Source of the DNA: Nitrospira japonica
GTDB taxonomy: Bacteria; Nitrospirota; Nitrospiria; Nitrospirales; Nitrospiraceae
Length of the DNA: 64,000 nucleotides
Direction of reading: 5' to 3'
NCBI RefSeq assembly: GCF_900169565.1
Contig: NZ_LT828648.1
Coordinates: 1,924,876-1,988,875, forward strand
Shown: positions 1-64,000 of the stretch, piece after piece
Layout of the letters: every line of letters begins with the position of its first letter
How positions within the stretch are numbered: the first letter of the stretch is position 1
Translations under genes and position numbers: made by a program
The notes under the pieces: generated by a model
Databases searched by the model: none
Seen by the model: only the letters and a program-made list of their open reading frames with translations
Told to the model about the DNA's origin: nothing

Positions 1-75
1 AAGCTCACGCAACATGCGCCCGAGGCCGGACATGCGACGGCTCCCAAGGCTCATTCCGGCGGATCGGGGTTGTGA
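1..75 (+). CDS. mrdA: C-terminal tail of penicillin-binding protein 2 (partial)
   Basis: An open frame enters from the left edge, gives 24 codons and stops at TGA 73-75. The tail is rich in Ala, Gly, His and Pro, as expected for a disordered C-terminus, and has no recognisable domain. The assignment rests on context: the stop overlaps the start of rodA, and PBP2 (transpeptidase of the elongasome) usually lies directly upstream of rodA. The sequence itself cannot prove the identity. Confidence 0.5.
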   Translation, partial: KLTQHAPEAGHATAPKAHSGGSGL

Positions 76-1193
76 TGATCGACCGGGTCATAGAAAGCCG
101 CCAGTTCGACAATTTTGACTTGAGATTTCTCGGGCTGGTCTTTTTGATCCTGGGCATCGGCGTGCTGTCCATTTACAGCGTCACGCATGACCAGGGCGGG
201 TCCATGCCGTTTTTCGCGAAGCAACTGGTATGGATCCTCCTTGGCAGCGTGGCGTTTTTCATCATGCAGATATGGGACTATCACCGCATAGCCCGGTGGG
301 CATATCCAGCGTATGCGGTGATTCTCTTGTTGCTGGCGTTCGTCCTATTTGAAGGCAAGACCAGCCGGGGCGCTCAACGATGGATTCCCGTCGGCCCCTT
401 CGCATTTCAACCTTCGGAATTTGCCAAGCTGGTCCTGATCCTGGTGCTCGCGCACTACTATTCGAAGGCTCCACGCGTCGGTTGGCTGCAACGTGTGGTG
501 GTGCCTGGCCTGCTGATGCTGCCCGGCCTGTTGCTGATCTTGAAACAGCCGGACCTCGGTAGCGGGTTGAGCTTTCTCGCCGTGTATGCGGCCATGCTGT
601 TGATGGTGGGGATGCGCTCCCAAGCCATGGGATTAATCCTGCTATTTTCGCTGATGTTGTTTCCATTCGCGTGGGAAATGATGTGGGGGTCCTTGCATGA
701 TTACCAGCGTCAGCGCATTATGGCATTCGTTGACCCGGACTATGATCCGGCCGGCAAGGGCTATCACGCGCTGCAATCGCGGATTGCGATCGGAGCAGGT
801 GAACTGACGGGAAAGGGGCTGTACGGGGGAACGCAGAGCCAGCTGAAATTTCTGCCTGAAGGGCACACGGATTTCGTGTTTTCGGTGTTTGCGGAAGAAT
901 GGGGTTTTGTGGGGGTCCTTGTCTTGCTGCTCTTGTTCGTGGCGCTGATCTGGCTGTCGCTGGAAATTGCCGCAAGGGCGAAGGATGAACTTGGGGCGCT
1001 GCTGGCGGTCGGTGTGGTGTGCATGCTGTGTTTTTGCGTCGTGGTGAACATCGGCATGACCGCCGGCATGTTTCCGATCGTCGGGATTCCTCTCCCCCTC
1101 ATGAGCTATGGAGGCAGTGCGACCGTCATGACGATGGCGTCGCTGGGACTTCTGTTGAATGTGAAGCGGCGTCGATTGAGTTTGTTTTATTGA
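75..1193 (+). CDS. rodA: Rod shape-determining protein RodA (SEDS glycosyltransferase)
   Basis: Integral membrane SEDS-family peptidoglycan polymerase that works with PBP2 in lateral wall synthesis. About ten hydrophobic segments span the 372 residues. Family motifs are visible: PSEFAKLVLILVLA near residue 115, the GKGLYGGTQSQLKFLPEGHT loop near 250, FAEEWGFVG, and the C-terminal PLPLMSYGGSA. The frame could also start at GTG 72, but ATG 75 overlaps the stop of the upstream gene in the usual TGATG manner. Length is normal for RodA. A short GC hairpin (1196-1214) follows the stop. Confidence 0.95.
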   Translation: MIDRVIESRQFDNFDLRFLGLVFLILGIGVLSIYSVTHDQGGSMPFFAKQLVWILLGSVAFFIMQIWDYHRIARWAYPAYAVILLLLAFVLFEGKTSRGAQRWIPVGPFAFQPSEFAKLVLILVLAHYYSKAPRVGWLQRVVVPGLLMLPGLLLILKQPDLGSGLSFLAVYAAMLLMVGMRSQAMGLILLFSLMLFPFAWEMMWGSLHDYQRQRIMAFVDPDYDPAGKGYHALQSRIAIGAGELTGKGLYGGTQSQLKFLPEGHTDFVFSVFAEEWGFVGVLVLLLLFVALIWLSLEIAARAKDELGALLAVGVVCMLCFCVVVNIGMTAGMFPIVGIPLPLMSYGGSATVMTMASLGLLLNVKRRRLSLFY

Positions 1194-1195
1194 GC

Positions 1196-1214
1196 GAGCG
1201 GCGTGCCGCCGCTC
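1196..1214 (+). terminator. GC hairpin after rodA, possible weak terminator
   Basis: GAGCGGCG and CGCCGCTC form a perfect 8-bp stem with a 3-nt loop, three bases after the rodA stop codon. There is no clear T-run behind it, so it may be an RNA-stability hairpin rather than an efficient intrinsic terminator. Confidence 0.35.
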
Positions 1215-1338
1215 AGGAATTGTTGATCATGTATCGTCCATCGACTCGATAATCACCCGATGAAGGGGCGGACCTGGGGTGCCTCGCGTCCGCTCCTCGT
1301 GCCTGGTCGATGGATGCATCGAATGGAAGGAGTTTGGT

Positions 1339-2847
1339 ATGGGATTGGAAATTGCAATCAGCGTCGCCCGTGAGGAAACTCGTGTGGCGGTGTTGGACAA
1401 CGGCGTGGTGACGGATCTCTTTGGAGACCGCGCCAAGCATAAAGATTTCGTGGGAAACATTTATAAAGGAAAGGTCGCCAAGGTGCTGCCGGGCATGCAG
1501 GCGGCGTTCGTCGACATCGGACTCGAAAAGGCCGCATTCATGCACGTCTCGGATCTGTCCATGGACGCCGAACCGGGAGATACGCTTGTCGATACGGACG
1601 AGGACGAAAAAGACGGAGATGATCTCAGGCCTCGTCGGGAAAGCTCCAAACCGATCGAGCAGCTTCTAAGCGAAGGTCAAGATCTGACGGTGCAGATCTC
1701 CAAAGGGCCGATCGGCACCAAGGGCCCGCGCGTCACGAGCTATGTATCGTTGCCGGGCCGCTATCTTGTGTTCATGCCGAACGTCGAGCATATCGGCGTC
1801 TCGCGCCGTATCCCGCGGGACGAGGAGCGCGCACGATTGAAGGAGATCATGAAGCGCCTCCGCCATCCCGGTTGCGGGTACATTGTCAGGACCGTGAGTG
1901 AAGGCGTGAAAGAGGAAGAACTGCGGTCCGATGTCGACTTCCTGCACGTGCTCTGGCAGGACATTCGTGAAAAGCACGATCAGCAGCCCGCGCCTGCGCT
2001 GTTGCACACGGACCTTAGCCTGAGTTTCCGCGTCGTGCGCGATCTGTTCGGGAAGAAGGTGGACAGATTGTGGATCGATTCGCGCGAAGAATATGAAGCG
2101 GTGCGCGACTTTGTTCAGCGGTTCTCTCCGGAACAGACCTCACGCATCCATTTCTATGACAAGGACGAGAGCTTGTTCGATCATCTCGGAGTCGAGCAGG
2201 AGATGGCCCGCGCACTCAGCCGTAAAGTCTGGCTCAAATCGGGGGGATATCTCGTCATTGACCATACCGAGGCGATGACCGTCATCGATGTGAATACCGG
2301 TCGGTTCGTGGGGAAACGGGATCAGGAGGAAACCATTTTGCGCAACAATCTGGAGGCGGCCAAAGAAGTCGCCTATCAGATCAAGCTGCGCGGGATCGGA
2401 GGCATCATCATCGTCGACTTCATCGACATGGAGCGAGAGAAAAACCGTGACAAGGTCTATCATGCTCTGGTTGATGCCATGGCATCGGATAAGGCGCGAA
2501 CGAGGATTTCACGAATCTCCGACCTAGGGTTGATCGAGATTTCACGCGAACGAGTTCGTGAAGATCTGCTGCGGTCGCTCTCGGAGCCCTGCCGCTACTG
2601 CGACGGCCGCGGCTATACGAAGTCGCCGACGACCATCGCCTATGAAATTTTCCGTGAGATCAGGCGGATCGGGACCGGGGCGGAGCAGCAGCGCATTGTG
2701 GTTGGAGCCCATCCTTCCGTTGCCGGGTTGCTTCAAGACGAGGAACGGCAAGGCCTCGAAGCGCTGGAGCGGGAATGTATGGCCAAGATCCTGGTCATGC
2801 CCGACGAACAACTGCATCTGGAGCAGTATGATCTGGCCGTAATCTGA
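1339..2847 (+). CDS. rng: Ribonuclease G (RNase E/G family)
   Basis: Endoribonuclease of rRNA 5' processing and mRNA turnover. The S1-like RNA-binding domain sits in roughly residues 35-120 (GKVAKVLPGMQAAFVDIG). The catalytic metal-binding aspartates are D317 (VIDVNTGRF) and D360 (IIVDFIDME). The Zn-link is C418-x2-C421 (CRYCDGRG). At 502 residues it has RNase G length and lacks the RNase E C-terminal scaffold. ATG 1339 was chosen because GAAGGAG lies just upstream at 1326-1332; the frame is open to 1279 but that part has no family similarity. Confidence 0.93.
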   Translation: MGLEIAISVAREETRVAVLDNGVVTDLFGDRAKHKDFVGNIYKGKVAKVLPGMQAAFVDIGLEKAAFMHVSDLSMDAEPGDTLVDTDEDEKDGDDLRPRRESSKPIEQLLSEGQDLTVQISKGPIGTKGPRVTSYVSLPGRYLVFMPNVEHIGVSRRIPRDEERARLKEIMKRLRHPGCGYIVRTVSEGVKEEELRSDVDFLHVLWQDIREKHDQQPAPALLHTDLSLSFRVVRDLFGKKVDRLWIDSREEYEAVRDFVQRFSPEQTSRIHFYDKDESLFDHLGVEQEMARALSRKVWLKSGGYLVIDHTEAMTVIDVNTGRFVGKRDQEETILRNNLEAAKEVAYQIKLRGIGGIIIVDFIDMEREKNRDKVYHALVDAMASDKARTRISRISDLGLIEISRERVREDLLRSLSEPCRYCDGRGYTKSPTTIAYEIFREIRRIGTGAEQQRIVVGAHPSVAGLLQDEERQGLEALERECMAKILVMPDEQLHLEQYDLAVI

Positions 2848-2910
2848 ATCTCGGCGGTATTTCGACAGGGCCAGTGAGTTCCATTCCCATCTGGCGGACG
2901 CCCAGTCCTT

Positions 2911-4047
2911 ATGCAATCGGCCAACGCGACCAACTGGTCCCTCCTTGAACCCTGGTTACGGCTGCGGGCGATCAATGGGTTGGGAGATGCGACCATCCTC
3001 TCATTGCTACAGGTTTTTCCGACACCCGAAGTGGTGCTGAAGGCGGGATTCGACGAACTGATCGAACGGGGCTGCAGCCGGCGGTTGGCCGACGCGATCA
3101 AGAAGGGTCCTTCCAAGAGTGCTTGCCGACTGATCGACACAGAACTCTCCGAACTGCGGAAGACCCTGTATACTGTTTGGACCGTCCTTGATCCATCATA
3201 TCCTGCACGATTGCGGATGATTCCCGATCCTCCACCTCTGTTGTACGTCTCCGGCGCGTTGCTGGAAGAGGATGCGGTTGCAGTAGCAGTGGTGGGTGCT
3301 CGCCGAGCGACTGCCGGCGGATGTCTGTTCACTGAAGAATTGGCTAGAGATCTGGCGGCGGCCGGCGTCTCCGTCGTCAGCGGATTGGCCAGGGGGATTG
3401 ATGCGGCAGCGCATCGAGGCGCGCTCTCTGGCGGCGGCCGAACCATCGCCGTGCTCGGGTGCGGTATCGATCGGACCTATCCGTCGGAGCACGCAAGGCT
3501 TCGCTGCCAGATTGAGGAGCAGGGAGCGGTCGTGACCGAGGTGCCGATCGGAACGGCTCCCGAGCCGCACAATTTCCCCAGACGCAATCGCATCATCAGC
3601 GGGTTGTCGCTCGGGGTCGTGGTGACGGAGGCTGCCTTGGACAGCGGATCATTGATTACCGCTCAGCTGGCGTGTGAGCAGGGCAGAGAAGTCTTTGCCG
3701 TTCCCGGTTCGATCAAGGCAGATACGGGCCGCGGAACAAATGCACTGATCAAACAGGGTGCCGCCTTGGTCGAGTGCGCGGATGATGTGGTTCGAGTGTT
3801 GACTCCGCAGATCGATAAACCGATGCGCAAGAACCTGCAGAGGTCTCGATTCGACCCTGCGGGGCATGGGCCTCTGGACGGACAGGAAAGACTGGTATAT
3901 GAAGCGCTGTCACACGAACCCAGAACCGTGGACGAAGTGGCGGAACTCATTCATGAGCCGGTTGCTATCGTGACAGCGACACTCTTGTCTTTGGAACTCA
4001 ATCGGCAGGCTCGGCAACTAGGGGGGCAGCGCTTCGTTCGCGCGTAA
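2911..4047 (+). CDS. dprA: DNA-processing protein DprA/Smf
   Basis: Single-strand DNA-binding, RecA-loading protein of transformation and recombination. An N-terminal helix-hairpin-helix region covers about residues 10-65. The Rossmann-like core carries VVGARRAT, SGLARGIDAAAHRGAL, GCGIDRTYP and FPRRNRIISGLS. A C-terminal winged-helix domain covers about residues 315-378. Length of 378 residues is typical. It stands between rng and topA, an arrangement (dprA-topA) found in many bacteria. ATG 2911 is the first good start; no strong Shine-Dalgarno is seen. Confidence 0.93.
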   Translation: MQSANATNWSLLEPWLRLRAINGLGDATILSLLQVFPTPEVVLKAGFDELIERGCSRRLADAIKKGPSKSACRLIDTELSELRKTLYTVWTVLDPSYPARLRMIPDPPPLLYVSGALLEEDAVAVAVVGARRATAGGCLFTEELARDLAAAGVSVVSGLARGIDAAAHRGALSGGGRTIAVLGCGIDRTYPSEHARLRCQIEEQGAVVTEVPIGTAPEPHNFPRRNRIISGLSLGVVVTEAALDSGSLITAQLACEQGREVFAVPGSIKADTGRGTNALIKQGAALVECADDVVRVLTPQIDKPMRKNLQRSRFDPAGHGPLDGQERLVYEALSHEPRTVDEVAELIHEPVAIVTATLLSLELNRQARQLGGQRFVRA

Positions 4048-4138
4048 ACAGGACCCTATTCCCGAGATGAGTTGCATCGCGAGAAGAATTTTGGTACGGA
4101 TGGTACGGTAGGCAAGGCACTCATCCAGCGGAGCATCC

Positions 4139-6478
4139 ATGGCAAAGTCTCTCATCATCGTCGAGTCTCCGACGAAGGCCAAGACGATCACGAAGTATTT
4201 GGGGCGAGGATATACCGTCATCGCTTCCGTCGGCCATGTCAAGGATCTTCCCACCAGCAAGCTTGGCGTAGACCTTGAGCGCGATTTTGCTCCGCAGTAT
4301 GTCACAATCAAAGGGAAGTCGAAGGTGCTTGCTGAGATCAAGAAGAAAGCCGAAGAGGCCGATAAAGTGTTTCTCGCTCCTGACCCTGATCGCGAGGGAG
4401 AGGCGATCGCCTGGCACCTGGCGGAGGAGTTGAACGGCAAATCGAAAAAGAAGAAGGACGGGAAAGTCTTTCGTGTCCTCTTCAATGAGATTACGGAATC
4501 AGCCATCAAGCGGGCGCTGCAATCTCCCGGACAGATTGATATGAAGTTGGTCAATGCGCAGCAGGCGCGAAGGGTCCTGGATCGAATCGTCGGATATCAG
4601 GGAAGTCAGTTGTTATGGAACAAAGTGCGGCGCGGGCTGTCCATGGGACGGGTACAGTCGGTTGCCGTTCGGCTGATATGTGAGCGCGAGGCTGAGCGCG
4701 AAGCGTTTCGCACGGAGGAGTATTGGTCGATCACGGCGTTGTTGGCCGGAACGATACCCCCGCCGTTTGAAGCCCGACTGCACAGCATCAACGGAGAAGA
4801 AGCGTCGATTGGCACGGCCGAGCAGGCGCAGCGGATGGTATCGGCGCTTGAGGGGAAGACGTTTACGGTCACGTCCGTCGAGCGGAAGGAAAAGAAGCGG
4901 AACCCAGTGGCGCCGTTCATTACGAGTCGCTTGCAGCAGGAAGCGGCCAGAAAACTGCGATTTACCTCAAAAAAGACGATGACACTCGCGCAGCAGCTAT
5001 ACGAAGGGATTGAGATCGGAACGGAAGGGGCAACCGGCCTCATCACGTATATGAGAACGGATTCACCGAGAATATCCCAAGAGGCCATGGCTGACGTGCG
5101 ACAGGTCATCATGGAGCGATTCGGCCAGGAATATCTTCCTGGAACTCCAAACGTATATAAGACACAAAAGGCCGCACAGGAGGCGCATGAAGCCATCAGG
5201 CCGACATCCGCATCCCGAGATCCCGAATCGATCAAGCAATACCTTGAAGAAGACCAGTACCATCTCTACAAATTGATCTGGAACCGGTTCATTGCTTCCC
5301 AGATGGTGCCGGCTATCCTGGATGTAACGCGAGTGGAGTCCTCTCCGCTCAATACACCGGATCGCTATCTGTTCCGCTCGAGTGGAACGGTCGTCAAGTT
5401 TCCGGGCCACACGATTGTCTACATGGAGGGAGTCGATAAAGAACTGTTCTCCCAAAAGCCCAAGCAAGACGAAGAAACCGAGGACGGAGCCGAGCGACAG
5501 TTGCCGGTTCTTGCCGAAGGTGAGCGCCTTCGGTTGGTCGAACAGCCGGAGCAGACGATCGCGGGCATTACGTCCAAACAACACTTTACTCAGCCGCCCC
5601 CTCGTTACAACGAGGCTCTTCTCATCAAAGAACTGGAAGAAAAAGGCATTGGAAGGCCGTCCACGTATGCGGCCATCATTTCCACCATCCAGGACCGGAA
5701 GTACGTCGAAAAAATCGAGGGCAGGTTCATTCCTACGGAAACCGGTCGTACGGTAAACGATTTTTTGATGAAGGGGTTTCCCGACATCGTCAATGTTGAT
5801 TTCACCTCCCAACTCGAAGAGGAACTCGACGAGGTCGAGGAGGGGAACAAGCCATGGATCGATGCGGTGCGGGATTTCTACAATCCCTTCACGGCGGACT
5901 TGGAAAAAGCGAAGTCGATTCCCGGTCCAAAGGACACCGTTGAACCTCCCACGAATATCCCCTGCGAAAAGTGCGGAAGGATGATGGAGATCAAGTGGGG
6001 GCGAAACGGGAAGTTTCTCGCGTGCCCTGGCTACAAAGACGATCCGCCCTGCAAGAATACGCAGAACTTTGAGAAACTCCCTGACGGAACCATCAAGATT
6101 GTTCCTAAACAAGAGCTCACGACCGATCAGATTTGCGACAAGTGCGGAAGCCCGATGGTCGTGAAAACGGGACGGTTCGGTAAGTTCATCGCATGCTCGG
6201 CCTATCCCGCCTGCAAGACGACCAAGCCGCTCGCACTCGGCGTGAAATGTCCTCAGCCTGAATGTGGCGGAGACCTTGTCCAGAAACGCACCCGCAAGGG
6301 GCGTTCGTTCTACGCATGCAGTCGCTATCCTCAATGTGAATTCGCTCTCTGGGATCGTCCCGTCAATAAAGCCTGCCCAACCTGCAGCGCCCCGTTCCTG
6401 ATCGAGAAGGTCAGCAAACAGGACGGGAGGAGCGTCCAGTGCCGCAATGAAGATTGCGGCTATCGCGAAGCCGGGTAA
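4139..6478 (+). CDS. topA: DNA topoisomerase I
   Basis: Type IA topoisomerase relaxing negative supercoils. The Toprim domain begins at once (IIVESPTKAKTI with Glu9, then PDPDREGEAIAWHL). The active-site tyrosine is Y304 in TYMRTDSPRIS. The C-terminus holds four consecutive zinc-ribbon repeats, each opening with CxxC or a near variant (from about residue 610: CEKCGR, CDKCGS, CPQPECGG, CPTCSA), as in proteobacterial-type TopA. Start ATG 4139 is preceded by GGAG at about 4130. At 779 residues it is full length. Confidence 0.97.
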   Translation: MAKSLIIVESPTKAKTITKYLGRGYTVIASVGHVKDLPTSKLGVDLERDFAPQYVTIKGKSKVLAEIKKKAEEADKVFLAPDPDREGEAIAWHLAEELNGKSKKKKDGKVFRVLFNEITESAIKRALQSPGQIDMKLVNAQQARRVLDRIVGYQGSQLLWNKVRRGLSMGRVQSVAVRLICEREAEREAFRTEEYWSITALLAGTIPPPFEARLHSINGEEASIGTAEQAQRMVSALEGKTFTVTSVERKEKKRNPVAPFITSRLQQEAARKLRFTSKKTMTLAQQLYEGIEIGTEGATGLITYMRTDSPRISQEAMADVRQVIMERFGQEYLPGTPNVYKTQKAAQEAHEAIRPTSASRDPESIKQYLEEDQYHLYKLIWNRFIASQMVPAILDVTRVESSPLNTPDRYLFRSSGTVVKFPGHTIVYMEGVDKELFSQKPKQDEETEDGAERQLPVLAEGERLRLVEQPEQTIAGITSKQHFTQPPPRYNEALLIKELEEKGIGRPSTYAAIISTIQDRKYVEKIEGRFIPTETGRTVNDFLMKGFPDIVNVDFTSQLEEELDEVEEGNKPWIDAVRDFYNPFTADLEKAKSIPGPKDTVEPPTNIPCEKCGRMMEIKWGRNGKFLACPGYKDDPPCKNTQNFEKLPDGTIKIVPKQELTTDQICDKCGSPMVVKTGRFGKFIACSAYPACKTTKPLALGVKCPQPECGGDLVQKRTRKGRSFYACSRYPQCEFALWDRPVNKACPTCSAPFLIEKVSKQDGRSVQCRNEDCGYREAG

Positions 6479-6645
6479 CAGGGCCTCATCAGCATTCCTC
6501 TCCCGCATCAATCCAGTTCCAATCTTCGCTCTAGTTGAGCCGTTCCATTCTTTTCTTCTTCGCCATCGCGCATGCTCGTGCCGTGAAATTGAGATGCGAA
6601 GTCATCGAAGATGAGAAGCCTAATCAGAATTACGTAAATCATGTG

Positions 6646-6678
6646 TTGACGAGGTGTGTCCGAGCCGAGATAATATCT
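6646..6678 (+). promoter_or_regulatory. Sigma70-like promoter with palindromic operator before the bacterioferritin genes
   Basis: TTGACG (6646-6651), 17 bases, then GATAAT (6669-6674) is one mismatch per box from the sigma70 consensus with ideal spacing. The -10 box sits inside the perfect 11-bp palindrome AGATAATATCT (6668-6678), the place where a repressor would block RNA polymerase. The bacterioferritin start is 59 bases downstream of the palindrome. Which regulator binds is not shown; an iron-responsive one is a reasonable guess. Confidence 0.55.
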
Positions 6679-6736
6679 GCAGAAATATTTCGTTATCGTT
6701 CACGTTTCTGATTTTCCGATGAAGGAGGGACGCAAG

Positions 6737-7213
6737 ATGAAAGCAAAAGACGGGGTGATTAATCTGTTGAATAAAATCCTCACCGCTGATCTGACCGCGA
6801 TCAATCAGTACTTCGTTCACGCCAAGATGTGTTCGAACTGGGGATATGAGCGGTTGCATCACAAAGTTCGTGAACGGAGCATCGACGAAATGAAGGATGC
6901 GGACGAGCTCATCGGACACATCTTGTACCTCGAAGGAGTGCCGAATGTGCAACGCATGAACACTGTGCGCGTTGGCGAAACCGTTCCGGAACAACTCAAG
7001 CTCGATCTCAAGGCAGAACAGGAAATGTTATCGTTGCTGAGCGAGGGGGTCGTTCATTGCACGAAGGTTGCTGATTTCACCACTCGGCACATGCTGGAGG
7101 ATATGGCCAAAGACGTCGATGCCCATATCGATTGGATTGAGACACAGATGGAAACGATTGAGCAGATCGGTGTTGAGAATTATCTGGCTGAACAGATCAA
7201 GAAGGAAAGTTAG
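6737..7213 (+). CDS. bfr: Bacterioferritin, haem-ligand-type subunit with altered ferroxidase site
   Basis: Ferritin-like four-helix protein of iron storage, 158 residues. The residue numbering matches E. coli Bfr without gaps. The haem-ligand methionine M52 is present. Of the six di-iron ligands, E51, E94 and H130 are kept, but E18 is Asp, H54 is Asp and E127 is Val, so the ferroxidase centre looks degraded. ATG 6737 has AAGGAGG at 6722-6728; an in-frame ATG at 6719 would place that site inside the gene. The next gene, 8 bases on, encodes a second subunit with complementary residues, so the two probably co-assemble. Confidence 0.9.
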   Translation: MKAKDGVINLLNKILTADLTAINQYFVHAKMCSNWGYERLHHKVRERSIDEMKDADELIGHILYLEGVPNVQRMNTVRVGETVPEQLKLDLKAEQEMLSLLSEGVVHCTKVADFTTRHMLEDMAKDVDAHIDWIETQMETIEQIGVENYLAEQIKKES

Positions 7214-7221
7214 GAGAAGCC

Positions 7222-7692
7222 ATGAAAGCAAAGGAAGGGGTCGTCCAGTATCTCAATGATGTACTGCGGGCGGAATTGACGGCGGTGCATCAATATCTTT
7301 TGCACGCCGCGCTGTGCAAACACTGGGGATACCATCGTCTCCATGGTCATTTCGAACATCTGGCGCACGAAGAAGTAGGACATTCTTCATTGTTGATCGA
7401 CCACATTTTATACCTCCAGGGAACCCCGGATGTGGCGAAGCTCGATGCGGTGGCCGCGGGAGATGATGCCAAGTCATTGTTCGAGAGCGATCTGGCATTC
7501 GAACGAGAAGATGTCGGATTACTTTGTAAAGCCGTCGCACATTGTGCTCACGTTGGCGACTATACCAGCCGTCACCTGCTGGAGCACATGGTGATAGATT
7601 CAGAAGAACATATCGATTGGTTTGAGATTCAGCTCAAGACGATTGGACAGGTGGGGCTGGAGCGATATCTGTCCGAGCAAGTCTCCAAGTAG
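7222..7692 (+). CDS. bfr: Bacterioferritin, ferroxidase-type subunit lacking the haem methionine
   Basis: Second bacterioferritin-like subunit, 156 residues, also collinear with E. coli Bfr. Five of six ferroxidase ligands are present (E18, E51, H54, E94, H130); E127 is replaced by Ser with Glu at 128 and 129. Position 52 is Val, so the axial haem ligand is missing. This is the mirror image of the preceding subunit. The start is preceded by TTAGGAGAAGCC. It is evidently in one operon with the gene at 6737; a GC hairpin follows at 7711-7738. Confidence 0.9.
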   Translation: MKAKEGVVQYLNDVLRAELTAVHQYLLHAALCKHWGYHRLHGHFEHLAHEEVGHSSLLIDHILYLQGTPDVAKLDAVAAGDDAKSLFESDLAFEREDVGLLCKAVAHCAHVGDYTSRHLLEHMVIDSEEHIDWFEIQLKTIGQVGLERYLSEQVSK

Positions 7693-7710
7693 CGAATCAG
7701 AACGCATCGT

Positions 7711-7738
7711 ATGGGGGGCGGTGACATCGGCCCCCCAT
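7711..7738. terminator. Hairpin between convergent bfr operon and peroxidase gene
   Basis: ATGGGGGGC (7711-7719) and GCCCCCCAT (7730-7738) form a perfect 9-bp stem with a 10-nt loop, located 18 bases after the second bfr stop and 53 bases before the end of the opposite-strand gene. No T-run on either side; a bidirectional terminator is the likely role. Confidence 0.5.
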
Positions 7739-7790
7739 ATGTGCATCACGGCTTACATTTATACGTTTCTGTCCAGTTGTTCGCGCCCAT

Positions 7791-9539
7791 CTATTGGTAG
7801 TCCTCATTCAACGAGTTCAAGAAGGAGGTTAAAGCCGGAAGGTCGCCGGCCGTCAGGGCGATGCCTTGAATCTGAATATCCCCGTTTCGCAAAGTCCCAG
7901 CTCGCGCTTGATCGGATGTGCCCCGATAGAACTGCAGGACATTACCTAATCCATCGAACTGTCCGGTATGCATGTATGGGGCAGAATGGCCAAGGTCGCG
8001 CAATCCCGGGGTCTTGAACCGTGCTATTGCCCGATCCAAAAGCACGGCGTTTGAGAGCGGACAAGGTTGCTGATCATCGCAGAGGATGGCTGTGATCTTA
8101 GCCTGGGGAGCCGGCATGTCGGGATTGGCAAATACGTTCCATGCCCCGAGATCCGTCAGTGCCGGGTTGGCCAAGACGGGGATTTCTCGGAAGGGCTCCG
8201 ATGCGTTCGGATGATTTTCTGTTGCAGGAAGGTACGCGTTGTAGTTCGCGTCACGTGTGGCAAGGTTAGGTATGACAAGTCCAGAGAATTGGCCGGATCC
8301 ATGAATGAGATCGTACTCTCTCTGAGTAGTCCCAGTATTGTGCAGTGTGAAATCCGTAAAGTTGGGAGCGGGGTGACAGGCCAGACAGTTACCGATCTTG
8401 CCTGCTGTCAACTCAGCAGGTGACGCTGGAATCGCAGCCGGCTCTGAAAGAAACATTTTCAAGCCTTGTAACTCCACTGCCCCAAAGACAAACGGCTGGG
8501 AATGGAACTGAAACTGGCCATCAGTTCTGTTCGGATTGGAGGTGACAAATTGCAATGTGCCGGCCAGCTCACGGGTTTGAATTAACTGCAGTAACCGCCG
8601 GCTGTAATCCATAGGAGTTTCGTTCGGATCCGGCTGCTGGGCCAGAGCATTGATCGTGAGGAAGACGTCAAAGGGGGAACGGATCAAGGCACCGTTGTCG
8701 TCCGTTTGTGAGAACAGGAGCCCGTTTACATAGGCGGCCACGACCTTCACCACAGCATCGAAAATCTCCTGATCCGTTCCTGAGCCGACTAAGACACGGA
8801 ATTCTGGTGGGAGACGAGACTCATCGGGGATCGCAGGATTGTTCCCTGTGAACAAGATCCGATAGGATAATCCGTCGAATTCACCGGTTGGATCGAACGA
8901 TCCGTCGTCCCCTCGAATGACGCGGGCGACGTGTGCGACGGCTTGTGCACGCTCTCCCGGCAACCATCCGAAGTTTCTTCCGGTAAAAGTTGCCGCGACA
9001 AGATCTTCCATCGAATTGAATTCCGTATCAAGATGGAAAAGGACGCCTCCTGGTCGATCCAAGGTCGAATTGACGAGCGGGGGAGAATTTCTGGGCGTAT
9101 GTGTCTTCCCATCCGCTCTTGCGGGGATGGGACTTCGGCGTGCGAAGTCTGCATAGGTTCGCATCCCGCCGCCGGGTGCGGTCAGGACGTCGTCGACAAA
9201 GTGGCAGGAGCGACAGTTCATCGATAGACCATTGAAAGGGCCGGGACTGATGGGAACGCCCGGAGTCATGGTCTCCACGTCTGCAACGACGGGATCACCA
9301 ATATTGGGATTGTTGATGTTCCCTCCATTGTCCACATATACGCTGAAGGCTTGTGCCAACCTTGTGTCCATGAACAACCGCTCGCCGACAGCTTCTTGGG
9401 CTCCCGGAGTACCTGTGGTTTGTACATTGGCCGTCCCGCTTCCGGAATCTCCTCCTCCCGAGCACCCCGTAGCACCGAGATACACAAACAGCCATAGAAA
9501 TAAAACGGAAAGAATTCGCGTAGGCCATTGACGGCTCAT
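7791..9539 (-). CDS. Di-haem cytochrome c peroxidase/MauG-family lipoprotein
   Basis: Predicted outer-membrane or periplasmic lipoprotein of the bacterial CCP/MauG family. The signal peptide ends in LGATGC with lipidated C26. Two c-type haem motifs are present: C109RSCH and C385LACH. The C-terminal segment HSAPYMHTGQFDGLG is typical of the family. These enzymes reduce peroxide or oxidise partners with electrons from small carriers. ATG 9539 was chosen because AGAGGA lies 7 bases upstream; the frame is open to 9716. It is last in a same-strand series with a porin, a lipoprotein, an FMN protein and a membrane protein. The physiological substrate cannot be read from sequence. Confidence 0.85.
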   Translation of the reverse strand: MSRQWPTRILSVLFLWLFVYLGATGCSGGGDSGSGTANVQTTGTPGAQEAVGERLFMDTRLAQAFSVYVDNGGNINNPNIGDPVVADVETMTPGVPISPGPFNGLSMNCRSCHFVDDVLTAPGGGMRTYADFARRSPIPARADGKTHTPRNSPPLVNSTLDRPGGVLFHLDTEFNSMEDLVAATFTGRNFGWLPGERAQAVAHVARVIRGDDGSFDPTGEFDGLSYRILFTGNNPAIPDESRLPPEFRVLVGSGTDQEIFDAVVKVVAAYVNGLLFSQTDDNGALIRSPFDVFLTINALAQQPDPNETPMDYSRRLLQLIQTRELAGTLQFVTSNPNRTDGQFQFHSQPFVFGAVELQGLKMFLSEPAAIPASPAELTAGKIGNCLACHPAPNFTDFTLHNTGTTQREYDLIHGSGQFSGLVIPNLATRDANYNAYLPATENHPNASEPFREIPVLANPALTDLGAWNVFANPDMPAPQAKITAILCDDQQPCPLSNAVLLDRAIARFKTPGLRDLGHSAPYMHTGQFDGLGNVLQFYRGTSDQARAGTLRNGDIQIQGIALTAGDLPALTSFLNSLNEDYQ

Positions 9540-9771
9540 AGGCATTCCTCTTTCTGATGGAATGTTGCAAATCTTTGTGAAAACACTATCTCGGCCTGCA
9601 TGCATCGGGTCTTTATCTTTCTGATATACGACGACGCCGAGAGACGATGCGAAAAACGATGCGAAAAACAATGTCATGTCCATTATCGACCGGAGAACCA
9701 TGCAGATATGCTCCATTCATCCGATTCAGCAGTTGCGTCCATTGATTTCTGACATCGTCATGGAGATTCCA
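9540..9771. other. Leader of the peroxidase gene with a 12-bp tandem repeat
   Basis: No convincing gene is seen here. The stretch precedes the minus-strand peroxidase gene and probably holds its promoter or mRNA leader. It contains an exact tandem duplication of CGATGCGAAAAA at 9645-9656 and 9657-9668. The peroxidase frame stays open through most of this region but without a Shine-Dalgarno or family similarity. Confidence 0.4.
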
Positions 9772-9906
9772 CTAGCCACCGCCGCTGATGGTGAGTAGGC
9801 GCTGCATCAAGATGCCCACAAAAAAATAGCCTAAGATCAGCAACTGTGATCTCGGGCTCTGGGTGATAACCTCTGGCCGCTCGGCATGGTAAAAGGACGG
9901 ATAGCG
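9772..9906 (-). other. Open frame with a membrane segment but no start codon
   Basis: Immediately after the stop of the membrane protein at 9912, a minus-strand frame runs 44 codons to TAG. It encodes a polar N-terminal part (RYPSFYHAERPEVITQSPRS) and a hydrophobic helix (QLLILGYFFVGILMQRLL). The composition is that of a one-helix membrane peptide. However, the codon before the first Arg is TAG and there is no ATG or GTG ahead of the helix; only TTG is available. It is either a small gene with a damaged start, the remnant of a longer C-terminus, or chance. Confidence 0.25.
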
Positions 9907-9911
9907 CTATC

Positions 9912-10430
9912 TCATCGATCCTCGTTCGTTTTTCCCGACATCAGCGGCTGCTCTAATACCCACATCTCGTAGAGAGGAATGGCCATCATGATAAGAAACC
10001 CGACGGTCATGAATACATCCCCCATCAGCATGGTTAGGAAGAACAGAGGCGAGACGTAGCTGATCAGCCAAGGTGACAGCAAATCCAACATCACTCCGCC
10101 GAACGCCATCCAGGTGGTCCCTATCTTGATCGCTGAGGTTGTGGCCGTGAGATAAAGAACATGGGCAAGGATGATGAAGACAACCGGCATTGTAAAAAGG
10201 TGAAAGTGAGTAACTTCCGCCAACTCCCGAAATGACATCGGCTCTCCAAACGTGGAGTCGGACCCTCGATAATGGTCGGCGATGCCTTGCGGAGATAGGC
10301 CGGTCATACTGTGTGCCCAGAGGAATGAAAAGGTGAATCCGGCCAAGATTAAAAATAAGAACAGCGTATACAGGAGCCGTATCTGTTTGTCGGAATCGCG
10401 AAGTCGAAACCGGGTATTAAAATTACGCAT
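9912..10430 (-). CDS. Four-helix membrane protein with histidines in helix 2
   Basis: Not assigned to a named family. The 172 residues predict four membrane helices at roughly 18-38, 73-95, 104-124 and 126-150. Helix 2 carries H75, H77 and H90, and H40 ends helix 1; such spacing could bind b-type haem, which is inference only. ATG 10430 was chosen (AGGAAGG 14 bases upstream); a TTG at 10472 would overlap the preceding gene. It lies directly downstream of the FMN-binding protein gene and upstream of the di-haem peroxidase, so a role passing electrons across or along the membrane is plausible. Confidence 0.65.
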   Translation of the reverse strand: MRNFNTRFRLRDSDKQIRLLYTLFLFLILAGFTFSFLWAHSMTGLSPQGIADHYRGSDSTFGEPMSFRELAEVTHFHLFTMPVVFIILAHVLYLTATTSAIKIGTTWMAFGGVMLDLLSPWLISYVSPLFFLTMLMGDVFMTVGFLIMMAIPLYEMWVLEQPLMSGKTNEDR

Positions 10431-10449
10431 TCGATACAGCGCACCTTCC

Positions 10450-11127
10450 TCAGTTGCCGAAAAGCATGCCAAAAAATCCCTTCTCGGCCTTCCGAGCAGC
10501 TACACTGTCACTGCCCAATCCAATCGGTTTGAGATAGTATTCATCGATCAGTACAAGGACGCGTTTGACTCCGGCGCTAAATGAACGAACTGACATCGTG
10601 GCGCCGCTGATATTAATGATGTCTCTATTGATACGAATAGGGTCACTGACCGTCTTGCCTTCGTACTGGGCGTTAAAGCGCTTGGTTCGGACTTCACTAC
10701 CTCTGGCCTCTCGAAACACCAACAATTCCACATTGGTGCATGCACCGGTAGGATCGACACCAACCATGTATGTCATGGGTTTGTGTTTGCCGATGGTGTT
10801 CTGGATCATCGCATACCCATCAATCTTTGTACCTGTTTCGCCGATGAATACCTCAAACCCTTCCTCTGGAAATTTCCAGCCGATGCGTTCTTCTATCTGG
10901 TTCTTCTTCTCTGGGGTCAGATGTATAGAGTCTTTCCGAATCCTCTCCGATGTGGGAAACATAAGCTTCAATGCATCGTCTTCCGTGAGGAACACCTCTG
11001 CATGGCTCATCTCCTGTTCGGTGAGGTAACGCTTCAACTCGGCATCCCAGATCCGCTCGGCCCATGCGGTCGAAGGAGCCAGAAGTGCAGCCAACAATAT
11101 GACAAACGGCCAGGTGCGTACGGTCAT
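10450..11127 (-). CDS. Periplasmic FMN-binding (ApbE-flavinylated) protein
   Basis: A secreted 225-residue protein with a Sec signal (cleavage after about residue 23, STAWA). The C-terminal half is an FMN_bind domain as in NqrC and RnfG. The motif S174-G-A-T177 is the site where ApbE attaches FMN through a phosphoester to threonine. An apbE gene lies 3 kb away (14225), which supports covalent flavinylation. The start ATGA overlaps the stop of the lipoprotein gene, so the two are translationally coupled. It probably acts as a one-electron carrier on the outer face of the inner membrane or in the periplasm. Confidence 0.85.
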   Translation of the reverse strand: MTVRTWPFVILLAALLAPSTAWAERIWDAELKRYLTEQEMSHAEVFLTEDDALKLMFPTSERIRKDSIHLTPEKKNQIEERIGWKFPEEGFEVFIGETGTKIDGYAMIQNTIGKHKPMTYMVGVDPTGACTNVELLVFREARGSEVRTKRFNAQYEGKTVSDPIRINRDIINISGATMSVRSFSAGVKRVLVLIDEYYLKPIGLGSDSVAARKAEKGFFGMLFGN

Positions 11128-11582
11128 GTCGTGGCGCAGCCTTTCTGATTCAATGTGGTTTTGATTCGATCCATGACCATGGTCTCGGATTCTTCCGACG
11201 GGTCAATCGGCCACCATTTTGTAGCCTCCTGCGTTATCCCCCCCTTGAGGTGCCACCGTTGGCGTGTTTCCAACACACTGACCGACACCACGTCATTCAG
11301 CGGCTTAAGCGCGACGGTCATGCGTGCCCGTTCTCGATTTCCAAATCCTTCCCGTTGAAACATGCCATAGGCGCGTTCCGCACCTTCCATTTCGACCCAG
11401 TTGGTCTCGATCAAGCCTTTCTCCTTGCTTTGGACTTGTATCGGTCGATCTTTTACCGATTCTAGAACCGCATCCCAGGCGATATCGTATGAGCATACGA
11501 AGTATTGGTCTTTGGCCCCGCTCATCGATGCACAGCCGGAACACATGAGTAAACCGATGATCACGAGAGCGGCTCTTTGCAC
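11124..11582 (-). CDS. Small lipoprotein of the flavinylation operon
   Basis: A 152-residue predicted lipoprotein: signal MQRAALVIIGLLMCSGC with lipobox CSGC. The mature part (YDIAWDAVLESV, KEKGLIETNW) resembles in style the BamC/NlpB-like alpha-beta lipoprotein domains, but I cannot assign a family firmly. It overlaps the FMN-binding protein gene by 4 bases and follows the porin gene after a strong hairpin. Co-expression with the flavoprotein suggests it anchors or assembles part of the same complex. Confidence 0.7.
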   Translation of the reverse strand: MQRAALVIIGLLMCSGCASMSGAKDQYFVCSYDIAWDAVLESVKDRPIQVQSKEKGLIETNWVEMEGAERAYGMFQREGFGNRERARMTVALKPLNDVVSVSVLETRQRWHLKGGITQEATKWWPIDPSEESETMVMDRIKTTLNQKGCATT

Positions 11583-11593
11583 GGATGCTCCCC

Positions 11594-11635
11594 GGAGGTT
11601 GTGAGCCTTTCCCAGAAGAAAGGCTCACAACCTCC
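11594..11635 (-). terminator. Perfect 18-bp intercistronic hairpin
   Basis: GGAGGTTGTGAGCCTTTC (11594-11611) is exactly complementary to 11618-11635, with a 6-nt loop. It lies between the porin stop (11640) and the start of the lipoprotein gene (11582). There is no T-run in either direction, so it may work as an mRNA processing or stabilising element that lets the porin be expressed more strongly than the downstream genes, rather than as a complete terminator. Confidence 0.5.
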
Positions 11636-11639
11636 TGTC

Positions 11640-13157
11640 TTAGAAATACGTTGCGGCCGAGATGACAAATGCGTTGTCATGGATTCGTTGTTGCGTGACG
11701 GGATTGAAAGCCATCGGCTGGTATTGGTAGCTCATCTTGAATACTGCATCCTCTATGGGTCGATAGTTCAACCCAAAAGAGATCTGCTCCAAATTGCCCC
11801 ATCCGCCAGTTCCATTGGTATTGTCCAAATTGGTGTTCACCCTGTCATATCTGATCACGGCAGTAAAAGTTGATCCCTCGCCGAATCGTTTGGGGGACAG
11901 CTTGGTCAAGAAAGAGGGCATAAAATGATAATTGCCCTGTATGTAGTAGCCCATCCCTCGCTGAGTGGGGGTGCCCTGTCCACTGTTGCCTGGGATCCCC
12001 GTGAGCACTGTGCCCGGTGCAAAGCCGATCGTGTTGCCCTGAACGGCCCGAGAATTTCCTCTCGCATAAGACCAGGCTGCCTCTCCAATCAACTCGAACG
12101 GACCGCGTTGAAATGTCCAGTCGATAGCCGTGATATTCAGTGGATTGTAATTGCTTGAGTTGTTGTTCGCATTTCCAAAGTAGGTCGATCCGGCGACCTC
12201 CATACCCAACATCGGGCTGTAGGCCAGACGTCCAACCACCGCTTTGCCGTTGTTGATATCGGCACCATCATGGCCGGAACAAGTCCGTTGGCGACCGTCT
12301 CGCGTGCCTTCCTGTTCGCTAACCAGAGGGGTTCCGTCGGCGCCATATCCGCAAGGGCCGGTTGTAAAATAAAACTCATAGTCTATCTTCCCGGTTCGTC
12401 CGGGATAGAAGGTGCCATAGAAACCGGCGCCTGTTTCCGACATGGTGGTCGGAACAATAAATTGGGCCACCAGCGGACGATCGGTTAAGTCGTTCAAAGG
12501 CGAATCGTGCAAGAGGTTAAATTTTCCGACTGGAAGCAATAGGATGCCGGCTCGAAGGTTGAAGGATTCCTTCACGAGATAGTCGATGTGCGCGAACTCA
12601 AGGCCGGTTTCGATTTCATTCTCGGAACTTTCGCGAATGCCGTGCTCGATTTCAAGTTCTGCCGCAAACTTCACGTGTTCTGTTACGTCGGCATAGAAAA
12701 AGGGAACAAATCGTTGCTGATCGAAATTATTGGTAATCCCAGGACGTCCATCACCAGCTTCTATGCTGGCTTTTTGCTGAGATCGGAATTGAATGTCCAT
12801 ATAGCCGCCAACGATGGCTTTTGGTGCTGCGACGAACGGCTTTGCATAGACCAACCGCCCTGAACCGGTTGAACCGAATGAAAGAGCAGGCTGTGATTCC
12901 GTGCGTCGTTCACGTCCGACTTCAGGCAACGGGCCGATGCCAGGTTGATCTCGCGGTCCTTCGCTTCGGATGACCTCCGGTCTTTCGACACCTTCAGGCA
13001 ATGTCGAACGTTCGTGTTTTTCGATCTCACGCATGCGCTTTTCCACTGCTTCGTCAACGAGCTTTTTGATATCCTCTGGGGTCATGTTCTCTGCCGACGC
13101 CTGAAATACTGGCAGACTTGCTATGACCAGAACCCCGAGTATTGCCCGAGTCCACAT
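11640..13157 (-). CDS. Outer-membrane porin, phosphate-selective OprO/P type
   Basis: A 505-residue secreted protein. A signal peptide (to about residue 22, VFQASA) is followed by a short charged helix (EDIKKLVDEAVEKRMREIEK) typical of porins that trimerise through a periplasmic coiled coil. The remainder alternates polar and aromatic residues as in a beta-barrel (GGYMDIQFRSQ, FNLRAGILLLPVGKFNLLHD) and ends in the terminal aromatic signature ISAATYF. It is the first gene of a minus-strand series leading into the flavoprotein and peroxidase genes. Substrate is unknown; the family includes anion- and carbohydrate-permeable porins. Confidence 0.8.
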   Translation of the reverse strand: MWTRAILGVLVIASLPVFQASAENMTPEDIKKLVDEAVEKRMREIEKHERSTLPEGVERPEVIRSEGPRDQPGIGPLPEVGRERRTESQPALSFGSTGSGRLVYAKPFVAAPKAIVGGYMDIQFRSQQKASIEAGDGRPGITNNFDQQRFVPFFYADVTEHVKFAAELEIEHGIRESSENEIETGLEFAHIDYLVKESFNLRAGILLLPVGKFNLLHDSPLNDLTDRPLVAQFIVPTTMSETGAGFYGTFYPGRTGKIDYEFYFTTGPCGYGADGTPLVSEQEGTRDGRQRTCSGHDGADINNGKAVVGRLAYSPMLGMEVAGSTYFGNANNNSSNYNPLNITAIDWTFQRGPFELIGEAAWSYARGNSRAVQGNTIGFAPGTVLTGIPGNSGQGTPTQRGMGYYIQGNYHFMPSFLTKLSPKRFGEGSTFTAVIRYDRVNTNLDNTNGTGGWGNLEQISFGLNYRPIEDAVFKMSYQYQPMAFNPVTQQRIHDNAFVISAATYF

Positions 13158-13271
13158 GGGACGCCTCCAGAATTTGAGGGTTAACCGAATTGTCTGACTC
13201 GGGACTCGATGGTCTCTGGTCGTGTAATTATTCTTCAGGTGTATTGTCTAGGCTGAGACATGTCCCTCCTT

Positions 13272-13454
13272 TCAAGAGATGGGCTTAGGAGAAAGGTCGG
13301 ACCATCCTACGATGGCTGTGAAGGGGATAATGACAATCCGTTTGCATCTCTTGCACTTCAACTCCAATCCCTTCTCCAAAACTTTTGCGATTAGCTGACC
13401 GCACTCGCAGCGTGCTTCTTGAACAGAGCAAGCTGAGGAAGAGACATTATTCAT
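13272..13454 (-). CDS. Com-like small zinc-ribbon protein
   Basis: A 60-residue protein with the paired cysteine pattern RCECGQLIAKV and KCKRCKRI, closely resembling phage Mu Com, the zinc-ribbon translational activator of mom. Such solitary Com-like genes occur in many genomes without a Mu prophage. No mom-like or other phage gene is seen here. It is upstream of and on the same strand as the porin gene; a Shine-Dalgarno-like AAAGGAGG overlaps its stop codon. Function in this setting is unknown. Confidence 0.65.
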   Translation of the reverse strand: MNNVSSSACSVQEARCECGQLIAKVLEKGLELKCKRCKRIVIIPFTAIVGWSDLSPKPIS

Positions 13455-13638
13455 AGCGTTGCAGGAACCAATATGTGAAATTGAGAACGATTATTGATAT
13501 TCTATTTGTGCATCTATAGTCAAGACCGGCAATTTCAGCCGGCAGTTCTCGAAAGGGCAAAGATCATTTCGACTACGGATTCCTTAGATGTATGTTGTAT
13601 ATATTCGATTTGTATAATGTTTTATGATTATTTTACGA

Positions 13639-14222
13639 ATGTCATTGGCTCATGCTGTTTTGGCGCAGGGGTGTGCCACGGACCTTGTGGACTGAAGGCG
13701 AAGAAAGTTTAGTAGGAAAATCCCTAGCCGTCGGTCAAGTCACTGCGGTTATCACCGGAGAAACTCAACGAATCTATCCGTCGGCCTTGCGATCATTCGA
13801 ATTGCTCAGCAAACGAACGTTTGAACGGGTTCGTGTGGAGTAGAATCCGATCTCCAGTAATTCATGGTGGCTCTGGCGCCGGGTGACTACGAACTTGTCC
13901 GCGTGCAAATAAGTGAAGGACCTTTCAGTCCATGGCAAATGGGTCTGTCATGTTTTCCATAAATGAGCATGAGCTCACGTATCTGGGTACTTGGCGGTTC
14001 GGAGTCGACTCGCCACGCTACGGGCGGATGGTGCTATTATCCATAGTGCTAAACGAAAGCGATAAGAACCAATTAGCAGAAACCGCGAAGCAGCAATCTG
14101 CTGCGATGGAAGTTCATTCGATGGTAACGACTTTTCCAAGCCTCGCTGAAAGCAAAGCACGGCTGTACGAAGTCATGTCCTATCCCCGGGTTCCTCCGTA
14201 TTTCCAGAATCATCAATGGTAG
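13639..14222 (+). pseudogene. Decayed lipoprotein gene next to apbE
   Basis: Pieces of one sensible protein lie in different frames. Frame of 13639 gives a signal-like MSLAHAVLAQGCA. Frame of 13652 gives VGKSLAVGQVTAVITGETQR to 13840. Frame of 13864 gives ESDLQ-stop-FMVALAPGDYELVRVQ. Frame of 13932 gives SVMFSINEHELTYLGTWRFG to the stop at 14222. Three frameshifts and a TAA (13858-13860) interrupt it. The GDYEL and YLGTW pattern is typical of small secreted or lipoprotein domains. The last segment overlaps the possible apbE start at 14216. Sequencing errors could mimic part of this, but four lesions make decay more likely. Confidence 0.6.
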
Positions 14223-14224
14223 AC

Positions 14225-15301
14225 ATGGCACGAGGCACCGTCCGGAACTCCATGCTGGCTATCGCAATGGCTTCGGCAGTCTTAATATCTGGTTGCAGCG
14301 CCTTTCCTAAGGACAACCAGTCCATAACAGTCACACGTACTCAAATGCATATGGGTACATTGGTGACCATTACAGCCGCGGCGCCCACCGAATCGGTGGC
14401 ATTGGCCGCGTCTACGGAAGGATTTTCCGAGATACACAGACTAGATGTGTTATTGAGCACTTGGATAAGTTCGAGCGAACTCTCCGCTGTAAATGCTGCT
14501 GCCGGAAAAGCACCTGTACGAGTTAGTTCGGATACGTTGCAGATCGTCAAACTGGCCTTGCGGGTAGCCGAATTGACGGACGGCGCATTCAACATTGCGA
14601 TAGGTCCGGCTGTCGACTTGTGGAATGTGATGGAAAGGCAGGACGTTCCCACGGTGGAGGAGTTGGAGCACGTGAGAGATCAAATAGTGCTCAGCGGGGT
14701 GCGGATAGATAATGCCGAACGGACCATTTTTCTGGAACGGGCCGGGATGAGGATTGATGTCGGAGGGATAGCGAAGGGATACGCCGCGGATCGGGCTGTG
14801 ATGCGAATGAAAAAGGCTGGGGCGACCGGTGGAATTGTTGCGCTCTCAGGAGATATTAAGGCGTTCGGTCGATTGCCCAAGGAGAAAAGGGCCACGGTCG
14901 GTATTCAACACCCACGAATGCCCGAAGAGCTGCTTCTTGTAATAGATTTGGATGATGAAGCGATTTCGACAGCAGGAGATTATGAGCGGTATTTTGAACG
15001 GGATGGAGTCCGATATCATCATATCCTTGATCCCGCAACACTTCAGCCTGCCAAGGAATGCCAAAGTGTCTCAATTATCGCGAAGGAAGGCGTCTGGGCT
15101 GACGGTCTCGATACGGGAATATTTGTGCTTGGCCCTGAACGCGGGATGCGCCTGATCGAAAGACTCGGCGACGTGCAGGCTATCATCGTCGATCGGGAGG
15201 GGAAAGTGCATATGTCCGCTGAACTTCGAAAGCGGGTCCGCCTGCATCTGGGAGAGGAAGAACAACCGTGGCAACAGGATACGGTGCTACGACGGCGTTA
15301 G
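14225..15301 (+). CDS. apbE: FAD:protein FMN transferase ApbE
   Basis: Mg-dependent enzyme that splits FAD and attaches FMN to threonine of FMN_bind-domain proteins in the periplasm. The protein is a lipoprotein (signal ending LISGC). Family motifs are present: MGTLVTIT, DGAFNIAIGPAVDLWN, IDVGGIAKGYAADRAV, SGDIKAFG, ISTAGDYERYF followed by YHHILDP, and ADGLDTGIFVLG. ATG 14216 is an alternative start 9 bases earlier that overlaps the decayed gene. The obvious substrate encoded nearby is the SGAT protein at 10450-11127. The 3' end overlaps the opposite exbD gene by 4 bases. Confidence 0.93.
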   Translation: MARGTVRNSMLAIAMASAVLISGCSAFPKDNQSITVTRTQMHMGTLVTITAAAPTESVALAASTEGFSEIHRLDVLLSTWISSSELSAVNAAAGKAPVRVSSDTLQIVKLALRVAELTDGAFNIAIGPAVDLWNVMERQDVPTVEELEHVRDQIVLSGVRIDNAERTIFLERAGMRIDVGGIAKGYAADRAVMRMKKAGATGGIVALSGDIKAFGRLPKEKRATVGIQHPRMPEELLLVIDLDDEAISTAGDYERYFERDGVRYHHILDPATLQPAKECQSVSIIAKEGVWADGLDTGIFVLGPERGMRLIERLGDVQAIIVDREGKVHMSAELRKRVRLHLGEEEQPWQQDTVLRRR

Positions 15302-15672
15302 GATCGCAGCACTTCAAGGCTGACTTGGTGAAAACCCAACCCGCGTACGTCATCGACGACGTTGACGAAGCGCTCTAGCACTGTAATCCTGTCCGCCCGA
15401 ACGAGGACGAGAGATTCCCGAGAATGGCTGATCAATTGGACCTTCAGACCTTCCTGCGATACCGGCTGGTCATTAAGGAACAAACTACCGTCGGAGGAGA
15501 GCGTAATGACAAGCGGGACATCCTTCCGCTCTCCCGATTCTTTCGCTTTTGCCAGGTCGACCGGAATATGTCCCGTTGTGATGAATGTGGCGGTCGTCAT
15601 GACGATGACGAGCAGGACCAGCATCACATCCACGAGGGGGATGACGTTAATCTGATCAATTTCACGTTCCAT
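15298..15672 (-). CDS. exbD: ExbD/TolR-family protein
   Basis: Inner-membrane component of a proton-driven ExbBD/TolQR motor. The single N-terminal helix (PLVDVMLVLLVIVMTT) contains the conserved aspartate of the proton path, D15. A periplasmic domain of about 85 residues follows. The 124-residue length is usual. It overlaps the ExbB gene start-to-stop by 11 bases, so the two form an operon. No TonB or TolA gene lies in the window, so whether the motor energises transport or cell-envelope functions is open; the Fur gene upstream favours iron uptake. Confidence 0.88.
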   Translation of the reverse strand: MEREIDQINVIPLVDVMLVLLVIVMTTATFITTGHIPVDLAKAKESGERKDVPLVITLSSDGSLFLNDQPVSQEGLKVQLISHSRESLVLVRADRITVLERFVNVVDDVRGLGFHQVSLEVLRS

Positions 15673-16087
15673 GCTGCACCTTGTACAGCGTGACGAGTTC
15701 AGAGACCCGCCGGCGCAACAGGTTATTCATGACTACGCAGGGGATAGCCACCAGCAGTCCCACGGCTGTGGCTTTGAGCGCCAGGCTCAAGCCGATCATA
15801 ATGGTATTGACCGCCATCTGACCGGTCGTTCCCATCGTATGAAACGTCAGCATGATCCCAAGAACGGTTCCGAGTAAACCGATGTAGGGGGCATTGGAAG
15901 CTACTGTACCAATGATGACGAGCCGCCTCGTCAGCGCAATCTCGAATACCTGTTGATTGGGATATTGCTTGAGATCGACTCGGCGATAGAAAAGCCAGCG
16001 CTCAACGGCTACCGCGACGCACCAGATACTCAGCAGAAAGAGGAGGCCAATCACTCCGTAGTCCACCGCATGCTTTAGAAAGTCCAT
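15662..16087 (-). CDS. exbB: MotA/TolQ/ExbB proton channel protein
   Basis: A short (141-residue) ExbB/TolQ family member with three hydrophobic segments: an N-terminal helix at about 11-32, and the conserved pair around SNAPYIGLLGTVLGIMLTF and LSLALKATAVGLLVAIPC. The conserved channel residues in the last two helices are kept. It is shorter than the 230-244 residues of enterobacterial ExbB, mainly through a reduced N-terminus and cytoplasmic loop, as seen in many compact ExbB proteins. GGAAGG precedes the start. The operon partner is the overlapping exbD. Confidence 0.88.
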   Translation of the reverse strand: MDFLKHAVDYGVIGLLFLLSIWCVAVAVERWLFYRRVDLKQYPNQQVFEIALTRRLVIIGTVASNAPYIGLLGTVLGIMLTFHTMGTTGQMAVNTIMIGLSLALKATAVGLLVAIPCVVMNNLLRRRVSELVTLYKVQHGT

Positions 16088-16113
16088 CAGTTGCGCCTTC
16101 CAGGGAGTTGAAC

Positions 16114-16130
16114 TTGAAAATAGTTATCAA
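16114..16130 (-). promoter_or_regulatory. Near-palindrome upstream of exbB, candidate Fur-family operator
   Basis: TTGAAAATAGTTATCAA is AT-rich and nearly self-complementary (TTGA-AA/TT-TCAA arms). It lies 27 bases upstream of the exbB start, and a Fur-family regulator gene begins its 3' end 143 bases further upstream. The size and base composition fit Fur-type operators, but it is not a close match to the classical enterobacterial Fur box. Confidence 0.35.
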
Positions 16131-16272
16131 CTTGTCGAGGCGTAAGCTAACAAAGTTCAGAATCCTGTGTCAACCAACCTGATCAGCCATCATAGGCTTA
16201 ACTTTCCCCTGGACTTGCGTGTACTTGCAGGCGTCCCGGTCAAACACCAGACAGGTACTGAATTCCATGGCG

Positions 16273-16710
16273 TCAGTGGCGACAGTGGGAGCAGAGTCCG
16301 TAGAGCTCGAGTCGATGTGTTTGGATCGTAAAGCCGTTTTTCGCCGCGACCTCTTCCTGAAGTCGTTCAATTTCACAATTTTCGAATTCAATGATCTTTC
16401 CGCACCCCGTGCAAATCAGATGATCGTGATGCCCCTTGTGCGAGATATTGTCGTATTGAGTTTGTGAGCCGAAATGCCGGGCCTGTGCAAGACCGGCGTC
16501 GCAAAAGAGGTTTAGGGTTCGGTAGATAGTCGCCAATCCGAGGTGGGGATCGGTCTTTGCCAGTTGGTGGTACATGGCCTCGGCTGTAATGTGCTCCTGC
16601 CGTAGGAATGCGCTCAGAATGAGCTCTCGCTGGCGTGTAAACTTCAATTGATGTCTCGCCAAGTGTTCCTTGAGCGCATCCATTTCTTTCGGGCTCTTTC
16701 CTGATGCCAT
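16273..16710 (-). CDS. Fur-family metal-responsive transcriptional regulator
   Basis: A 145-residue regulator. The N-terminal winged helix contains TRQRELILSAFL and GLATIYRTLNLF; the dimerisation domain has the metal-binding HKGHHDHLIC followed by CTGCG and the C-terminal LCSHC, so it has two CxxC structural zinc motifs. Whether it senses iron (Fur), peroxide (PerR) or zinc (Zur) is not certain; the iron context favours Fur. ATG 16710 has GGAGG 10 bases upstream; the ATG at 16719 abuts that site and is unlikely. Same strand as exbBD downstream, which it may control. Confidence 0.88.
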   Translation of the reverse strand: MASGKSPKEMDALKEHLARHQLKFTRQRELILSAFLRQEHITAEAMYHQLAKTDPHLGLATIYRTLNLFCDAGLAQARHFGSQTQYDNISHKGHHDHLICTGCGKIIEFENCEIERLQEEVAAKNGFTIQTHRLELYGLCSHCRH

Positions 16711-16841
16711 AACGGACATACCTCCACGGACCGAGTATTAAAAACGAAATCATGAGCTTGGTCAAGGGGGTTGCAATTGACGACTCGACGGCCGCTGTCT
16801 ATAGTCGTGGCCGGTTTTGCAGCGGACAAGGAATAGATGTC

Positions 16842-17402
16842 ATGCGTCAGCCCCATCAGATTACAGTAGACCGTGCTCTGTTGCTGCTCGTATTGCAATG
16901 CGCGGAGCCCCATGGCCTCCTCAGCGATGTGAAGCTTCAGCAACTCTGCTTCCTGTGTGAACTGCAAATGTTCGGGAAGGGGTTTAAGGGATTTCATTTT
17001 GAGTTTTTCCGCTTTGCGTATGGGGCGTTCAGCAAGGATTTGGACAACGATCTGACGTCACTCCGAAGGCGGGAACGGGTGGAAAACTTTACGCTCACGG
17101 AACAAGCCCAGGAAGTGCTCTCACTATTGGAAAAGTCCGTTGCAGGTGTGGAAACGAACGAAAAGATCGTTGAAATCCTCAAGGCGGTGGTTGCCACCTA
17201 TGGCGGTCATGACAGTGGAGCCATTACTAATTCGGTCGAGTCCGTGGAGTTGAGTACTCCGCAGGATCCCGAGTTCAAGATCCCGATTCGGGACATCGTA
17301 TTCCATACGACGCTGCTTGTGCCGTCTAGGATTGAGGTGAAGAACGAGTTTCAGCTTCCGCCGGCCCTCCTGCCCAAAATCAATCATGCGATGGGATATT
17401 AG
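16842..17402 (+). CDS. DUF4065/Panacea-like helical protein
   Basis: A 186-residue protein whose core (VKLQQLCFLCELQMF, FRFAYGAFSKDLDNDLTSL, FTLTEQAQEVLSLL) has the pattern of DUF4065/Panacea and related YwgA-type proteins: KLQ-L at the first helix, YG-FS-DL, then a winged-helix-like LTE segment. ATG 16842 was chosen because AAGGA lies 9 bases upstream; the frame is open to 16752. Panacea domains often serve as antitoxins, but no toxin partner is beside it. It is divergent from the Fur-family gene, and the two share the upstream region. Confidence 0.55.
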   Translation: MRQPHQITVDRALLLLVLQCAEPHGLLSDVKLQQLCFLCELQMFGKGFKGFHFEFFRFAYGAFSKDLDNDLTSLRRRERVENFTLTEQAQEVLSLLEKSVAGVETNEKIVEILKAVVATYGGHDSGAITNSVESVELSTPQDPEFKIPIRDIVFHTTLLVPSRIEVKNEFQLPPALLPKINHAMGY

Positions 17403-17488
17403 CCCGACTGGCAGGTGGAAAATCTTGGCAAGGGGCTTCTGCCTGTCTCGTAGAGAGCGCGCCGCGTTCAATGGGTTAGCTTCACTCC

Positions 17489-19021
17489 TCAAATTCGGTA
17501 GAGCTCGCCGTATTTTCGTTCGATGTATTGAAGATAGGGCTCCGGTGTCAGGCTCACGCCTGTAACCCGTTGCGCCAGTCGCTCAGGGGTGAACATGCGT
17601 CCCCACCGGTGGATTTTTTGGCCCAGCCACTGCCGCAGGATCAGCAATTGTCCCGCTGCAATTTCGTCTTCCAGGTGGGGAATTTCCATGCGTGCCTGGT
17701 CATAAAACTGCACGGCATAGAGATTGCCGAGGGTGTAGGTGGGGAAATAGCCGAATGCGCCCAAGGACCAATGGACGTCTTGGAGCACGCCTTGGGAATC
17801 GGTTGGCGGAACGATACCCAGGTATTCCTTCATCTTCTGGTTCCAGAGTTCAGGGAGTTCCTGGGCTTTGACGCGGCCTTCGATCAACTCTTGCTCGATT
17901 TCGAAGCGCACCATGATGTGAAGGTTGTACGTCAATTCGTCGGCCTCCACTCGGATGTAAGAGGGCTTAACCCGATTGACGGCAGCGTAGAAATGATCCA
18001 GGTCGATGGACCGTAATTGGTGATGAAACGTCTGTTGCAGGACCGGATAGAAGAACCGCCAGAATGCCTTGGAGCGCCCGACGCAGTTTTCCCACATGCG
18101 GGACTGGCTTTCATGAATCCCGAGCGAAACGGAGTCTCCCAGCGGGGTTCCATAGTGGGTCGGGTCGAGACCCTGATCGTACAGTCCGTGCCCGCCCTCA
18201 TGGATGCAGCTGAACAAGCATGAGGTGACGTCATGTTCATGGACTCTGGTAGTGACACGCACATCGGTGGGGTGAAACGATGTGGTGAACGGATGAGCCG
18301 ACAGATCAAGCCGACCTTTCTCGAAATCGTATCCCATGGCGATGAGGACCAAGCGACCGAATTCGAGCTGTCTCGCCGTATCATAGGCGTGAAACAGGAT
18401 ACTGTCGTCGATTTGCACCGGACTGTTCTGGATTTTTCGAAGAAGGGGAACAAGTCTCGCTTTCAGTTGCGCGAACAACGGTCGCAATCCGGCAATCGTT
18501 GTCCCCGGCTCATAGTAATCCAGCAACGCATCGTACGGAGAGCCCGCATAGCCCAAGTATTGAGCCTCTTCACGCTTCAGGTTCAGGACCGTTTCAAGGT
18601 TGGGGAGGAAATCGACGAAGGCATTTCCTTCCCGTGCTTCCGCCCAAACTTGTTGAGCGAGAGAACATTCTCTACTGAGCTTGACGACGAAATCCGAAGG
18701 GAGTTTTCGGGCCCGGTTGAAGTCTCTCCACACCTCACGGAGAAGAGATTGCGCGGACTCGTCCCATAGTTCGCCGTCTTGATCAAGAGGGTAGCCCGTT
18801 GTGAGGTCGACGGCGGCGCCCAGGAGTTTCTCGGTCTCATCCTCGACGAACTCCTTGTGAGCGATCCCCTGGAGCGTCGCGATCTGTTCGGCACGGGCGG
18901 TGCCCCCGCCTGCGGGCATGTTGGTTTCCTGATCCCAGGACAGCACGGACGCGGCGCTGTTGATGCGCTGAATCTCTCGCAATCGATCGATGAGGTTCTC
19001 CAGGGTTGCCAGTGTCTTCAC
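17489..19021 (-). CDS. M32 family metallocarboxypeptidase (carboxypeptidase Taq)
   Basis: Cytosolic zinc carboxypeptidase, 510 residues, normal for the family. The zinc-binding HEGGH motif lies in CIHEGGHGLYDQGLDP, and the M32-specific IHESQSRMWEN follows about 30 residues later; GIVPP near the C-terminal third is also typical. The start codon is GTG with GAGGGAG upstream. It has no signal peptide. Probable role is peptide turnover. Genes on either side are on the opposite strand, so it is a single-gene unit. Confidence 0.92.
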   Translation of the reverse strand: MKTLATLENLIDRLREIQRINSAASVLSWDQETNMPAGGGTARAEQIATLQGIAHKEFVEDETEKLLGAAVDLTTGYPLDQDGELWDESAQSLLREVWRDFNRARKLPSDFVVKLSRECSLAQQVWAEAREGNAFVDFLPNLETVLNLKREEAQYLGYAGSPYDALLDYYEPGTTIAGLRPLFAQLKARLVPLLRKIQNSPVQIDDSILFHAYDTARQLEFGRLVLIAMGYDFEKGRLDLSAHPFTTSFHPTDVRVTTRVHEHDVTSCLFSCIHEGGHGLYDQGLDPTHYGTPLGDSVSLGIHESQSRMWENCVGRSKAFWRFFYPVLQQTFHHQLRSIDLDHFYAAVNRVKPSYIRVEADELTYNLHIMVRFEIEQELIEGRVKAQELPELWNQKMKEYLGIVPPTDSQGVLQDVHWSLGAFGYFPTYTLGNLYAVQFYDQARMEIPHLEDEIAAGQLLILRQWLGQKIHRWGRMFTPERLAQRVTGVSLTPEPYLQYIERKYGELYRI

Positions 19022-19125
19022 GTCATGTATCTCCCTCGTGATGCAGCATGATAAGATCCTCCCTGCGAGGCCGCGTATAGTGTACGCTCGATCGTACTAT
19101 TTTAAAACCGCCAAGGGTTGTCGTC

Positions 19126-19767
19126 ATGAACCAACTTGTTGCCGCTGAGATCGAAACATATTCCGAAGCCCATTCCATCCCCGAGTCGGCGGTCTGCCGG
19201 GCCCTCAGAGAAGAGACGCAGCGCACGATGGAGCATCCACAGATGCTGGTGGGGCCCCTTGAAGGTGCATTTCTGAAGATGATGATTCGTCTCGTCGGAG
19301 CAACGCGCGTACTGGAAATTGGCATGTTCACCGGCTATAGCGCCCTCTGTCTTGCCGAGGCGCTTCCACCGGATGGCACCGTGCTGACATGCGAAATTGA
19401 TGAAGGGCCGGCCAAACTCGCGCGCCGGTATTTTTCGAGGTCGCCGGACGGAGGAAAGATCTCCGTGCGGATGGGGCCGGCGATCGACACGATGCGTGAT
19501 CTTACCGGACCATTCGACCTGATTTTTATCGACGCGGACAAGACAAACTACGTCCGGTACTACCAGCGTGCATTTGAACTGATCGCGCCCGGAGGGGTGA
19601 TTTTGGTGGACAATGTTCTTTGGAACGGCGATGTGTTGACGCAGCCCGCACCCGATGAGAAAACGGCCGCCATCCAGGAGTTGAATCGAATCGTCGCGGC
19701 TGATCCCAGTGTGTCGGGGGTCCTTTTGCCTATTCGTGACGGTGTGTTCGTCATCCGGCCGAAATGA
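19126..19767 (+). CDS. Class I SAM-dependent O-methyltransferase (caffeoyl-CoA OMT type)
   Basis: A 213-residue methyltransferase of the OMT3 family. The SAM-binding motif is VLEIGMFTGYSALCLAEAL; the metal and catechol-like substrate motif is FDLIFIDADKTNYVRYYQ; VILVDNVLWNGDV follows, with the conserved Asp-Asn of the divalent-metal site. Bacterial relatives methylate small catechols or unknown metabolites. The gene is divergent from the carboxypeptidase gene, with about 100 bases between them. The natural acceptor is unknown. Confidence 0.85.
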   Translation: MNQLVAAEIETYSEAHSIPESAVCRALREETQRTMEHPQMLVGPLEGAFLKMMIRLVGATRVLEIGMFTGYSALCLAEALPPDGTVLTCEIDEGPAKLARRYFSRSPDGGKISVRMGPAIDTMRDLTGPFDLIFIDADKTNYVRYYQRAFELIAPGGVILVDNVLWNGDVLTQPAPDEKTAAIQELNRIVAADPSVSGVLLPIRDGVFVIRPK

Positions 19768-19848
19768 GGATCGGAACTCGCAACTCCCTCCTGACTTGCT
19801 CTTACGTCATCCGCCTGGCCAGGTGCTTGCCAATTCGATGTACCTCGG

Positions 19849-20163
19849 CTAAGAACTCAGCTTGAGGCCGACAATCCCCGCCACGATGAACGCGATGCTG
19901 AGCAACCGCATCAGATCGCTGGATTCGTCGAACAGCACCATCCCCATGATGGCCGTGCCTGCAGCCCCTATTCCAGTCCAAACCGCATAGCCGGTTCCAA
20001 TAGGAATGGTTCTCAGGGCAATGGCAAGACACCATAGGCTGACAATCATGGCCAGCGCCGTCCAGATGCTCGGCCATAGCCTGGTGAAGCCCTCCGTATA
20101 CTTCATGCCGACGGCCCACGTGATTTCAAAGCACCCGGCAATGATGAGATAGACCCATGCCAT
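19849..20163 (-). CDS. sugE: SMR-family exporter, SugE/Gdx guanidinium type
   Basis: A 104-residue protein with four membrane helices. The conserved substrate and proton site Glu13 lies in [10 protein letters not shown], and [15 protein letters not shown] is the signature that separates SugE/Gdx guanidinium exporters from EmrE-type multidrug SMR proteins. AGGAGGAAA precedes the start. It sits 57 bases downstream of the CzcA-type gene on the same strand and may be read through from the efflux operon. No guanidine riboswitch is visible in the short gap. Confidence 0.85.
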
Positions 20164-20220
20164 GACAGTTTTCCTCCATCAATGCAGGCGGGGCCTACGA
20201 GGCGTGAACTCGACGTGGAC

Positions 20221-23200
20221 TCATGCGCCGTTGCCCTGTCCTTCTACGCCGTAACGCGGGAGTGCACCGGCGTGCAAGGAAGATGTTTGGCCGTCCACGA
20301 CTTCTTGAGACGTGACGGCTTCGCCGGGCCGCGGCGCGTGGCCGGCATCTCCTCCGGCACGCCCTTCGACCCACCGATACAGAACGGGAAGCACGATCAG
20401 GGTCAACAAGGTTGAACTGACCAATCCACCGATCACGACGATCGCCAAGGGCCGTTGAACTTCCGAGCCGATTCCCCGCGCGAATGCCAAAGGGGCCAAG
20501 CCGAGCAAGGCGACCAGCGCGGTCATCAGCACCGGTCGAAGGCGGAGCACGCTTCCCGTGAAAACGGCGTCATCCAAACTATGGCCCTCGTCACGAAGCT
20601 TGTTCATGCAGGACACGAGGACGATGCCGTTCAGGACGGCCACGCCGAACAGATTGATGAATCCGACGGAGGCCGGCACGCTGAGATACTCACCCGTCAG
20701 CCAGAGTGCGACCACGCCGCCAATCAGGGCAAACGGCAGATTCAGAATAATCAGGGTTGCTTGGCGCAGCGAATTGAAGGTGGAATACAGCAGCAGAAAA
20801 ATCAGCCCGATCGTCATCGGAACGATGACGCGCAGTTTGGCCATGGCGCGCTCCATGTTCTCGAACGAACCGCCCCAGGCCACCAGATAACCGGGGGGGA
20901 GCGACACACCCGCGGCAATCTTCTGTTGGGCCTCCGAAACCAGGCTGCCGATGTCCCGGCCCAGTGTATTGAAGCCGATCGACACATAGCGTTGCAGGCG
21001 TTCGCGGCTGATACGCCCTGGCCCTTCTTCCAGCCTCACGGTGCCGAGGTCGACCAGCGGGATCAATGCACCCGCTCCGTCGGTCAATAGAATATTACTG
21101 ATCCGTTCCACGCTGTCCCGATACTGCTCCGGAAACCGCACGAACAGATCAAACCATTGTTGGCCTTCGTACACCTTGGTCGCCGCACGCCCGCCGATGG
21201 CCGTCGTGATGATCTCCCGTACGTCCGAGACGTTGATGCCGTGCCGGGCGATCTTGCTCCGGTCGATGTCGATCGTGAGGTACGGCTGCCCGAACAATTG
21301 TTCCACTTTGATGTCACTGACGCCGCGGACCGTCCCCAATACGCCGGCGATTTCGTCCGCTTTGCTCCGCAGGACCTCCAAATCGTCGCCAAACAGCTTG
21401 ACGGTCGCTTCCGTCCGCACCCCCGAAATCAATTCATCCACCCGCTGTTGGATGGGTTGGCTGATCAGGAACGTTGCGCCGGGGATCCGTGTCAACCGCT
21501 CCCGGAACTTCTGCATCAATTCGGGCATCGTCCGAGCCGTGGTCCATTGATCCAGCGGACGCAATCTGACCACCGGATCGCTCTCATTGGGCTCTTGAGG
21601 ATCATTGCCCAATTCGGTCCGGCCGATCTTCGAGACCACCTTCTCGACTTCCGGAAACTCCATCAAGGCTTGCTGCATGCGTTTCTCGATCTCGATGGAG
21701 GCCGGCAGCGACACGCTTGGCAGACGAATCGTCTGGGGCGCGACGCTGCCCTCATTCATGATCGGGATGAACTCGCTGCCGAGGAACGGGAATAATGCCA
21801 GGCCGCAGACCAAGGATCCGACGGCTGCGATCATGACGGTTTTACTGCGTCCCAGCGCCCATCGGAGCGCGGGGGCGTACAGACGTTTGATCTGCCTGAC
21901 GATCCACGGATCCTCTTCGCTGCCGCTTTTCAACATCAGCGAACACAAGGCCGGTGAGAGCGTCAGAGACAACAAGAGCGAAATCAACAGGGCGATCATG
22001 ATGGTGTAGGCCAACGGCTTGAACATCTTCCCTTCCATCCCGTGGAGCGAAAGTACGGGAAGGAAGACCAGAATAATGATGAGAATACCGAACACCACCG
22101 GCTGGCCGACTTCTTTCACCGCCATCGTCAGCAGTTCCCGTCTGGGTATCGCGGCGGAGGAATGGTCCGAAAGATGGCGATAGACGTTTTCCACCACGAC
22201 GACGGATCCGTCCACGATCATGCCGATGGCGATAGCCAATCCCCCCAGGGACATGAGGTTAGCCGTCAGGCCGACCTGGCCCATGACGATGAATGTGGCC
22301 AAGGGCGCCAAGACGAGCGTGCTGACGACAATGAACGCGCTCCGGATGTTGCCCAGAAAAAGAAACAGAATAATGACGACGAGCACGACGCCTTCCGCGA
22401 GGGATTTGTAGACCGTGCTCAACGCGGCCGTGATCAGTTCGATCCGGTCGTAAAAAGGAACGATCCGCAGCCCATCCGGCAGGAGATTGCGCGCGTGGAT
22501 GTCGTCGATGCGCGCCTTGATGCCTTCGACCACGTCTCGGGCATTTCCGCCCCGGAGCATCAGGACGATGCCGCTCACCACCTCCCGCTCTCCGTTCAAC
22601 ACCGTCGCGCCGTGCCGCACCGCATGATCGACGAGCACTTGCGCGACGTCTCCGATGAAAACCGGCGTGCCGCCTTTCTCTTTCACGACGATCCGCTCGA
22701 TATCCTCGATGGAGCGAATGAGTCCTACGCCTCGGACGATATATTTTTCCGCGTGTTTTTCCAGGATATTGCCGCCCGCGTTCGCATTGTTGCTGGCGAT
22801 CGCGTCGAAGACCTCGCGTAGCGTGAGGTTGTATTTCCGCAGCATGGCCGGCTCGACGAGGACCTGGTACTGCTTGACGTACCCGCCCATCGAGTTGACG
22901 TCGATGACCTCCGGCGTGCTTTTCAGCAACGGCCGGATGATCCAGTCCTGCATGGTTCGCTGATCGATCAGATTCTGATGGCGCTCCTCTTCACTCTGGA
23001 TATGCCTATGAGGAGGCTCTTCGATGTAATACTGAAAGACCTCGCCCAGACCCGTACTGTTCGGCACCAGCATGGGTTCAGTGCCGAGCGGCAACATCTC
23101 TTCGACTTCGATCAGCCGTTCGAGAACGAGCTGTCTGGCGAGGTTGATGTCCAGACTGTCGTCGAACACGATGGTGATGAGAGACAATCCCACCTTCGTC

Positions 23201-23454
23201 AACGACCGCATTTCAGTCAGAGACGGGAGACCCGTCAATTGCAGCTCGATGGGATAGGTGACCAACCGTTCGACTTCGGCGGGGGAAAGTCCCGGAGCTT
23301 TGGTGACCACCTGCACGAGGACGCTGGTGACGTCCGGAAACGCATCGATGGGGATGGTCCTGAACGCATAGATGCCCGCGATTCCCGTCACGATCGAGAA
23401 GATCACGATGAGGAGGCGTTGGCGGAGGGAAATGTCGAGAAGCCGAGCGACCAT
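20221..23454 (-). CDS. CzcA/CusA-family heavy-metal RND efflux pump
   Basis: A 1077-residue RND transporter with the standard plan of twelve membrane helices and two large periplasmic loops. It starts MVARLLDISLRQRLLIVIF; the fourth helix reads LAIAIGMIVDGSVVVVEN. In that motif the Asp of the D-F-G start found in Zn/Co pumps is Ala, while the later Asp and Glu are kept, so the metal cannot be named with certainty. Its start overlaps the stop of the adaptor gene. It forms a tripartite pump with the two genes upstream. Confidence 0.92.
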   Translation of the reverse strand: MVARLLDISLRQRLLIVIFSIVTGIAGIYAFRTIPIDAFPDVTSVLVQVVTKAPGLSPAEVERLVTYPIELQLTGLPSLTEMRSLTKVGLSLITIVFDDSLDINLARQLVLERLIEVEEMLPLGTEPMLVPNSTGLGEVFQYYIEEPPHRHIQSEEERHQNLIDQRTMQDWIIRPLLKSTPEVIDVNSMGGYVKQYQVLVEPAMLRKYNLTLREVFDAIASNNANAGGNILEKHAEKYIVRGVGLIRSIEDIERIVVKEKGGTPVFIGDVAQVLVDHAVRHGATVLNGEREVVSGIVLMLRGGNARDVVEGIKARIDDIHARNLLPDGLRIVPFYDRIELITAALSTVYKSLAEGVVLVVIILFLFLGNIRSAFIVVSTLVLAPLATFIVMGQVGLTANLMSLGGLAIAIGMIVDGSVVVVENVYRHLSDHSSAAIPRRELLTMAVKEVGQPVVFGILIIILVFLPVLSLHGMEGKMFKPLAYTIMIALLISLLLSLTLSPALCSLMLKSGSEEDPWIVRQIKRLYAPALRWALGRSKTVMIAAVGSLVCGLALFPFLGSEFIPIMNEGSVAPQTIRLPSVSLPASIEIEKRMQQALMEFPEVEKVVSKIGRTELGNDPQEPNESDPVVRLRPLDQWTTARTMPELMQKFRERLTRIPGATFLISQPIQQRVDELISGVRTEATVKLFGDDLEVLRSKADEIAGVLGTVRGVSDIKVEQLFGQPYLTIDIDRSKIARHGINVSDVREIITTAIGGRAATKVYEGQQWFDLFVRFPEQYRDSVERISNILLTDGAGALIPLVDLGTVRLEEGPGRISRERLQRYVSIGFNTLGRDIGSLVSEAQQKIAAGVSLPPGYLVAWGGSFENMERAMAKLRVIVPMTIGLIFLLLYSTFNSLRQATLIILNLPFALIGGVVALWLTGEYLSVPASVGFINLFGVAVLNGIVLVSCMNKLRDEGHSLDDAVFTGSVLRLRPVLMTALVALLGLAPLAFARGIGSEVQRPLAIVVIGGLVSSTLLTLIVLPVLYRWVEGRAGGDAGHAPRPGEAVTSQEVVDGQTSSLHAGALPRYGVEGQGNGA

Positions 23455-24680
23455 CAGACCTGCTTCTTGAGGAGCTCGGACTTCAGGACGAACGCGCCTT
23501 GCGTGACGACCGGGTCGCCCTCGCTCAGGCCGCTGAGAATGGTGGTCAGCGCGCCGTTGGATTCGCCGATCTGGACGTCCCGCGCTTCGTACTCGTTCTC
23601 GCTGCGCCGCACGAAGACGAACGTCCGATCATGGTCCCGCTGCAAGGCGGATTCGGGCAATGCCAATCTGTCCGGTTGCGGTTCCGAATACAGGCGAATC
23701 GTCGCAAACATCTCGGGCTTCAACCGCCCTTCGGGATTGGGCAATTCGAGCCGAAGCTGCATGGTGCGGGTGGCGGGATCCAGCACGTCACCGACGTAGG
23801 TGATCGTGCCTTTGAAGACCTCATTCGGATACGCGTTGACGCGCACGTCTGCATGTGTGCCACCCGATGCATGCACCACATGCACGAAGGGAATATCCTT
23901 CTCCGGAATGTTCGCACGGACCCATACTTCCGAGAGGTCGGCGACCACAAACAACTTCTCGGTCGTTTCGACGACTTCCCCCCGCGTCAGATTCCGCCCG
24001 ATGATCCGACCCGCGAACGGAGCGACGATCGGAACATGGGAGCGAATGGTTCTCGTCTGGTCGAGACGGCGAAATTCTCCGTCGTTCATGCCCAGCAGTT
24101 TGAGGTGGTCGCGGGCTTCGTTGGCTTCCGCCTGCATGCTGAGCAGTTCGGCCTTGCGGCGCTGGGCCTCGGCTTCGCCGATCACTTTCTCCTGTAAGAG
24201 GAACTTCGCCCGGGCATAGGCCTGCTCGGCCACGTGGAGCTTGGCTTGTGATTTCAGATAAGCGGATTGAGCCAGCCCCAGTTCGCTGCTGTACAGGATG
24301 GCGAGCAGCGCATTGGCTTCGACTTGCTGGCCCAAGTCGGCGTAGACGTCGACGACGCGACCTCGAACGAGTGTGGTGATGTCGGCCACGGCCCGCTGAT
24401 TGGGCTGCACGATGGCCGGGAAATCGCGATGAGTTCGAAATTCGCTGCGGGAGACCTGTTGGACGATGAGACCGACCCGCGACGAATCCTCCGGGGACAG
24501 AACGACGACTCCGGCGGCCGGGGCGACGACCGGTTTCAACCTCACCGCGTCGCTGGGCGTGCTGTCGCAACCGGTGGATGCAGCGGCCAGGCTGGCGAGG
24601 ACCCAGCCAAGCAGAAGAAAACGGCCATGCCTGGGTTGAATGCACATGTCAGCCCGTTGCCTCGATCTCATCGCTATCAT
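23454..24680 (-). CDS. CzcB/CusB-family periplasmic adaptor lipoprotein
   Basis: The membrane-fusion component of the tripartite metal efflux pump, 408 residues. The N-terminal signal ends in a lipobox (AAASTGC). A biotinyl-lipoyl-like half motif (RGRVVDVYADLGQQVEANALLAIL), an alpha-helical hairpin (about 130-200) and beta-barrel segments (FAGRIIGRNLTRGEVVE) follow. ATG 24680 overlaps the stop of the outer-membrane factor gene (ATGA), so translation is coupled; internal ATGs at codons 4 and 12 are possible alternatives. Confidence 0.9.
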   Translation of the reverse strand: MIAMRSRQRADMCIQPRHGRFLLLGWVLASLAAASTGCDSTPSDAVRLKPVVAPAAGVVVLSPEDSSRVGLIVQQVSRSEFRTHRDFPAIVQPNQRAVADITTLVRGRVVDVYADLGQQVEANALLAILYSSELGLAQSAYLKSQAKLHVAEQAYARAKFLLQEKVIGEAEAQRRKAELLSMQAEANEARDHLKLLGMNDGEFRRLDQTRTIRSHVPIVAPFAGRIIGRNLTRGEVVETTEKLFVVADLSEVWVRANIPEKDIPFVHVVHASGGTHADVRVNAYPNEVFKGTITYVGDVLDPATRTMQLRLELPNPEGRLKPEMFATIRLYSEPQPDRLALPESALQRDHDRTFVFVRRSENEYEARDVQIGESNGALTTILSGLSEGDPVVTQGAFVLKSELLKKQV

Positions 24681-25963
24681 AGCGCTCCGCCGACGGCCCG
24701 CTCAAGCCGGGCTAGGGAAACGGAGAGCTCATATCGGACTTGGGCATAGTCCATCTGGATTTGGCGTTGGACACGCTGGGCATCGAAGACTTCCAAGAGA
24801 CTGGACGCTCCCTGTTGAAAGCTGAACTGAGCGAGCCGGAGCGCTTCCTGCGCTTGCTTCAGCAAGCCTTTGTCGAATACGTCAATCAGCTCAGCCGTCG
24901 TTCTGGCGTCCTGATAGTGCTGGTGCACCGCCCGGGCCAGTTCGTTGCGGGCGCGCAACAATTCAGCCTCTTCCCGGCGTTTGGTGCCCAGTGAGGCGGC
25001 AATTTCTCCTTGGCGTCGATACCATACGGGGACCGGGATAGACAGGCCGCCCTGGACGGCCTCGCGGCCGATTTCGCGCCAGTAGCTTCCGTTGACGGTC
25101 ACATTGGGTACTCTCGACTGGCGTTCGAATTCAATCCGCCAGTCCGATTGCTCGACGGATTGCAGCAGGCGCCGAATCGTCGGATGCTCCTGAACCATTT
25201 TGGCCATCAGCGCATCGATACGCAATTCTCTGGGCATGTTGAGAAAATCGCCTTGAACGACATACGAGGTCCCGAGCCCGCCGCCCGTGAAGGTGTCCAC
25301 GATCACCCGATTGACCCTCACGACATTTTCGGCGCGGACGAGGAGCTGCTTGGCCTTCAGGATTTCCACTTCGGCTTTGATCAATTCAAATTGGGGCGCT
25401 TCCCCCGATTTGACCCTGGCCTTGACGATCCTGCCGACCCCTTCGACGATTTCAAGGTTCTGCTGGGCCAGCGCGGCGTCCTGTTGAGCGAGCAGGAGAT
25501 CATAAAATGCCACTTTCACCTGCGCGGCCAGGTTCAACCGGGTCTCGGACATGCCCGCGTTCGCCGTCGCCAGCCCGGCATCGGCGACTCGTTTGCGGGC
25601 GGAACGCATGGCCGGCCACTCCACCGGCTGTCCGAGAATGAAGTTGTATTCGAAGATGGATTCACGGTTCAGGGAGTCGCGAATATCGGCGCGTCCGGTG
25701 TCACGAATTTCACCGTATCCCGCGTTCCCCATGACGGTCGGATTGGGATAGGCACCCGCCGCCGTCTGCTGGCCGCGTTGGTGCTCGATGTCCCCCTCGG
25801 CGGAAGACACGACGGGATTTCTGGCAAGCGCCATCTCGATGATGGTGCCGAGCTGATAGGTCGAAGTTCCTGCCGGTTCCACCGCCTGGGAGCGAGTGGT
25901 CACGGCGCCGATCTGAAGCGCCGCGGTGAGGAAGATGAGCGAGGAAAGCCGTTGGTGCGTCAT
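24677..25963 (-). CDS. CzcC/TolC-family outer-membrane efflux protein
   Basis: Outer-membrane channel of the metal efflux system, 428 residues. A signal peptide (first 28 residues) is followed by two OEP repeats: MALARNPVVSSAEGDIEHQRGQ early and ARNELARAVHQHYQDARTTAEL later, with long amphipathic helices between. AAAAGGACG lies just before the start. It is the first gene of the czcCBA-like operon. A receiver protein gene is transcribed in the same direction 128 bases upstream. Confidence 0.9.
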   Translation of the reverse strand: MTHQRLSSLIFLTAALQIGAVTTRSQAVEPAGTSTYQLGTIIEMALARNPVVSSAEGDIEHQRGQQTAAGAYPNPTVMGNAGYGEIRDTGRADIRDSLNRESIFEYNFILGQPVEWPAMRSARKRVADAGLATANAGMSETRLNLAAQVKVAFYDLLLAQQDAALAQQNLEIVEGVGRIVKARVKSGEAPQFELIKAEVEILKAKQLLVRAENVVRVNRVIVDTFTGGGLGTSYVVQGDFLNMPRELRIDALMAKMVQEHPTIRRLLQSVEQSDWRIEFERQSRVPNVTVNGSYWREIGREAVQGGLSIPVPVWYRRQGEIAASLGTKRREEAELLRARNELARAVHQHYQDARTTAELIDVFDKGLLKQAQEALRLAQFSFQQGASSLLEVFDAQRVQRQIQMDYAQVRYELSVSLARLERAVGGAL

Positions 25964-26091
25964 AAATCGTCCTTTTCGATCGGGTGGTCGTCTCGGGGCT
26001 ATTCGAGTTCGGCCCGACGAGGCAAGCTGTCCGCCACGCGCGTTCGTAATCTGATCCGGAGAAATTCAGGCGCTGCCTGCGCACGTTCCGT

Positions 26092-26523
26092 TCACTCCTG
26101 GAATACACTTAAACACTTGCGTCGAAACAACTCGGAATCAAAGGGTTTGACGATATACTCCTTTGCTCCGGCATTCATGGCCTGTCGCAGATCGGCCACG
26201 TGCAGAGAATCGGCCATGACGATGACTGGAATGGTTGGGAATCGGGCGCGTACCTCTCGAAGCACCGCGGACCCATTGAGGCCCGGCAGAAACAGCTCGA
26301 CGAGGAGCCCGTGAAACGGGTTGGTATGCTGATCGACCGTGAGGCGCGAGAGTCCGGCGTTCCCGTCGGATTCAACGGTGACCTGAAAGCCGAGGGCGCT
26401 CAATCGATCGTGCAGGATGCCTCGAACGTCATCGTCGCCGTCGATCACCAGGATGCGTCGCGAAAGCGATGTCGGTGTCACTCGGCAGGCCTGCAAAGAT
26501 AACGCATCAATGTTCACCACCAC
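26092..26523 (-). CDS. Single-domain receiver protein with Glu at the phosphorylation position
   Basis: A 143-residue protein consisting of a receiver domain (ILVIDGDDDVRG to YIVKPF). The position normally occupied by the phospho-accepting Asp is Glu76 (LLVELFLPGLNG), and the usual Thr/Ser of beta-4 is Ala (VIVMADS); the Lys of KPF and the first acidic Asp28 are kept. Such a protein probably cannot be phosphorylated normally. The start is taken as GTG 26523; a shorter start is possible because no strong Shine-Dalgarno is seen. It lies between the efflux operon and the two-component genes on the same strand. Confidence 0.75.
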   Translation of the reverse strand: MVVNIDALSLQACRVTPTSLSRRILVIDGDDDVRGILHDRLSALGFQVTVESDGNAGLSRLTVDQHTNPFHGLLVELFLPGLNGSAVLREVRARFPTIPVIVMADSLHVADLRQAMNAGAKEYIVKPFDSELFRRKCLSVFQE

Positions 26524-26814
26524 TCACCATTCCGGATGCAAGGCGTACACGCGGGGTCTCGACCATGACTTGACGGATGTCGCGCAGCCTCAGGTTCCCA
26601 TTGCATCGGGTACGATGCCGCATGGCATTCGGGGAACGTGCTGTCCGAGGACGTCAGACGTGCTGTATCACGAAGCGGAGTGACCGATCGCATCGCACCG
26701 AACGAGAGTCTAGCAGGTGGTACGCAAGGACCCGGAGAGGAACGTTACGGGCGCATGTGGGAGAAACTACCGGTTTCAGCGGGAAGAACTACGGGAAAGC
26801 CCGTGACATTCGAC

Positions 26815-27459
26815 TCATGAGCTGGCGACCAGACCGTGCGCGACGGCGTATTTCACCAAGTCGGCGGTCGTGTGCAAATCCAGCAGTTCCATGATCTTGG
26901 CTTTGTGAAATTCGACGGTTCGATGGGACACCTTGAGCTGTGCGGCGATCTCCTTGGCCGAGAATCCTTCCGCTACGAGTTGAAGGATTTCGCGCTGCCT
27001 CATGGTGAGGTCGTCCGCTACCGCGATACGGGGCTGGCCGGGAGTCAGGAATGAGCTGATCACGTCTTTGGTGACCAGGGGGGTCACGTAATAATTGCCT
27101 CCCATCACGCATTGAATGGCCTGGACCAATTCCTTTCCCGCGGATCGCTTGAGGAGGTAACCGGAGGCGCCGGCCTTGAATGCCTCGCTGATGTACGCGG
27201 TATCCGCATGCATGGTGACGAAGATGAGTTTCACCTCCGGAAGCAGCCGCTTCAGTTTCTTGGCCGCGTCGATGCCGTTCAGACGCGGCATCGCAATATC
27301 GAGCAGAATCAGATCGGGGCGGATCTGTTCCGCGGCTTCGACGAGGGCGCGTCCGTCCTCGACGGTGCCGGCAAGATCGCAATGATCTTCCAACAGCTTC
27401 TTGAACCCCTCGAGAACGAGGGTATGGTCGTCAGCCAGCAGGATTCGAGGTTTCTTCAT
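26815..27459 (-). CDS. NarL/FixJ-family response regulator
   Basis: A 214-residue regulator. The receiver domain (RILLADDHTLV) has its phospho-acceptor at Asp54 (LILLDIAMP) and Lys in GYLLKRS. The C-terminal LuxR-type HTH reads LTMRQREILQLVAEGFSAKE and ends in RTVEFHKAKIM. ATG 27459 has AGGAG upstream and overlaps the 3' end of the sensor kinase gene by 29 bases, so the pair is coupled. A small hairpin (ACGGG/CCCGT, 26791-26804) follows. Targets are unknown; the efflux genes downstream are candidates. Confidence 0.92.
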   Translation of the reverse strand: MKKPRILLADDHTLVLEGFKKLLEDHCDLAGTVEDGRALVEAAEQIRPDLILLDIAMPRLNGIDAAKKLKRLLPEVKLIFVTMHADTAYISEAFKAGASGYLLKRSAGKELVQAIQCVMGGNYYVTPLVTKDVISSFLTPGQPRIAVADDLTMRQREILQLVAEGFSAKEIAAQLKVSHRTVEFHKAKIMELLDLHTTADLVKYAVAHGLVASS

Positions 27460-28936
27460 CGGCGGTAACTCCTGGAAGGGGGACGAGCACGGAAATCCGT
27501 GTGCCCTGACCGGTTTGCGAGTGAATCTCCATTCGACCCTGTATGGCGCGGACCCGCTCGCGCATGTTGATCAACCCCAACCCGCGTCGATGACGATGTT
27601 GGGCGGGGTCGAACCCTTTCCCATTGTCCTGGATGGATAGCGTAACCGCAGAGCCGTCGCAGGTCAATTCAAGCTCGACGCGCGAAGCCGTGGCGTGTCG
27701 GGAGACGTTTGCGAGGCTTTCTTGAGTGATCCGGTACAGGCAGGAGGCGACATCACGAGGGAAGGGTTGTGTCAGTTCCTCCTGGACCACGATGGTCTTG
27801 ACGCCGGTCCTTGCAGAAAACTCATCCGTCAGCTGTGTGAGGGCGGCCGGAAGACCCAAATCGTCCAAAATCGACGAGTGGAACTGGTACGCGATGCGCC
27901 GGACGTCGTCGGAGATGGTCGCCAGACGCTGGGCCAACGACTGAATGGCCTGTCGGGACTGCTCGCCGGACAGTGCCGGCTCCGTTTCCATGTTGCCCAG
28001 TTCGATGGCCAGAATGGCCAGCCGTTGATTGATATCGTCATGCAGTTCGCGCGAGATTCGCCGGCGCTCCTCTTCCTGCGCGGTCATCAATTGCGCCGTC
28101 AGCGACTGCAGCTGTTGTTCGGTCTGCTGGCGGTCCGTGATATCCCGCAGAATCACCGTAAAGGTCGTCTTTTCGGCGATGGTCAGCTTGGAAATGCTGG
28201 CCTCGGCGGGAAATTCCCGTCCGTCTTTCCTCAAGCCAAACACCTCCCGCCGTTCGGCCATCGGACGCGCGGACTCGGGACCAAACGCGAAAGCCTGGAC
28301 GTTCGACGGATGATGGATCCGGTAGCGGGCGGGCAGCAGCAGTTCGACCGGCCGCCCAAGGACTTCCTCCGGGCTGTACCCGAACAACCGCGATGCTCCT
28401 TGATTGAAGAGCGAGATGGATCGGTCCTCCTCGATCAAAATGATCGCATCTTGGGCGATATCCAGAATCCCGGCCAGACGCCCCTCCGAGAGCCGAAAAG
28501 CCTGTTCGGTCTGCATGCGTTCGGTCACCTCCGACACCAACGCCTCATTGACACCGGCGAGTTGCCTGGTCCGTTCGACCACCTTCTCCTCGAGTCGCTC
28601 ATTGGCTTTCTGCAGCGCGGCCTCCGCCTGCCGGCGCTTCAGGGCGAACCACACCACGACCCAGATGATGATGATCGTGAAGGCGCAATTGCCGATGGGA
28701 ATCCAGAGAGGCAGTTCCGGCGTGCTGGAACTGAGGAATACGGCCAAGACGGTCAGAGCGGTGCTCAGGACGGCGGTAGCCGACATGAGCCATCGGATGC
28801 GCGATCCGATCGCGATCACGACGACCAGCGCATAGAGAAAATGGTCGGCGAATCCGAGCGGGGTGAGAATGTCCAGAACGAACAGTCCTGCAATCAGCAA
28901 CAGGATGGCACCGATTCGCCACCATTCGTTGATCAC
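27431..28936 (-). CDS. Membrane sensor histidine kinase, NarX/HisKA_3 type with PAS domain
   Basis: Partner of the response regulator. The N-terminal part has four or more membrane helices (IGAILLLIAGLFVLDIL to FTIIIIWVVVWFAL), then a short coiled coil, a PAS domain (DAIILIEEDRSISLFNQGAS) with a PAC-like tail, the HisKA_3 dimerisation region with the phospho-histidine in SRELHDDINQ, and a HATPase domain ending in GLGLINMRERV. GTG 28936 is preceded by GGAG at ideal distance; GTG 28969 would add 11 residues. The stimulus cannot be read from sequence. Confidence 0.9.
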   Translation of the reverse strand: MINEWWRIGAILLLIAGLFVLDILTPLGFADHFLYALVVVIAIGSRIRWLMSATAVLSTALTVLAVFLSSSTPELPLWIPIGNCAFTIIIIWVVVWFALKRRQAEAALQKANERLEEKVVERTRQLAGVNEALVSEVTERMQTEQAFRLSEGRLAGILDIAQDAIILIEEDRSISLFNQGASRLFGYSPEEVLGRPVELLLPARYRIHHPSNVQAFAFGPESARPMAERREVFGLRKDGREFPAEASISKLTIAEKTTFTVILRDITDRQQTEQQLQSLTAQLMTAQEEERRRISRELHDDINQRLAILAIELGNMETEPALSGEQSRQAIQSLAQRLATISDDVRRIAYQFHSSILDDLGLPAALTQLTDEFSARTGVKTIVVQEELTQPFPRDVASCLYRITQESLANVSRHATASRVELELTCDGSAVTLSIQDNGKGFDPAQHRHRRGLGLINMRERVRAIQGRMEIHSQTGQGTRISVLVPLPGVTADEETSNPAG

Positions 28937-29090
28937 AGATCGCTCCAAGAAGGCATCATGAATCGTCACCTCGCAGTGGCCAGAGTATGAGCCGTTCCCG
29001 CTCGGGTGATCAAGATAGACGCCGACTCACTCGTCTCGATCGCAGGGAAAGTCCTTGACGACCGATGAGAAGGGTTGTATCCCCTTATCC

Positions 29091-29999
29091 ATGTCGAATT
29101 CATCCGTCGGACTGGCCTATGGCGCGATCGTATCCGCCGCGGTGCTTTGGGGCGGCTCGATCGTGGCGCAAAAGCTTGCCTTGAGCGGGTTTTCCGCGGT
29201 TGAAGCCTCGGTGCTGCGCGATATCGGTGGACTGGTCATTCTGCTGGCTACGTGGTGGTGGCAGGAACGCTCATTGGCCGGCCTGACGACGGCGGATGTC
29301 CGCATCCTTTTGGGGCTCGGACTCGGCGTCCTCGGCAATCATCTGTTGATCCTGATGGGGCTCAATTATGTGAGCGGCGCCGTAGCCGGCGTCATCATCG
29401 GCTCCGCCCCGGTCGTGACGGCGCTTTTGTCGGCGGTGTTGATTCAAGACGTGCCCTTGCGCCTCGTCTTGGGCGGAAGCCTGGTGTCATGTATGGGGGT
29501 CGCGCTGGTCTCCGTGTCGGGTTTTCGGGCGGCGGGCGAACGGCCGCTGCTCGGCAGCGTCCTGGTCTTTCTCGGCGTGATCAGCTGGGCGCTGTATAGC
29601 ATCGGGAGTCGGGCCATCATGGACAGGGTATCGGCCCTGACTGTGAATTGGACGACGCTCTCGGTTGCGACGGCACTTCAGATTCCGCTCTTGTGGACGG
29701 ACCGCAAAGTCACCCAGGCTGGCTGGACCTCCGTAGGTGTCCACGATTGGGTGGCGCTCGGCTATCTGATCGTGTTTGCAACCGCGGTCGCGCAGCAGGC
29801 GTGGTTGTATGGAGTGAAGGGCATCGGACCGTCCCGCGCGTCCGTGCTGGGGAATCTGACGCCGGTCGCGGCGGTGGCGTTATCCGCGTTGATCCTCGGC
29901 GAATCGGTCGGGATGATCGAGGTGGTGGGGATCACCCTGATTCTGACCGGCGTCTGGATGGTCCACCGCCGAATGGAGAGCCATACCGTGGAGAGCTGA
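29091..29999 (+). CDS. EamA/DMT-family transporter
   Basis: An inner-membrane drug/metabolite transporter family protein, about 302 residues, with ten predicted helices in two EamA repeats. The first runs from VGLAYGAIVSAAVLWGGSIV, the second from LLGSVLVFLGVISWALYSIG. Motifs such as GALRD-like EASVLRDIGG and TPVAAVALSALILGE are usual. ATG 29091 was chosen; a TTG at 29055 would add 12 residues. It is divergent from the histidine kinase gene. Substrate is unknown; such proteins export amino acids or metabolites. Confidence 0.87.
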   Translation: MSNSSVGLAYGAIVSAAVLWGGSIVAQKLALSGFSAVEASVLRDIGGLVILLATWWWQERSLAGLTTADVRILLGLGLGVLGNHLLILMGLNYVSGAVAGVIIGSAPVVTALLSAVLIQDVPLRLVLGGSLVSCMGVALVSVSGFRAAGERPLLGSVLVFLGVISWALYSIGSRAIMDRVSALTVNWTTLSVATALQIPLLWTDRKVTQAGWTSVGVHDWVALGYLIVFATAVAQQAWLYGVKGIGPSRASVLGNLTPVAAVALSALILGESVGMIEVVGITLILTGVWMVHRRMESHTVES

Positions 30000-30067
30000 T
30001 TCGCCCTCAGTAGTGGTTTCCAGTATTATGCCAATATTGTAATCGAGCGCAGATCTAAGAGGACATC

Positions 30068-30460
30068 GTGATCCAGCAGCGAATCGAAGAAGTCACCAAG
30101 GCCAACGAACGATTTTACGAAGCCTTCGGCTCGTTGGACATCGCGAAGATGGACGAGGTATGGGCCCATCTGGAGTATGTGACGTGCATCCATCCGGGGT
30201 GGACGCTGCGCACTGAATGGCGGGCTGTCCGCGATTCGTGGGTGCTCATTTTCAACAACACATTCTCCATGCAGTTTGATCTCACCGACGTGACCGTGCA
30301 GGTGGCCGGTGATATTGCCTGGGTCATCTGCGTCGAGAATATCACCAGTCAGCAGTCGGACGAGCCGCGGCATATGCGTGTACTTGCCACCAACCTGTTC
30401 GAGCGCATCGGCGACGAATGGTTGATGACGCATCACCACGGGAGCGCGGTGGTCGAGTAA
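30068..30460 (+). CDS. SnoaL/NTF2-like protein
   Basis: A 130-residue cone-shaped NTF2-like protein of the SnoaL-like/DUF4440 type. Typical elements are the N-terminal helix (RIEEVTKANERFYEAFGSLD), DEVWAHLEYVTCIHPG, and the C-terminal beta-sheet ending WLMTHHHGS with a pair of conserved histidines. The start is GTG 30068 with AAGAGGA upstream. Proteins of this group are often annotated as ketosteroid-isomerase-like with no known reaction; the histidines may line a pocket. Confidence 0.8.
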   Translation: MIQQRIEEVTKANERFYEAFGSLDIAKMDEVWAHLEYVTCIHPGWTLRTEWRAVRDSWVLIFNNTFSMQFDLTDVTVQVAGDIAWVICVENITSQQSDEPRHMRVLATNLFERIGDEWLMTHHHGSAVVE

Positions 30461-30487
30461 TCGCGCGTGTGTCGGTCAAAGGGCGAA

Positions 30488-30724
30488 CTAGGACTTTTGG
30501 CTTGCGGCGGGCGGTTCGACGGCACGGACGGTCTGCCGCCATTCCGCGACGATCGCGTCCCGCTGCTCCATGGTCATGCCGGCATAGGTCAAGAACATCT
30601 GAGGCCCTTTGCGCCGGCGCCAGGTGAGATAATGAAGAAAATGTTCCTTGCAGACGTTCTGTGTGCCGGCGGGCGCGTACACCTTCCCTTGGCAGCCTTC
30701 GATGATGCAATGAAGTTGGATCAC
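30488..30724 (-). CDS. Small Cys/His-containing hypothetical protein
   Basis: A 78-residue protein not recognised as a named family. Cys6, Cys11 and Cys25 with nearby His28 and His31 (CIIEGCQGKVYAPAG, NVCKEHFLHYLTW) suggest a small zinc-binding fold. A good AAGAGGAA stands before the ATG, which supports translation. It lies alone on the minus strand between two plus-strand genes. Basic residues RRRK in the middle might contact nucleic acid, which is a guess. Confidence 0.6.
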   Translation of the reverse strand: MIQLHCIIEGCQGKVYAPAGTQNVCKEHFLHYLTWRRRKGPQMFLTYAGMTMEQRDAIVAEWRQTVRAVEPPAASQKS

Positions 30725-30795
30725 GTCGTTCCTCTTGCGAGCCGGCAGTATGCACGACCGGTGGCCGACTTTTCAACCACCGTGCAGGTGTCATG

Positions 30796-32319
30796 ATGCC
30801 GGCGTTCCGATACGGCTCTGTATCCGGCCCCAAGCCTGTGAAGCTTCTGGCGCTGTGTCTCGTGGCCGTTGCGGCTCTGACGTCCTGCACGTCGGCCTCC
30901 TCCGAGGTATTCCATTCGGATCGTCCCATTTCCCAGACCACGGCGCCTACGGAGACGCTGCTGCCTGAAGGGTTGGCGGTAGGCGATATGACAAGCCGGT
31001 CGGCGGTGCTGTGGCTGCGTACGGATGGCTCGAAAGCCGTGCAGGTCTTATGGGCCCCGCTCGACGATTGGAAGAAGATGGGCGCCATGGCGTCGGTGCG
31101 ACCGGCGGTGCCCGAAACTCCGGTGCTGGTCACGAGGCCGGAAACCGATTTCACCCTCTCGGTACCGCTGGAACATCTGGCGCCCGCCACGCGCTATCGA
31201 TACCGTGTTCTCGTCGATTCCGTCGAACAGGCGTCCGGGTCGCTGCGGGGTACTCTGGCGGCAACCGGCGAATTCACCACGTTGCCGGAACCGGAGCAAT
31301 CCGTGCCGCTCTCCTTTGCATGGAGCGGCGATCTGGGAGGTCAGGATCGGTGCCGGCAAGGGGAGGCAGGCTATCCGATCTTCGACGGGATGGCCGCGCA
31401 GCATCCCGATTTCTTCGTCTTTCTCGGCGACACCATCTATGCGGATGGCGTCTGCTCGGCTCCTCCCAACGAACCGGGAGCCGGCTTCGTCGCCACGAAT
31501 CTTCAGGAATATCGGCTGCGACATCGGTACCAACGCGGGGCCTCGGCGTTACGAAGACTGTTGAGCGGTGTCCCTGTGTATGTGATCTGGGATGATCATG
31601 AAGTCAGAGACAATTTTTCCGGCCCGTACGAACCCCGGATGGCCGCGGGCCGTCAGGCGCTCCGGGAATATTGGCCGATCGCGATGCAGGCCGGCGATCC
31701 CGATCGCCTGTATCGCAGCGTGCGCTATGGCGCGAACCTCGAACTCTTCATCCTCGATACGCGGCAATATCGCAGCAAGAATGCCGATCCCGACGGGCCG
31801 GAGAAGACCATGCTTGGGCCCGCTCAGTTGGCCTGGTTGCTCGATGGGCTGCGGAAGTCTACGGCGACGTGGAAAGCCGTGGTCACGAGCGTTCCTCTTT
31901 CGATTCCCAAAGGCGGTGGGGGGGCGGCCCCGGGGTATGACGGGTGGTCTGGCGGACCGGCCGGCGGGTCGGACGGGACCGGTTTTGAACGGGAACGGCA
32001 AGTCATCGTCGATCACATCCTTGCTGACCGGATCAAGAACGTCGTATTCCTGGCCGGCGACGTCCACTATGTGCAAGCCAACGGCTATGATCCGGATAAT
32101 GACGGCCGGATTGATTTTCATGAGTTCGTGTCGGGGCCACTCTCTGCACGATTCGGTCGCATGACGCCGCCGACTCCAAGCCTGCATCCGACCGTCCTGC
32201 TCAACGACGGCGGGTACTCCAACTTCGGACTCGTTCGAGTCACCGCCGAGTCGTTCGAGGTCGCGTTTGTCGACGATACCGGTAAGACCCGCTTCTCCCA
32301 CCGTCTGCAGGCTCACTAA
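30796..32319 (+). CDS. PhoD-like alkaline phosphatase/phosphodiesterase lipoprotein
   Basis: A 507-residue secreted metallophosphoesterase of the PhoD family. The signal peptide has a lipobox (AALTSC). After a fibronectin-like PhoD N-terminal domain (SRSAVLWLRTD, YRYRVLVDS), the catalytic domain shows SWSGDLG-like FAWSGDLGG, FLGDTIYADG, VIWDDHEVRDNF and FLAGDVHYVQ, which hold the metal ligands. PhoD enzymes hydrolyse phosphomonoesters and diesters in the periplasm with Ca and Fe. Two adjacent ATG codons (30793, 30796) can serve as start. No Pho box was identified. Confidence 0.88.
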   Translation: MPAFRYGSVSGPKPVKLLALCLVAVAALTSCTSASSEVFHSDRPISQTTAPTETLLPEGLAVGDMTSRSAVLWLRTDGSKAVQVLWAPLDDWKKMGAMASVRPAVPETPVLVTRPETDFTLSVPLEHLAPATRYRYRVLVDSVEQASGSLRGTLAATGEFTTLPEPEQSVPLSFAWSGDLGGQDRCRQGEAGYPIFDGMAAQHPDFFVFLGDTIYADGVCSAPPNEPGAGFVATNLQEYRLRHRYQRGASALRRLLSGVPVYVIWDDHEVRDNFSGPYEPRMAAGRQALREYWPIAMQAGDPDRLYRSVRYGANLELFILDTRQYRSKNADPDGPEKTMLGPAQLAWLLDGLRKSTATWKAVVTSVPLSIPKGGGGAAPGYDGWSGGPAGGSDGTGFERERQVIVDHILADRIKNVVFLAGDVHYVQANGYDPDNDGRIDFHEFVSGPLSARFGRMTPPTPSLHPTVLLNDGGYSNFGLVRVTAESFEVAFVDDTGKTRFSHRLQAH

Positions 32320-32381
32320 CCGGGGACTCTTGCATTCCCGGTCGGCAACCGGGTACGGTAGCCACCTTTGCGGACCGGTGA

Positions 32382-32648
32382 ATGCCCTATCGCGTATTCA
32401 TGCTATTACAGCTCATTTCGGTGGCCGGGGCGCTGATGGTATTGGCGGCTTACGGGCTCAATCAAAGCGGAGTGTGGCGGGAACTCCATTCCGGCTATCT
32501 GACACTGAACATCGTGGGGTCGTTGTTGTTGGGAATCGTCGCCATCGCCGATGGCCGGGCCGGTTTCATCCTCTTGGAGTTTGCCTGGGCCGCTCTGGGG
32601 ATTCTCGGCGTCATTCGGGCGTTCCGTGCGCGGCAGCACCATCCGTAG
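32382..32648 (+). CDS. Small three-helix membrane protein, CBU_0592-like
   Basis: An 88-residue membrane protein with three helices: LLQLISVAGALMVLAAYGL, LTLNIVGSLLLGIVAIADG and FILLEFAWAALGILGVIRA. The arrangement (GALMVLAAYGLNQ, N-x-V-G-S, LEFAW) matches the CBU_0592 family of uncharacterised bacterial membrane proteins. No strong Shine-Dalgarno; the ATG at 32382 gives the expected length. It lies 62 bases after the PhoD-like gene and may be co-transcribed. Confidence 0.65.
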   Translation: MPYRVFMLLQLISVAGALMVLAAYGLNQSGVWRELHSGYLTLNIVGSLLLGIVAIADGRAGFILLEFAWAALGILGVIRAFRARQHHP

Positions 32649-32719
32649 AAGAGGTTTGGACAAGAAGGTTTGAACACCATAGGCGCGGGCCGTACGAAGG
32701 CTCGCCAAGGAGAACAATC

Positions 32720-33202
32720 ATGGCAGGGCTGATGTCGGCAGACGAAGTTTTCGAGAAAGCACAGGCGGCGGCGGTAGGGGCGACGAACCCCGATGAGAAG
32801 GCGTTGCAGATCGATTATCCGGCGCTCAAGGAAAAAATCCACGCCGCATTGGGCGACCGCAAAGTCGCGCTGTGCCACATCAACAGATTTCTGCCGGAAG
32901 GATACGAGGACCAAGGACGGTTCAATCTCGTCCTGCTCACGGCCGGCAACGTCGTGTTCGACATCGTCATCGGCGATTCCTATTTCCGTTACGACGTCCT
33001 GTCCGTCGGACAGCTCGATAAGGTTCAGGTCATCGACGCGATGTGGGATAATCGCGAAAAGCGCCGCGAAGAGCCGTTCCTCAGTCTGCGCCTCATGCAT
33101 GCCGAAGAAACGCATCTCCTGCTGGCGCTGGATGAAGACGAGCGCAAGAGCCTGCTGGCATTCGCCAAGGCCGTGTCGGCGGCAAGGAACCCGGAACGCT
33201 GA
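32720..33202 (+). CDS. Conserved hypothetical protein, 160 residues
   Basis: Not recognised. A soluble alpha/beta protein without signal peptide: helical N-terminus (SADEVFEKAQAAA), a central sheet (GRFNLVLLTAGNVVFDIVIG, YFRYDVLSVGQLDKVQVID) and a C-terminal helix rich in Glu and Lys. ATG 32720 follows AAGGAG at a spacing of 6 bases, so although the frame is open back to 32267 this start is preferred. Stands alone between a membrane-protein gene and a convergent secreted-protein gene. Confidence 0.6.
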   Translation: MAGLMSADEVFEKAQAAAVGATNPDEKALQIDYPALKEKIHAALGDRKVALCHINRFLPEGYEDQGRFNLVLLTAGNVVFDIVIGDSYFRYDVLSVGQLDKVQVIDAMWDNREKRREEPFLSLRLMHAEETHLLLALDEDERKSLLAFAKAVSAARNPER

Positions 33203-33238
33203 ATCGTCGGGACTACCTGTCTGCCACGAGATTGGACC

Positions 33239-33781
33239 TCACGGCAGCCGTGCGAGGATCGTCTTCATCAGCGATTCGAGCGCCGGGCGCATCGACTCGG
33301 CCGGTTTGCCCTGCGGCGCATCGAGCGACAGCACGAGCGTGTGGTTTCCCGACTTCGTGACCAAAACTGCGATGTTGCTTTGGTACTTGTTGGCCGGCTT
33401 TGGGTAGAGGAAGTACGCACGCTCGCCGAATCCTGGGGCTGGCGTCTGCGGCTCCTTGTCCATCTTGAAGCTCTTCAGCGTGGACTCCCACGCCTCCCAC
33501 GATTTGGGGCCCGCATAGACCTTCAGTTCACTTATGCCAATGTTGCACATCCAGCCCCCTTGACCGGCGGGCTCGGCGTCGACAAACGGATCTCGACCGG
33601 CGGCATTCTTGACGTCGGCTCTCGTAATCAACGAGCAAGCCTGCAGACCGGCGTTCGGCGCCTTGCGCGTCAGCTCCTGCTCGGCTTGCTGGCGCGGCGT
33701 TTGCGCCTTTGCTAGCGCGGGGCACATCCACAGGGGAATCAGCAACATAGCACACGCGAACGATGTAAGCCTGATGTTCAT
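33239..33781 (-). CDS. Secreted hypothetical protein
   Basis: A 180-residue exported protein; the signal peptide MNIRLTSFACAMLLIPLWMC is cleaved near ALAKA-Q. The mature part has one likely disulfide (ACSLITRADVK and WMCNIGIS). The phrase CSLITRADV at the start of the mature domain is common in secreted proteins of the DUF3558-like sort, but the family is uncertain. ATG 33781 was chosen for the signal peptide; the frame extends to 33916. About 100 bases upstream of the start lies one copy of an 18-bp repeat shared with the purM-like gene. Confidence 0.6.
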   Translation of the reverse strand: MNIRLTSFACAMLLIPLWMCPALAKAQTPRQQAEQELTRKAPNAGLQACSLITRADVKNAAGRDPFVDAEPAGQGGWMCNIGISELKVYAGPKSWEAWESTLKSFKMDKEPQTPAPGFGERAYFLYPKPANKYQSNIAVLVTKSGNHTLVLSLDAPQGKPAESMRPALESLMKTILARLP

Positions 33782-33883
33782 CGCGTCTACTTCGGTCGGA
33801 TTGCGGGCGGGCAAGATGTGAATGGTCAACGTCATGAAAGATGTACTCACTCGCGCAGTGCGTGGTTTCATCAAGCTGAGGGA

Positions 33884-33901
33884 GGCAAGTCTAGTGCAAA
33901 G
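33884..33901 (-). repeat. 18-bp direct repeat, copy 1
   Basis: The plus-strand sequence GGCAAGTCTAGTGCAAAG occurs here and again at 37160-37177. Similarity continues to about 39 bases (roughly 31 identical). In both places it lies 94-103 bases upstream of a minus-strand gene start. It may be a shared promoter element, a dispersed repeat or a recombination scar. Confidence 0.7.
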
Positions 33902-34076
33902 TCGCATATGGATCAATTGAGATGGAGCGGATTGCTTTCACGCAGGACTGAAGATAAGAAAGAGTGCAGGTCACGGCGTCTGGAGGGGTGAACGTGTGCG
34001 GCATTCGACGATCGATATACGCGTGGGAAAGACTGATCTGGTCATGTCGGACGATGTTCGCTGAGGAAAAGGAGAC

Positions 34077-35057
34077 ATGATGAAGCGAGTTGCATGTGCG
34101 ATCGTACTGCTGGCGGTCGGTCTCGGTCAGCCGGCGTCGGCTCGAGACGTCACAGGCTCACAGGATCACCCAATGCTGACGCGCTATCCCCAATCCGTCA
34201 TTAAATGGTACGACACCCAGTCGTTCATGCCCTATAAAATCGGCGTCGCAAAGGTCGGCGGATACCGGAAGATCAATGACTGGGTGGAAACCGCAGGCAA
34301 GGTGACGCGGATTTACTATGAATTGTCCGGTGAACGCACGCATGCCGACGTGTACTCGAATTATAAGAAGGCGCTGAACGATGCCGGATTCAAATTGATG
34401 GCCGACGGGTTTCAGGCGGGCCAGAGCGTTTCTCCGGAGATCGGTTCAAGAAATTGGCTCACGATTTATTATGCCGCAAACACGCTGCCTCCAGGAGCAG
34501 GGGTGGAGTTGTTGCACGGGACAGCCACATCCGGCGGCAGTGCGTTTCTCGCAGGGCAGAAGACGCAGGCGGGGACCACAGTCTATGTGGCGATCGCCAT
34601 CACGCAACAGCGTGCCGACCGGGTGACCTATCTGATCGACGTCATCGAGGCAGGTGAGGCCGAGACAGGTCTGGTCACGATCGATGCGGACGCGATGGGA
34701 AAGGACATCGATCAGTACGGCAAGGTGGCGTTGTACGGCCTGTATTTCGACCACGACCAGGCAGTATTGAAACAGGAATCCAAGCCTGCGCTCGCGGAAA
34801 TCGCAAAATTGTTGAAAGTCCGTCCGAAGCTGAATGTATACGTCGTCGGCCACACCGACTCGACCGGCGCTTTCAGTCACAATCTCAAACTTTCGCAAGA
34901 CCGCAGCCGCGCGATTGTCGATGCGCTCGTGAAGGAACACGGCATTGCGTCGATCCGGCTGGAACCCCATGGCGTGGCTTCGCTGGTGCCGGTGGCGGCG
35001 AACCGCTCCGACGGAGAGCGCGCCAAGAACCGGCGGGTTGAGCTGGTGGAACGGTAG
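34077..35057 (+). CDS. OmpA-family outer-membrane protein with DUF4892-like N-terminus
   Basis: A 326-residue secreted protein (signal peptide cleaved near PASA-R22). The N-terminal domain (DHPMLTRYPQSVIKWYDTQ, KVTRIYYELSG, ADVYSNYKKALNDAGF) resembles DUF4892, known from OmpA-type proteins of diderms. The C-terminal 110 residues are a peptidoglycan-binding OmpA domain: LYFDHDQAVLK, VVGHTDSTGAFSHNLKLSQD, AKNRRVEL. The Asp and Arg that bind diaminopimelate are kept. AAGGAG precedes the start; ATG 34080 is a possible alternative. It is followed by a Cys-rich lipoprotein gene 6 bases on. Confidence 0.85.
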   Translation: MMKRVACAIVLLAVGLGQPASARDVTGSQDHPMLTRYPQSVIKWYDTQSFMPYKIGVAKVGGYRKINDWVETAGKVTRIYYELSGERTHADVYSNYKKALNDAGFKLMADGFQAGQSVSPEIGSRNWLTIYYAANTLPPGAGVELLHGTATSGGSAFLAGQKTQAGTTVYVAIAITQQRADRVTYLIDVIEAGEAETGLVTIDADAMGKDIDQYGKVALYGLYFDHDQAVLKQESKPALAEIAKLLKVRPKLNVYVVGHTDSTGAFSHNLKLSQDRSRAIVDALVKEHGIASIRLEPHGVASLVPVAANRSDGERAKNRRVELVER

Positions 35058-35063
35058 CACGTC

Positions 35064-35375
35064 ATGCGGGTAGTTCCGCCATGGGTCGGGTTGTGCCTCT
35101 TGGGCGCGCTAATGGCGGTGTCCTGCAGCGGGAGAAATCCTGAAGAACCCTGTACCTGGCGGGATTCCGGCTTCACCGCGAGGCACGATTGCCGGATGGG
35201 CAGTTTTTGTCTTCGCTCCGTGTCCTGCCCGAACGGCAAGCAAGTGGACTATAGCCATTGCGTCAGCGGCCAATGCAGCCCAGATCATCCCTGTCCTGTC
35301 GGCTACCTCTGCGTCCGCTACAGCGAGGGCGTGTCCTATTGCATTCCCGAGCCGGTCTGTACCGACGCCTCTTAG
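35064..35375 (+). CDS. Cysteine-rich lipoprotein
   Basis: A 103-residue predicted lipoprotein with lipobox AVSC (C21). The mature part has ten further cysteines (30, 43, 49, 55, 66, 71, 77, 83, 93, 99), enough for five disulfides, in an EGF-like or knottin-like spacing with HPCPVGYLC. It shows no enzyme motif. It starts 6 bases after the OmpA-type gene, so the two outer-membrane proteins are probably co-expressed. Confidence 0.7.
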   Translation: MRVVPPWVGLCLLGALMAVSCSGRNPEEPCTWRDSGFTARHDCRMGSFCLRSVSCPNGKQVDYSHCVSGQCSPDHPCPVGYLCVRYSEGVSYCIPEPVCTDAS

Positions 35376-35518
35376 TGTGGTGTCCAGGAAATACGTTCGC
35401 GAATCCGGCGAAACTTAGTCGGAACTGGCATCCAGTCCTTGGTGCTCAAGCCTCGGAGTAAATCGAGGAGGTGCTTGTTGACCGCACGCAATGGGTCGAA
35501 GACCGGAAAAATCACGTT
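35372..35518 (-). pseudogene. Truncated DinB/maleylpyruvate isomerase-type gene remnant
   Basis: From GTG 35518 the minus strand reads 48 codons including LRAVNKHLLDLLRGLSTKDW and a PT a few residues later. This is the first-helix pattern of DinB/maleylpyruvate isomerase N-domain proteins (LL-LLRGLS-DW--PT). The rest of that domain is missing: after PT the sequence continues with unrelated KFRRIRERISW to a TAA. The junction is near 35420, next to the Cys-rich gene. It looks like a gene cut by rearrangement. Confidence 0.4.
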
Positions 35519-35571
35519 GTCGCATCAGTGGTGACGGTCAGCTGCAACCGCTTATTAGTCTGTGTACGGTG

Positions 35572-35952
35572 CTAGATCCTTTTCCACTCGAAGGGCAGCA
35601 GCTCAGACAGAGTCGCCATGCGACCGCGTGCGACAATGATGCGGGTTCTAGCGTTCGCATCGCTGACTTGGCGCATCAACTCACGACACCGTCCACACGG
35701 TGGAACTATCCGTGAGCCGCACACCGAAACGATAGTGTGAATCTCGGACTCTCTGGCCTTTAACATCTCCGCAATGGCTGAATACTCTGCGCATGAACCA
35801 AGGCTGCAGACCAGGTCGATGCAGATACCGGTATATACATTGCCCTTCGCAGTCACGAGTGCCGCCGCAACGCGACCAGCAACGCAATCAGGACCGGTAC
35901 GGAATTCGCCGACTAACTGCGTCGCGGCCTGAATAAGATCGTCGTCAGTCAT
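35572..35952 (-). CDS. Cytidine deaminase-like protein
   Basis: A zinc-dependent deaminase of the CDA fold, about 126 residues. The zinc motif is SCAEYSAIAEM with Cys, not His, as first ligand, followed by PPCGRCRELM; this arrangement is that of cytidine/blasticidin-S deaminases. It probably converts cytidine-type nucleosides to uridines. ATG 35952 is chosen; ATG 35979 adds nine residues. It lies 91 bases downstream of the PurM-like gene on the same strand, likely one transcript. Confidence 0.85.
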   Translation of the reverse strand: MTDDDLIQAATQLVGEFRTGPDCVAGRVAAALVTAKGNVYTGICIDLVCSLGSCAEYSAIAEMLKARESEIHTIVSVCGSRIVPPCGRCRELMRQVSDANARTRIIVARGRMATLSELLPFEWKRI

Positions 35953-36043
35953 TGCGAAACTTGAGATCAGATGGCTCAACGACCAAGCTCAGCCGTGGAT
36001 TGCCTAGCATAGCTCACGCCAATGCGTCGACTGGGGCGTCTTG

Positions 36044-37066
36044 CTAGGCACCATACGCGACCAATCCACGACACTCGACCTTTCCTGTCCCAGGCACGAT
36101 TTCCCCTATGGCATAGGCCTCTTGCCCTTGGGCCCTAAGATGGCGAAGGACTTCGGCCTCATGCGCTCGACCGCATACGAGCGCCATTCCGACGCCCAGG
36201 TTAAAGGCACGGAGCATTTCATGGTCCGAGACCTGGCTCGCAGCACGTATCGCGCCAAAGATCGGCGCTGGTCGGTACAGCGCAAGGTTAATGCTGGCAT
36301 CAACGGTGTGCGGAAGAATACGATCAAGATTCTCTCGTATTCCTCCTCCAGTAATGTGCGCGAGTCCAGAGATGAGCTTGAGAGGAAACAAATCCTTGAG
36401 GGAGCCGTAGTAGCAGCGGTGAGGCTCAAGAACGGCGTCGAGGAAGGATGTGCCTGCCACATCTTGTTTTGCCAAAGCAGGATCACGATTGAGAAGGTCG
36501 CGAATCAGGGTGTAGCCGTTCGTGTGAGGACCGGACGATGACAATGCAATCACAACGTCTCCGGGTGCAATGAGCGAACCGTCAATTATTCGGCTGCGTT
36601 CAACAACACCAACAATACTCGATCCTAGAATATACGTGCCTGCTGGAACGATGTCCGGCTGTTCCGTCGTTTCTCCACCTGTGAGTACACAGTTCTGAGC
36701 CTCGCATGCAGCGGCGCAAGCAGCCACGATTCGCGTCGCGATCGTCTTCTCCAATTGTCCGCAGACAATAAGATCCTGCACGGCGAGAGGTTCAGCGCCC
36801 ATCACAATACAATCATTGATCAGGTGATTGATCATGTCCTGGCACACGGACTCGATGCGATCGTGTGCAAACGCGAGAACTTGTTTCGATCCTGGCTCCT
36901 CGGTTTTTAGGACAAGCACTGGCTCCGTGAATCGTTTGACGTCGAACAAGAACAACGATGAAAAGGCTCCGACCTTGTTCAAAAGGCGTGGGTCCCGATT
37001 GTCGAGCAGCTTCCCGAATCCTGCCTTCGTCTTATTTGCGACGTCGATGTTGACTCTATACTTCAT
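36044..37066 (-). CDS. Divergent PurM-like (AIR synthase family) ATP-binding protein
   Basis: A 340-residue protein with the PurM/AIR synthase fold: VGAFSSLFLFD (for GGFGGLF-D), INDCIVMGAEPLAVQD, LTGGETTEQPD and LSSSGPHTNGYTLIR. The catalytic loop GTDGVGTK of canonical PurM reads KTEEPGSK here, so the key Asp is Glu and several neighbours differ. It is therefore likely a paralogue with a different role rather than the purine-pathway cyclo-ligase. ATG 37066 was chosen because family similarity starts there (MKYRVNIDVANKTKAGFGKL); the frame is open to 37192. A deaminase gene follows. Confidence 0.75.
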   Translation of the reverse strand: MKYRVNIDVANKTKAGFGKLLDNRDPRLLNKVGAFSSLFLFDVKRFTEPVLVLKTEEPGSKQVLAFAHDRIESVCQDMINHLINDCIVMGAEPLAVQDLIVCGQLEKTIATRIVAACAAACEAQNCVLTGGETTEQPDIVPAGTYILGSSIVGVVERSRIIDGSLIAPGDVVIALSSSGPHTNGYTLIRDLLNRDPALAKQDVAGTSFLDAVLEPHRCYYGSLKDLFPLKLISGLAHITGGGIRENLDRILPHTVDASINLALYRPAPIFGAIRAASQVSDHEMLRAFNLGVGMALVCGRAHEAEVLRHLRAQGQEAYAIGEIVPGTGKVECRGLVAYGA

Positions 37067-37456
37067 AAGTCTCCAGGCGTCCGCCTGTGGAATCCAACTA
37101 TTAGGTATGCTGCAGGCTGCTCGTGCAGTATCGAAAAATGTTTTCGGCAAGCGGAGAAGGGCAAGTCTAGTGCAAAGCCGCTTGCCTGGCAATGCTTCCG
37201 TCTCGTAGGTGGCGGGTCAGTTTCCTCTTTCGTCCTGCCCGGGAAAGCAGGCATTCAGCACTCTCGAGACTCAACGCCGAGGAGAGGCTTCGCCTGGATT
37301 TCTGCTCATGGGAATGACAAACTGCAGTACCTCAGATGGCAAACTGATTCACGACCGTCTCGTACCATTCCTTCCATAATCATGTAGGCAGAGTTGGCTA
37401 ATGCGGTGATCGGCCTGCTCGGATATGCGACTGATGAATCACGGCGACGGAGCCAA
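37067..37456. other. Non-coding stretch between the PurM-like gene and ygfZ
   Basis: About 390 bases without a supported gene. It contains the upstream region of the PurM-like gene with the second copy of the 18-bp repeat, and a minus-strand open frame (reaching into the 3' end of ygfZ) that shows no family similarity. No terminator with a T-run is seen. Confidence 0.4.
37160..37177 (-). repeat. 18-bp direct repeat, copy 2
   Basis: Second exact copy of GGCAAGTCTAGTGCAAAG (first copy 33884-33901), 94 bases upstream of the PurM-like start. The two copies enclose about 3.3 kb holding the OmpA gene, the Cys-rich lipoprotein, a gene remnant, the deaminase and the PurM-like gene. Confidence 0.7.
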
Positions 37457-38551
37457 CTATTTCTTCTGATAGAACGGCAGGGTATGGACGGTGGCGTCGT
37501 GGCGCGTCCCGTCGATATCAATCGATAGGGCGCTGCCGGCGGTGCTGAAGTCCCGTAGCGGGAAGCCCAAGGCGATGACGGCGTTCATCTGCGGTGAACG
37601 TGTCGCGCTGCTGATCCAGCCGATCTCCCGGTCGCCACTGAAGAGCTTGGCTCCTTTCGGAGGAACCGTGGAGTCTTTGACGACGAGACCCACAAGGTGG
37701 CGGCGGACGTTGCCGTAGGTGTCCATGCGGGTGACGACTTCCTGCCCGGGGTAGCACCCTTTGCTCAGACTGAAGGCCTTGCTTTCGAGATTGGCCTCGG
37801 GCGGGACGATGTCCTCGTTTAGGTCCGGTCCGGCTTTCGGGATGCCCGCTTCGATGCGAAGGGCTTCACGAGCCTGGCTACCCATCGGTCGTATCCCATA
37901 AGCCTTGCCGGCCTCGATCAACCGTTCCCAGGCCGTGATCAATCCGTCCGCCGGGAGTAGAATCTCATAATCCTCTTCACCCGTTTCCTCCGTGCGCACG
38001 ATCAGGGCGGCCTGCCCGCCGATCGTCGCGGGAACAAAATTGACGGGCTTGAGATCCGTTACGTCCGCGCCGAAGGCCGCCTTCACCGACATCGCGGCTT
38101 TCGGACCGCTGACGAGCAACAGCCCCCAGGTCTCCGCGCCATTGTCCATCTTGGCCTTGGTGCCGTAGAGGAGGAATTTGCGCAATGCGCTGTAGGTCGT
38201 CTCACCGATTTCGCCGACGTCTTCCAGCATGACCGCGTCGGCCAGCATATACACCCGGAAATACGTGAGCATTTTCCCTTTGTGCGTCAGGAAGCTCGAA
38301 TACCGGCCTTGGCCAGGCTGAAGAGGCAGGAGGTCGTTGCTGATGACGCTCTGAAGCCATTTCACCCGATCCTCGCCGGTCACGCGCAATTTACCCCGGT
38401 GCGACAGGTCGGCCAGCCCCACGGATTCACGCGCCGCCCGGTGCTCGGCGGCGACGTCGCCGTAATGGGCGGGCATGCTCCAACCGGTCACGTCCTCGAA
38501 GGCTGCTCCGAGGCGGATATGGTGATCGTGCAAGCGGGATTGCTTTGGCAT
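37457..38551 (-). CDS. ygfZ: Folate-binding YgfZ/GcvT-family protein
   Basis: A tetrahydrofolate-binding protein used in maturation and repair of Fe-S enzymes. The 364 residues follow the GcvT fold, but the diagnostic YgfZ motif is present: SLSKGCYPGQEVVTRMDTYG, with the functional cysteine. Early segments (GRYSSFLTHKGKM) also match aminomethyltransferase relatives. ATG 38551 gives a natural N-terminus (MPKQSRLHDHHIRLGA). It is the last gene of a minus-strand run starting with the TPR and pseudo-receiver genes. Confidence 0.88.
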   Translation of the reverse strand: MPKQSRLHDHHIRLGAAFEDVTGWSMPAHYGDVAAEHRAARESVGLADLSHRGKLRVTGEDRVKWLQSVISNDLLPLQPGQGRYSSFLTHKGKMLTYFRVYMLADAVMLEDVGEIGETTYSALRKFLLYGTKAKMDNGAETWGLLLVSGPKAAMSVKAAFGADVTDLKPVNFVPATIGGQAALIVRTEETGEEDYEILLPADGLITAWERLIEAGKAYGIRPMGSQAREALRIEAGIPKAGPDLNEDIVPPEANLESKAFSLSKGCYPGQEVVTRMDTYGNVRRHLVGLVVKDSTVPPKGAKLFSGDREIGWISSATRSPQMNAVIALGFPLRDFSTAGSALSIDIDGTRHDATVHTLPFYQKK

Positions 38552-38589
38552 GAAATGTTCAATCGTGAATGTTTAATGTTGAATTGAAG

Positions 38590-38991
38590 TCATTCAGCGT
38601 TGAGCGTCGACAGAACTTCCTCGACCAATTCTCTCGTACGTGCCGAGAATTCGTTTCGCGAGACGATCTTCGTGACGCCCAAGGATTTGGCCCGGTTCCA
38701 CGTATCCACTTCTTCGTGATTCGCAAAGGCCAGAACGGGGACTTTCTTCGTCCGAGCGTCGGCCTTCAACGTCTCCAAGGCTTGAAAGGCGTTCAGAACG
38801 TCATCGTTCATGTTGAGAATGACCGCGGCCGGCGACCCGGTGGATGAGATGCCCGCGATGTCCTGTTGCGAGCGGGCTCGTTCAAGCCTGAAGCCTCTGG
38901 GGCGCAGGGCATCGCGGACCTTCGTATAAAAGAAGATGTCGGTCACGCCGACGAGGATGGTGTGTCCGGTTGGCTGATCGGGTTGAGTCAT
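38590..38991 (-). CDS. Receiver-like (pseudo-receiver) protein
   Basis: A 133-residue single-domain protein with the alternation of a CheY-like fold (HTILVGVTDIFFYTKVRDAL, AAVILNMNDD, KKVPVLAFANHEE). The phosphorylation Asp is Asn (VILNMND), the N-terminal acidic pair is reduced to one Asp, and the C-terminal Lys motif is missing (IVSRNEF). It therefore probably acts without phosphorylation. ATG 38991 (MTQPDQPTG) is preferred to 39012. It lies between ygfZ and a TPR protein gene. Confidence 0.65.
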   Translation of the reverse strand: MTQPDQPTGHTILVGVTDIFFYTKVRDALRPRGFRLERARSQQDIAGISSTGSPAAVILNMNDDVLNAFQALETLKADARTKKVPVLAFANHEEVDTWNRAKSLGVTKIVSRNEFSARTRELVEEVLSTLNAE

Positions 38992-39036
38992 CTGGAAACA
39001 CTCGTCGTCCAAAATTATTGCGAACTCCGGACCGTC

Positions 39037-39552
39037 TTAATTCAACGAACTGATCAAACGGCCGAGCGACTTTTTGGCCAGGACGTAGTCCGGATTCAGC
39101 AAAAGAGCCTGCTTATAGGCTTCGATCGCATCGGTCCACTGACCTTTCTTCTCGTAGACCCTTCCGAGGTTCAGGTGAGGAAACGCGGGGCTTTCATAGC
39201 GTCTCGCCTGCATCGCCTTTTGAAACCAGGGAATCGCCTCGTCGAACTGGCCCTTCTCGATGAGATAGGCGCCGATGTCGTTGTACGGGTTGCCGAAGTC
39301 AGGATCCCGGGCAATGGCCATGCGACACTCGTCGATGGCGTCGTCGAGGCGGCCCATAAAACTGTAGGTCCAACCCAAGAACGTATGGGCTTCCGCTGTC
39401 GGATGAACCGACAAGGATTGGCGATAGAGCGACACGGCTTCCTCCAACTCATTTTTCATCTGCCGCTCGTACGCCTGTTGGAAGAGGCACCAGGCTTCTC
39501 GTTTGTCCTCTTCCCGACCGTCGCCTTGTGTTAAGAAGTCTTGGACATCCAT
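39037..39552 (-). CDS. TPR-repeat protein
   Basis: A 171-residue soluble protein composed of tetratricopeptide repeats. After a charged N-terminus come four repeats recognised by the W-LG-Y-A-P pattern (AEAHTFLGWTYSFMGRLDDA, GNPYNDIGAYLIEKGQFDEA, PAFPHLNLGRVYEKKGQWTD, then YVLAKKSLGRL). No signal peptide or membrane segment. Such proteins scaffold complexes. It is 24 bases upstream of the stop-start boundary with the pseudo-receiver gene, suggesting co-transcription. Confidence 0.85.
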   Translation of the reverse strand: MDVQDFLTQGDGREEDKREAWCLFQQAYERQMKNELEEAVSLYRQSLSVHPTAEAHTFLGWTYSFMGRLDDAIDECRMAIARDPDFGNPYNDIGAYLIEKGQFDEAIPWFQKAMQARRYESPAFPHLNLGRVYEKKGQWTDAIEAYKQALLLNPDYVLAKKSLGRLISSLN

Positions 39553-39657
39553 GGCCAGTCTACGAGCAGATGGCGTATGGCATATAGCGTAGGCGCGAAA
39601 TAAGGTAAGCGCAATCCTTCAGTCCGGCTTTGGCCATATGCTCTTTGCTATACGCTC

Positions 39658-40458
39658 CTACTCCTGCTTCAGCTTTTTCTTGATCAACTCCGCTCCGTAT
39701 CGACCGGATAGTAGCATAGACCCGAAAGCCGGTCCCATGCGGGGGGTGCCGTGGACGGCCGAGACGGCCAAGCCTATCACGAAACAATTGGGATAGACCT
39801 CACCCGTATGATCCATGACGTCTTCTTCCGAACGGGAGACCCACATGGCGCCGTTGCCCGGCACCTCGGTGTAAAGGCTTCGTTTATGCAGCAGGCTGAC
39901 GACGACTGCGTCATGACCGGTGGCATCGACGACAATCTTGCTTTCCAAGGCGATCGGATCGACGTGGATGAGATCGTGGCCGGCCATTTCGGCGGTCGTA
40001 TTATTGACGACCACTCCGTCCAGGGATCCGTCACGGCGGAGAATCAGGTCGACCACCCTCGTGAGATTCAGGACTTTTGCCCCTGCCCGATAAGCCGCGG
40101 CGATCAGCGCGCCGGTGGCATGCGGCGGATCCACGATGTACATCCCCTCGCAGTCCTTGATTCTCTTGCAGGGGACATCAATCTCGTCGAGGATCTTATG
40201 GGCCGGAGCGCAGATCGTGGCCTTGTTCATCAAGTAGCCGCCGTGCCAGAACCCGCCGCCAAGCGCGAGGTTCTGCTCGACAATGACCGTCTTGAATCCC
40301 ATGTCGGCCAGATCGTGTGCACAGATCAGTCCGGAGGGTCCCGCGCCGACGATGATGACGTCGCTTTCGATGAGTTGATCGAATTCTTTGTAGTACTCGC
40401 GGGCGATCTGTCTGGTGATGTCTCGTTCTCTCAATGGAGCGGGTTTTGGCTTTCCCAT
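39658..40458 (-). CDS. thi4: Thiazole synthase Thi4, sulfide-dependent type
   Basis: Makes the adenylated thiazole precursor of thiamin from NAD and glycine. An FAD/NAD-type Rossmann motif opens the fold (VIIVGAGPSGLICAHDLADM). Yeast Thi4 sacrifices a cysteine (C205) for the sulfur; the aligned residue here is His191 (GHDAVVVSLLHKR), as in archaeal Thi4 proteins that use free sulfide and turn over repeatedly with iron. The 266-residue length is that of the archaeal/bacterial type. It is 153 bases downstream of thiC on the same strand, supporting the role. Confidence 0.9.
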   Translation of the reverse strand: MGKPKPAPLRERDITRQIAREYYKEFDQLIESDVIIVGAGPSGLICAHDLADMGFKTVIVEQNLALGGGFWHGGYLMNKATICAPAHKILDEIDVPCKRIKDCEGMYIVDPPHATGALIAAAYRAGAKVLNLTRVVDLILRRDGSLDGVVVNNTTAEMAGHDLIHVDPIALESKIVVDATGHDAVVVSLLHKRSLYTEVPGNGAMWVSRSEEDVMDHTGEVYPNCFVIGLAVSAVHGTPRMGPAFGSMLLSGRYGAELIKKKLKQE

Positions 40459-40611
40459 CCTTGTGTTCCTTCTGCGAATGCTGAACCGGCCTCCAACTTC
40501 GTTCTCAGTCGCTCGTTCCCCTCAACGTACCAAACGACAGTACGCCTCGGGGTCCTCGCTCCCTGCGGCCTTGTTGGGAGGCTGGTTTGAGCATCCGTCT
40601 TCGGACTGATC

Positions 40612-42558
<1,947 letters not shown>

Positions 42559-42560
42559 CT

Positions 42561-42592
42561 AAAAAGCCGCACCCACGGGGTAGGGGCGGCTC
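42561..42592 (-). terminator. Riboswitch-controlled intrinsic terminator before thiC
   Basis: On the minus strand AGCCGC-CCC ... GGGTGCGGCT forms a GC-rich stem followed directly by TTTTT. It sits between the TPP aptamer and the thiC start, the position of the expression platform. TPP binding would favour this hairpin and end transcription before thiC. Confidence 0.85.
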
Positions 42593-42611
42593 AGAGTCAG
42601 CGTCTTCTGCT

Positions 42612-42714
42612 GTTCCGCTTCCCTACGCTGGTATTACCCAGGTCAGGTTGTGAGGGTCGTCCGTCCAAGAACTCCGGCGGACTCTCAGCCTTTTGGCACC
42701 CCTAGCTCGTGATC
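42612..42714 (-). ncRNA. TPP riboswitch (THI element)
   Basis: The minus strand carries the conserved THI-box core in order: AGGGGTGCC, GGCTGAGAG, ACCCTC-AACCTGA, GGGTAATACCAGCG and TAGGGAAG. These form the two ligand-binding arms of the thiamin-pyrophosphate aptamer. An intrinsic terminator follows at 42561-42592 and then thiC, so control is by transcription termination. Confidence 0.95.
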
Positions 42715-42916
42715 TAAAATCGTAGTCTGCGGCGAGACCGAAGTCAACGTGCTATTAGACCCATTAGGACTAGGTCCATCTATCCTCCGGCAGTCCGATT
42801 CGCTTGCCTGCCGGGAGCCGGACCGAGCCGTTTGGTCGGCGGTTTCGTTGATTGTCGGAGAACGCGTGTCGTACAATGAACGTTCCTTTGCAGGCTAGGT
42901 GAGGCACGGTCTGGAC

Positions 42917-44014
42917 ATGTTAGCTACGGTACCCAAGCCGATCAGCGATTATCAGGGGCTCGCGGGCGACGAGCTGTTCCGCCGGACGGCGCAGGCGAAG
43001 CGCGTCCTCGGCGATCGGGTTATGATTCTCGGACACAACTATCAGCGGGACGAGGTGATCGAACACGCCGATTTTCGGGGTGATTCGCTTCTGCTGTCCA
43101 AACTCGCGGCGGAGCGGTCCGAGCGGCCCTACGTCGTCTTTTGCGGCGTGCATTTCATGGCCGAGACGGCGGACATTCTCAGCCGGTCGAATCAAACCGT
43201 CATTCTTCCGGACATGGCGGCCGGCTGTTCGATGGCGGATATGGCGGCGATCGAGCAGGTGGATCAATGTTGGGAAACGTTGGGGCGCATCCTCCCGGTC
43301 GAGGAGACCGTCATGCCGGCCGTCTATGTGAATTCCGCGGCAGTCCTGAAGGCCTTTTGCGGCGAGCACGGCGGCATCACCTGTACGTCGTCCAACGCCA
43401 GGGCCGTGATCGAATGGTGCTGGGCCAGACGCGAAAAGATTCTGTTTTTCCCGGACGAGCATCTGGGCCGCAATACCGCCAACAAGATGGGATTGCCGCG
43501 CGAGCAGATGATCGTGTGGGATCCCTATCAGCCGAACGGCGGTAACAGCCGCGAAGCCATCAAGCGGGCGAAGCTGATTCTCTGGAAAGGCCATTGCAGC
43601 GTCCATCAGATGTTTCAGCCGGTACACGTCGACAATTTCAGGAAGCAGTATCCGGACGGCAAGGTGATCGTTCATCCGGAGTGCCATGAGGACGTGGTCA
43701 ACAAGGCGGATTTGTCCGGGTCCACGGAATTCATCATCAAGACGGTGTCCGCGGCTCCCACCGGATCGATCTGGGCGGTGGGGACGGAACTCAATCTCGT
43801 CAACCGGTTGAAGCGTGACATGACCGACAGGAAGGTATTCTTTCTCTCGTCCACCGTCTGTCAATGCGCAACCATGTTCAGGATCGACGGCGCGCATCTC
43901 TGTTGGGCCATGGAGAATCTTGCCGACAGGCACGTCGTCAACCATATCGTGGTTCCCGAAGACGAGAAGCGGTGGGCCAAGGTGGCGCTCGACCGGATGA
44001 TGGCAATCAGCTAA
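42917..44014 (+). CDS. nadA: Quinolinate synthase A
   Basis: 4Fe-4S enzyme joining iminoaspartate and dihydroxyacetone phosphate to quinolinate in NAD synthesis. Typical segments: AHNYQ-like ILGHNYQRDEVIEHADF, VVFCGVHFMAETADIL, MAAGCSMADM, GGITCTSSNA, HPECHEDVV and the C-terminal TVCQCATM. The three cluster cysteines fall in FCGVHF, ITCTSS and/or the C-terminal region as in the long-form enzymes. ATG 42917 is preferred; GTG 42899 is possible. It is divergent from the thiC leader. Confidence 0.95.
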   Translation: MLATVPKPISDYQGLAGDELFRRTAQAKRVLGDRVMILGHNYQRDEVIEHADFRGDSLLLSKLAAERSERPYVVFCGVHFMAETADILSRSNQTVILPDMAAGCSMADMAAIEQVDQCWETLGRILPVEETVMPAVYVNSAAVLKAFCGEHGGITCTSSNARAVIEWCWARREKILFFPDEHLGRNTANKMGLPREQMIVWDPYQPNGGNSREAIKRAKLILWKGHCSVHQMFQPVHVDNFRKQYPDGKVIVHPECHEDVVNKADLSGSTEFIIKTVSAAPTGSIWAVGTELNLVNRLKRDMTDRKVFFLSSTVCQCATMFRIDGAHLCWAMENLADRHVVNHIVVPEDEKRWAKVALDRMMAIS

Positions 44015-44127
44015 GTGCCGCCGTGCCGAATCGATGCAAGATGGAGATTGCCTCCGACTTCCTCCTCCTGTAGATTCCCATCCACCGTCAACCGCCGTAT
44101 CAGGATCAGGCAAAGCAGGCCGAACCG

Positions 44128-46977
44128 ATGGACTACAAAGCAACGCTTAATCTGCCCAAAACCGATTTTCCCATGAAGGCGAACCTGCCGCAGCGGGAAC
44201 CCGAACTGCTGGCTTGGTGGGAAAAGGAACGCCTGTACGAAGAGATCCAGCAGGCCGGGCAGGGGCGGCCCCGCTACGTCCTCCACGACGGTCCTCCTTA
44301 TGCCAACGGCCGAATTCATATCGGCCACGCCTTGAACAAGATTCTCAAGGACATCATCGTCAAGTCGAAAACCATGGCGGGCTTTCACGTGCCGTATGTG
44401 CCGGGTTGGGATTGCCATGGTTTGCCGATCGAGCATCAGGTGCTGAAGGATCTCGGCGAAAAGAAGAAGACCCTCGATGCCACGACGATCCGCCGGCTCT
44501 GCCGGGAATATGCCGAGAAGTTCCGCGACATCCAGCGCGAAGAGTTTCAACGTCTGGGCACGCTCGGCGATTGGCAGCACCCGTATCTGACCATGAATCC
44601 GGGCTACGAAGCGACGATCGTGCGGGAGTTCGGCAAGTTCGTGGAGCGTGGGGGCGTCTACAAGGGTCTCAAGCCGGTGCTGTGGTGTACGCAGGATCAG
44701 ACCGCGCTGGCCGAGGCGGAAGTGGAGTATGACGATCACACCTCACCATCGATCTACGTCAAGTTTCCCATCGTCAATCCTCCCCGGTCATTCCCCGGAC
44801 GCCACGACGGCGTGTCGGCGGATCGAACGTCCTATGCCGTCGTGATTTGGACGACGACTCCCTGGACTCTTCCGGCCAATCAGGCGGTCTGTCTCCATCC
44901 CGACATCGACTATGCGTTCGTGCAGGTGGGAGAAGAGATCTTGGTCATGGCCGACAAGCTGGTGGAGCGCGTGGCCAAGGCCTGCGAGTTGAAAGAGGCC
45001 CGCGTGCTGGGGATGAAGAAGGGGCAAGACGGCTTCGAGGGGCTCGAAACTCAGCGCCCCATGAGCACGGGACTGTCGCCGATTCTGCTGGGAGATTTCG
45101 TCACGCTCGATCAGGGCACCGGCTGCGTGCACATCGCGCCGGGACACGGCATGGAAGACTACATCCTGGTCCAGGAATACAACGCCAAAGCGTCTCCCGG
45201 CGAGCGGCTGGAGATCCTGGCGCCGGTCGATGACGCGGGACGGTTCACCGACGCGGTGGAAGGCTTTTCCGGGCAGCATGTCTTCAAGGCCAACCCTGGC
45301 ATCGTGGAGCGGCTCAAGGAGACGGGAAAACTATTGGGACACGGGACGCTGAACCACTCCTATCCCCACTGCTGGCGTTGCAAGAGCCCGGTCATCTTCC
45401 GTGCTACGGAACAGTGGTTCGTCTCCATGGAGACGAACGAACTCCGCCGGGAGACCCTGGCCGAAATCAATCGCGTGCAATGGGTTCCGCCCTGGGGCAA
45501 GGATCGGATCACCGGCATGATCACGAATCGGCCGGATTGGTGTTTGTCGCGCCAACGTGTATGGGGCGTGCCGATTCCTGGATTCACCTGTGCCGGCTGC
45601 CGCAGGGTGATGGCCGAGCCGGTTCTGATCGAACACCTCGCCGTCCTGATGGAATCGGGAGGATCGGATATTTGGTTCGAACGACCGGCGTCGGAGTTGC
45701 TGCCTCCCGGCACGACGTGCGGACAGTGCGGCGGAACTACATTCGAAAAGGAACATGACATTCTCGACGTCTGGTTCGAATCCGGCGTCAGTTATGCCGC
45801 CGTGCTCAAGCCGCACAAGTGGTGGCCGGCTGATTTGTATCTCGAAGGTTCGGATCAGCATCGGGGCTGGTTCCATAGTTCGTTGCTCGCCGGCGTCATC
45901 ACCGACGGGCGCGCGCCATACAAAGCCGTCCTGACGCACGGGTTCGTCCTCGATGGGCAAGGTAAAAAGATGTCGAAGTCGGCTGGGAATGTTGTTGCAC
46001 CACAGGAGGTGATCAAGCAGTTTGGAGCTGAAATTTTGAGGTTTTGGGTGGCAGCACAGGATTATCGCGATGATGTTCGGATTTCTAAAGATATTCTAAG
46101 TCAGCTCGTCGAGGTATACCGAAAAATTAGGAATACCTGCAGGTTTATGCTGAGCAATCTCTATGACTTTGACCCCTCGAAAGATCGAGTGCCATATGAA
46201 CGGTTGCCGGAACTCGACCGATGGGCGTTAATCAAGCTTCACAACCTTATTGAGGTTGTGAAAAAGAGTTACGAAGATTTTGATTTTCGCCAAATCATCC
46301 ATGAACTCGATTATTTCTGTGCCGTGTATATGAGCGCCGTGTATCTCGACATTCTCAAGGATCGTCTCTACACGTTCCGCGCAGATGCTCCCTTGCGCCG
46401 CGGGTCACAGACTGTGCTCTTTGAGATCATAGTCGCCATGACGAAATTGATGGCTCCGATTCTAAGCTTTACGACGGAGGAAATTTGGCGCACATTACCT
46501 AAGTCTTCAGATGCGGGACAGCAGAACTCAAGTGTGCATCTGGTAGCATTCCCAGAATCAGATCCAAAATGGATCGATCCCGAACTGGAACAGAATTGGA
46601 GTGATTTCTTATTGCCTGTGCGAAGTCTGGTGCTTGGTAAACTGGAGGAAAAGCGGAGAAACAGAATCATAGGATCTTCGCTTGAAGCAAAGGTGATCCT
46701 CTATGCGCAGCGAGCGAACCCTGCTCAGTATGATTCTCTAAGGTTGTACGAAGACTTCTTGCCAGCCTTCTTTATCGTTTCGCAGGTCGAATTGCTTGGG
46801 GTAGATCAGGTACCGACCGATGCTTGCTTTTCGATAGATCTTGCTGCAGGAATTGCTGTTGATGTGGTTCCAGCAGGAGGAAAAAAGTGCGAGCGGTGCT
46901 GGAATTATCGAGAGGCAGTCGGAAAAGATGAGGGTCACCCCACCCTCTGCGACCGTTGCGTGGAGGCGGTGCGGTGA
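44128..46977 (+). CDS. ileS: Isoleucyl-tRNA synthetase
   Basis: Class I synthetase charging tRNA-Ile, 949 residues. Signature HIGH is at residues 64-67 ([11 protein letters not shown]), the editing domain contains [14 protein letters not shown], and KMSKS is at 614-618. The C-terminal zinc site is CERCWNY ... CDRC. Base composition changes inside the gene: up to about 45955 it is GC-rich like its neighbours (60 percent in 45841-45900), after that it drops (37 percent in 46081-46140) and recovers near the stop. The protein remains intact. It overlaps lspA by 4 bases. Confidence 0.97.
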
Positions 46978-47507
46978 GCCCGACCGCGCTCCGTTACGGA
47001 GGGCTGACCCTGCTCGGAATCCTGATCGTATTGGTGGATCAGGTAACAAAACAATGGGTCATGCAGTCCATGCGGTTGCATGAGTCCATCGTGGTCGTTC
47101 CCAACCTCTTCAGCATTACCTACATCCGGAATCCGGGGGCCGCGTTCGGATTGCTGGCCGGCAGCAGCAACGCCTTTCGCATGGTCTTCTTCGGCGTGAC
47201 GTCTCTGTTCGCGCTGGGCCTCCTGGGGACGATTCTGGCCCGGCTGCCCGAGAAAGATTGGATCGGGCAGGTGAGCATCGCCGCGATCCTCGGAGGAGCG
47301 ATCGGAAATTTGATCGATCGGTTACGGTTCGGCGAGGTAATCGATTTTCTGGACGTCTATGTCGACATGTATCATTGGCCGGCGTTCAACGTGGCCGACT
47401 CCGCCATCAGCGTGGGGGTCGTGTGCCTGATCGTGCATTTTGCGTTCGAACGAAAAGAGACGCCGCTGCCGGAACCGGATCCTCCCCCGACGTCCCTATC
47501 TTCTTAG
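46974..47507 (+). CDS. lspA: Lipoprotein signal peptidase II
   Basis: Aspartyl membrane protease that removes signal peptides of lipidated prolipoproteins. Four helices; the catalytic aspartates are in [10 protein letters not shown] and [22 protein letters not shown] is also conserved. GTG 46974 overlaps the ileS stop (GTGA) and has GGAGG 7 bases upstream; 177 residues result. The ileS-lspA pair is a common arrangement. The many predicted lipoproteins in this window are its clients. Confidence 0.95.
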
Positions 47508-47517
47508 AGTAGAGCGG

Positions 47518-47775
47518 CTAGCCGGGAAGGGGAACGATGAACCCTCCCTGTTCGTGAAACTGGCGCTGCTGGTCCGTCGAAAACATCACCAGCGGTTCGC
47601 TGTGGCAGAATTGACATTCATTCACGGTCACCGTGACGTCTCCCTCGCCCAGTTCTTCCATGTATCGCTTCGCCAGCTTGAGCGCCGTCGCTTCGTCGGT
47701 CGTTATGACGTCGAAATGGAGCGGCCCCTGCTTCCCACGCACTTTCGCGTCGAATATGTGGACGGTGTCCGCCAT
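47518..47775 (-). CDS. DUF2024 family protein
   Basis: An 85-residue protein matching the DUF2024 pattern: VHIFDAKVRGKQGPLHFDVI at the N-terminus, then ECQFCHSE, and a C-terminal FIVPLPG strand. The Cys-x2-Cys-His may bind a metal. The family has a small alpha/beta fold with no established function. It is convergent with lspA, with ten bases between the stops. Confidence 0.8.
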   Translation of the reverse strand: MADTVHIFDAKVRGKQGPLHFDVITTDEATALKLAKRYMEELGEGDVTVTVNECQFCHSEPLVMFSTDQQRQFHEQGGFIVPLPG

Positions 47776-47790
47776 GAATAAGGTGGGTCG

Positions 47791-48666
47791 TCACAGACCA
47801 AAGATATACAGGACGGCGAGTCCCATGACGATTCTGTAATAGGCGAATGGACGCAGCGTGTGGTGCTTGACGAAGGACAGGAACGCCGCGATCACGATCC
47901 AGGCGACGACAAAGGAGACGGCAAGGCCGATCGCCAGCGCGACGTAGTCCTCCTGCTGAAACACTCCGCGTGATTTCCAGATTTGATAGCAGGTTGCGAC
48001 GATCAACGTCGGGAGCGCCAGAAAAAACGAGTATTCCGTGGCGACCTTACGATCCAAGCCCACCAGCAAGCCGCCGATGATCGTCGAACCCGAGCGTGAC
48101 ATGCCGGGAACGAGCGACGCGCATTGGGCGACGCCGATCATGATCGCCTGGCGCAGGCCGACCTGTTCAAGTTGCTGTACATCTGGTTTCCTCGTGCGGG
48201 CTTCAACCGCCAAAATGATCAATCCGCCCACGATGGAGGTGATGGCGACGGTCTGCGGGCTGAAGAGGTGAGCTTTGATCCAACCGTGCGTCGCCAGTCC
48301 CACCAGACCGGCGGGGAGAAATGCCGCGCCCAAGCCGATGAGGAACCAGAGATGCGGATGTGCTACCAGGGATCGGCGAAGCGTGAGACTCAACGATTCG
48401 GTGCCGCCGCCAATCGAACGCCGAAAATCCGCTTGCTCGCCCATTGCGCGTGAAAGGAGCGTTCTCAGCTTTTCCCGCTCGTATGCCACGACGGCGAGGA
48501 TGGCCCCCAACTGGATGGAGATCTCGGCATTGGCGGCCAGATCGCCGGTAAACCCCAGTGCATGCCCCACGAGAATGAGATGGCCGGTCGAGGAGACCGG
48601 GAGAAATTCGGTCAGTCCTTCGACAATGCCGAGAATCACCGCCAGGGCGGGGCCCCATTCATTCAT
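47791..48666 (-). CDS. uppP: Undecaprenyl-diphosphatase UppP/BacA
   Basis: Integral membrane phosphatase that recycles undecaprenyl pyrophosphate for wall and LPS synthesis. Catalytic motifs: EGLTEFLPVSSTGHLIL near the start and PGMSRSGSTI later, both complete. About eight helices in 291 residues. ATG 48666 follows AAAGGAA; the frame is open to 48852 but lacks homology there. It is 15 bases downstream of the DUF2024 gene start, probably one transcript. Confidence 0.95.
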   Translation of the reverse strand: MNEWGPALAVILGIVEGLTEFLPVSSTGHLILVGHALGFTGDLAANAEISIQLGAILAVVAYEREKLRTLLSRAMGEQADFRRSIGGGTESLSLTLRRSLVAHPHLWFLIGLGAAFLPAGLVGLATHGWIKAHLFSPQTVAITSIVGGLIILAVEARTRKPDVQQLEQVGLRQAIMIGVAQCASLVPGMSRSGSTIIGGLLVGLDRKVATEYSFFLALPTLIVATCYQIWKSRGVFQQEDYVALAIGLAVSFVVAWIVIAAFLSFVKHHTLRPFAYYRIVMGLAVLYIFGL

Positions 48667-48911
48667 CTGCGTTCCTTTGGATGAGAGTGTGACGAGAGGT
48701 CTCTGCATAATCACAAAGTGACCGTCTCCCGTCAAGCAGACATGAAAAACCGATGATCGGAACTCCGGATGCCGCGGCTGGGCGTCAAACTTGTTGACAA
48801 AGAGTGAGGCTTGGCATACACAGTGGAGGGGTGCGAAAAGACGCGATGACACACGTAGCCTAAGACAGCCGTGACGCGAAGGGACGGCGATCAGGATAAG
48901 GGGAGGTTCGC

Positions 48912-49613
48912 ATGAGGTCAGTGTGGATGACGGCGATTGTCGCAGCGGGGGCGTTTTCGATCATGGGTTGTGTCGTCAGCGACCGCAAGTACCAGGAGGC
49001 GATAGCCGAAGGCGACGCCGCAAAGACCGAATTGGCCACGATGCGCACGCAGAAGAGCGCATTGGAGCAGCAGGTCAAGACATTGAAGGAATTGAACGTC
49101 AAATTCGGTAATGAAGCCCAGGCCGCCCACGACGAGTTGGAGCGCATACAGCACAGCCGGGACAAAGAACGGGGAAGCATTGAAGCACGGACCAAGGAAC
49201 TCGAGGATCGCGTTCGGCAGTTGACCGTACAAAACCGGGCCATGAAATCGGAATATGAAGACGCCAAGCGGCACAATGAAACACTGAAGTCCCTGGTCGC
49301 TCGCTATCAGAAGGAACTCAAGGAACGGAGCGTCACCGGATCATTAGCTCCCTCCGCCGCCTCGCCGCCGGCCATGGTTCCGGCTCCGATGCCACCGTCC
49401 ACCGTCACCCCCCCATCGGCCGGAGCAGGCCTGATGAACGTTAATAAGGCCTCCGCTGGCGATATGGTGCTGGTGCTGGGTATCTCGAAGGAGATGGCTG
49501 ACCGGATCGTGATGAACCGTCCCTACAAGGTCAAGGGTGAATTGGTTGCGAAAAACGTCGTGCCGAAGGAAACGTTCGATACGATCAGGGAGCGCATCAG
49601 CGTCAGCCCATAG
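48912..49613 (+). CDS. Coiled-coil lipoprotein with C-terminal helix-hairpin-helix
   Basis: A 233-residue lipoprotein (lipobox FSIMGC, C20). A long coiled coil runs from about 25 to 140 (heptads such as ALEQQVKTLKELNVKF, LEDRVRQLTVQNRAM), then a Pro/Ala/Ser linker, then a ComEA-like HhH motif (MNVNKASAGDMVLVLGISKE, ADRIVMNRPYKVKGEL). HhH domains usually bind DNA, which is unusual outside the cytoplasm except in competence proteins. An intrinsic terminator follows at 49716-49759. Confidence 0.75.
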   Translation: MRSVWMTAIVAAGAFSIMGCVVSDRKYQEAIAEGDAAKTELATMRTQKSALEQQVKTLKELNVKFGNEAQAAHDELERIQHSRDKERGSIEARTKELEDRVRQLTVQNRAMKSEYEDAKRHNETLKSLVARYQKELKERSVTGSLAPSAASPPAMVPAPMPPSTVTPPSAGAGLMNVNKASAGDMVLVLGISKEMADRIVMNRPYKVKGELVAKNVVPKETFDTIRERISVSP

Positions 49614-49715
49614 TGGCGTATCTGGAAGCCTATGCCGAGGGGACGTGTGATTGAGCGGCGTCACCCTACGGAGGATGCCTCGGCGGGAACGTGACGAAAT
49701 ATGGGCTAGGCAGTG

Positions 49716-49759
49716 GCACGACAGGCCATCCATGCATATGGATGGCCTGTCGTGCTTTT
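49716..49759 (+). terminator. Intrinsic terminator after the HhH lipoprotein gene
   Basis: An 18-bp perfect stem (GCACGACAGGCCATCCAT with its complement at 49738-49755), a 4-nt loop GCAT, and TTTT directly after. It lies 103 bases beyond the stop codon at 49613 and 79 bases before the next gene. Confidence 0.85.
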
Positions 49760-49837
49760 AGGGTGGAGAGGATGATTCTGGTTCGTGCGTCTTGTTAGAA
49801 TGAGAGGGCTTGTCATCATGGAGAAACGACCCTCGTC

Positions 49838-51091
49838 ATGCGCCGCCTCGTTCTGATTGTCGCGGTATTGGCCGTCGGATTGGTCATCGGCGGCTACGTC
49901 TTTTTCAACGGTGAACGGAAGACGCCGATTCGATACCGCTCTGCGTCGGTGGAGCGGGGCACGGTCGTGTCACTGGTGACCGCAACCGGTACGATCGCGC
50001 CGGTGGTGTCGGTTCAGGTCGGCACGCAAGTCTCCGGCATGATCAAGAGCTTGCACGCCGACTTCAATTCCGTGGTCAAGGCCGGGGACATCGTGGCGGT
50101 GATCGACCCTGAGCCTTTTCGAGCCCGTCGAGATCAGGCCGCCAGTAATCTTGAAATGGCACGGGCGACATTGGCCCGGGCAAGGACCGAGCAGGCCCAG
50201 CGCCATCGCGAACTGGAGCGGACGAAGTCGCTGCTGTCCCAGCAATTCGTGTCGCAGAATGATGTGGATGTAGCCCTCACCAACGCTCAGGGAGCCGAAG
50301 CGCAGGTGAGCGTCGCGATTGCTCAGGGGAAGCAGGCGGAAGCCGCGCTCAATGCCGCGGAATTGGATCTGAAATACACCGTCATCCGATCGCCGGTGAA
50401 CGGCATCGTCGTGGCCAGAAACGTCGAAGTGGGCCAGACGGTCGCCGCGAGTTTCGCCACGCCCAACCTGTTCTTGATCGCCCTCGACCTGACGAAGATG
50501 GAAGTCGATACCAACGTGAGCGAGTCCGATATCGGGGGCATTACGGAAGGGAAGGACGCCATGTTTACCGTCGACGCGTATCCGGGAGTTCCGTTTTCCG
50601 GCACCATCAGACAGGTGCGCATCGCGCCGATCAACGTGCAGAACGTGGTCACGTATAACGTGGTGGTCGGTGTGGACAATAAGGACTTGCGGCTCAAGCC
50701 TGGGATGACCGCGAACGTGTCGATCGTCGTGGCTCAGCGGGAGAACGTGCTCAAGATTCCCAATGCCGCGCTCCGGTTCATGCCTCCGAAATCCGAACTG
50801 GTCAACGGCAGTCCGTCCGGCGCCGGCGTCCGAGCCGTGGCGACGGGCGATGTAGGGGGCCTGCCGTCCCGATTCGTCTGGAAGGAACGGGAAAATGGCG
50901 AACTGGTCTCGGTTCCGGTTCAGGGCGGCATATCGGACGGCCTCTGGACTGAATTGGTTTCGGGAGACGTTGCCGAAGGCGAGGCCGTGATCGTCGGCAT
51001 CGAGCAGTTCCGAGGAGAACGACGGAGCAGCGATCTGCCGCCGGGGTTCGGCGCTCCGCCGCGTCGCCAGTCCCGCGAGCGAGGCATGTGA
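49838..51091 (+). CDS. MacA-type HlyD-family adaptor protein
   Basis: Periplasmic adaptor of an ABC exporter, 417 residues. An N-terminal membrane anchor (LVLIVAVLAVGLVIGGYVFF) is followed by a lipoyl half motif (GTQVSGMIKSLHADFNSVVK), a helical hairpin with the QFVSQNDVDVA turn, the second half motif (SPVNGIVVARNVEVGQTV) and a beta-barrel. The order adaptor, ATPase, MacB-like permease shows a MacAB-type tripartite system. Substrate unknown. Confidence 0.9.
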   Translation: MRRLVLIVAVLAVGLVIGGYVFFNGERKTPIRYRSASVERGTVVSLVTATGTIAPVVSVQVGTQVSGMIKSLHADFNSVVKAGDIVAVIDPEPFRARRDQAASNLEMARATLARARTEQAQRHRELERTKSLLSQQFVSQNDVDVALTNAQGAEAQVSVAIAQGKQAEAALNAAELDLKYTVIRSPVNGIVVARNVEVGQTVAASFATPNLFLIALDLTKMEVDTNVSESDIGGITEGKDAMFTVDAYPGVPFSGTIRQVRIAPINVQNVVTYNVVVGVDNKDLRLKPGMTANVSIVVAQRENVLKIPNAALRFMPPKSELVNGSPSGAGVRAVATGDVGGLPSRFVWKERENGELVSVPVQGGISDGLWTELVSGDVAEGEAVIVGIEQFRGERRSSDLPPGFGAPPRRQSRERGM

Positions 51092-51190
51092 CGTTCTCGT
51101 CCGTCCGCGCCGGTATCGAGCGATGAATCGTCAGTCTTACCCCAAATCCGGTCATGGTCCCTTGCGGCCGGACGCGTTCCTCCATCGGTC

Positions 51191-51898
51191 ATGGCTTCGC
51201 TGATCTCCTGTCGTGACATCTGGAAGGTGTATCGGGTCGGCGATGTTCAGGTCGAAGCGCTTTGTGGCGTGGAACTCACGATCGAGCGGGGCGAATTCGT
51301 CGCGGTCATGGGCTCCTCAGGATCCGGCAAGTCCACATTGATGAACATTCTCGGTTGCCTCGACCAACCGACGAGAGGCAGCTACCAACTCGGCGGTGTC
51401 GAAGTCGCAAGCATGCGTTCGGATCGGTTGGCCGAAATCCGCAACCGCCAGATCGGATTCGTCTTTCAAAGCTTCAATCTCATCCCCAGGACCAGTTCGC
51501 TGGAAAATGCTCAGTTGCCGCTGTTCTATCGAGGACTCCCGCTCAAAGAGCAGCGCCGGCAGGCGGCGGAAGCGCTTCGGCGTGTCGGCTTGATCGGGCG
51601 GGAAAGCCATTTCCCCGCTCAACTATCCGGTGGCCAACAGCAACGCGTCGCCATTGCTCGGGCGTTGGTGACGTCGCCGACTCTTCTGCTGGCCGATGAG
51701 CCGACGGGTAATCTGGACAGCAGGTCCAGCGAGGAGATCATGGAAATCTTGCAGGGGCTCAACCGCGAGGGTATGACGGTCGTCGTGGTCACGCATGAGC
51801 CGGACGTCGCGGTCTACGCATCACGGGAGATCGTCGTGACGGACGGCCGGATCGTGAGCGACCGAACGGTGCGGCCGTCTCAAGAGGCGGGGCACTAG
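51191..51898 (+). CDS. ABC transporter ATPase, MacB/LolD type
   Basis: Cytosolic ATPase of the exporter, 235 residues. Walker [14 protein letters not shown]-loop [11 protein letters not shown], signature [15 protein letters not shown], Walker [13 protein letters not shown] and the switch His in [10 protein letters not shown] are intact. The permease gene starts one base after its stop, so translation is coupled. In classical MacB the ATPase and permease are fused; here they are separate. Confidence 0.93.
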
Positions 51899-51899
51899 C

Positions 51900-53135
51900 A
51901 TGGCGGCGTTCGTGTGGTTGACGATCCTCACGGCGCTTCGGGTCCTTGGGCGCAATCGTATGCGGACAGCCTTGACCATGCTGGGAATCGTGATCGGCGT
52001 AGGGGCGGTCATCGCCATGGTCAGCATCGGCGACGGTGCCCGGCGCGCGGTCCAGAGGCAGATCGCCACGATGGGCACGAACGTCATCATCGTCTGGCCC
52101 GGCGTCACCACGGTCAGCGGCGTGCGGGGAAGCCAAGGAGGGGCCGTCACCCTGACGGTCGCGGATGCGCTGGATATCAAGAAGAAAATTCCGTTGTTGT
52201 CGGACACCGCATGGGCCAAACGGGACGTGATGCAGATCGTCAACGGCAACCGGAATTGGAACGGTTCCATCAATGGCGTGTCTCCGAGCTATCTGACGAT
52301 CAGAGACTGGTCGTTTACCAGCGGGGGGGCGTTTACGCAGGCGGACCTCGACAGCGCCGCTCGCGTGGCGCTGATCGGACAGACGGTGGCGGAGAATCTC
52401 TTTGAACCGGGAGAAGAGCCGGTCGGGGCTGTCATACGCATCAACAACGTGCCGTTTCGGGTGATCGGCGTGCTTGCGGCGAAGGGACAATCCGCCCAGG
52501 GTTCCGATCAAGACGACGTCATCTTCATTCCGTTCACGACCGCGGAACGAAAGGTCTTCGGCACCTTGTTCCTGGGCTCCGTCGGTGGGATCTTTGCGTC
52601 AACCGAGCGGGCCGACGATCTCCCTGAGGCGGTCGAGCAGATTCGCGACGTCATCCGCATGCGTCACCGGATACAGGGGGAACAGGCCGACGATTTTACG
52701 ATCCGCACGCAGGTGGATATCGGAAAGGTGCAACAGGGGACGAGTCAAACGTTGACCGTGATGTTATTTGCCATCGCGTCCGTTTCCCTGCTCGTCGGAG
52801 GGATCGGTATCATGAACATCCTGCTGGTCTCGGTGACCGAGCGGACCAGGGAAATCGGCGTTCGGATGGCGGTCGGCGCCACGCGGCGTCACATCGTCGT
52901 GCAGTTCCTGATCGAAGCCATGACGTTGAGCGTGTTGGGCGGGGCGTTGGGCATTATCTTCGGGGTGATAGGGGCGAAATTGACGACGGTGATCGCAGGA
53001 TGGCCGACCATCGTGTCCGGATCCGTGATCGCGGCTGCATTCGTGTTTTCGCTCGTCATCGGATTGTTTTTCGGCCTCTATCCCGCCACAAAGGCCGCGC
53101 GTTTGAATCCGATCGACGCGCTGCGTTACGAGTAA
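51900..53135 (+). CDS. MacB-type ABC transporter permease
   Basis: A 411-residue permease with one N-terminal helix (MLGIVIGVGAVIAMVSIGDG), a large periplasmic MacB_PCD domain and three C-terminal FtsX helices (LLVGGIGIMNILLVSVTERT, GALGIIFGVIGAKL, FSLVIGLFFGLYPA). Ends with the conserved AARLNPIDALRYE. It works with the adaptor and ATPase genes just upstream; together with a TolC-type protein encoded elsewhere it would expel peptides, lipids or drugs. Confidence 0.93.
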   Translation: MAAFVWLTILTALRVLGRNRMRTALTMLGIVIGVGAVIAMVSIGDGARRAVQRQIATMGTNVIIVWPGVTTVSGVRGSQGGAVTLTVADALDIKKKIPLLSDTAWAKRDVMQIVNGNRNWNGSINGVSPSYLTIRDWSFTSGGAFTQADLDSAARVALIGQTVAENLFEPGEEPVGAVIRINNVPFRVIGVLAAKGQSAQGSDQDDVIFIPFTTAERKVFGTLFLGSVGGIFASTERADDLPEAVEQIRDVIRMRHRIQGEQADDFTIRTQVDIGKVQQGTSQTLTVMLFAIASVSLLVGGIGIMNILLVSVTERTREIGVRMAVGATRRHIVVQFLIEAMTLSVLGGALGIIFGVIGAKLTTVIAGWPTIVSGSVIAAAFVFSLVIGLFFGLYPATKAARLNPIDALRYE

Positions 53136-53620
53136 TCTGCAACCGTCGGCACGGGGGGATGAAGCGAGTCGACGCTCGGTGCGGCGGTAAGCGACACCTC
53201 GATGCGAGGGTTGAGCTTGTCGACGTGCTTGTACAGATGGGTTTCGACGATACGGTTGTCGTTGACGCCGAGTCCCTCGCAGAGCGCGTCTTGAGCGATT
53301 TTCAACCCTCCGTCGACGTCACGCCGCAACGGCGAGGTGAAATAGAACCGGATCGAAAGAACCAGCGGATTCGATTGAAGTCGAGCCAGTACGGTCGCGC
53401 GGTGGGAAGACTTGGAGAGCGCGAGCAGGACCAGATTTCCGACCTGGGCTTTGTACGTGCGGCCGGCCGCGGAGAGCAATCGGCGCCCTCGCACCGTGGC
53501 ATACTGGTGATTCACGCTGGGCGGAACGGGCAGCACGAGCGATACGCCGGCGGTCTCGGGGCAGGTTGCCGCGGGGATTTCTGCGCGGCGCGGGTTCGCG
53601 GAGGGTGCGGTGGCGGTCAT
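53126..53620 (-). CDS. RusA-like Holliday-junction resolvase
   Basis: A RusA-family protein, 164 residues from ATG 53620 (frame open to 53791). Characteristic pieces are LPVPPSVNHQYATVRGRRLL and the acidic active-site region DVDGGLKIAQDALCEGLGVN followed by DNRI. RusA is best known from lambdoid phages, where it resolves four-way junctions; chromosomal copies exist. It ends convergent to the MacB permease, overlapping by 10 bases. It is the last of a minus-strand run behind mraZ and an HTH gene. The exact start is uncertain. Confidence 0.75.
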   Translation of the reverse strand: MTATAPSANPRRAEIPAATCPETAGVSLVLPVPPSVNHQYATVRGRRLLSAAGRTYKAQVGNLVLLALSKSSHRATVLARLQSNPLVLSIRFYFTSPLRRDVDGGLKIAQDALCEGLGVNDNRIVETHLYKHVDKLNPRIEVSLTAAPSVDSLHPPVPTVADYS

Positions 53621-53718
53621 CGCCAAAATTCTTGAGGCTGTCTGTCTGGAAATGACACGAACCGGAAGTCGAGAATTGATAAGCGGCGTGGAACGGCGGG
53701 CAATGGGCATGCGGAGCA

Positions 53719-54159
53719 CTATAGGAGATTCAGAATCTTCGACATGTCCTGTTCGTACCGGTCTTCGGATCGGCTGATGTATCTGCGCCACTCACTGGGG
53801 TTCCAGACCTCCATGCGGTGGTACAGGCCGACGAGGATAATCTCCTGGTCTTCATCCAGCGGGACGAGTTTTCTCAGCCGGCCGGGGATCAGGATCCGAC
53901 CGGTCTTATCGATTTCAGAGGTTCCGGCTTCCGAAACCACGAAGTGCATGAAGAGTCGGCTTTGGTCCTCGTCGAGCGTCGCCTTGCTCCGCTCGAGCAC
54001 CTTCTCCCATTCCTTGATGGAATAGATCAAGATCGACTGCTCGGGGCCTTTCATAAAGACGACGGCACGCCCTTCGGATTCCACCTGTTCGCGGATGGGC
54101 GAGGGTACGATGAACCGACCCTTCTCGTCGACTTTGCAAAGATACTCGCCGGCAAACAT
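53719..54159 (-). CDS. mraZ: MraZ, transcriptional regulator with two AbrB-like domains
   Basis: A 146-residue MraZ protein. The two SpoVT/AbrB half-domains read VDEKGRFIVPSPIRE and IDKTGRILIPGRLRK; the N-terminal MFAGEYL is the usual start. ATG 54159 has AAGGTGG at 7 bases; GTG 54168 is less likely. MraZ normally heads the dcw cluster and represses it. Here the following gene is a RusA-like resolvase and the preceding one an HTH protein, so it is outside its usual place and may be a second copy or a relocated gene. Confidence 0.9.
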   Translation of the reverse strand: MFAGEYLCKVDEKGRFIVPSPIREQVESEGRAVVFMKGPEQSILIYSIKEWEKVLERSKATLDEDQSRLFMHFVVSEAGTSEIDKTGRILIPGRLRKLVPLDEDQEIILVGLYHRMEVWNPSEWRRYISRSEDRYEQDMSKILNLL

Positions 54160-54175
54160 TAGTGCCACCTTGAAC

Positions 54176-54373
54176 TTAGTCGTTGAGCGGCGTTCTCATT
54201 CGCTCCCGGATCCACTGTTCGAGATCGGACCGCACGAACCGCCACTGGCTGCCCAACTTGAAGGCGGGAATTCGACGGCTGCGGAGATAACGGTAGAGCG
54301 TCCGCTGGGTGATCTTGAGATACCGGCAGGTTTCTTCCGCCGTCATCAACTCGCTCTTGGAACTCCGACTCAT
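54176..54373 (-). CDS. Excisionase/MerR-type helix-turn-helix protein
   Basis: A 65-residue DNA-binding protein: ELMTAEETCRYLKITQRTLY, then RSRRIPAFKLGSQWRFVRSD and LEQWI. This is the winged HTH_17 (excisionase family) pattern. Its stop is 16 bases before the mraZ start. Proteins of this type act in phage excision, plasmid partition or as small regulators; no integrase is near, so a regulatory role is more likely. Confidence 0.85.
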   Translation of the reverse strand: MSRSSKSELMTAEETCRYLKITQRTLYRYLRSRRIPAFKLGSQWRFVRSDLEQWIRERMRTPLND

Positions 54374-54479
54374 TCACCGTCCAGGATGGGAGGGAAACCA
54401 TAGAGCGGACCGCCTCTAGTGTGGCATCAGGGTATGCGAGGCCTGCAGATCTGTCAAGTGAAATGTATGACAACATAGG

Positions 54480-54824
54480 TCAGAAGCCGCCATCGTCACC
54501 CAGGTCTGCGGAGGCGTCTTCGGTGTTGCCCAAGGCTTCCGAGGGATCCTCCCCAAAACCCTCACCCATCTCGTCGCCCATCTTCTTCATGAACTGTTTC
54601 ATGCTGTCGGGGTCGCTCTCGTCAAGGTCCCCCAGGGTGTCCGGGTCCGCAAGCGATTCGAGGCGGGCTTCTTCGGATTTCGGCGACGCAAAACGGGACA
54701 TCAAGCGCGAGAGCTCTGCGCTTCCGCAGGAAGCGCAGGAGACCGGTTTGGGATTGGCGATGCTCAACTGAAGCACCGTGGTGCGACGCCGACAGCTGAG
54801 ACACAGATACTCGTACAATGGCAT
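54480..54824 (-). CDS. FmdB-type zinc-ribbon protein
   Basis: A 114-residue protein beginning MPLYEYLCLSCRRRTTVLQL, the FmdB/CxxC_CxxC_SSSS signature, with the second pair SCASCGS. The remaining half is acidic and Ser/Asp/Met-rich, probably disordered. The family was named from a regulator of formamidase but is widespread and functionally open. It starts 3 bases after the comF stop, so the two are co-transcribed. Confidence 0.88.
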   Translation of the reverse strand: MPLYEYLCLSCRRRTTVLQLSIANPKPVSCASCGSAELSRLMSRFASPKSEEARLESLADPDTLGDLDESDPDSMKQFMKKMGDEMGEGFGEDPSEALGNTEDASADLGDDGGF

Positions 54825-54827
54825 GTG

Positions 54828-55655
54828 CTACAGTCCCAGAACCGATGGAGATCGAAATGGTTCTTCCACGAACAGATGATCCGGAACGACCAATGAACCA
54901 ATCGTGCGCGCGAGCGTCAGGGCAACGACGGATTTCGCACCGGATTCCGACAGTGCTGCCGCACATTCGTGGAGGGTCGCGCCGGTCGTAAAGACGTCGT
55001 CGATCAGCAGGATTCGGCGGCCCGTGACGAGACGAGGCCGGCGGACCGCAAAGGCATGCCGCACATTCTTCAACCGCATATTCCGGGGTAACGTCGTTTG
55101 AGGGTCGGTGGCGTGCACCCGCGCGAGTTCGCGTATCGATACCGGCAGATGGAGATGTCGTGCCACACGGTCCGCAAGGAGCAACGATTGATTGAATTCC
55201 CGGCCGCGCAATCTGCTGGGATGCAACGGGACGGGGAGGACGAGATCGACGTCCAGATTCGGCGGCAGGGCATCGATCATGAGCTGCGCCAACGGTTTGG
55301 CCAGTCCGATTTTTCCCCGATACTTGAATGCGCAAACAGCTTCCCGGAGCGGAGGAAGGTACGGATAAAGCGTCCAAGCCCGGCTGAAGGCCGGGCGATG
55401 CTCCAGACAGTCTTGGCAGTGGTGATTCGGCGAATTGGAGACCGCGGCAGCCGAGACGAAGGGTTGGCTGCAGAGCGCGCAGCAGGGTCCCTTCAGGGGC
55501 AGGATCAGCTCCCAACAGCGCCGACAGAATCCCGGGACCGGATCGCCCTGCAAGCCGACTCCACAGGCAAGGCAATCGACCGGAACGATGAACCGCAGTG
55601 CCTGGCGGCAGAGGCCGAGGAAGCCGGTCCGGGTGAATGGAAAGGACGTCAACAT
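54828..55655 (-). CDS. comF: ComF-family phosphoribosyltransferase-like protein
   Basis: Competence-type protein of about 275 residues. An N-terminal zinc-finger region has several Cys pairs (CLACGVGLQ, CRRCWELI, CALCSQPF, CQDC). The C-terminal half is a type I phosphoribosyltransferase domain with the PRPP-binding loop ILLIDDVFTTGATLHECA and LPVPLHPSRLRGREFNQ. ComF binds the transformation apparatus in Gram-positive and Gram-negative competent bacteria. With dprA in the same window it hints at DNA uptake ability. ATG 55655 (MLTSFPFTRTG) is preferred over 55712. Confidence 0.9.
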   Translation of the reverse strand: MLTSFPFTRTGFLGLCRQALRFIVPVDCLACGVGLQGDPVPGFCRRCWELILPLKGPCCALCSQPFVSAAAVSNSPNHHCQDCLEHRPAFSRAWTLYPYLPPLREAVCAFKYRGKIGLAKPLAQLMIDALPPNLDVDLVLPVPLHPSRLRGREFNQSLLLADRVARHLHLPVSIRELARVHATDPQTTLPRNMRLKNVRHAFAVRRPRLVTGRRILLIDDVFTTGATLHECAAALSESGAKSVVALTLARTIGSLVVPDHLFVEEPFRSPSVLGL

Positions 55656-55765
55656 GGTGGACGTGGGAGCCGAAGTCGAGTTTCTTCTAGAAAAAAACGT
55701 GGCTCCTGTCAAGGTTGTTGCCCCTCAAATGGTTGTGTTATACGGAAAGATGTCTGCAAATCATA

Positions 55766-56464
55766 ATGCTGAGACTTGAACAGGTTTCGAAGATCTATCA
55801 TCGGGGATCGGCTTCCATCATCGGGGTGGATCGCGTCAGTTTGGAAGTGGCGGCCGGTGAATTCTGCGCGTTCATGGGGCCGAGCGGATGCGGAAAGAGC
55901 ACGCTGCTGAACTTGGTTGCCGGCTTGGATTCTCCTACGAGCGGAGAAATCGTCTTGAACGGGCGGCCGACCGCACGGTTTTCGTCCGATGATTGGACGC
56001 GGATCAGGCGGGAAGAGATCGGAATTGTCTTTCAATCGTTTCACCTGGTTCCAGGACTTTCCGCCGAAGAGAATGTCGCCTTTCCGCTGCTGCTGAGAGG
56101 CGAGCGGGGCGGAACGATGCTGCGGCGCGTCGAGGAAGTGCTGGACCTCGTCGGAATGAACCATCGCCGCCGTCATCGCCCCGGTGAATTATCCGGAGGA
56201 GAGCAGCAACGCGTCGCCATTGCACGGGCCGTCGTGCACGGTCCCAAATTGGTCGTGGCCGATGAACCGACGGGAAATTTGGACTCCCAGCAGGGCGCGG
56301 CCGTCGTCGACCTATTGAGGACGCTGGCCGATCAGGATCGCCGGACCGTCCTTCTTGCGACGCACAGCGGTGAGGCGGCGGGGTCGGCGCACTACGTGTG
56401 GACCATGAGGGACGGCCGTCTGATCGAACGGGTTGCATCGAACCTTCTTTCCTTGGGGTTATAG
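55766..56464 (+). CDS. ABC transporter ATPase, LolD/FtsE type
   Basis: A 232-residue ATPase: Walker A GPSGCGKSTLLN, FVFQ-type IVFQSFHLVPGL, signature [15 protein letters not shown], Walker [13 protein letters not shown] and switch LLATHSGEA. The partner is most likely the 874-residue FtsX-type permease encoded at 57904, though a pyrD gene and an opposite-strand regulator lie between. ATG 55766 matches the family start (MLRLEQVSKIYHRG). Its stop codon abuts the pyrD start. Confidence 0.93.
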   Translation: MLRLEQVSKIYHRGSASIIGVDRVSLEVAAGEFCAFMGPSGCGKSTLLNLVAGLDSPTSGEIVLNGRPTARFSSDDWTRIRREEIGIVFQSFHLVPGLSAEENVAFPLLLRGERGGTMLRRVEEVLDLVGMNHRRRHRPGELSGGEQQRVAIARAVVHGPKLVVADEPTGNLDSQQGAAVVDLLRTLADQDRRTVLLATHSGEAAGSAHYVWTMRDGRLIERVASNLLSLGL

Positions 56465-57391
56465 ATGGATGTGTCGACGACGATTGCGGGGGTCAAGTTC
56501 ACCGGTTGCTTCATGAATGCCTCCGGTGCGTTGTGCGTCACGAGGGAGGAATTGCTGGCGCTGGGGCGCTCGCGCGCCGGGGCGATCGTCACCAAGTCCA
56601 TGACGGTGGAGCCGCGTCAGGGCAATCCGTCGCCTCGATACTACGGATTCTCCGGCGGCTCGATCAATTCAATGGGACTGCCCAATCTGGGCTATCGTGC
56701 CTATGCCGAGTTGATTCCTGAATTGAAGCGGTTCGGCAAACCGATCATCGCCAGCGTGGCGGGTCTTGTCGAGGACGACTTCCCGGTCATCGCCGAGGCC
56801 GTCAACGCAGCCGGGCCGGATTTAATCGAAGTGAATCTATCCTGCCCGAACATCCCGGGAAAACCGCAGATCGGCTACGACGCCGAGGCGTCCGAGCGGT
56901 TGATGAAGCGCGTGCGAAAGATCATTACGGTTCCGATGGGCGTCAAGCTGCCCCCCTATTTCGATCCGGCGCATCACGCGTTGATGGGAAACGTCATCGG
57001 ACGATGCGGCGTGGATTTTCTGAATTTGATCAATTCAGTAGGGAACGGGCTTGTCGTCGATCCGAAGACGGAAACCGTGGTGATCAAGCCGAAAGGCGGA
57101 TTCGGAGGCTTGGGGGGAACCATCATCAAGCCGGTGGCGTTGGCCAACGTCCGGGCCTTCTGGAAGCACTTCGACGGACGCATGCCGATCATCGGAACCG
57201 GCGGTGTCATGAGCGGCCTTGACGCCTTCGAACATGTGCTGTGCGGCGCCTCGGCCGTGCAAGTCGGCACACTGCTGGTTGAAGAGGGAGTCGACGTGTT
57301 CGGTCGGTTGGAGGCGGAGTTCGTCGCGTGTCTTCGGGAGAAGGGTTACCACTCGATTGCGGATTGCCGTGGCAGGCTCAAGGAGCTCTAG
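56465..57391 (+). CDS. pyrD: Dihydroorotate dehydrogenase, class 1A type
   Basis: FMN enzyme oxidising dihydroorotate to orotate in pyrimidine synthesis. The catalytic base is Cys in EVNLSCPNIPGKPQIGYD; this motif with VKLPPYFDPAHH is that of class 1A (cytosolic, fumarate-linked) enzymes rather than the quinone-linked class 2, and no pyrK electron-transfer subunit lies next to it. FMN-phosphate binding is at IIGTGGVMSGLDAFE. The 308-residue length fits. The start follows the stop of the ATPase gene directly. The class call is by motif reading. Confidence 0.85.
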   Translation: MDVSTTIAGVKFTGCFMNASGALCVTREELLALGRSRAGAIVTKSMTVEPRQGNPSPRYYGFSGGSINSMGLPNLGYRAYAELIPELKRFGKPIIASVAGLVEDDFPVIAEAVNAAGPDLIEVNLSCPNIPGKPQIGYDAEASERLMKRVRKIITVPMGVKLPPYFDPAHHALMGNVIGRCGVDFLNLINSVGNGLVVDPKTETVVIKPKGGFGGLGGTIIKPVALANVRAFWKHFDGRMPIIGTGGVMSGLDAFEHVLCGASAVQVGTLLVEEGVDVFGRLEAEFVACLREKGYHSIADCRGRLKEL

Positions 57392-57468
57392 GCGGCCACC
57401 CGTTCTCGCGCTCAGCCTCATCCACTTGCTTCACCGGTTCAACGTGGGCAGCGGGACGAGGAGTGACG

Positions 57469-57732
57469 TTACTTGCCGAACGATTTGGACAGGAGGCCGA
57501 GTTGGAGTGCGCGGCGGAGGAGTTGGGCGACGTTTCTGACGTTGAGGCGGCGCATCAGATTGAACCGGTGGACTTCGACGGTGCGGACGCTGATCTGCAG
57601 GACGGTGGCGATTTCACGATTGGTATGACCGATGGAAACCAACCGAAGAATGTCCCGCTGACGCGGAGTGAGCGGCCCGAGCTCGATTTCCTCCACGACA
57701 GGCTCGGCTTTGCGACGCAATGCGCTTTTCAT
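57469..57732 (-). CDS. LuxR-type HTH regulator without receiver domain
   Basis: An 87-residue protein made almost only of a LuxR/GerE HTH: LGPLTPRQRDILRLVSIGHT, then NREIATVLQISVRTVEVHRF and NLMRRLNVRN. There is no receiver or sensor domain. ATG 57732 (MKSALRRKAE) follows GGTGAGAG; ATG 57780 is possible. It is on the opposite strand between pyrD and the FtsX permease gene and could control the permease from the shared upstream region. Confidence 0.85.
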   Translation of the reverse strand: MKSALRRKAEPVVEEIELGPLTPRQRDILRLVSIGHTNREIATVLQISVRTVEVHRFNLMRRLNVRNVAQLLRRALQLGLLSKSFGK

Positions 57733-57903
57733 GTGGCTCTCACCATTCGATCTCGTGATATGTTGACGCGAGTCTAACAAAGGCGGGAAACCCTGTAAAC
57801 GAAACTACTAATTCCTGCAGCCTCGGGCCCGTCCCCTATATTTTGATCCGCAAATAATCGACATTCGTTCTGTTGCCCACCTCAACGACAAGGATCGGTT
57901 GGA

Positions 57904-60528
57904 ATGCGAGGCGTGTGGTCAGTGTTCGGAATGCTGATCGGGGCGCATGTCCGCGAGCGGCCGCTCCGAAACGCACTCAGCGTTGTCGGGGTCGCACTCG
58001 GCGTACTGGCGTCCGTGTCGATCGGCACGGCCAACGTGCAAGTGCTTCACTCCTTTGATCGTGCGGTGAGATCCGTCTCCGGAACTGCCACCCTCGAAAT
58101 CATCGGGCACGACCTGGGGGTGGATGAGGCGGTGATCAGATCGGTGCGGAACCTCCCGGGCGTTGAGAACGCCGCTCCGCTTCTGGAGCAGGGCGTCGTG
58201 GTGCAAACCGAAGGACATCGGGGCGAGGTTCTGCAGATCTTCGGCATGGACCTCCTGGCCGAACTCGGCTCACCGAACGGGCGATTTCTGGTCACCCGTG
58301 AGGATCGTGAGCGGACCCTTGAGGATGTCGTTTCGGCGGATGCGATCTATCTGGGCCGATCGTTGGCCGATTCGTGGAACCTCCGGGTCGGCAGTCTGGT
58401 GGATGTCCAAGGCGGCGGACGGAACCTGCGCCTGAGAGTCGCCGGGGTCATCCACGGAACGGAGAATTCCGGATCCCTTTGGGACCGAGCGGCCGCCATG
58501 GACATCGCGGCGGCGCAGGTGAACTTTTCCGCGATCGGACGGTTGGATCGAATCGATATCGTCACGGATGCGGGGTGGAACGTGGATGACGTGGCGGCTT
58601 CGGTCCGCGACGTCCTGCCGCCGCATCTGACCGTGCAACGTCCGGCGCAACGGTCGAAACAGGTCGAGAATATGGTCCGCTCCTTCCAGCTTAATTTGAC
58701 GGTGTTGAGCTGGGTCGGACTGCTCGTCGGAACCTTTCTCATCTACAACACGATGGCCTTTGCCGTGACCCAGCGGCGGCGTGAGATCGGCATCTATCGC
58801 GCCATAGGTATGGCGGAGCGCCGGATCGCGTTGTTGTTTCTCGTTGAAGGAGGGCTGCTGGGTTTGATCGGGGGCATGCTGGGTGGGGCCGCCGGGGTAT
58901 GGGTGTCGCGGGCGCTCATGGGGTTGGTCAGCCGCACGATCTCGGACTTGTATGTTCCGCTCATGACCGGAGATCCGATGTCGTGGATTGATACGCAAAC
59001 CATCATGGCGATGGTGAAGGGCACGGCGTTTGGAACAATAGTGGCGATGGTGGGCGCGTTGGCTCCGAGCCTGGAGGCTTCGCGTACGGTGGCGGTCCGC
59101 GCCTTGGCGCCGGGGGATTACGAAGAAACTCAGCAAGTCCGCGGCCCCCGCTTTTTGGCCGTCAGCCTGCTGTTGTTTGTCTGTGCCGGCGTGATGTCCA
59201 TGCCGGGACCGATCAACGGCCTTCCGTTGTTCGGATATCTTGCAACCCTCTGTCTCCTCGGATCGCTGGTCGCGCTGTCATCCGTTTGTATCCAGACGTT
59301 GGGGCGCCGTGAGGTGTCCCGCAACCATGGGTCCCTCGCACTCGAGGGCGGGCTGCGTCGTATGGCCGCCGAACATGCCGCGAGACATCCGGGTCGCAAT
59401 GCGGTGACGGTCTCGGCTTTGATGGTCGGACTCGCCATCATGATCGGGGTCGTGGTCATGGTTCGAAGCTTCCGCGAGACGGTGGAAACGTGGGTCAATG
59501 AAACCGTCATGGCTGACTTGATTGTCGCCCCGTTCGGTTGGCTGCACCGGCAGCAGGCTGGTCACGCGGCCCGTGCGCTCCCCGATTCATTGGCGTTGGT
59601 GCTGTCCTCCTTCGATGGTGTGGCTGCCGTGGATGCCTATCGGAATGTGCAAGTCGATGTCGAGGATCGAACCGCCATGCTGGTGTCGCGGGATATGCGG
59701 TTGCACGCGGAGCGGAGCCGCTATCTTCTCCTCCGAGGCGACTCGACGGCCGCGTTGAATCGGGCTGCAGACTCCGGAGGGGTGTTGATCTCGGAAGTGC
59801 TGGCCAGCCGGCTGGGAGTGCGGGAAGGGGGACGCGTGACGATTCGTAGTCCTCAAGGCCCACAAACCGTGCCGGTCGAAGGAATTTTTTACGACTATGC
59901 GACGGATGGCGGCAAGATGGTGATGGATCGCGCCCGATATCAGAGATTATGGAACGATCACTCGGTGACGGTATTCGCCGTCTATCTTGCCGCGGGAGCC
60001 GATAGCGAGACCGTCCGGGCCGCGATGGTTCGGGCCTTTGCCGAACGACAGGACGGGGTGTTGCCGCCGATGGTGATCAAGAACAAGGAACTGCGGAAGG
60101 AAATCCTCGACATTTTTGACCGGACCTTCATCTTGACCTACGTGCTGGAGCTGATCGCCGTATTGGTGGCGGTGCTCGGCATCGTCAACACGCTGGTGAC
60201 CGCCGTGCTGGAGCGGCGTCGAGAATTGGCCACCCTTCAGGCGATCGGGGCAAGCCGGAAGCAAGTTGAACGTCTGGTTCTATGGGAGGCGGTCTATCTC
60301 GGTTCGATTGGCGCGGTGTTGGGTATGATCGGAGGGCTTGGTCTCGCCTGGATTCTCATTACCGTCGTCAACAAACAGTCCTTCGGATGGACGATTCGCA
60401 TGACCGTGCCGATGGACGTGCTTCTGCAGGCCGTGACGATAGGCGTGGTGGCGGCATGGATTGCCGGTTACCTTCCGGCCCGATGGGCCGCGAGACAATC
60501 GGCGGTGGAGGGATTGAGACAGGAATAG
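57904..60528 (+). CDS. Large two-module FtsX-type ABC permease
   Basis: An 874-residue permease with two MacB_PCD-FtsX modules. Helices: one near residue 20-45 (SVVGVALGVLASVSI), three at about 255-400 (LSWVGLLVGTFLIYNTMAFA, LLGLIGGMLGGAAGVWV), two at about 420-470, one at 500 (MVGLAIMIGVVVMVRS), and three at 735-870 (LELIAVLVAVLGIVNTLVTA, MIGGLGLAWILI). Ends PARWAARQSAVEGLRQE. The plan is that of YtrF/MacB-like exporters of the lipoprotein or lipid type. The ATPase is presumed to be the gene at 55766. Confidence 0.92.
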   Translation: MRGVWSVFGMLIGAHVRERPLRNALSVVGVALGVLASVSIGTANVQVLHSFDRAVRSVSGTATLEIIGHDLGVDEAVIRSVRNLPGVENAAPLLEQGVVVQTEGHRGEVLQIFGMDLLAELGSPNGRFLVTREDRERTLEDVVSADAIYLGRSLADSWNLRVGSLVDVQGGGRNLRLRVAGVIHGTENSGSLWDRAAAMDIAAAQVNFSAIGRLDRIDIVTDAGWNVDDVAASVRDVLPPHLTVQRPAQRSKQVENMVRSFQLNLTVLSWVGLLVGTFLIYNTMAFAVTQRRREIGIYRAIGMAERRIALLFLVEGGLLGLIGGMLGGAAGVWVSRALMGLVSRTISDLYVPLMTGDPMSWIDTQTIMAMVKGTAFGTIVAMVGALAPSLEASRTVAVRALAPGDYEETQQVRGPRFLAVSLLLFVCAGVMSMPGPINGLPLFGYLATLCLLGSLVALSSVCIQTLGRREVSRNHGSLALEGGLRRMAAEHAARHPGRNAVTVSALMVGLAIMIGVVVMVRSFRETVETWVNETVMADLIVAPFGWLHRQQAGHAARALPDSLALVLSSFDGVAAVDAYRNVQVDVEDRTAMLVSRDMRLHAERSRYLLLRGDSTAALNRAADSGGVLISEVLASRLGVREGGRVTIRSPQGPQTVPVEGIFYDYATDGGKMVMDRARYQRLWNDHSVTVFAVYLAAGADSETVRAAMVRAFAERQDGVLPPMVIKNKELRKEILDIFDRTFILTYVLELIAVLVAVLGIVNTLVTAVLERRRELATLQAIGASRKQVERLVLWEAVYLGSIGAVLGMIGGLGLAWILITVVNKQSFGWTIRMTVPMDVLLQAVTIGVVAAWIAGYLPARWAARQSAVEGLRQE

Positions 60529-60533
60529 CGAGC

Positions 60534-60713
60534 GTATGGTAAGCAGCCTGCTACGGCGATGGGTAATACCGCATGGCCTGTCGGTGCTTGGCTCAGCAAC
60601 TTGCTCCGTCCACGACTGTGTCGGAACGGAGCTTCAGACAAGCTTCGCCAGCGCGAAGGCGCACGCACCGACAGTCATGCGACCCATCGCAAGTCGCAGG
60701 GCGCACACCATAC
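60534..60713. repeat. Branched 180-bp inverted-repeat element
   Basis: Convergent intergenic space between the permease gene and bioB. Outer arms: GTATGGT (60534-60540) pairs with ACCATAC (60707-60713), then imperfect pairing, then 60556-60587 pairs with 60665-60690 (GCGATGGGT and GTCGGTGC exact). Inside are two hairpins, GCTCCGT/ACGGAGC (60603-60632) and CTTCGC/GCGAAG (60643-60658). The fold resembles a branched RNA or a MITE/REP-type element. No gene with family similarity is encoded. Confidence 0.6.
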
Positions 60714-60808
60714 TCTTCACCGAGAGAGGTTAGAAGGGTAGCAATGCTCATTCGACACGCACAGTGGACGACGACCGGTTCTGCGTCTGCTACTCACCTG
60801 GGTCTGTA

Positions 60809-61804
60809 TCAGCCCGCTACTGGTTGCTGGTAGTCCACTTCGATCTTGAATCCGAGATCTTCGATCATGCCCCAGACTTCCGGCGCAGGAGCGCCAGGAG
60901 TCGTGAGGTAGCCGTTCACAAAGACGGAATCGGCCGGATAGAGGGCGAGCGGCTGCAGGCTGCGGAGGTTGTGTTCGCGGCCGCCGGCGATGCGGATTTC
61001 GGTGCGCGGATGGAGAAAACGGAAGAGGCACAGGACTTTCAGGCAGCGTTGCGGCGTGAGATTATCGCAATGCTCCAAGGGAGTGCCTGCAACCGGGTGC
61101 AAGGTATTGAGTGGAATCGAATCGGGCTTGACCTCGCGCAGGGCCATGGCAAGGTCGACGAGATCCTCGTCCTTCTCGCCCATGCCGACGATCCCGCCGG
61201 AGCAAATTTCCAGTCCTGCCGCCCGGGCGTTCCTGATCGTCGCGAGACGGTCTTGGAACGTATGGGTCGTGCAGATCGAGGCATGAAACGCTTCGCTCGT
61301 GTTCAAGTTGTGGTTCACGCGATCCACACCCGCCGCCTTGAGGCGCTTCGCCTGCTGTTCGCTCATGAGCCCCAGGGAACAGCAGATCTGGATCGGGGTT
61401 TCCTGTTTGATGGCGCGTACGGCGCCGGCGATCTCGTCGATCTCGCGGTCGAGCGGGCTTCGGCCGCTGATGACGATGCAGTATCGCTGGGCTTTGGAAG
61501 CTGCGGCCTGTCGCGCGCCTTCGATCATGCGGTTCTGCGGGAGCAGATTGTACCGTTCGATCGGAGCGGTTGAGATGGAGGACTGGGAACAATAATGGCA
61601 GTCTTCCTGGCAGGCCCCGCTCTTGGCGTTCTGAAGCATCTGCAGGCGAACCGTGCGCCCAAAGTACCGGGCTCGCACCTGAAAGGCGGCATGAAGCAGT
61701 ACAAGGAGTTCGTCGTCCGGCGCATTGAGGACGGAGAGGGCTTCCTGTCTCGTCAGGACTTGATCATCAAGCGATTTGGCGGCCAGGGCCGAGTAATCCG
61801 TCAT
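60809..61804 (-). CDS. bioB: Biotin synthase
   Basis: Radical-SAM enzyme inserting sulfur into dethiobiotin. The SAM cluster cysteines are C65, C69 and C72 (SGACQEDCHYCSQ). The second cluster ligands include the CC of IQICCSLG and Cys in LEICSGGIVGMGE; the N-terminal and C-terminal (NGYLTTPG) parts fit too. 331 residues is full length. It lies 62 bases downstream of the LapB-like gene on the same strand; no other bio gene is in the window. Confidence 0.96.
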   Translation of the reverse strand: MTDYSALAAKSLDDQVLTRQEALSVLNAPDDELLVLLHAAFQVRARYFGRTVRLQMLQNAKSGACQEDCHYCSQSSISTAPIERYNLLPQNRMIEGARQAAASKAQRYCIVISGRSPLDREIDEIAGAVRAIKQETPIQICCSLGLMSEQQAKRLKAAGVDRVNHNLNTSEAFHASICTTHTFQDRLATIRNARAAGLEICSGGIVGMGEKDEDLVDLAMALREVKPDSIPLNTLHPVAGTPLEHCDNLTPQRCLKVLCLFRFLHPRTEIRIAGGREHNLRSLQPLALYPADSVFVNGYLTTPGAPAPEVWGMIEDLGFKIEVDYQQPVAG

Positions 61805-61866
61805 ACGAAAGACCTTTCAATCACAACAGGGACGCAAATGGGTCAGAATCTCGGAACGGAAGGAAG

Positions 61867-63264
61867 CTACACGGTTTCAAACGGAGAAGCAATGCCCGGA
61901 TAGGGGACGACGCGGACCGGAAGGGGAGATTCTTTTCCAGCAGAGGGCACACCGCCTTCGAGCCATGGAAGGGCCACGAGGCTGTTCCAGTTTCCGCAAC
62001 GCCGGCACCGTCCCGCCCATTCGGCCGTTTCCTGCTGACAGGCGGTACAGACATACGGGACGACGACGCGTTTCTTGAACTGCAGGGCTTTCTTCAATTC
62101 CACGACCGCCTGCTCCATATGCTGCTTGCGTAAGAAGAGGTTGGCCATGATCTTGTGATAGTCAACCAGTTGATCCTGAGGCCCCTCGACCGTCGACAGA
62201 ATGTCGAATGCCTCGTCGACCATTTCGAGGCGGTAGTACAACTTGCCCAGGTAGAACTGCAGCACCGGATCGTTGGGGTTCTGCTGGAGCGCCTCCTGAT
62301 ACGTCCGGATAATTTCACTCGGCTCACCCTGATCGAGAAACAGTTCCTCCAGGCGGTGCAGGATGATGACATTGTGGGTCTTCGCATAGACTTTCTTCAG
62401 GATCTCCACGGCTTGTTTGGTCTTGCCTTCCTGGATCAAGATTTCCCCGATGCCGATGTAGGCGGGCAAAAAGGTTCGGTCTTTCTTGATCGCCCCGCGG
62501 AAATACCGCCGTGCCTTGTCCGGGTGCCCGCGCTCCAGCAGTTGGCGGCCGACTTCATACATGCATCCGGTCAGTAGCAAATTCTCCGCGCGTCGCTCGG
62601 ATTCCGGCAGGCTGGCTTTCAACAGGCGATGCTGAATTTCGAGTGCTTCGCTCCACTTCTCGAGACGAATCGACAAATCCCGTTTGCGGATCAGGGCCGT
62701 CAGGTTGTCCGGCTCGATGCGCAGGATCTTCTGCAGGGTCTGAAGCGAATCCTCGTATCGCTTGGCGGCCTCCAAATCCTTGGACAACTCGAGAAGAATC
62801 TCAATGTTGCGGTCGTCGATGCGGTTGGCATACTGGTGCAGCCGGATCGCCTCGGAGAAATTGTTTTCCGAGCGATAGATGTTTCCCAGCCAGAGCAGCG
62901 AGTCCACCCGGTTGGGATCGATCGCCAGGGCCTTCTCGAACAATCCGATGGCTTCGCTGATGCGCTTCGACATGAACGCGTGCGTGCCCTCGCGATGCAG
63001 CGCGTCGAGTTTCTCTTTCCGACGCTGTAACCGCGTGCTTCTCCAGGTTCCAATGGCATGGGCGGTTTGCCTCATGCCGACCGCCAAGGCCACCAGCACG
63101 GCCCCGACCGCCATGGAAAAGACCACCAGCGTGACCGGACTCAATTCGAACTGAGTGGACGGACCGGTATGAACGGTCAGCGTGCCTGGATTCAACTCAC
63201 GGAAATAGCTATAGACGAAAATGCCGGCGCTGATGAGAAAGATGCTGGTGAGCAGCCTGAGCAT
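61867..63264 (-). CDS. LapA/LapB-like TPR protein with C-terminal zinc ribbon
   Basis: A 465-residue inner-membrane protein. Two N-terminal helices (LLTSIFLISAGIFVYSYF and TLVVFSMAVGAVLVALAVGM) resemble LapA; a cytoplasmic TPR superhelix of about nine repeats follows (ALAIDPNRVDSLLWLGNIYR, LQFYLGKLYYRLEMVDEAFD); the C-terminal rubredoxin-like finger is YVCTACQQETAEWAGRCRRC. This is the LapB plan; in E. coli LapB controls LpxC stability and LPS level. Here LapA-like and LapB-like parts are on one chain. It begins 3 bases after rsfS. Confidence 0.85.
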   Translation of the reverse strand: MLRLLTSIFLISAGIFVYSYFRELNPGTLTVHTGPSTQFELSPVTLVVFSMAVGAVLVALAVGMRQTAHAIGTWRSTRLQRRKEKLDALHREGTHAFMSKRISEAIGLFEKALAIDPNRVDSLLWLGNIYRSENNFSEAIRLHQYANRIDDRNIEILLELSKDLEAAKRYEDSLQTLQKILRIEPDNLTALIRKRDLSIRLEKWSEALEIQHRLLKASLPESERRAENLLLTGCMYEVGRQLLERGHPDKARRYFRGAIKKDRTFLPAYIGIGEILIQEGKTKQAVEILKKVYAKTHNVIILHRLEELFLDQGEPSEIIRTYQEALQQNPNDPVLQFYLGKLYYRLEMVDEAFDILSTVEGPQDQLVDYHKIMANLFLRKQHMEQAVVELKKALQFKKRVVVPYVCTACQQETAEWAGRCRRCGNWNSLVALPWLEGGVPSAGKESPLPVRVVPYPGIASPFETV

Positions 63265-63267
63265 GAT

Positions 63268-63684
63268 CTAGGCTCGTCTGGAATTGGCCACCCGCTTGCT
63301 GCGCGCCGGCTTTGCCGCGGCTGGAACGGGCTGTTCTTCCTTTACCGGGATGCGCTTGGCGTCGGCCCAAAGACGCTCCAGCCCATAGTTTTGGCGGGAG
63401 TCATGCCGAAAGATGTGAACGACGACGTCCCCATAATCCATCAGCACCCATTGTGATGAGGCCTTGCCTTCGATACTGAGGGGATTGGAGCCGGTCTGGG
63501 AGAGTACGCCGTCGACATGATCGGCGATCGCTCTGGTTTGTCGATCGGAATCCGCCGATGCCAAGACCAAATAGTCTGCGACTGAGGTCAGGGTCGCAAC
63601 GTGCAGGACAACGACATCCGTGGCCTTCTTGTCGTACATGGCCTTCGCAATGGCAATGGCCGTGGCCTTCGATGTTCGTGCGAT
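63268..63684 (-). CDS. rsfS: Ribosomal silencing factor RsfS, apparent ATC start
   Basis: Binds ribosomal protein L14 and blocks subunit joining in starvation. Family parts: ATDVVVLHVATLTSVADYLV, TRAIADHVDGVL, SSQWVLMDYGDVVVHIF and YGLERLWADAK. A C-terminal basic tail follows. Between the nadD stop and an internal ATG that would cut off the first helix there is no ATG, GTG or TTG. AAGAGG (63696-63691) stands 6 bases before an ATC at 63684, which reads IARTSKATAIAIAKAMYD, the expected N-terminus. A rare ATC start or a base error is therefore likely. Confidence 0.85.
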   Translation of the reverse strand: MARTSKATAIAIAKAMYDKKATDVVVLHVATLTSVADYLVLASADSDRQTRAIADHVDGVLSQTGSNPLSIEGKASSQWVLMDYGDVVVHIFRHDSRQNYGLERLWADAKRIPVKEEQPVPAAAKPARSKRVANSRRA

Positions 63685-63694
63685 CGGATTCCTC

Positions 63695-64000
63695 TTATTC
63701 GTATAAGTGATGCTGAAGTATATAGGATTCAACGGTGGGCGGCAACAGATTTGCCACCGGGAGTCCGGTCCGCACCCTTCCACGAATATCCGATGCAGAA
63801 ATATCACTGGGGGTGAGGCGTAGGCAGATGAGCCGTCGGTTTCCGATGGGGATGTCCACCTGTGAGATCGTGCCTGCGTCCAGGGCCGCGAGCGAGTCAC
63901 CGGGAAACGTCTGAAACCAGCTCAACCGGGTCAGATGCTGAAACGACGTCCCGGGCCGATTCATCACGACGAAGGAGCAGAGCTCCAACAGCGCGTCCGG
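63695..64000 (-). CDS. nadD: Nicotinate-nucleotide adenylyltransferase, C-terminal part
   Basis: The 3' end of nadD; the gene begins beyond the right edge of the window. The visible part includes the family C-terminus: ICLRLTPSDISASDIRGRVR (substrate-binding ISSTxIR-like segment) and the last helix PTVESYILQHHLY. NadD adenylates nicotinate mononucleotide in NAD synthesis. The stop lies 10 bases before the rsfS start; nadD-rsfS is a common pair. Confidence 0.85.
   Translation of the reverse strand, partial: PDALLELCSFVVMNRPGTSFQHLTRLSWFQTFPGDSLAALDAGTISQVDIPIGNRRLICLRLTPSDISASDIRGRVRTGLPVANLLPPTVESYILQHHLYE

Follow-up and report, generated by a model that had tools for sequence, protein, structure and literature searches.

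Extracytosolic electron-transfer systems that are based on flavinylation are known from the work of Meheust et al. 2021 (PMC8238504). In the available text of this article, five membrane classes are distinguished, and the clusters with PepSY-like and MsrQ-like proteins are linked to iron. Another relevant group is that of the DUF4405/FezC cytochromes, of which FezC is proposed to form haem sites by homodimerisation (PMC11334425, in the part of its text available). The locus described here lies in a window of 64,000 nucleotides from Nitrospira japonica (contig NZ_LT828648.1, positions 1,924,876 to 1,988,875), and all coordinates below count from the first letter of this window. Like the systems presented in PMC8238504, it has ApbE, an FMN_bind carrier and a membrane protein, along with a link to Fur and iron transporters in the cluster. 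Unlike in those systems, the membrane protein, referred to here as TM4, has four helices and gives no match to the Pfam families of any of the five membrane classes, and the module adds a porin and a BamC-like lipoprotein. Neither Nitrospira nor porins are mentioned in the main text of PMC8238504, and a TM4 membrane partner with a porin and lipoprotein is not described in the available portions of PMC8238504 or PMC11334425. Literature on Nitrospira with ApbE or flavinylation contained nothing on this cluster among the matches listed. As far as these portions go, the kind of system is already known, from the iron-linked PepSY-like and MsrQ-like flavinylated systems (PMC8238504), and the membrane partner would be new.

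The flavin carrier is an exported FMN_bind protein (10450–11127, minus strand), which matches PF04205 over the cut-off (E 1.3e-7). The SGAT flavinylation site that had been proposed for it is indeed present, its threonine being residue 177 (codon 10597–10599). The motif, defined as [S/T]GA[S/T] following PMC8238504, is kept in all 71 FMN_bind homologues, and it predicts the covalent attachment of FMN to Thr177. RnfG is the closest solved relative. The protein is like RnfG and NqrC in its FMN_bind fold and flavinylation motif; unlike them, it is not surrounded by genes for Rnf or Nqr partners, and it scores far under the RnfG cut-offs of NCBIfam (25.8 bits vs 205, and 15.7 vs 102). The flavin transferase ApbE, with a lipoprotein signal, is encoded on the plus strand (14216–15301; PF02424, E 1.6e-80). 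The closed 4.08-Mb genome holds one ApbE and one FMN_bind gene, and each is therefore the other's only candidate partner of these families. In two loci of relatives (L056 and L058), and apparently also in genomes G161, G119 and G173, ApbE and FMN_bind form one ORF; in L056 and L058, a twin-arginine motif, SRRRFL, stands between the two domains. Upstream of ApbE lies the remnant of a lipoprotein gene (13600–14222, plus strand), which encodes about 212 aa in relatives and has several broken frames here.

The original prediction had staked itself on the co-occurrence of its genes in related genomes, and for the core of the module this is what was found. Good matches to TM4 and to the FMN_bind protein fall in the identical 74 of 245 Nitrospirota genomes. 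The two genes lie within 250 bp of each other, on the same strand and with FMN_bind first, in 72 of these 74; of the remaining pairs, one is 316 bp apart and one is split over two contigs. Both genes are missing from 11 genomes of the same family. A Fisher test on this overlap gives no fair probability, as the genomes share ancestry, but that the two genes are repeatedly lacking together inside one family is telling. Gene order was counted in loci long enough to be judged. All loci that extend far enough have the porin (same family 25/25, same order 8/8, other orders 4/4, other class 2/2), and a small zinc-ribbon ORF occurs in 24/24, 8/8, 4/4 and 1/2 of the loci in these groups, respectively. 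The BamC-like lipoprotein occurs in 24/25 same-family and 8/8 same-order loci and is absent in deeper relatives, and ApbE is found in 22/23 same-family, 7/8 same-order and 5/5 other-order loci. The arrangement in the family and order is a divergent ApbE gene, followed on the other side by zinc-ribbon, porin, lipoprotein, FMN_bind and TM4. In other orders, Fur, zinc-ribbon, porin, ApbE fused to FMN_bind, and TM4 follow each other on one strand, with Fur sometimes placed after TM4. The flavin genes of the set do form a module, and its conservation is deep.

TM4 (9912–10430, minus strand) is an undescribed four-helix membrane protein with conserved Tyr54, His75, His77 and His90. It had been read from a TTG at 10472, giving 186 aa; nearly all relatives start with MRNF or MKNF, which places the start at ATG 10430 and the length at 172 aa. 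TM4 therefore does not overlap the FMN_bind gene, and of the gene overlaps that had been noted, the one that stands is the 4-nt overlap between the lipoprotein and FMN_bind genes. No Pfam match was obtained for the window protein or for 19 homologues. This includes the NapH-like, MsrQ-like, PepSY-like, DsbD, NQR/RNF-like and DUF4405 domains, none of which was found at E<=1 for the window protein and E<=0.1 for the homologues. Solved structures gave no match either (best E 0.064). The AlphaFold model, built from eight close sequences, was too poor (pLDDT 53) and was left out of any fold search. The range of TM4 was searched within the 245 Nitrospirota genomes and in plasmids; relatives from named genomes are all Nitrospira, and neither TM4 nor its cytochrome form, described below, was matched in plasmids.

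Tyr54, His75, His77 and Phe110 are invariant across all 19 TM4 homologues, and His90 is invariant in every member that is partnered with an FMN protein. Since the N-terminus is positively charged and there are four helices, His75 and His77 are expected close to the periplasmic end of helix 2, with His90 thirteen residues deeper. Like the DUF4405/FezC cytochromes (PMC11334425, available text), TM4 is a small histidine-containing membrane protein beside a flavinylated protein and linked to iron, and by analogy it could copy the homodimer haem sites proposed for FezC. Unlike them, it has no sequence match to DUF4405; TM4 itself shows no clear haem-binding pattern, so that any haem in it is putative. 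In distant homologues of the same phylum (L064–L067 and L069), a CxxCH motif is present in loop 1, the HxH and the tyrosine are kept, and His90 is absent. One of these loci, L064, has both forms of TM4 along with a gene like that of the FMN protein and lacking the flavinylation motif. In another, L069, genes for a cytochrome c and for a CxxCH protein whose C-terminal part is barrel-like come after the cytochrome-type TM4 gene. An exchange of flavin and cytochrome is known from other systems (PMC8238504, available text).

These features bear on whether TM4 carries electrons or metal. As an iron permease, TM4 would move Fe(II) inwards through a His/Tyr site after the flavoprotein has reduced Fe(III) at the membrane. 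The invariant His75, His77 and Tyr54 near its periplasmic face are compatible with this, as is the finding that none of FeoB, FTR1, NRAMP and FbpA was found in this genome. The c-type haem motif in the same loop of the homologues and the cytochrome c gene of L069 fit electron transfer better, and a permease is considered unlikely. It is mainly because of this motif that an electron conduit is favoured: the CxxCH of the distant homologues argues for electron transfer. TM4 co-occurs perfectly with the FMN_bind protein and is its candidate membrane partner, with a putative redox function. The best reading is that TM4 is a new kind of membrane partner in a flavin electron-transfer module.

The operon begins with the zinc-ribbon-like protein (13272–13454, minus strand; 60 aa, CxC...CxxC), which is conserved across loci and belongs to no Pfam family. 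Next to it on the same strand is the outer-membrane porin (11640–13157), with 21.3 bits to Porin_O_P at a cut-off of 20.9. The lipoprotein (11124–11582, minus strand) is only weakly matched in sequence to Lipoprotein_18 (E 7.5e-4). Its model is of fair quality (pLDDT 77.5) and resembles the BamC N-terminal domain (Foldseek E 1.7e-5; Z 11.3 over 102 residues, rmsd 3.6). With its 152 aa in one domain, the protein lacks the second, C-terminal domain and so is not BamC itself; its place may be at the periplasmic side of the porin. The constant company of porin and carrier, and the barrel-like CxxCH protein and cytochrome c encoded behind the cytochrome-type TM4 of L069, would also suit a respiratory or extracellular electron-transfer chain, with electrons crossing the outer membrane at the porin and the iron genes being incidental. 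The porin has no cofactor motif, and a Fur-like site, a Fur gene and a ferric transporter recur with the module across orders; such a chain is, therefore, as doubtful as the permease.

At the other end, the operon is closed by a Rho-independent terminator (9821–9860, minus strand). In many relatives it follows right after TM4 as AGAGCCC...GGGCTCT and a T run; the stem keeps its position and core but changes in sequence, and the call rests on this conservation. It was not among the calls of a simple terminator scan of the window, and the folding of the 101-nt window stretch that contains it was no better than that of shuffles (z 0.27). Given the conserved terminator, the transcript should end before the next gene, which encodes a di-haem MauG/MbnH-like lipoprotein (7791–9545, minus strand). 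This protein has two CxxCH motifs, CRSCH and CLACH, and reaches 47 bits vs a family cut-off of 363; its gene probably starts at ATG 9545 or 9539 rather than at 9716. Among loci that keep the module, the gene is present in 14/25 of the same family, 4/8 of the same order and 0/6 of other orders. Because the terminator precedes it and about half of the relatives do without it, it is placed outside the module and is probably a separate transcription unit.

The original prediction had drawn one series of genes from the porin to the MauG/CCP gene. All of these genes are present; the series missed the zinc-ribbon gene at its head and ran across the terminator at its end. It had also proposed that electrons go from the membrane through the flavoprotein to the di-haem lipoprotein, perhaps to reduce iron or to remove peroxide. 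In full, this would be a single pathway from quinol through TM4 and the FMN protein to a di-haem peroxidase or oxidase, for the removal of peroxide. Such a pathway would agree with the MauG/CCP gene lying close by on the same strand in roughly every second locus of the family and the order. The terminator that separates it from TM4, and its lack in 11/25, 4/8 and 6/6 of the loci that keep the module, make this pathway very improbable, and with the gene being a separate and dispensable neighbour, both the electron delivery to the di-haem lipoprotein and the peroxide role are given up. What endures of the idea, a conserved module for flavin-based electron transfer among iron genes, is the set of ApbE, FMN_bind and TM4, without the di-haem lipoprotein.

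The iron neighbourhood itself is as had been described. ExbD (15298–15672), ExbB (15662–16087, exbB2 equivalog) and a Fur-family regulator (16273–16719) are encoded on the minus strand, each with a profile match, and ApbE and two bacterioferritins are likewise near the FMN_bind gene. The suggested control by Fur is strengthened by a candidate Fur site, conserved in position and sequence, upstream of the operon. In most family loci, GATAxTAATAATCGTTCTCAATTTC precedes the zinc-ribbon gene by about 55 bp, within a range of roughly -50 to -70, and has 15/19 matches to the Fur consensus, a level reached in 0.8% of random 150-nt windows, and it usually tops all sites in its 20-kb locus. The Fur-box-like operator of the window itself is at the same place (13477–13501, minus strand) and consists of two overlapping matches of only 13/19; a second site of 13/19 lies just upstream of the ExbB gene (16110–16128). 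The operon, behind this putative operator, is likely to be iron-regulated. Such an operator suggests expression under iron scarcity, which speaks against a reverse flow, where the flavoprotein would take electrons from a periplasmic reductant, such as Fe(II) or another metal, and TM4 would feed the quinone pool or serve detoxification. Covalent FMN generally has low redox potentials, which is a further point against it. Sequence is silent on the direction and no result favours the reverse one, which is held to be quite improbable.

Most relatives in the family have the order Fur, FbpA, FbpB, FbpC, ExbB, ExbD, TonB and module, with the ferric ABC transporter FbpABC and the module in the same Fur-headed cluster. 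The FbpA homologue has 178 bits to the Fe(3+)-binding protein 7li0 and carries the NxYY tyrosine pair. The 2-aminoethylphosphonate-binding proteins, nearest to it in NCBIfam, were rejected as an identity, since all matches are far under the cut-off and solved ferric-binding proteins match far better. Unlike in those relatives, FbpA was not found in this genome or its genus, where 2/3 sampled members keep the module; conversely, eight family genomes keep FbpA and are missing the module. Their differing distributions rule out FbpABC as an obligate partner: the two are neighbours, perhaps of one regulon, but not one machine. A periplasmic redox partner with an iron importer is also the scheme of P19/FTR1 and EfeUOB, and an EfeO-like cupredoxin is encoded in the L056 cluster of one relative. 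Unlike in those systems, FTR1 is absent from 30/31 family genomes; NRAMP is absent from 29/31, and FeoB was found in 0/69, with the controls detected. The present genome has 22 matches to TonB-dependent receptors and one strong match to a FecCD-type permease, a few kb from one TonB receptor. Beyond this permease, no importer for reduced iron was identified in it.

Taken together, the module is proposed to be a Fur-controlled system that passes electrons from quinol to flavin for periplasmic iron reduction during uptake, with a probability of roughly 0.55. Under iron shortage, Fur would leave the operator at 13477–13501, and ApbE would attach FMN to Thr177 of the exported protein. TM4, at a putative haem or quinol site, would draw electrons from the inner-membrane quinol pool and, in the presumed direction, hand them to the periplasmic flavin. 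The putative substrate, ferric iron or chelates of it, would arrive through TonB receptors or through the porin, where the lipoprotein would have a presumed supporting role on the periplasmic face. The flavoprotein would then reduce this substrate, and the iron set free would go to an importer in the inner membrane; for most relatives, a possible importer is the ferric ABC transporter encoded in the cluster. This reading is supported by the identical distribution of FMN_bind and TM4, the constant flavinylation motif, the single ApbE/FMN_bind pair and the ApbE-FMN_bind fusions, by the CxxCH of distant TM4 homologues and the EfeO-like cupredoxin of L056, by the conserved Fur-like site and the clustering with Fur, FbpABC, ExbBD and TonB in most relatives, by the lack of FeoB and near lack of FTR1 and NRAMP in the family along with the many TonB receptors here, and by the published iron links of flavinylated systems (PMC8238504, available text). 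The differing distributions of FbpA and module, the 13/19 of the window's own site, the want of a clear haem pattern in TM4 and of an importer other than the FecCD-type permease count against it.

The Nitrospira are of major importance as nitrite oxidisers, some of them are complete ammonia oxidisers, and their need for iron is high, yet FeoB was found in none of the 69 family genomes. With a conserved flavin module headed by Fur, candidate genes for iron reduction and uptake in them could be named. A bolder proposal, made tentatively and at somewhat less than even odds, is that TM4 is the founding member of a new class of membrane-bound electron conduits. In iron assimilation its partner would be a flavinylated carrier, and in paralogues it would be c-type haem within the protein's own periplasmic loop; Nitrospirota that lack FeoB, and mostly FTR1 and NRAMP, would owe their reductive iron uptake to it. 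The module would also extend the known membrane partners of flavinylated proteins by one class, and TM4 would be a case of one membrane protein family paired with flavin in one setting and with c-type haem in another.

Across the family, the same slot is used by two types of porin. In the relative's locus L047 (locus coordinates 8317-13257), which comes from the genus of N. japonica, two porin genes of differing type surround the genes for the lipoprotein, the FMN_bind protein and the four-helix membrane protein TM4. Most family loci also carry an HD-domain gene between TM4 and the MauG/CCP gene (L032 10629-11339 and others), and it is missing from the window.

Another lipoprotein gene precedes that of the flavin transferase ApbE. 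Intact in L045 and L032, where it encodes about 212 aa, it is split in the window over at least three reading frames (13600-14222, plus strand) and is a decayed gene in N. japonica. Directly upstream of ExbB lies a Fur-like site (window 16110-16128, 13/19 matches). In relatives, the FbpABC genes sit between Fur and ExbB; the genus of N. japonica is without them.

Three genes stand in a row downstream of the gene for a P-type ATPase in L064 (3928-5849): one for a TM4 homologue, an FMN-protein-like one that lacks the flavinylation motif, and one for a cytochrome-form TM4, with CxxCH in loop 1. Behind the cytochrome form in L069 (9602-12033) come genes for a cytochrome c and for a CxxCH protein whose C-terminal part is barrel-like, recalling the Cyc2-type porin cytochromes.

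ApbE and FMN_bind form a single ORF in L056 (9481-11004, plus strand) and L058 (9516-11042, minus strand). An EfeO-like cupredoxin-type protein (L056 9013-9465) is encoded between the porin and this ORF in L056. A twin-arginine motif lies between the two parts and no export signal stands ahead of ApbE in either fused ORF; the arrangement suggests that flavin is attached before export, or that translation starts internally.

Follow-up and report, generated by a model that had tools for sequence, protein, structure and literature searches.

The window, a 64,000-nucleotide stretch of the Nitrospira japonica genome, holds a 180-base palindrome between an ABC permease gene and the biotin synthase gene bioB. 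The region is convergent, as the initial annotation had stated, because the element lies between the permease gene on the plus strand and bioB on the minus strand. The features of the locus are as follows.

57904..60528, plus strand: upstream gene, FtsX/MacB-type ABC permease (Pfam); its stop codon almost touches the element
60534..60713, minus strand (putative folded strand): whole palindromic element of family A, subfamily with GGATGGTGGGC-type ends (folds, covariance model and polarity of other copies)
60534..60587, plus strand: left arm of the long stem, beginning 5 nt past the permease stop codon at 60526-60528 (MFE structure)
60589..60650, plus strand: tip hairpin 1, long and bulged (MFE structure; covariation in alignments A1 and A6)
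60598..60640, plus strand: conserved core AACTTGCTCCGTC...AACGGAGCTTCAGACA (pattern search, core alignment)
60651..60662, plus strand: tip hairpin 2, short (MFE structure)
60665..60713, plus strand: right arm of the long stem (MFE structure)
60746..60766, plus strand: what may be left of the 3' part of a palindromic repeat from a second family (GCTCGNTCGACGCGNGCAGTG type; three mismatches to the pattern, relation judged by eye)
60809..61804, minus strand: downstream convergent gene, biotin synthase bioB (Radical_SAM and BATS)

Fold of the window element and its orthologous sites

We confirmed that the 180-base palindrome at 60534-60713 is real. The exact blocks described in the initial annotation are present together with their complements, and the MFE fold agrees with its imperfect arms of about 50 nt enclosing two hairpins, 60534-60587 being paired with 60665-60713. 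The bulged stem of ~50 nt is closed by the two hairpins in a single three-way junction; a four-way junction, the other form proposed, does not appear in the MFE fold. Both strands fold far more stably than shuffled sequences, with −100.5 kcal/mol for the plus strand (shuffles −63.3±4.2, z −8.85) and −105.6 kcal/mol for the minus strand (z −9.26), and 0/200 shuffles were as good in either case. These folds contain one G-U pair on the plus and four on the minus strand. To call the structure far beyond a terminator was fair, and no U-run was seen at the element by eye. Palindromes of the element family also give rise to spurious ORFs. Elsewhere in the window, a TPP riboswitch lies at 42603-42713 on the minus strand (63.5 bits).

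The gap between the permease and bioB genes is 280 bp in the window versus 4 bp between the two stop codons in genome G003 (locus L161), which represents an empty site. Behind the permease stop codon of G005 (L159) lies a different palindrome, and a 250-nt stretch there folds at −114.3/−123.0 kcal/mol. This palindrome looks like a third kind, with ~200 nt, a branched tip and another core; its bottom strand is again the more stable one. In G011 (L171), the same permease locus carries an intact palindrome of the second Nitrospira family (125 nt, −69.9/−77.9 kcal/mol) with complementary arms. The second family has the core TTGCTCGCRGAACGCGC..hairpin..GCTCGTTCGACGCGCGCAGT, occurs in L171, L139, L140, L149, L151, L142 and other loci, and is sometimes found close to copies of family A.

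A dispersed family with a conserved tip

The Nitrospira group dominates nitrite oxidation and includes the comammox bacteria. Copy counting by BLASTn, which had been proposed as a check, gave a divided answer: the element is a single copy in its own genome by blastn, yet a covariance model built from 17 copies (alignment A1) found seven copies there at E≤0.0014 and nine matches at E≤1. The window copy itself scored 158.6 bits with this model, which was built with that copy included. A cobalamin riboswitch (L068, 2356-2563, plus strand) lies close to one of the copies of this genome.

At E≤0.001, the model matched 90 of the 175 genomes of the GTDB family, in 19 of 22 genera, with 1-14 copies per genome. 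A phylum-wide search with stricter filters (E≤1e-4) matched 56/395 genomes, and 56/56 lay within the family (f1). Blastn matches were found in six of the seven genomes of the genus, including its own, and in 26 of the 175 family genomes, several of which had a weak match or only the permease end that was also present in the query. We also searched the tip pattern over 84,980 named species and obtained 69 stretches, 67 of them titled Nitrospira, Nitrospiraceae, Nitrospirota or Nitrospirae. The remaining two were one from Paenibacillus (L118), without a model match, and one from a Microvirga bin (L141, contig JAJFBI010000380.1). The latter copy looks genuine by eye, the model does not match it at E≤0.01, and the contig may have been misbinned in the public MAG. 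Judged from these searches, the family has so far been found in Nitrospira-type bacteria. A phage or plasmid origin was rejected: blastn with the element gave no match in plasmids, and the core pattern gave 0 matches in viral contigs. Most elements are 180-220 bp long, and three matches lie within ~15 kb at the end of one contig (L074, G070:C2).

Our literature search, with supplements and subscription journals outside its scope, found no description of such an element. A RepRanger table lists N. moscoviensis (PMC12306157), and the accessible part of PMC5767232 mentions palindromic repeats solely as CRISPR.

Copies from different loci share the tip. Their arm sequences are unrelated between loci and complementary inside each copy; only within the subfamily of the window element are the arms alike. 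One copy (L089) combines two subfamilies, with ~36 nt from the start of one followed by an element of the other. In A1, two-sided changes were found in 25 of 47 pairs, compared with a mean of 10.2 after shuffling and 3-8 in slid versions. Five species were compared at one orthologous site, the secA 3' end: compensation was found in 21 of 81 pairs, against a mean of 10.3 after shuffling and 0-5 in slid versions. Further pair types were no more numerous there than in shuffles (169/500). Covariation of the tip hairpin extends over the 66 copies of the core alignment A6 (65 of the 66 listed sites plus the window); one pair, for example, shows 17 two-sided changes and three breaks. The invariant columns of A6 are partly circular because A6 was drawn with a pattern, and the covariation at columns left open by the pattern is not circular. 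Taken together, these comparisons support the view that the structure is maintained by constraint. Sequence is the usual basis for defining palindromic repeats in bacteria; in this family, only the tip is conserved in sequence and the stem may be almost any self-complementary sequence.

Placement and occupancy of sites

In 39 of 65 copies, the left end of the element lay −10 to +30 nt from the stop codon of a co-oriented frame, and in five of 65 the right end did; stop codons were those of the open frames of at least 100 codons nearest the end, not of curated gene calls, and L118, L119, L141 and sites close to contig ends were left out. The other 26 copies do not fit this placement. Recurrent host genes are UDG, secA, tenA, purC and glnE. 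The element also occurs between co-oriented neighbours, as in purC-element-purS and between an ftsK-like gene (by eye) and lolA, and annotators should expect that such palindromes can sit between genes of the same orientation. In a radical-SAM gene cluster (typed in L140; assigned by clustering in L136, L137 and L147), the start of a gene faces the element.

Two flanking signals were examined with L118, L119, L141, L093 and L149 left out. A small hairpin to the right of the element, for which sites close to contig ends were also dropped, was not significant (mean z −0.27). A purine-rich tract in the same place occurred in 30/60 cases versus 10/60 and 9/60 in windows further right; we rejected this candidate, whose signal loses weight since purines are just as abundant in the left flank (33/60).

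Orthologous sites differ in occupancy. We searched 77 genomes of one genus for UDG, found the gene in 69, and examined the 30 best-matching loci. At the UDG 3' end of these 30, five elements were intact, four decayed (L223, L224, L228, L229) and one unreadable, and 20 loci had no recognisable element (by eye). A retro-type origin had been considered, given that L072 fragments keep their 3' side and that the repeated gene 3' ends differ in length. It was not supported because in the decayed UDG copies it is the 5' side that has been kept.

Small genes lie between direct copies at several loci. Behind an msrB-like gene (by eye), two direct copies in L153 enclose a typed pair of RelE-type toxin and HTH antitoxin; L106, which matches L153 at 92%, likewise carries the pair between two direct copies, and in L151 there is just one copy and nothing that matches the pair. 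Behind glnE, direct copies enclose a DUF4160-DUF2442 pair (L072) or Fic (L079), where glnE was typed in L073 and the other two loci were assigned by their similar ends. At these loci, glnE 3' ends of ~20, 95 and 135 nt (by eye) are repeated along with the element copies, which could be ordinary tandem duplication. The region behind glnE (L072, L073, L079) looks like a gene-capture hotspot and likely includes a TIR protein too (by eye); the TIR candidate had no Pfam match.

We detected no target-site duplication: the longest direct repeat averaged 3.51, against 3.41±0.12 for controls made by re-pairing (L118, L119, L141, L093, L149 and sites close to contig ends left out). Short duplications could be missed in this test because the element ends were set by alignment. 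No excised or circular form of the element was seen. Protein clusters of at least three loci from the 69 stretches contained no shared recombinase. We noticed no full-length relative in which the same ends enclose a transposase in these stretches of up to 8 kb, where most proteins are untyped.

Strand polarity and competing readings

We compared the two strands in a strand-neutral test, in which the left arm was aligned to the complement of the right arm and both strands were treated alike. G-U mismatches numbered 194 on the strand opposite the upstream gene versus 69 on the same strand (sites 54 versus 6, 9 ties). Many copies are orthologous and not independent, which is handled only in the count of one site per locus; there, with arms only, the numbers were 71 versus 21 (sites 24 versus 3, 9 ties, n=36). 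Both counts exclude L118 and L119, the latter with unpaired arms. The bottom strand was the more stable one by folding energy in 63 of 70 copies, a comparison that kept L118 and L119 and left out sites close to contig ends. The arms of the MFE structures gave a modest wobble excess (186/2653 versus 133/2579 pairs). Wobble cells counted by hand on RNAalifold structures, which lean to the plus strand, showed no polarity. The G-U bias and the folding energies therefore show that it is the bottom strand, opposite the upstream gene, whose ability to fold is preserved; this is the minus strand in the window, where the polarity was taken from other copies.

With moderate confidence, we read the window element as a member of a Nitrospiraceae palindrome family that is non-autonomous and probably mobile and would be recognised as a folded single strand, with the logic of integron attC sites but not as attC. 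The bottom strand, when single, would form a long hairpin with bulges and a three-way junction at its tip. The tip and the shape, not the arm sequence, may then be read by a recombinase or transposase of the host, which would join the element to the 3' ends of genes. Such an enzyme might sometimes also move small cassettes of toxin-antitoxin or Fic genes between direct copies. Mobility is suggested by the dispersed copies, by occupied, decayed and empty orthologous sites, and by the restriction to one clade. Against this reading speak the failure to detect target-site duplications, excised or circular forms or a shared recombinase, and also the secA site, where five species keep the fold with more compensation than a dead insertion would lead one to expect. 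The family gives a handle on how mobility outside integrons and REP systems may make use of single-strand folding.

The strongest competitor, which we consider rather unlikely, is a structured non-coding RNA transcribed from the strand opposite the upstream gene (minus in the window), with its fold under selection and its spread due to old duplications. The excess of compensatory changes over shuffled and slid versions, in A1 and at secA, and the covariation of the tip hairpin would all be expected of such an RNA, and the bottom-strand G-U bias is the trace that it should leave; it would also explain the conservation at secA better than mobile DNA. However, the element is absent or decayed in most relatives examined at two loci, and its arm sequences are not conserved across loci. 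It resembles Rfam structured RNAs in its covariation and branched fold, but Rfam gave no match at gathering in the window element and none at E≤1 in 11 loci, bar an unrelated cobalamin riboswitch. An RNA acting between two converging transcripts, one of the initial suggestions, survives as far as structural constraint is concerned, for which the compensatory changes speak. A fold serving the permease mRNA is unlikely because the foldable strand is the minus strand, opposite the upstream gene, and the convergent setting is not general, as purC/purS illustrates.

A more specific proposal, which we regard as unlikely, is a separate recombination-site system. Here, a Nitrospiraceae recombinase would read the three-way tip of the folded bottom strand, join gene 3' ends at stop codons, and shuffle toxin-antitoxin and defence cassettes. 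If this were true, attC logic would have evolved twice.

We are still more doubtful about a passive 3'-UTR palindrome of the upstream gene, serving as mRNA stabiliser or weak terminator, whose symmetry would be kept by palindrome-correcting template switching. This would account for the sites directly behind stop codons, also between purC and purS, and for the finding that other species carry different palindromes (L159, L171) behind the same permease gene. However, a sense 3'-UTR should show the G-U bias on the other strand, and sense-strand RNA is disfavoured by this polarity. The lack of a visible U-run also speaks against a 3'-UTR function, which moreover leaves the conserved, non-self-complementary tip unexplained.

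Comparison with known systems

The initial annotation suggested a MITE/REPIN-type element, and we compared the family with both groups. The mobile-repeat part of that suggestion is supported by the dispersed copies, the empty and decayed sites and the clade restriction. Like MITEs and ERIC-type repeats, the element is a non-coding imperfect palindrome on the scale of 100-200 bp whose copies are scattered between genes and confined to one clade, and relatives have empty sites. MITE arms are conserved terminal repeats. In contrast, the arms of our element are not conserved between most loci, no target-site duplication was detected, and there is strand polarity and placement at stop codons. We therefore rejected MITE membership on conserved ends and target duplications. 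ERIC/RU-1, for comparison, measures 127 bp and occurs in enterobacteria (PMC2759123).

The REPIN part was not supported. REPs are short, and RAYTs recognise a single strand. The element shares with REP, BIME and REPIN sequences the form of an extragenic palindrome; unlike them, it is ~200 nt long and has 1-14 copies per genome, where REPs usually exceed 100 (PMC2817692). Y1_Tnp genes were not associated with it, being present in 65 of the 90 genomes with the element versus 54 of the 85 without (p 0.26), and 25 of the 90 had no Y1_Tnp match. Its own genome has one Y1_Tnp (C1:3487678), and a copy of the element lies 7.6 kb away; the 3.3 kb around this Y1_Tnp contain a single inverted pair, of 15 nt. 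No linked transposase was found. We rejected a RAYT/REP/REPIN system on the low copy number and on the absence of a Y1 association over 175 genomes.

Integron attC sites are the closest parallel. They share with the element a long bulged palindrome behind a gene, variable sequence with a conserved fold, a folded bottom strand (here G-U 194 versus 69, or 71 versus 21 with one site per locus) and cassettes between direct copies, including toxin-antitoxin genes. Integron integrases above the NCBI cut-off occur in 18 of the 175 family genomes, along with many further integrase-like fragments, and IntegronFinder 2.0 reports two CALIN in Nitrospira inopinata (PMC9024848). Nevertheless, that the element itself belongs to a Nitrospira integron, as an attC site or CALIN remnant, is extremely improbable: the R boxes RYYYAAC (left) and GTTRRRY (right) were found in 0/63 copies (sites left out as in the target-duplication test); the box-bearing attC-like sites close to three of six integrases examined (L188-L193) are 56-78 nt long and of other sequence; 12 stretches around nine integrase genes gave no model match at E≤0.1; and integrases do not track the element (11/90 genomes with it versus 7/85 others, p 0.46), 79 of the 90 having none above the cut-off. 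We thus rejected attC on boxes, size and integrase link. Unlike attC, the element is conserved at its tip and not at its base, is mostly 180-220 nt long with a three-way tip, and often stands alone behind housekeeping genes. The resemblance would best be read as one of logic, a folded bottom strand behind a stop codon, reached with an unrelated site.
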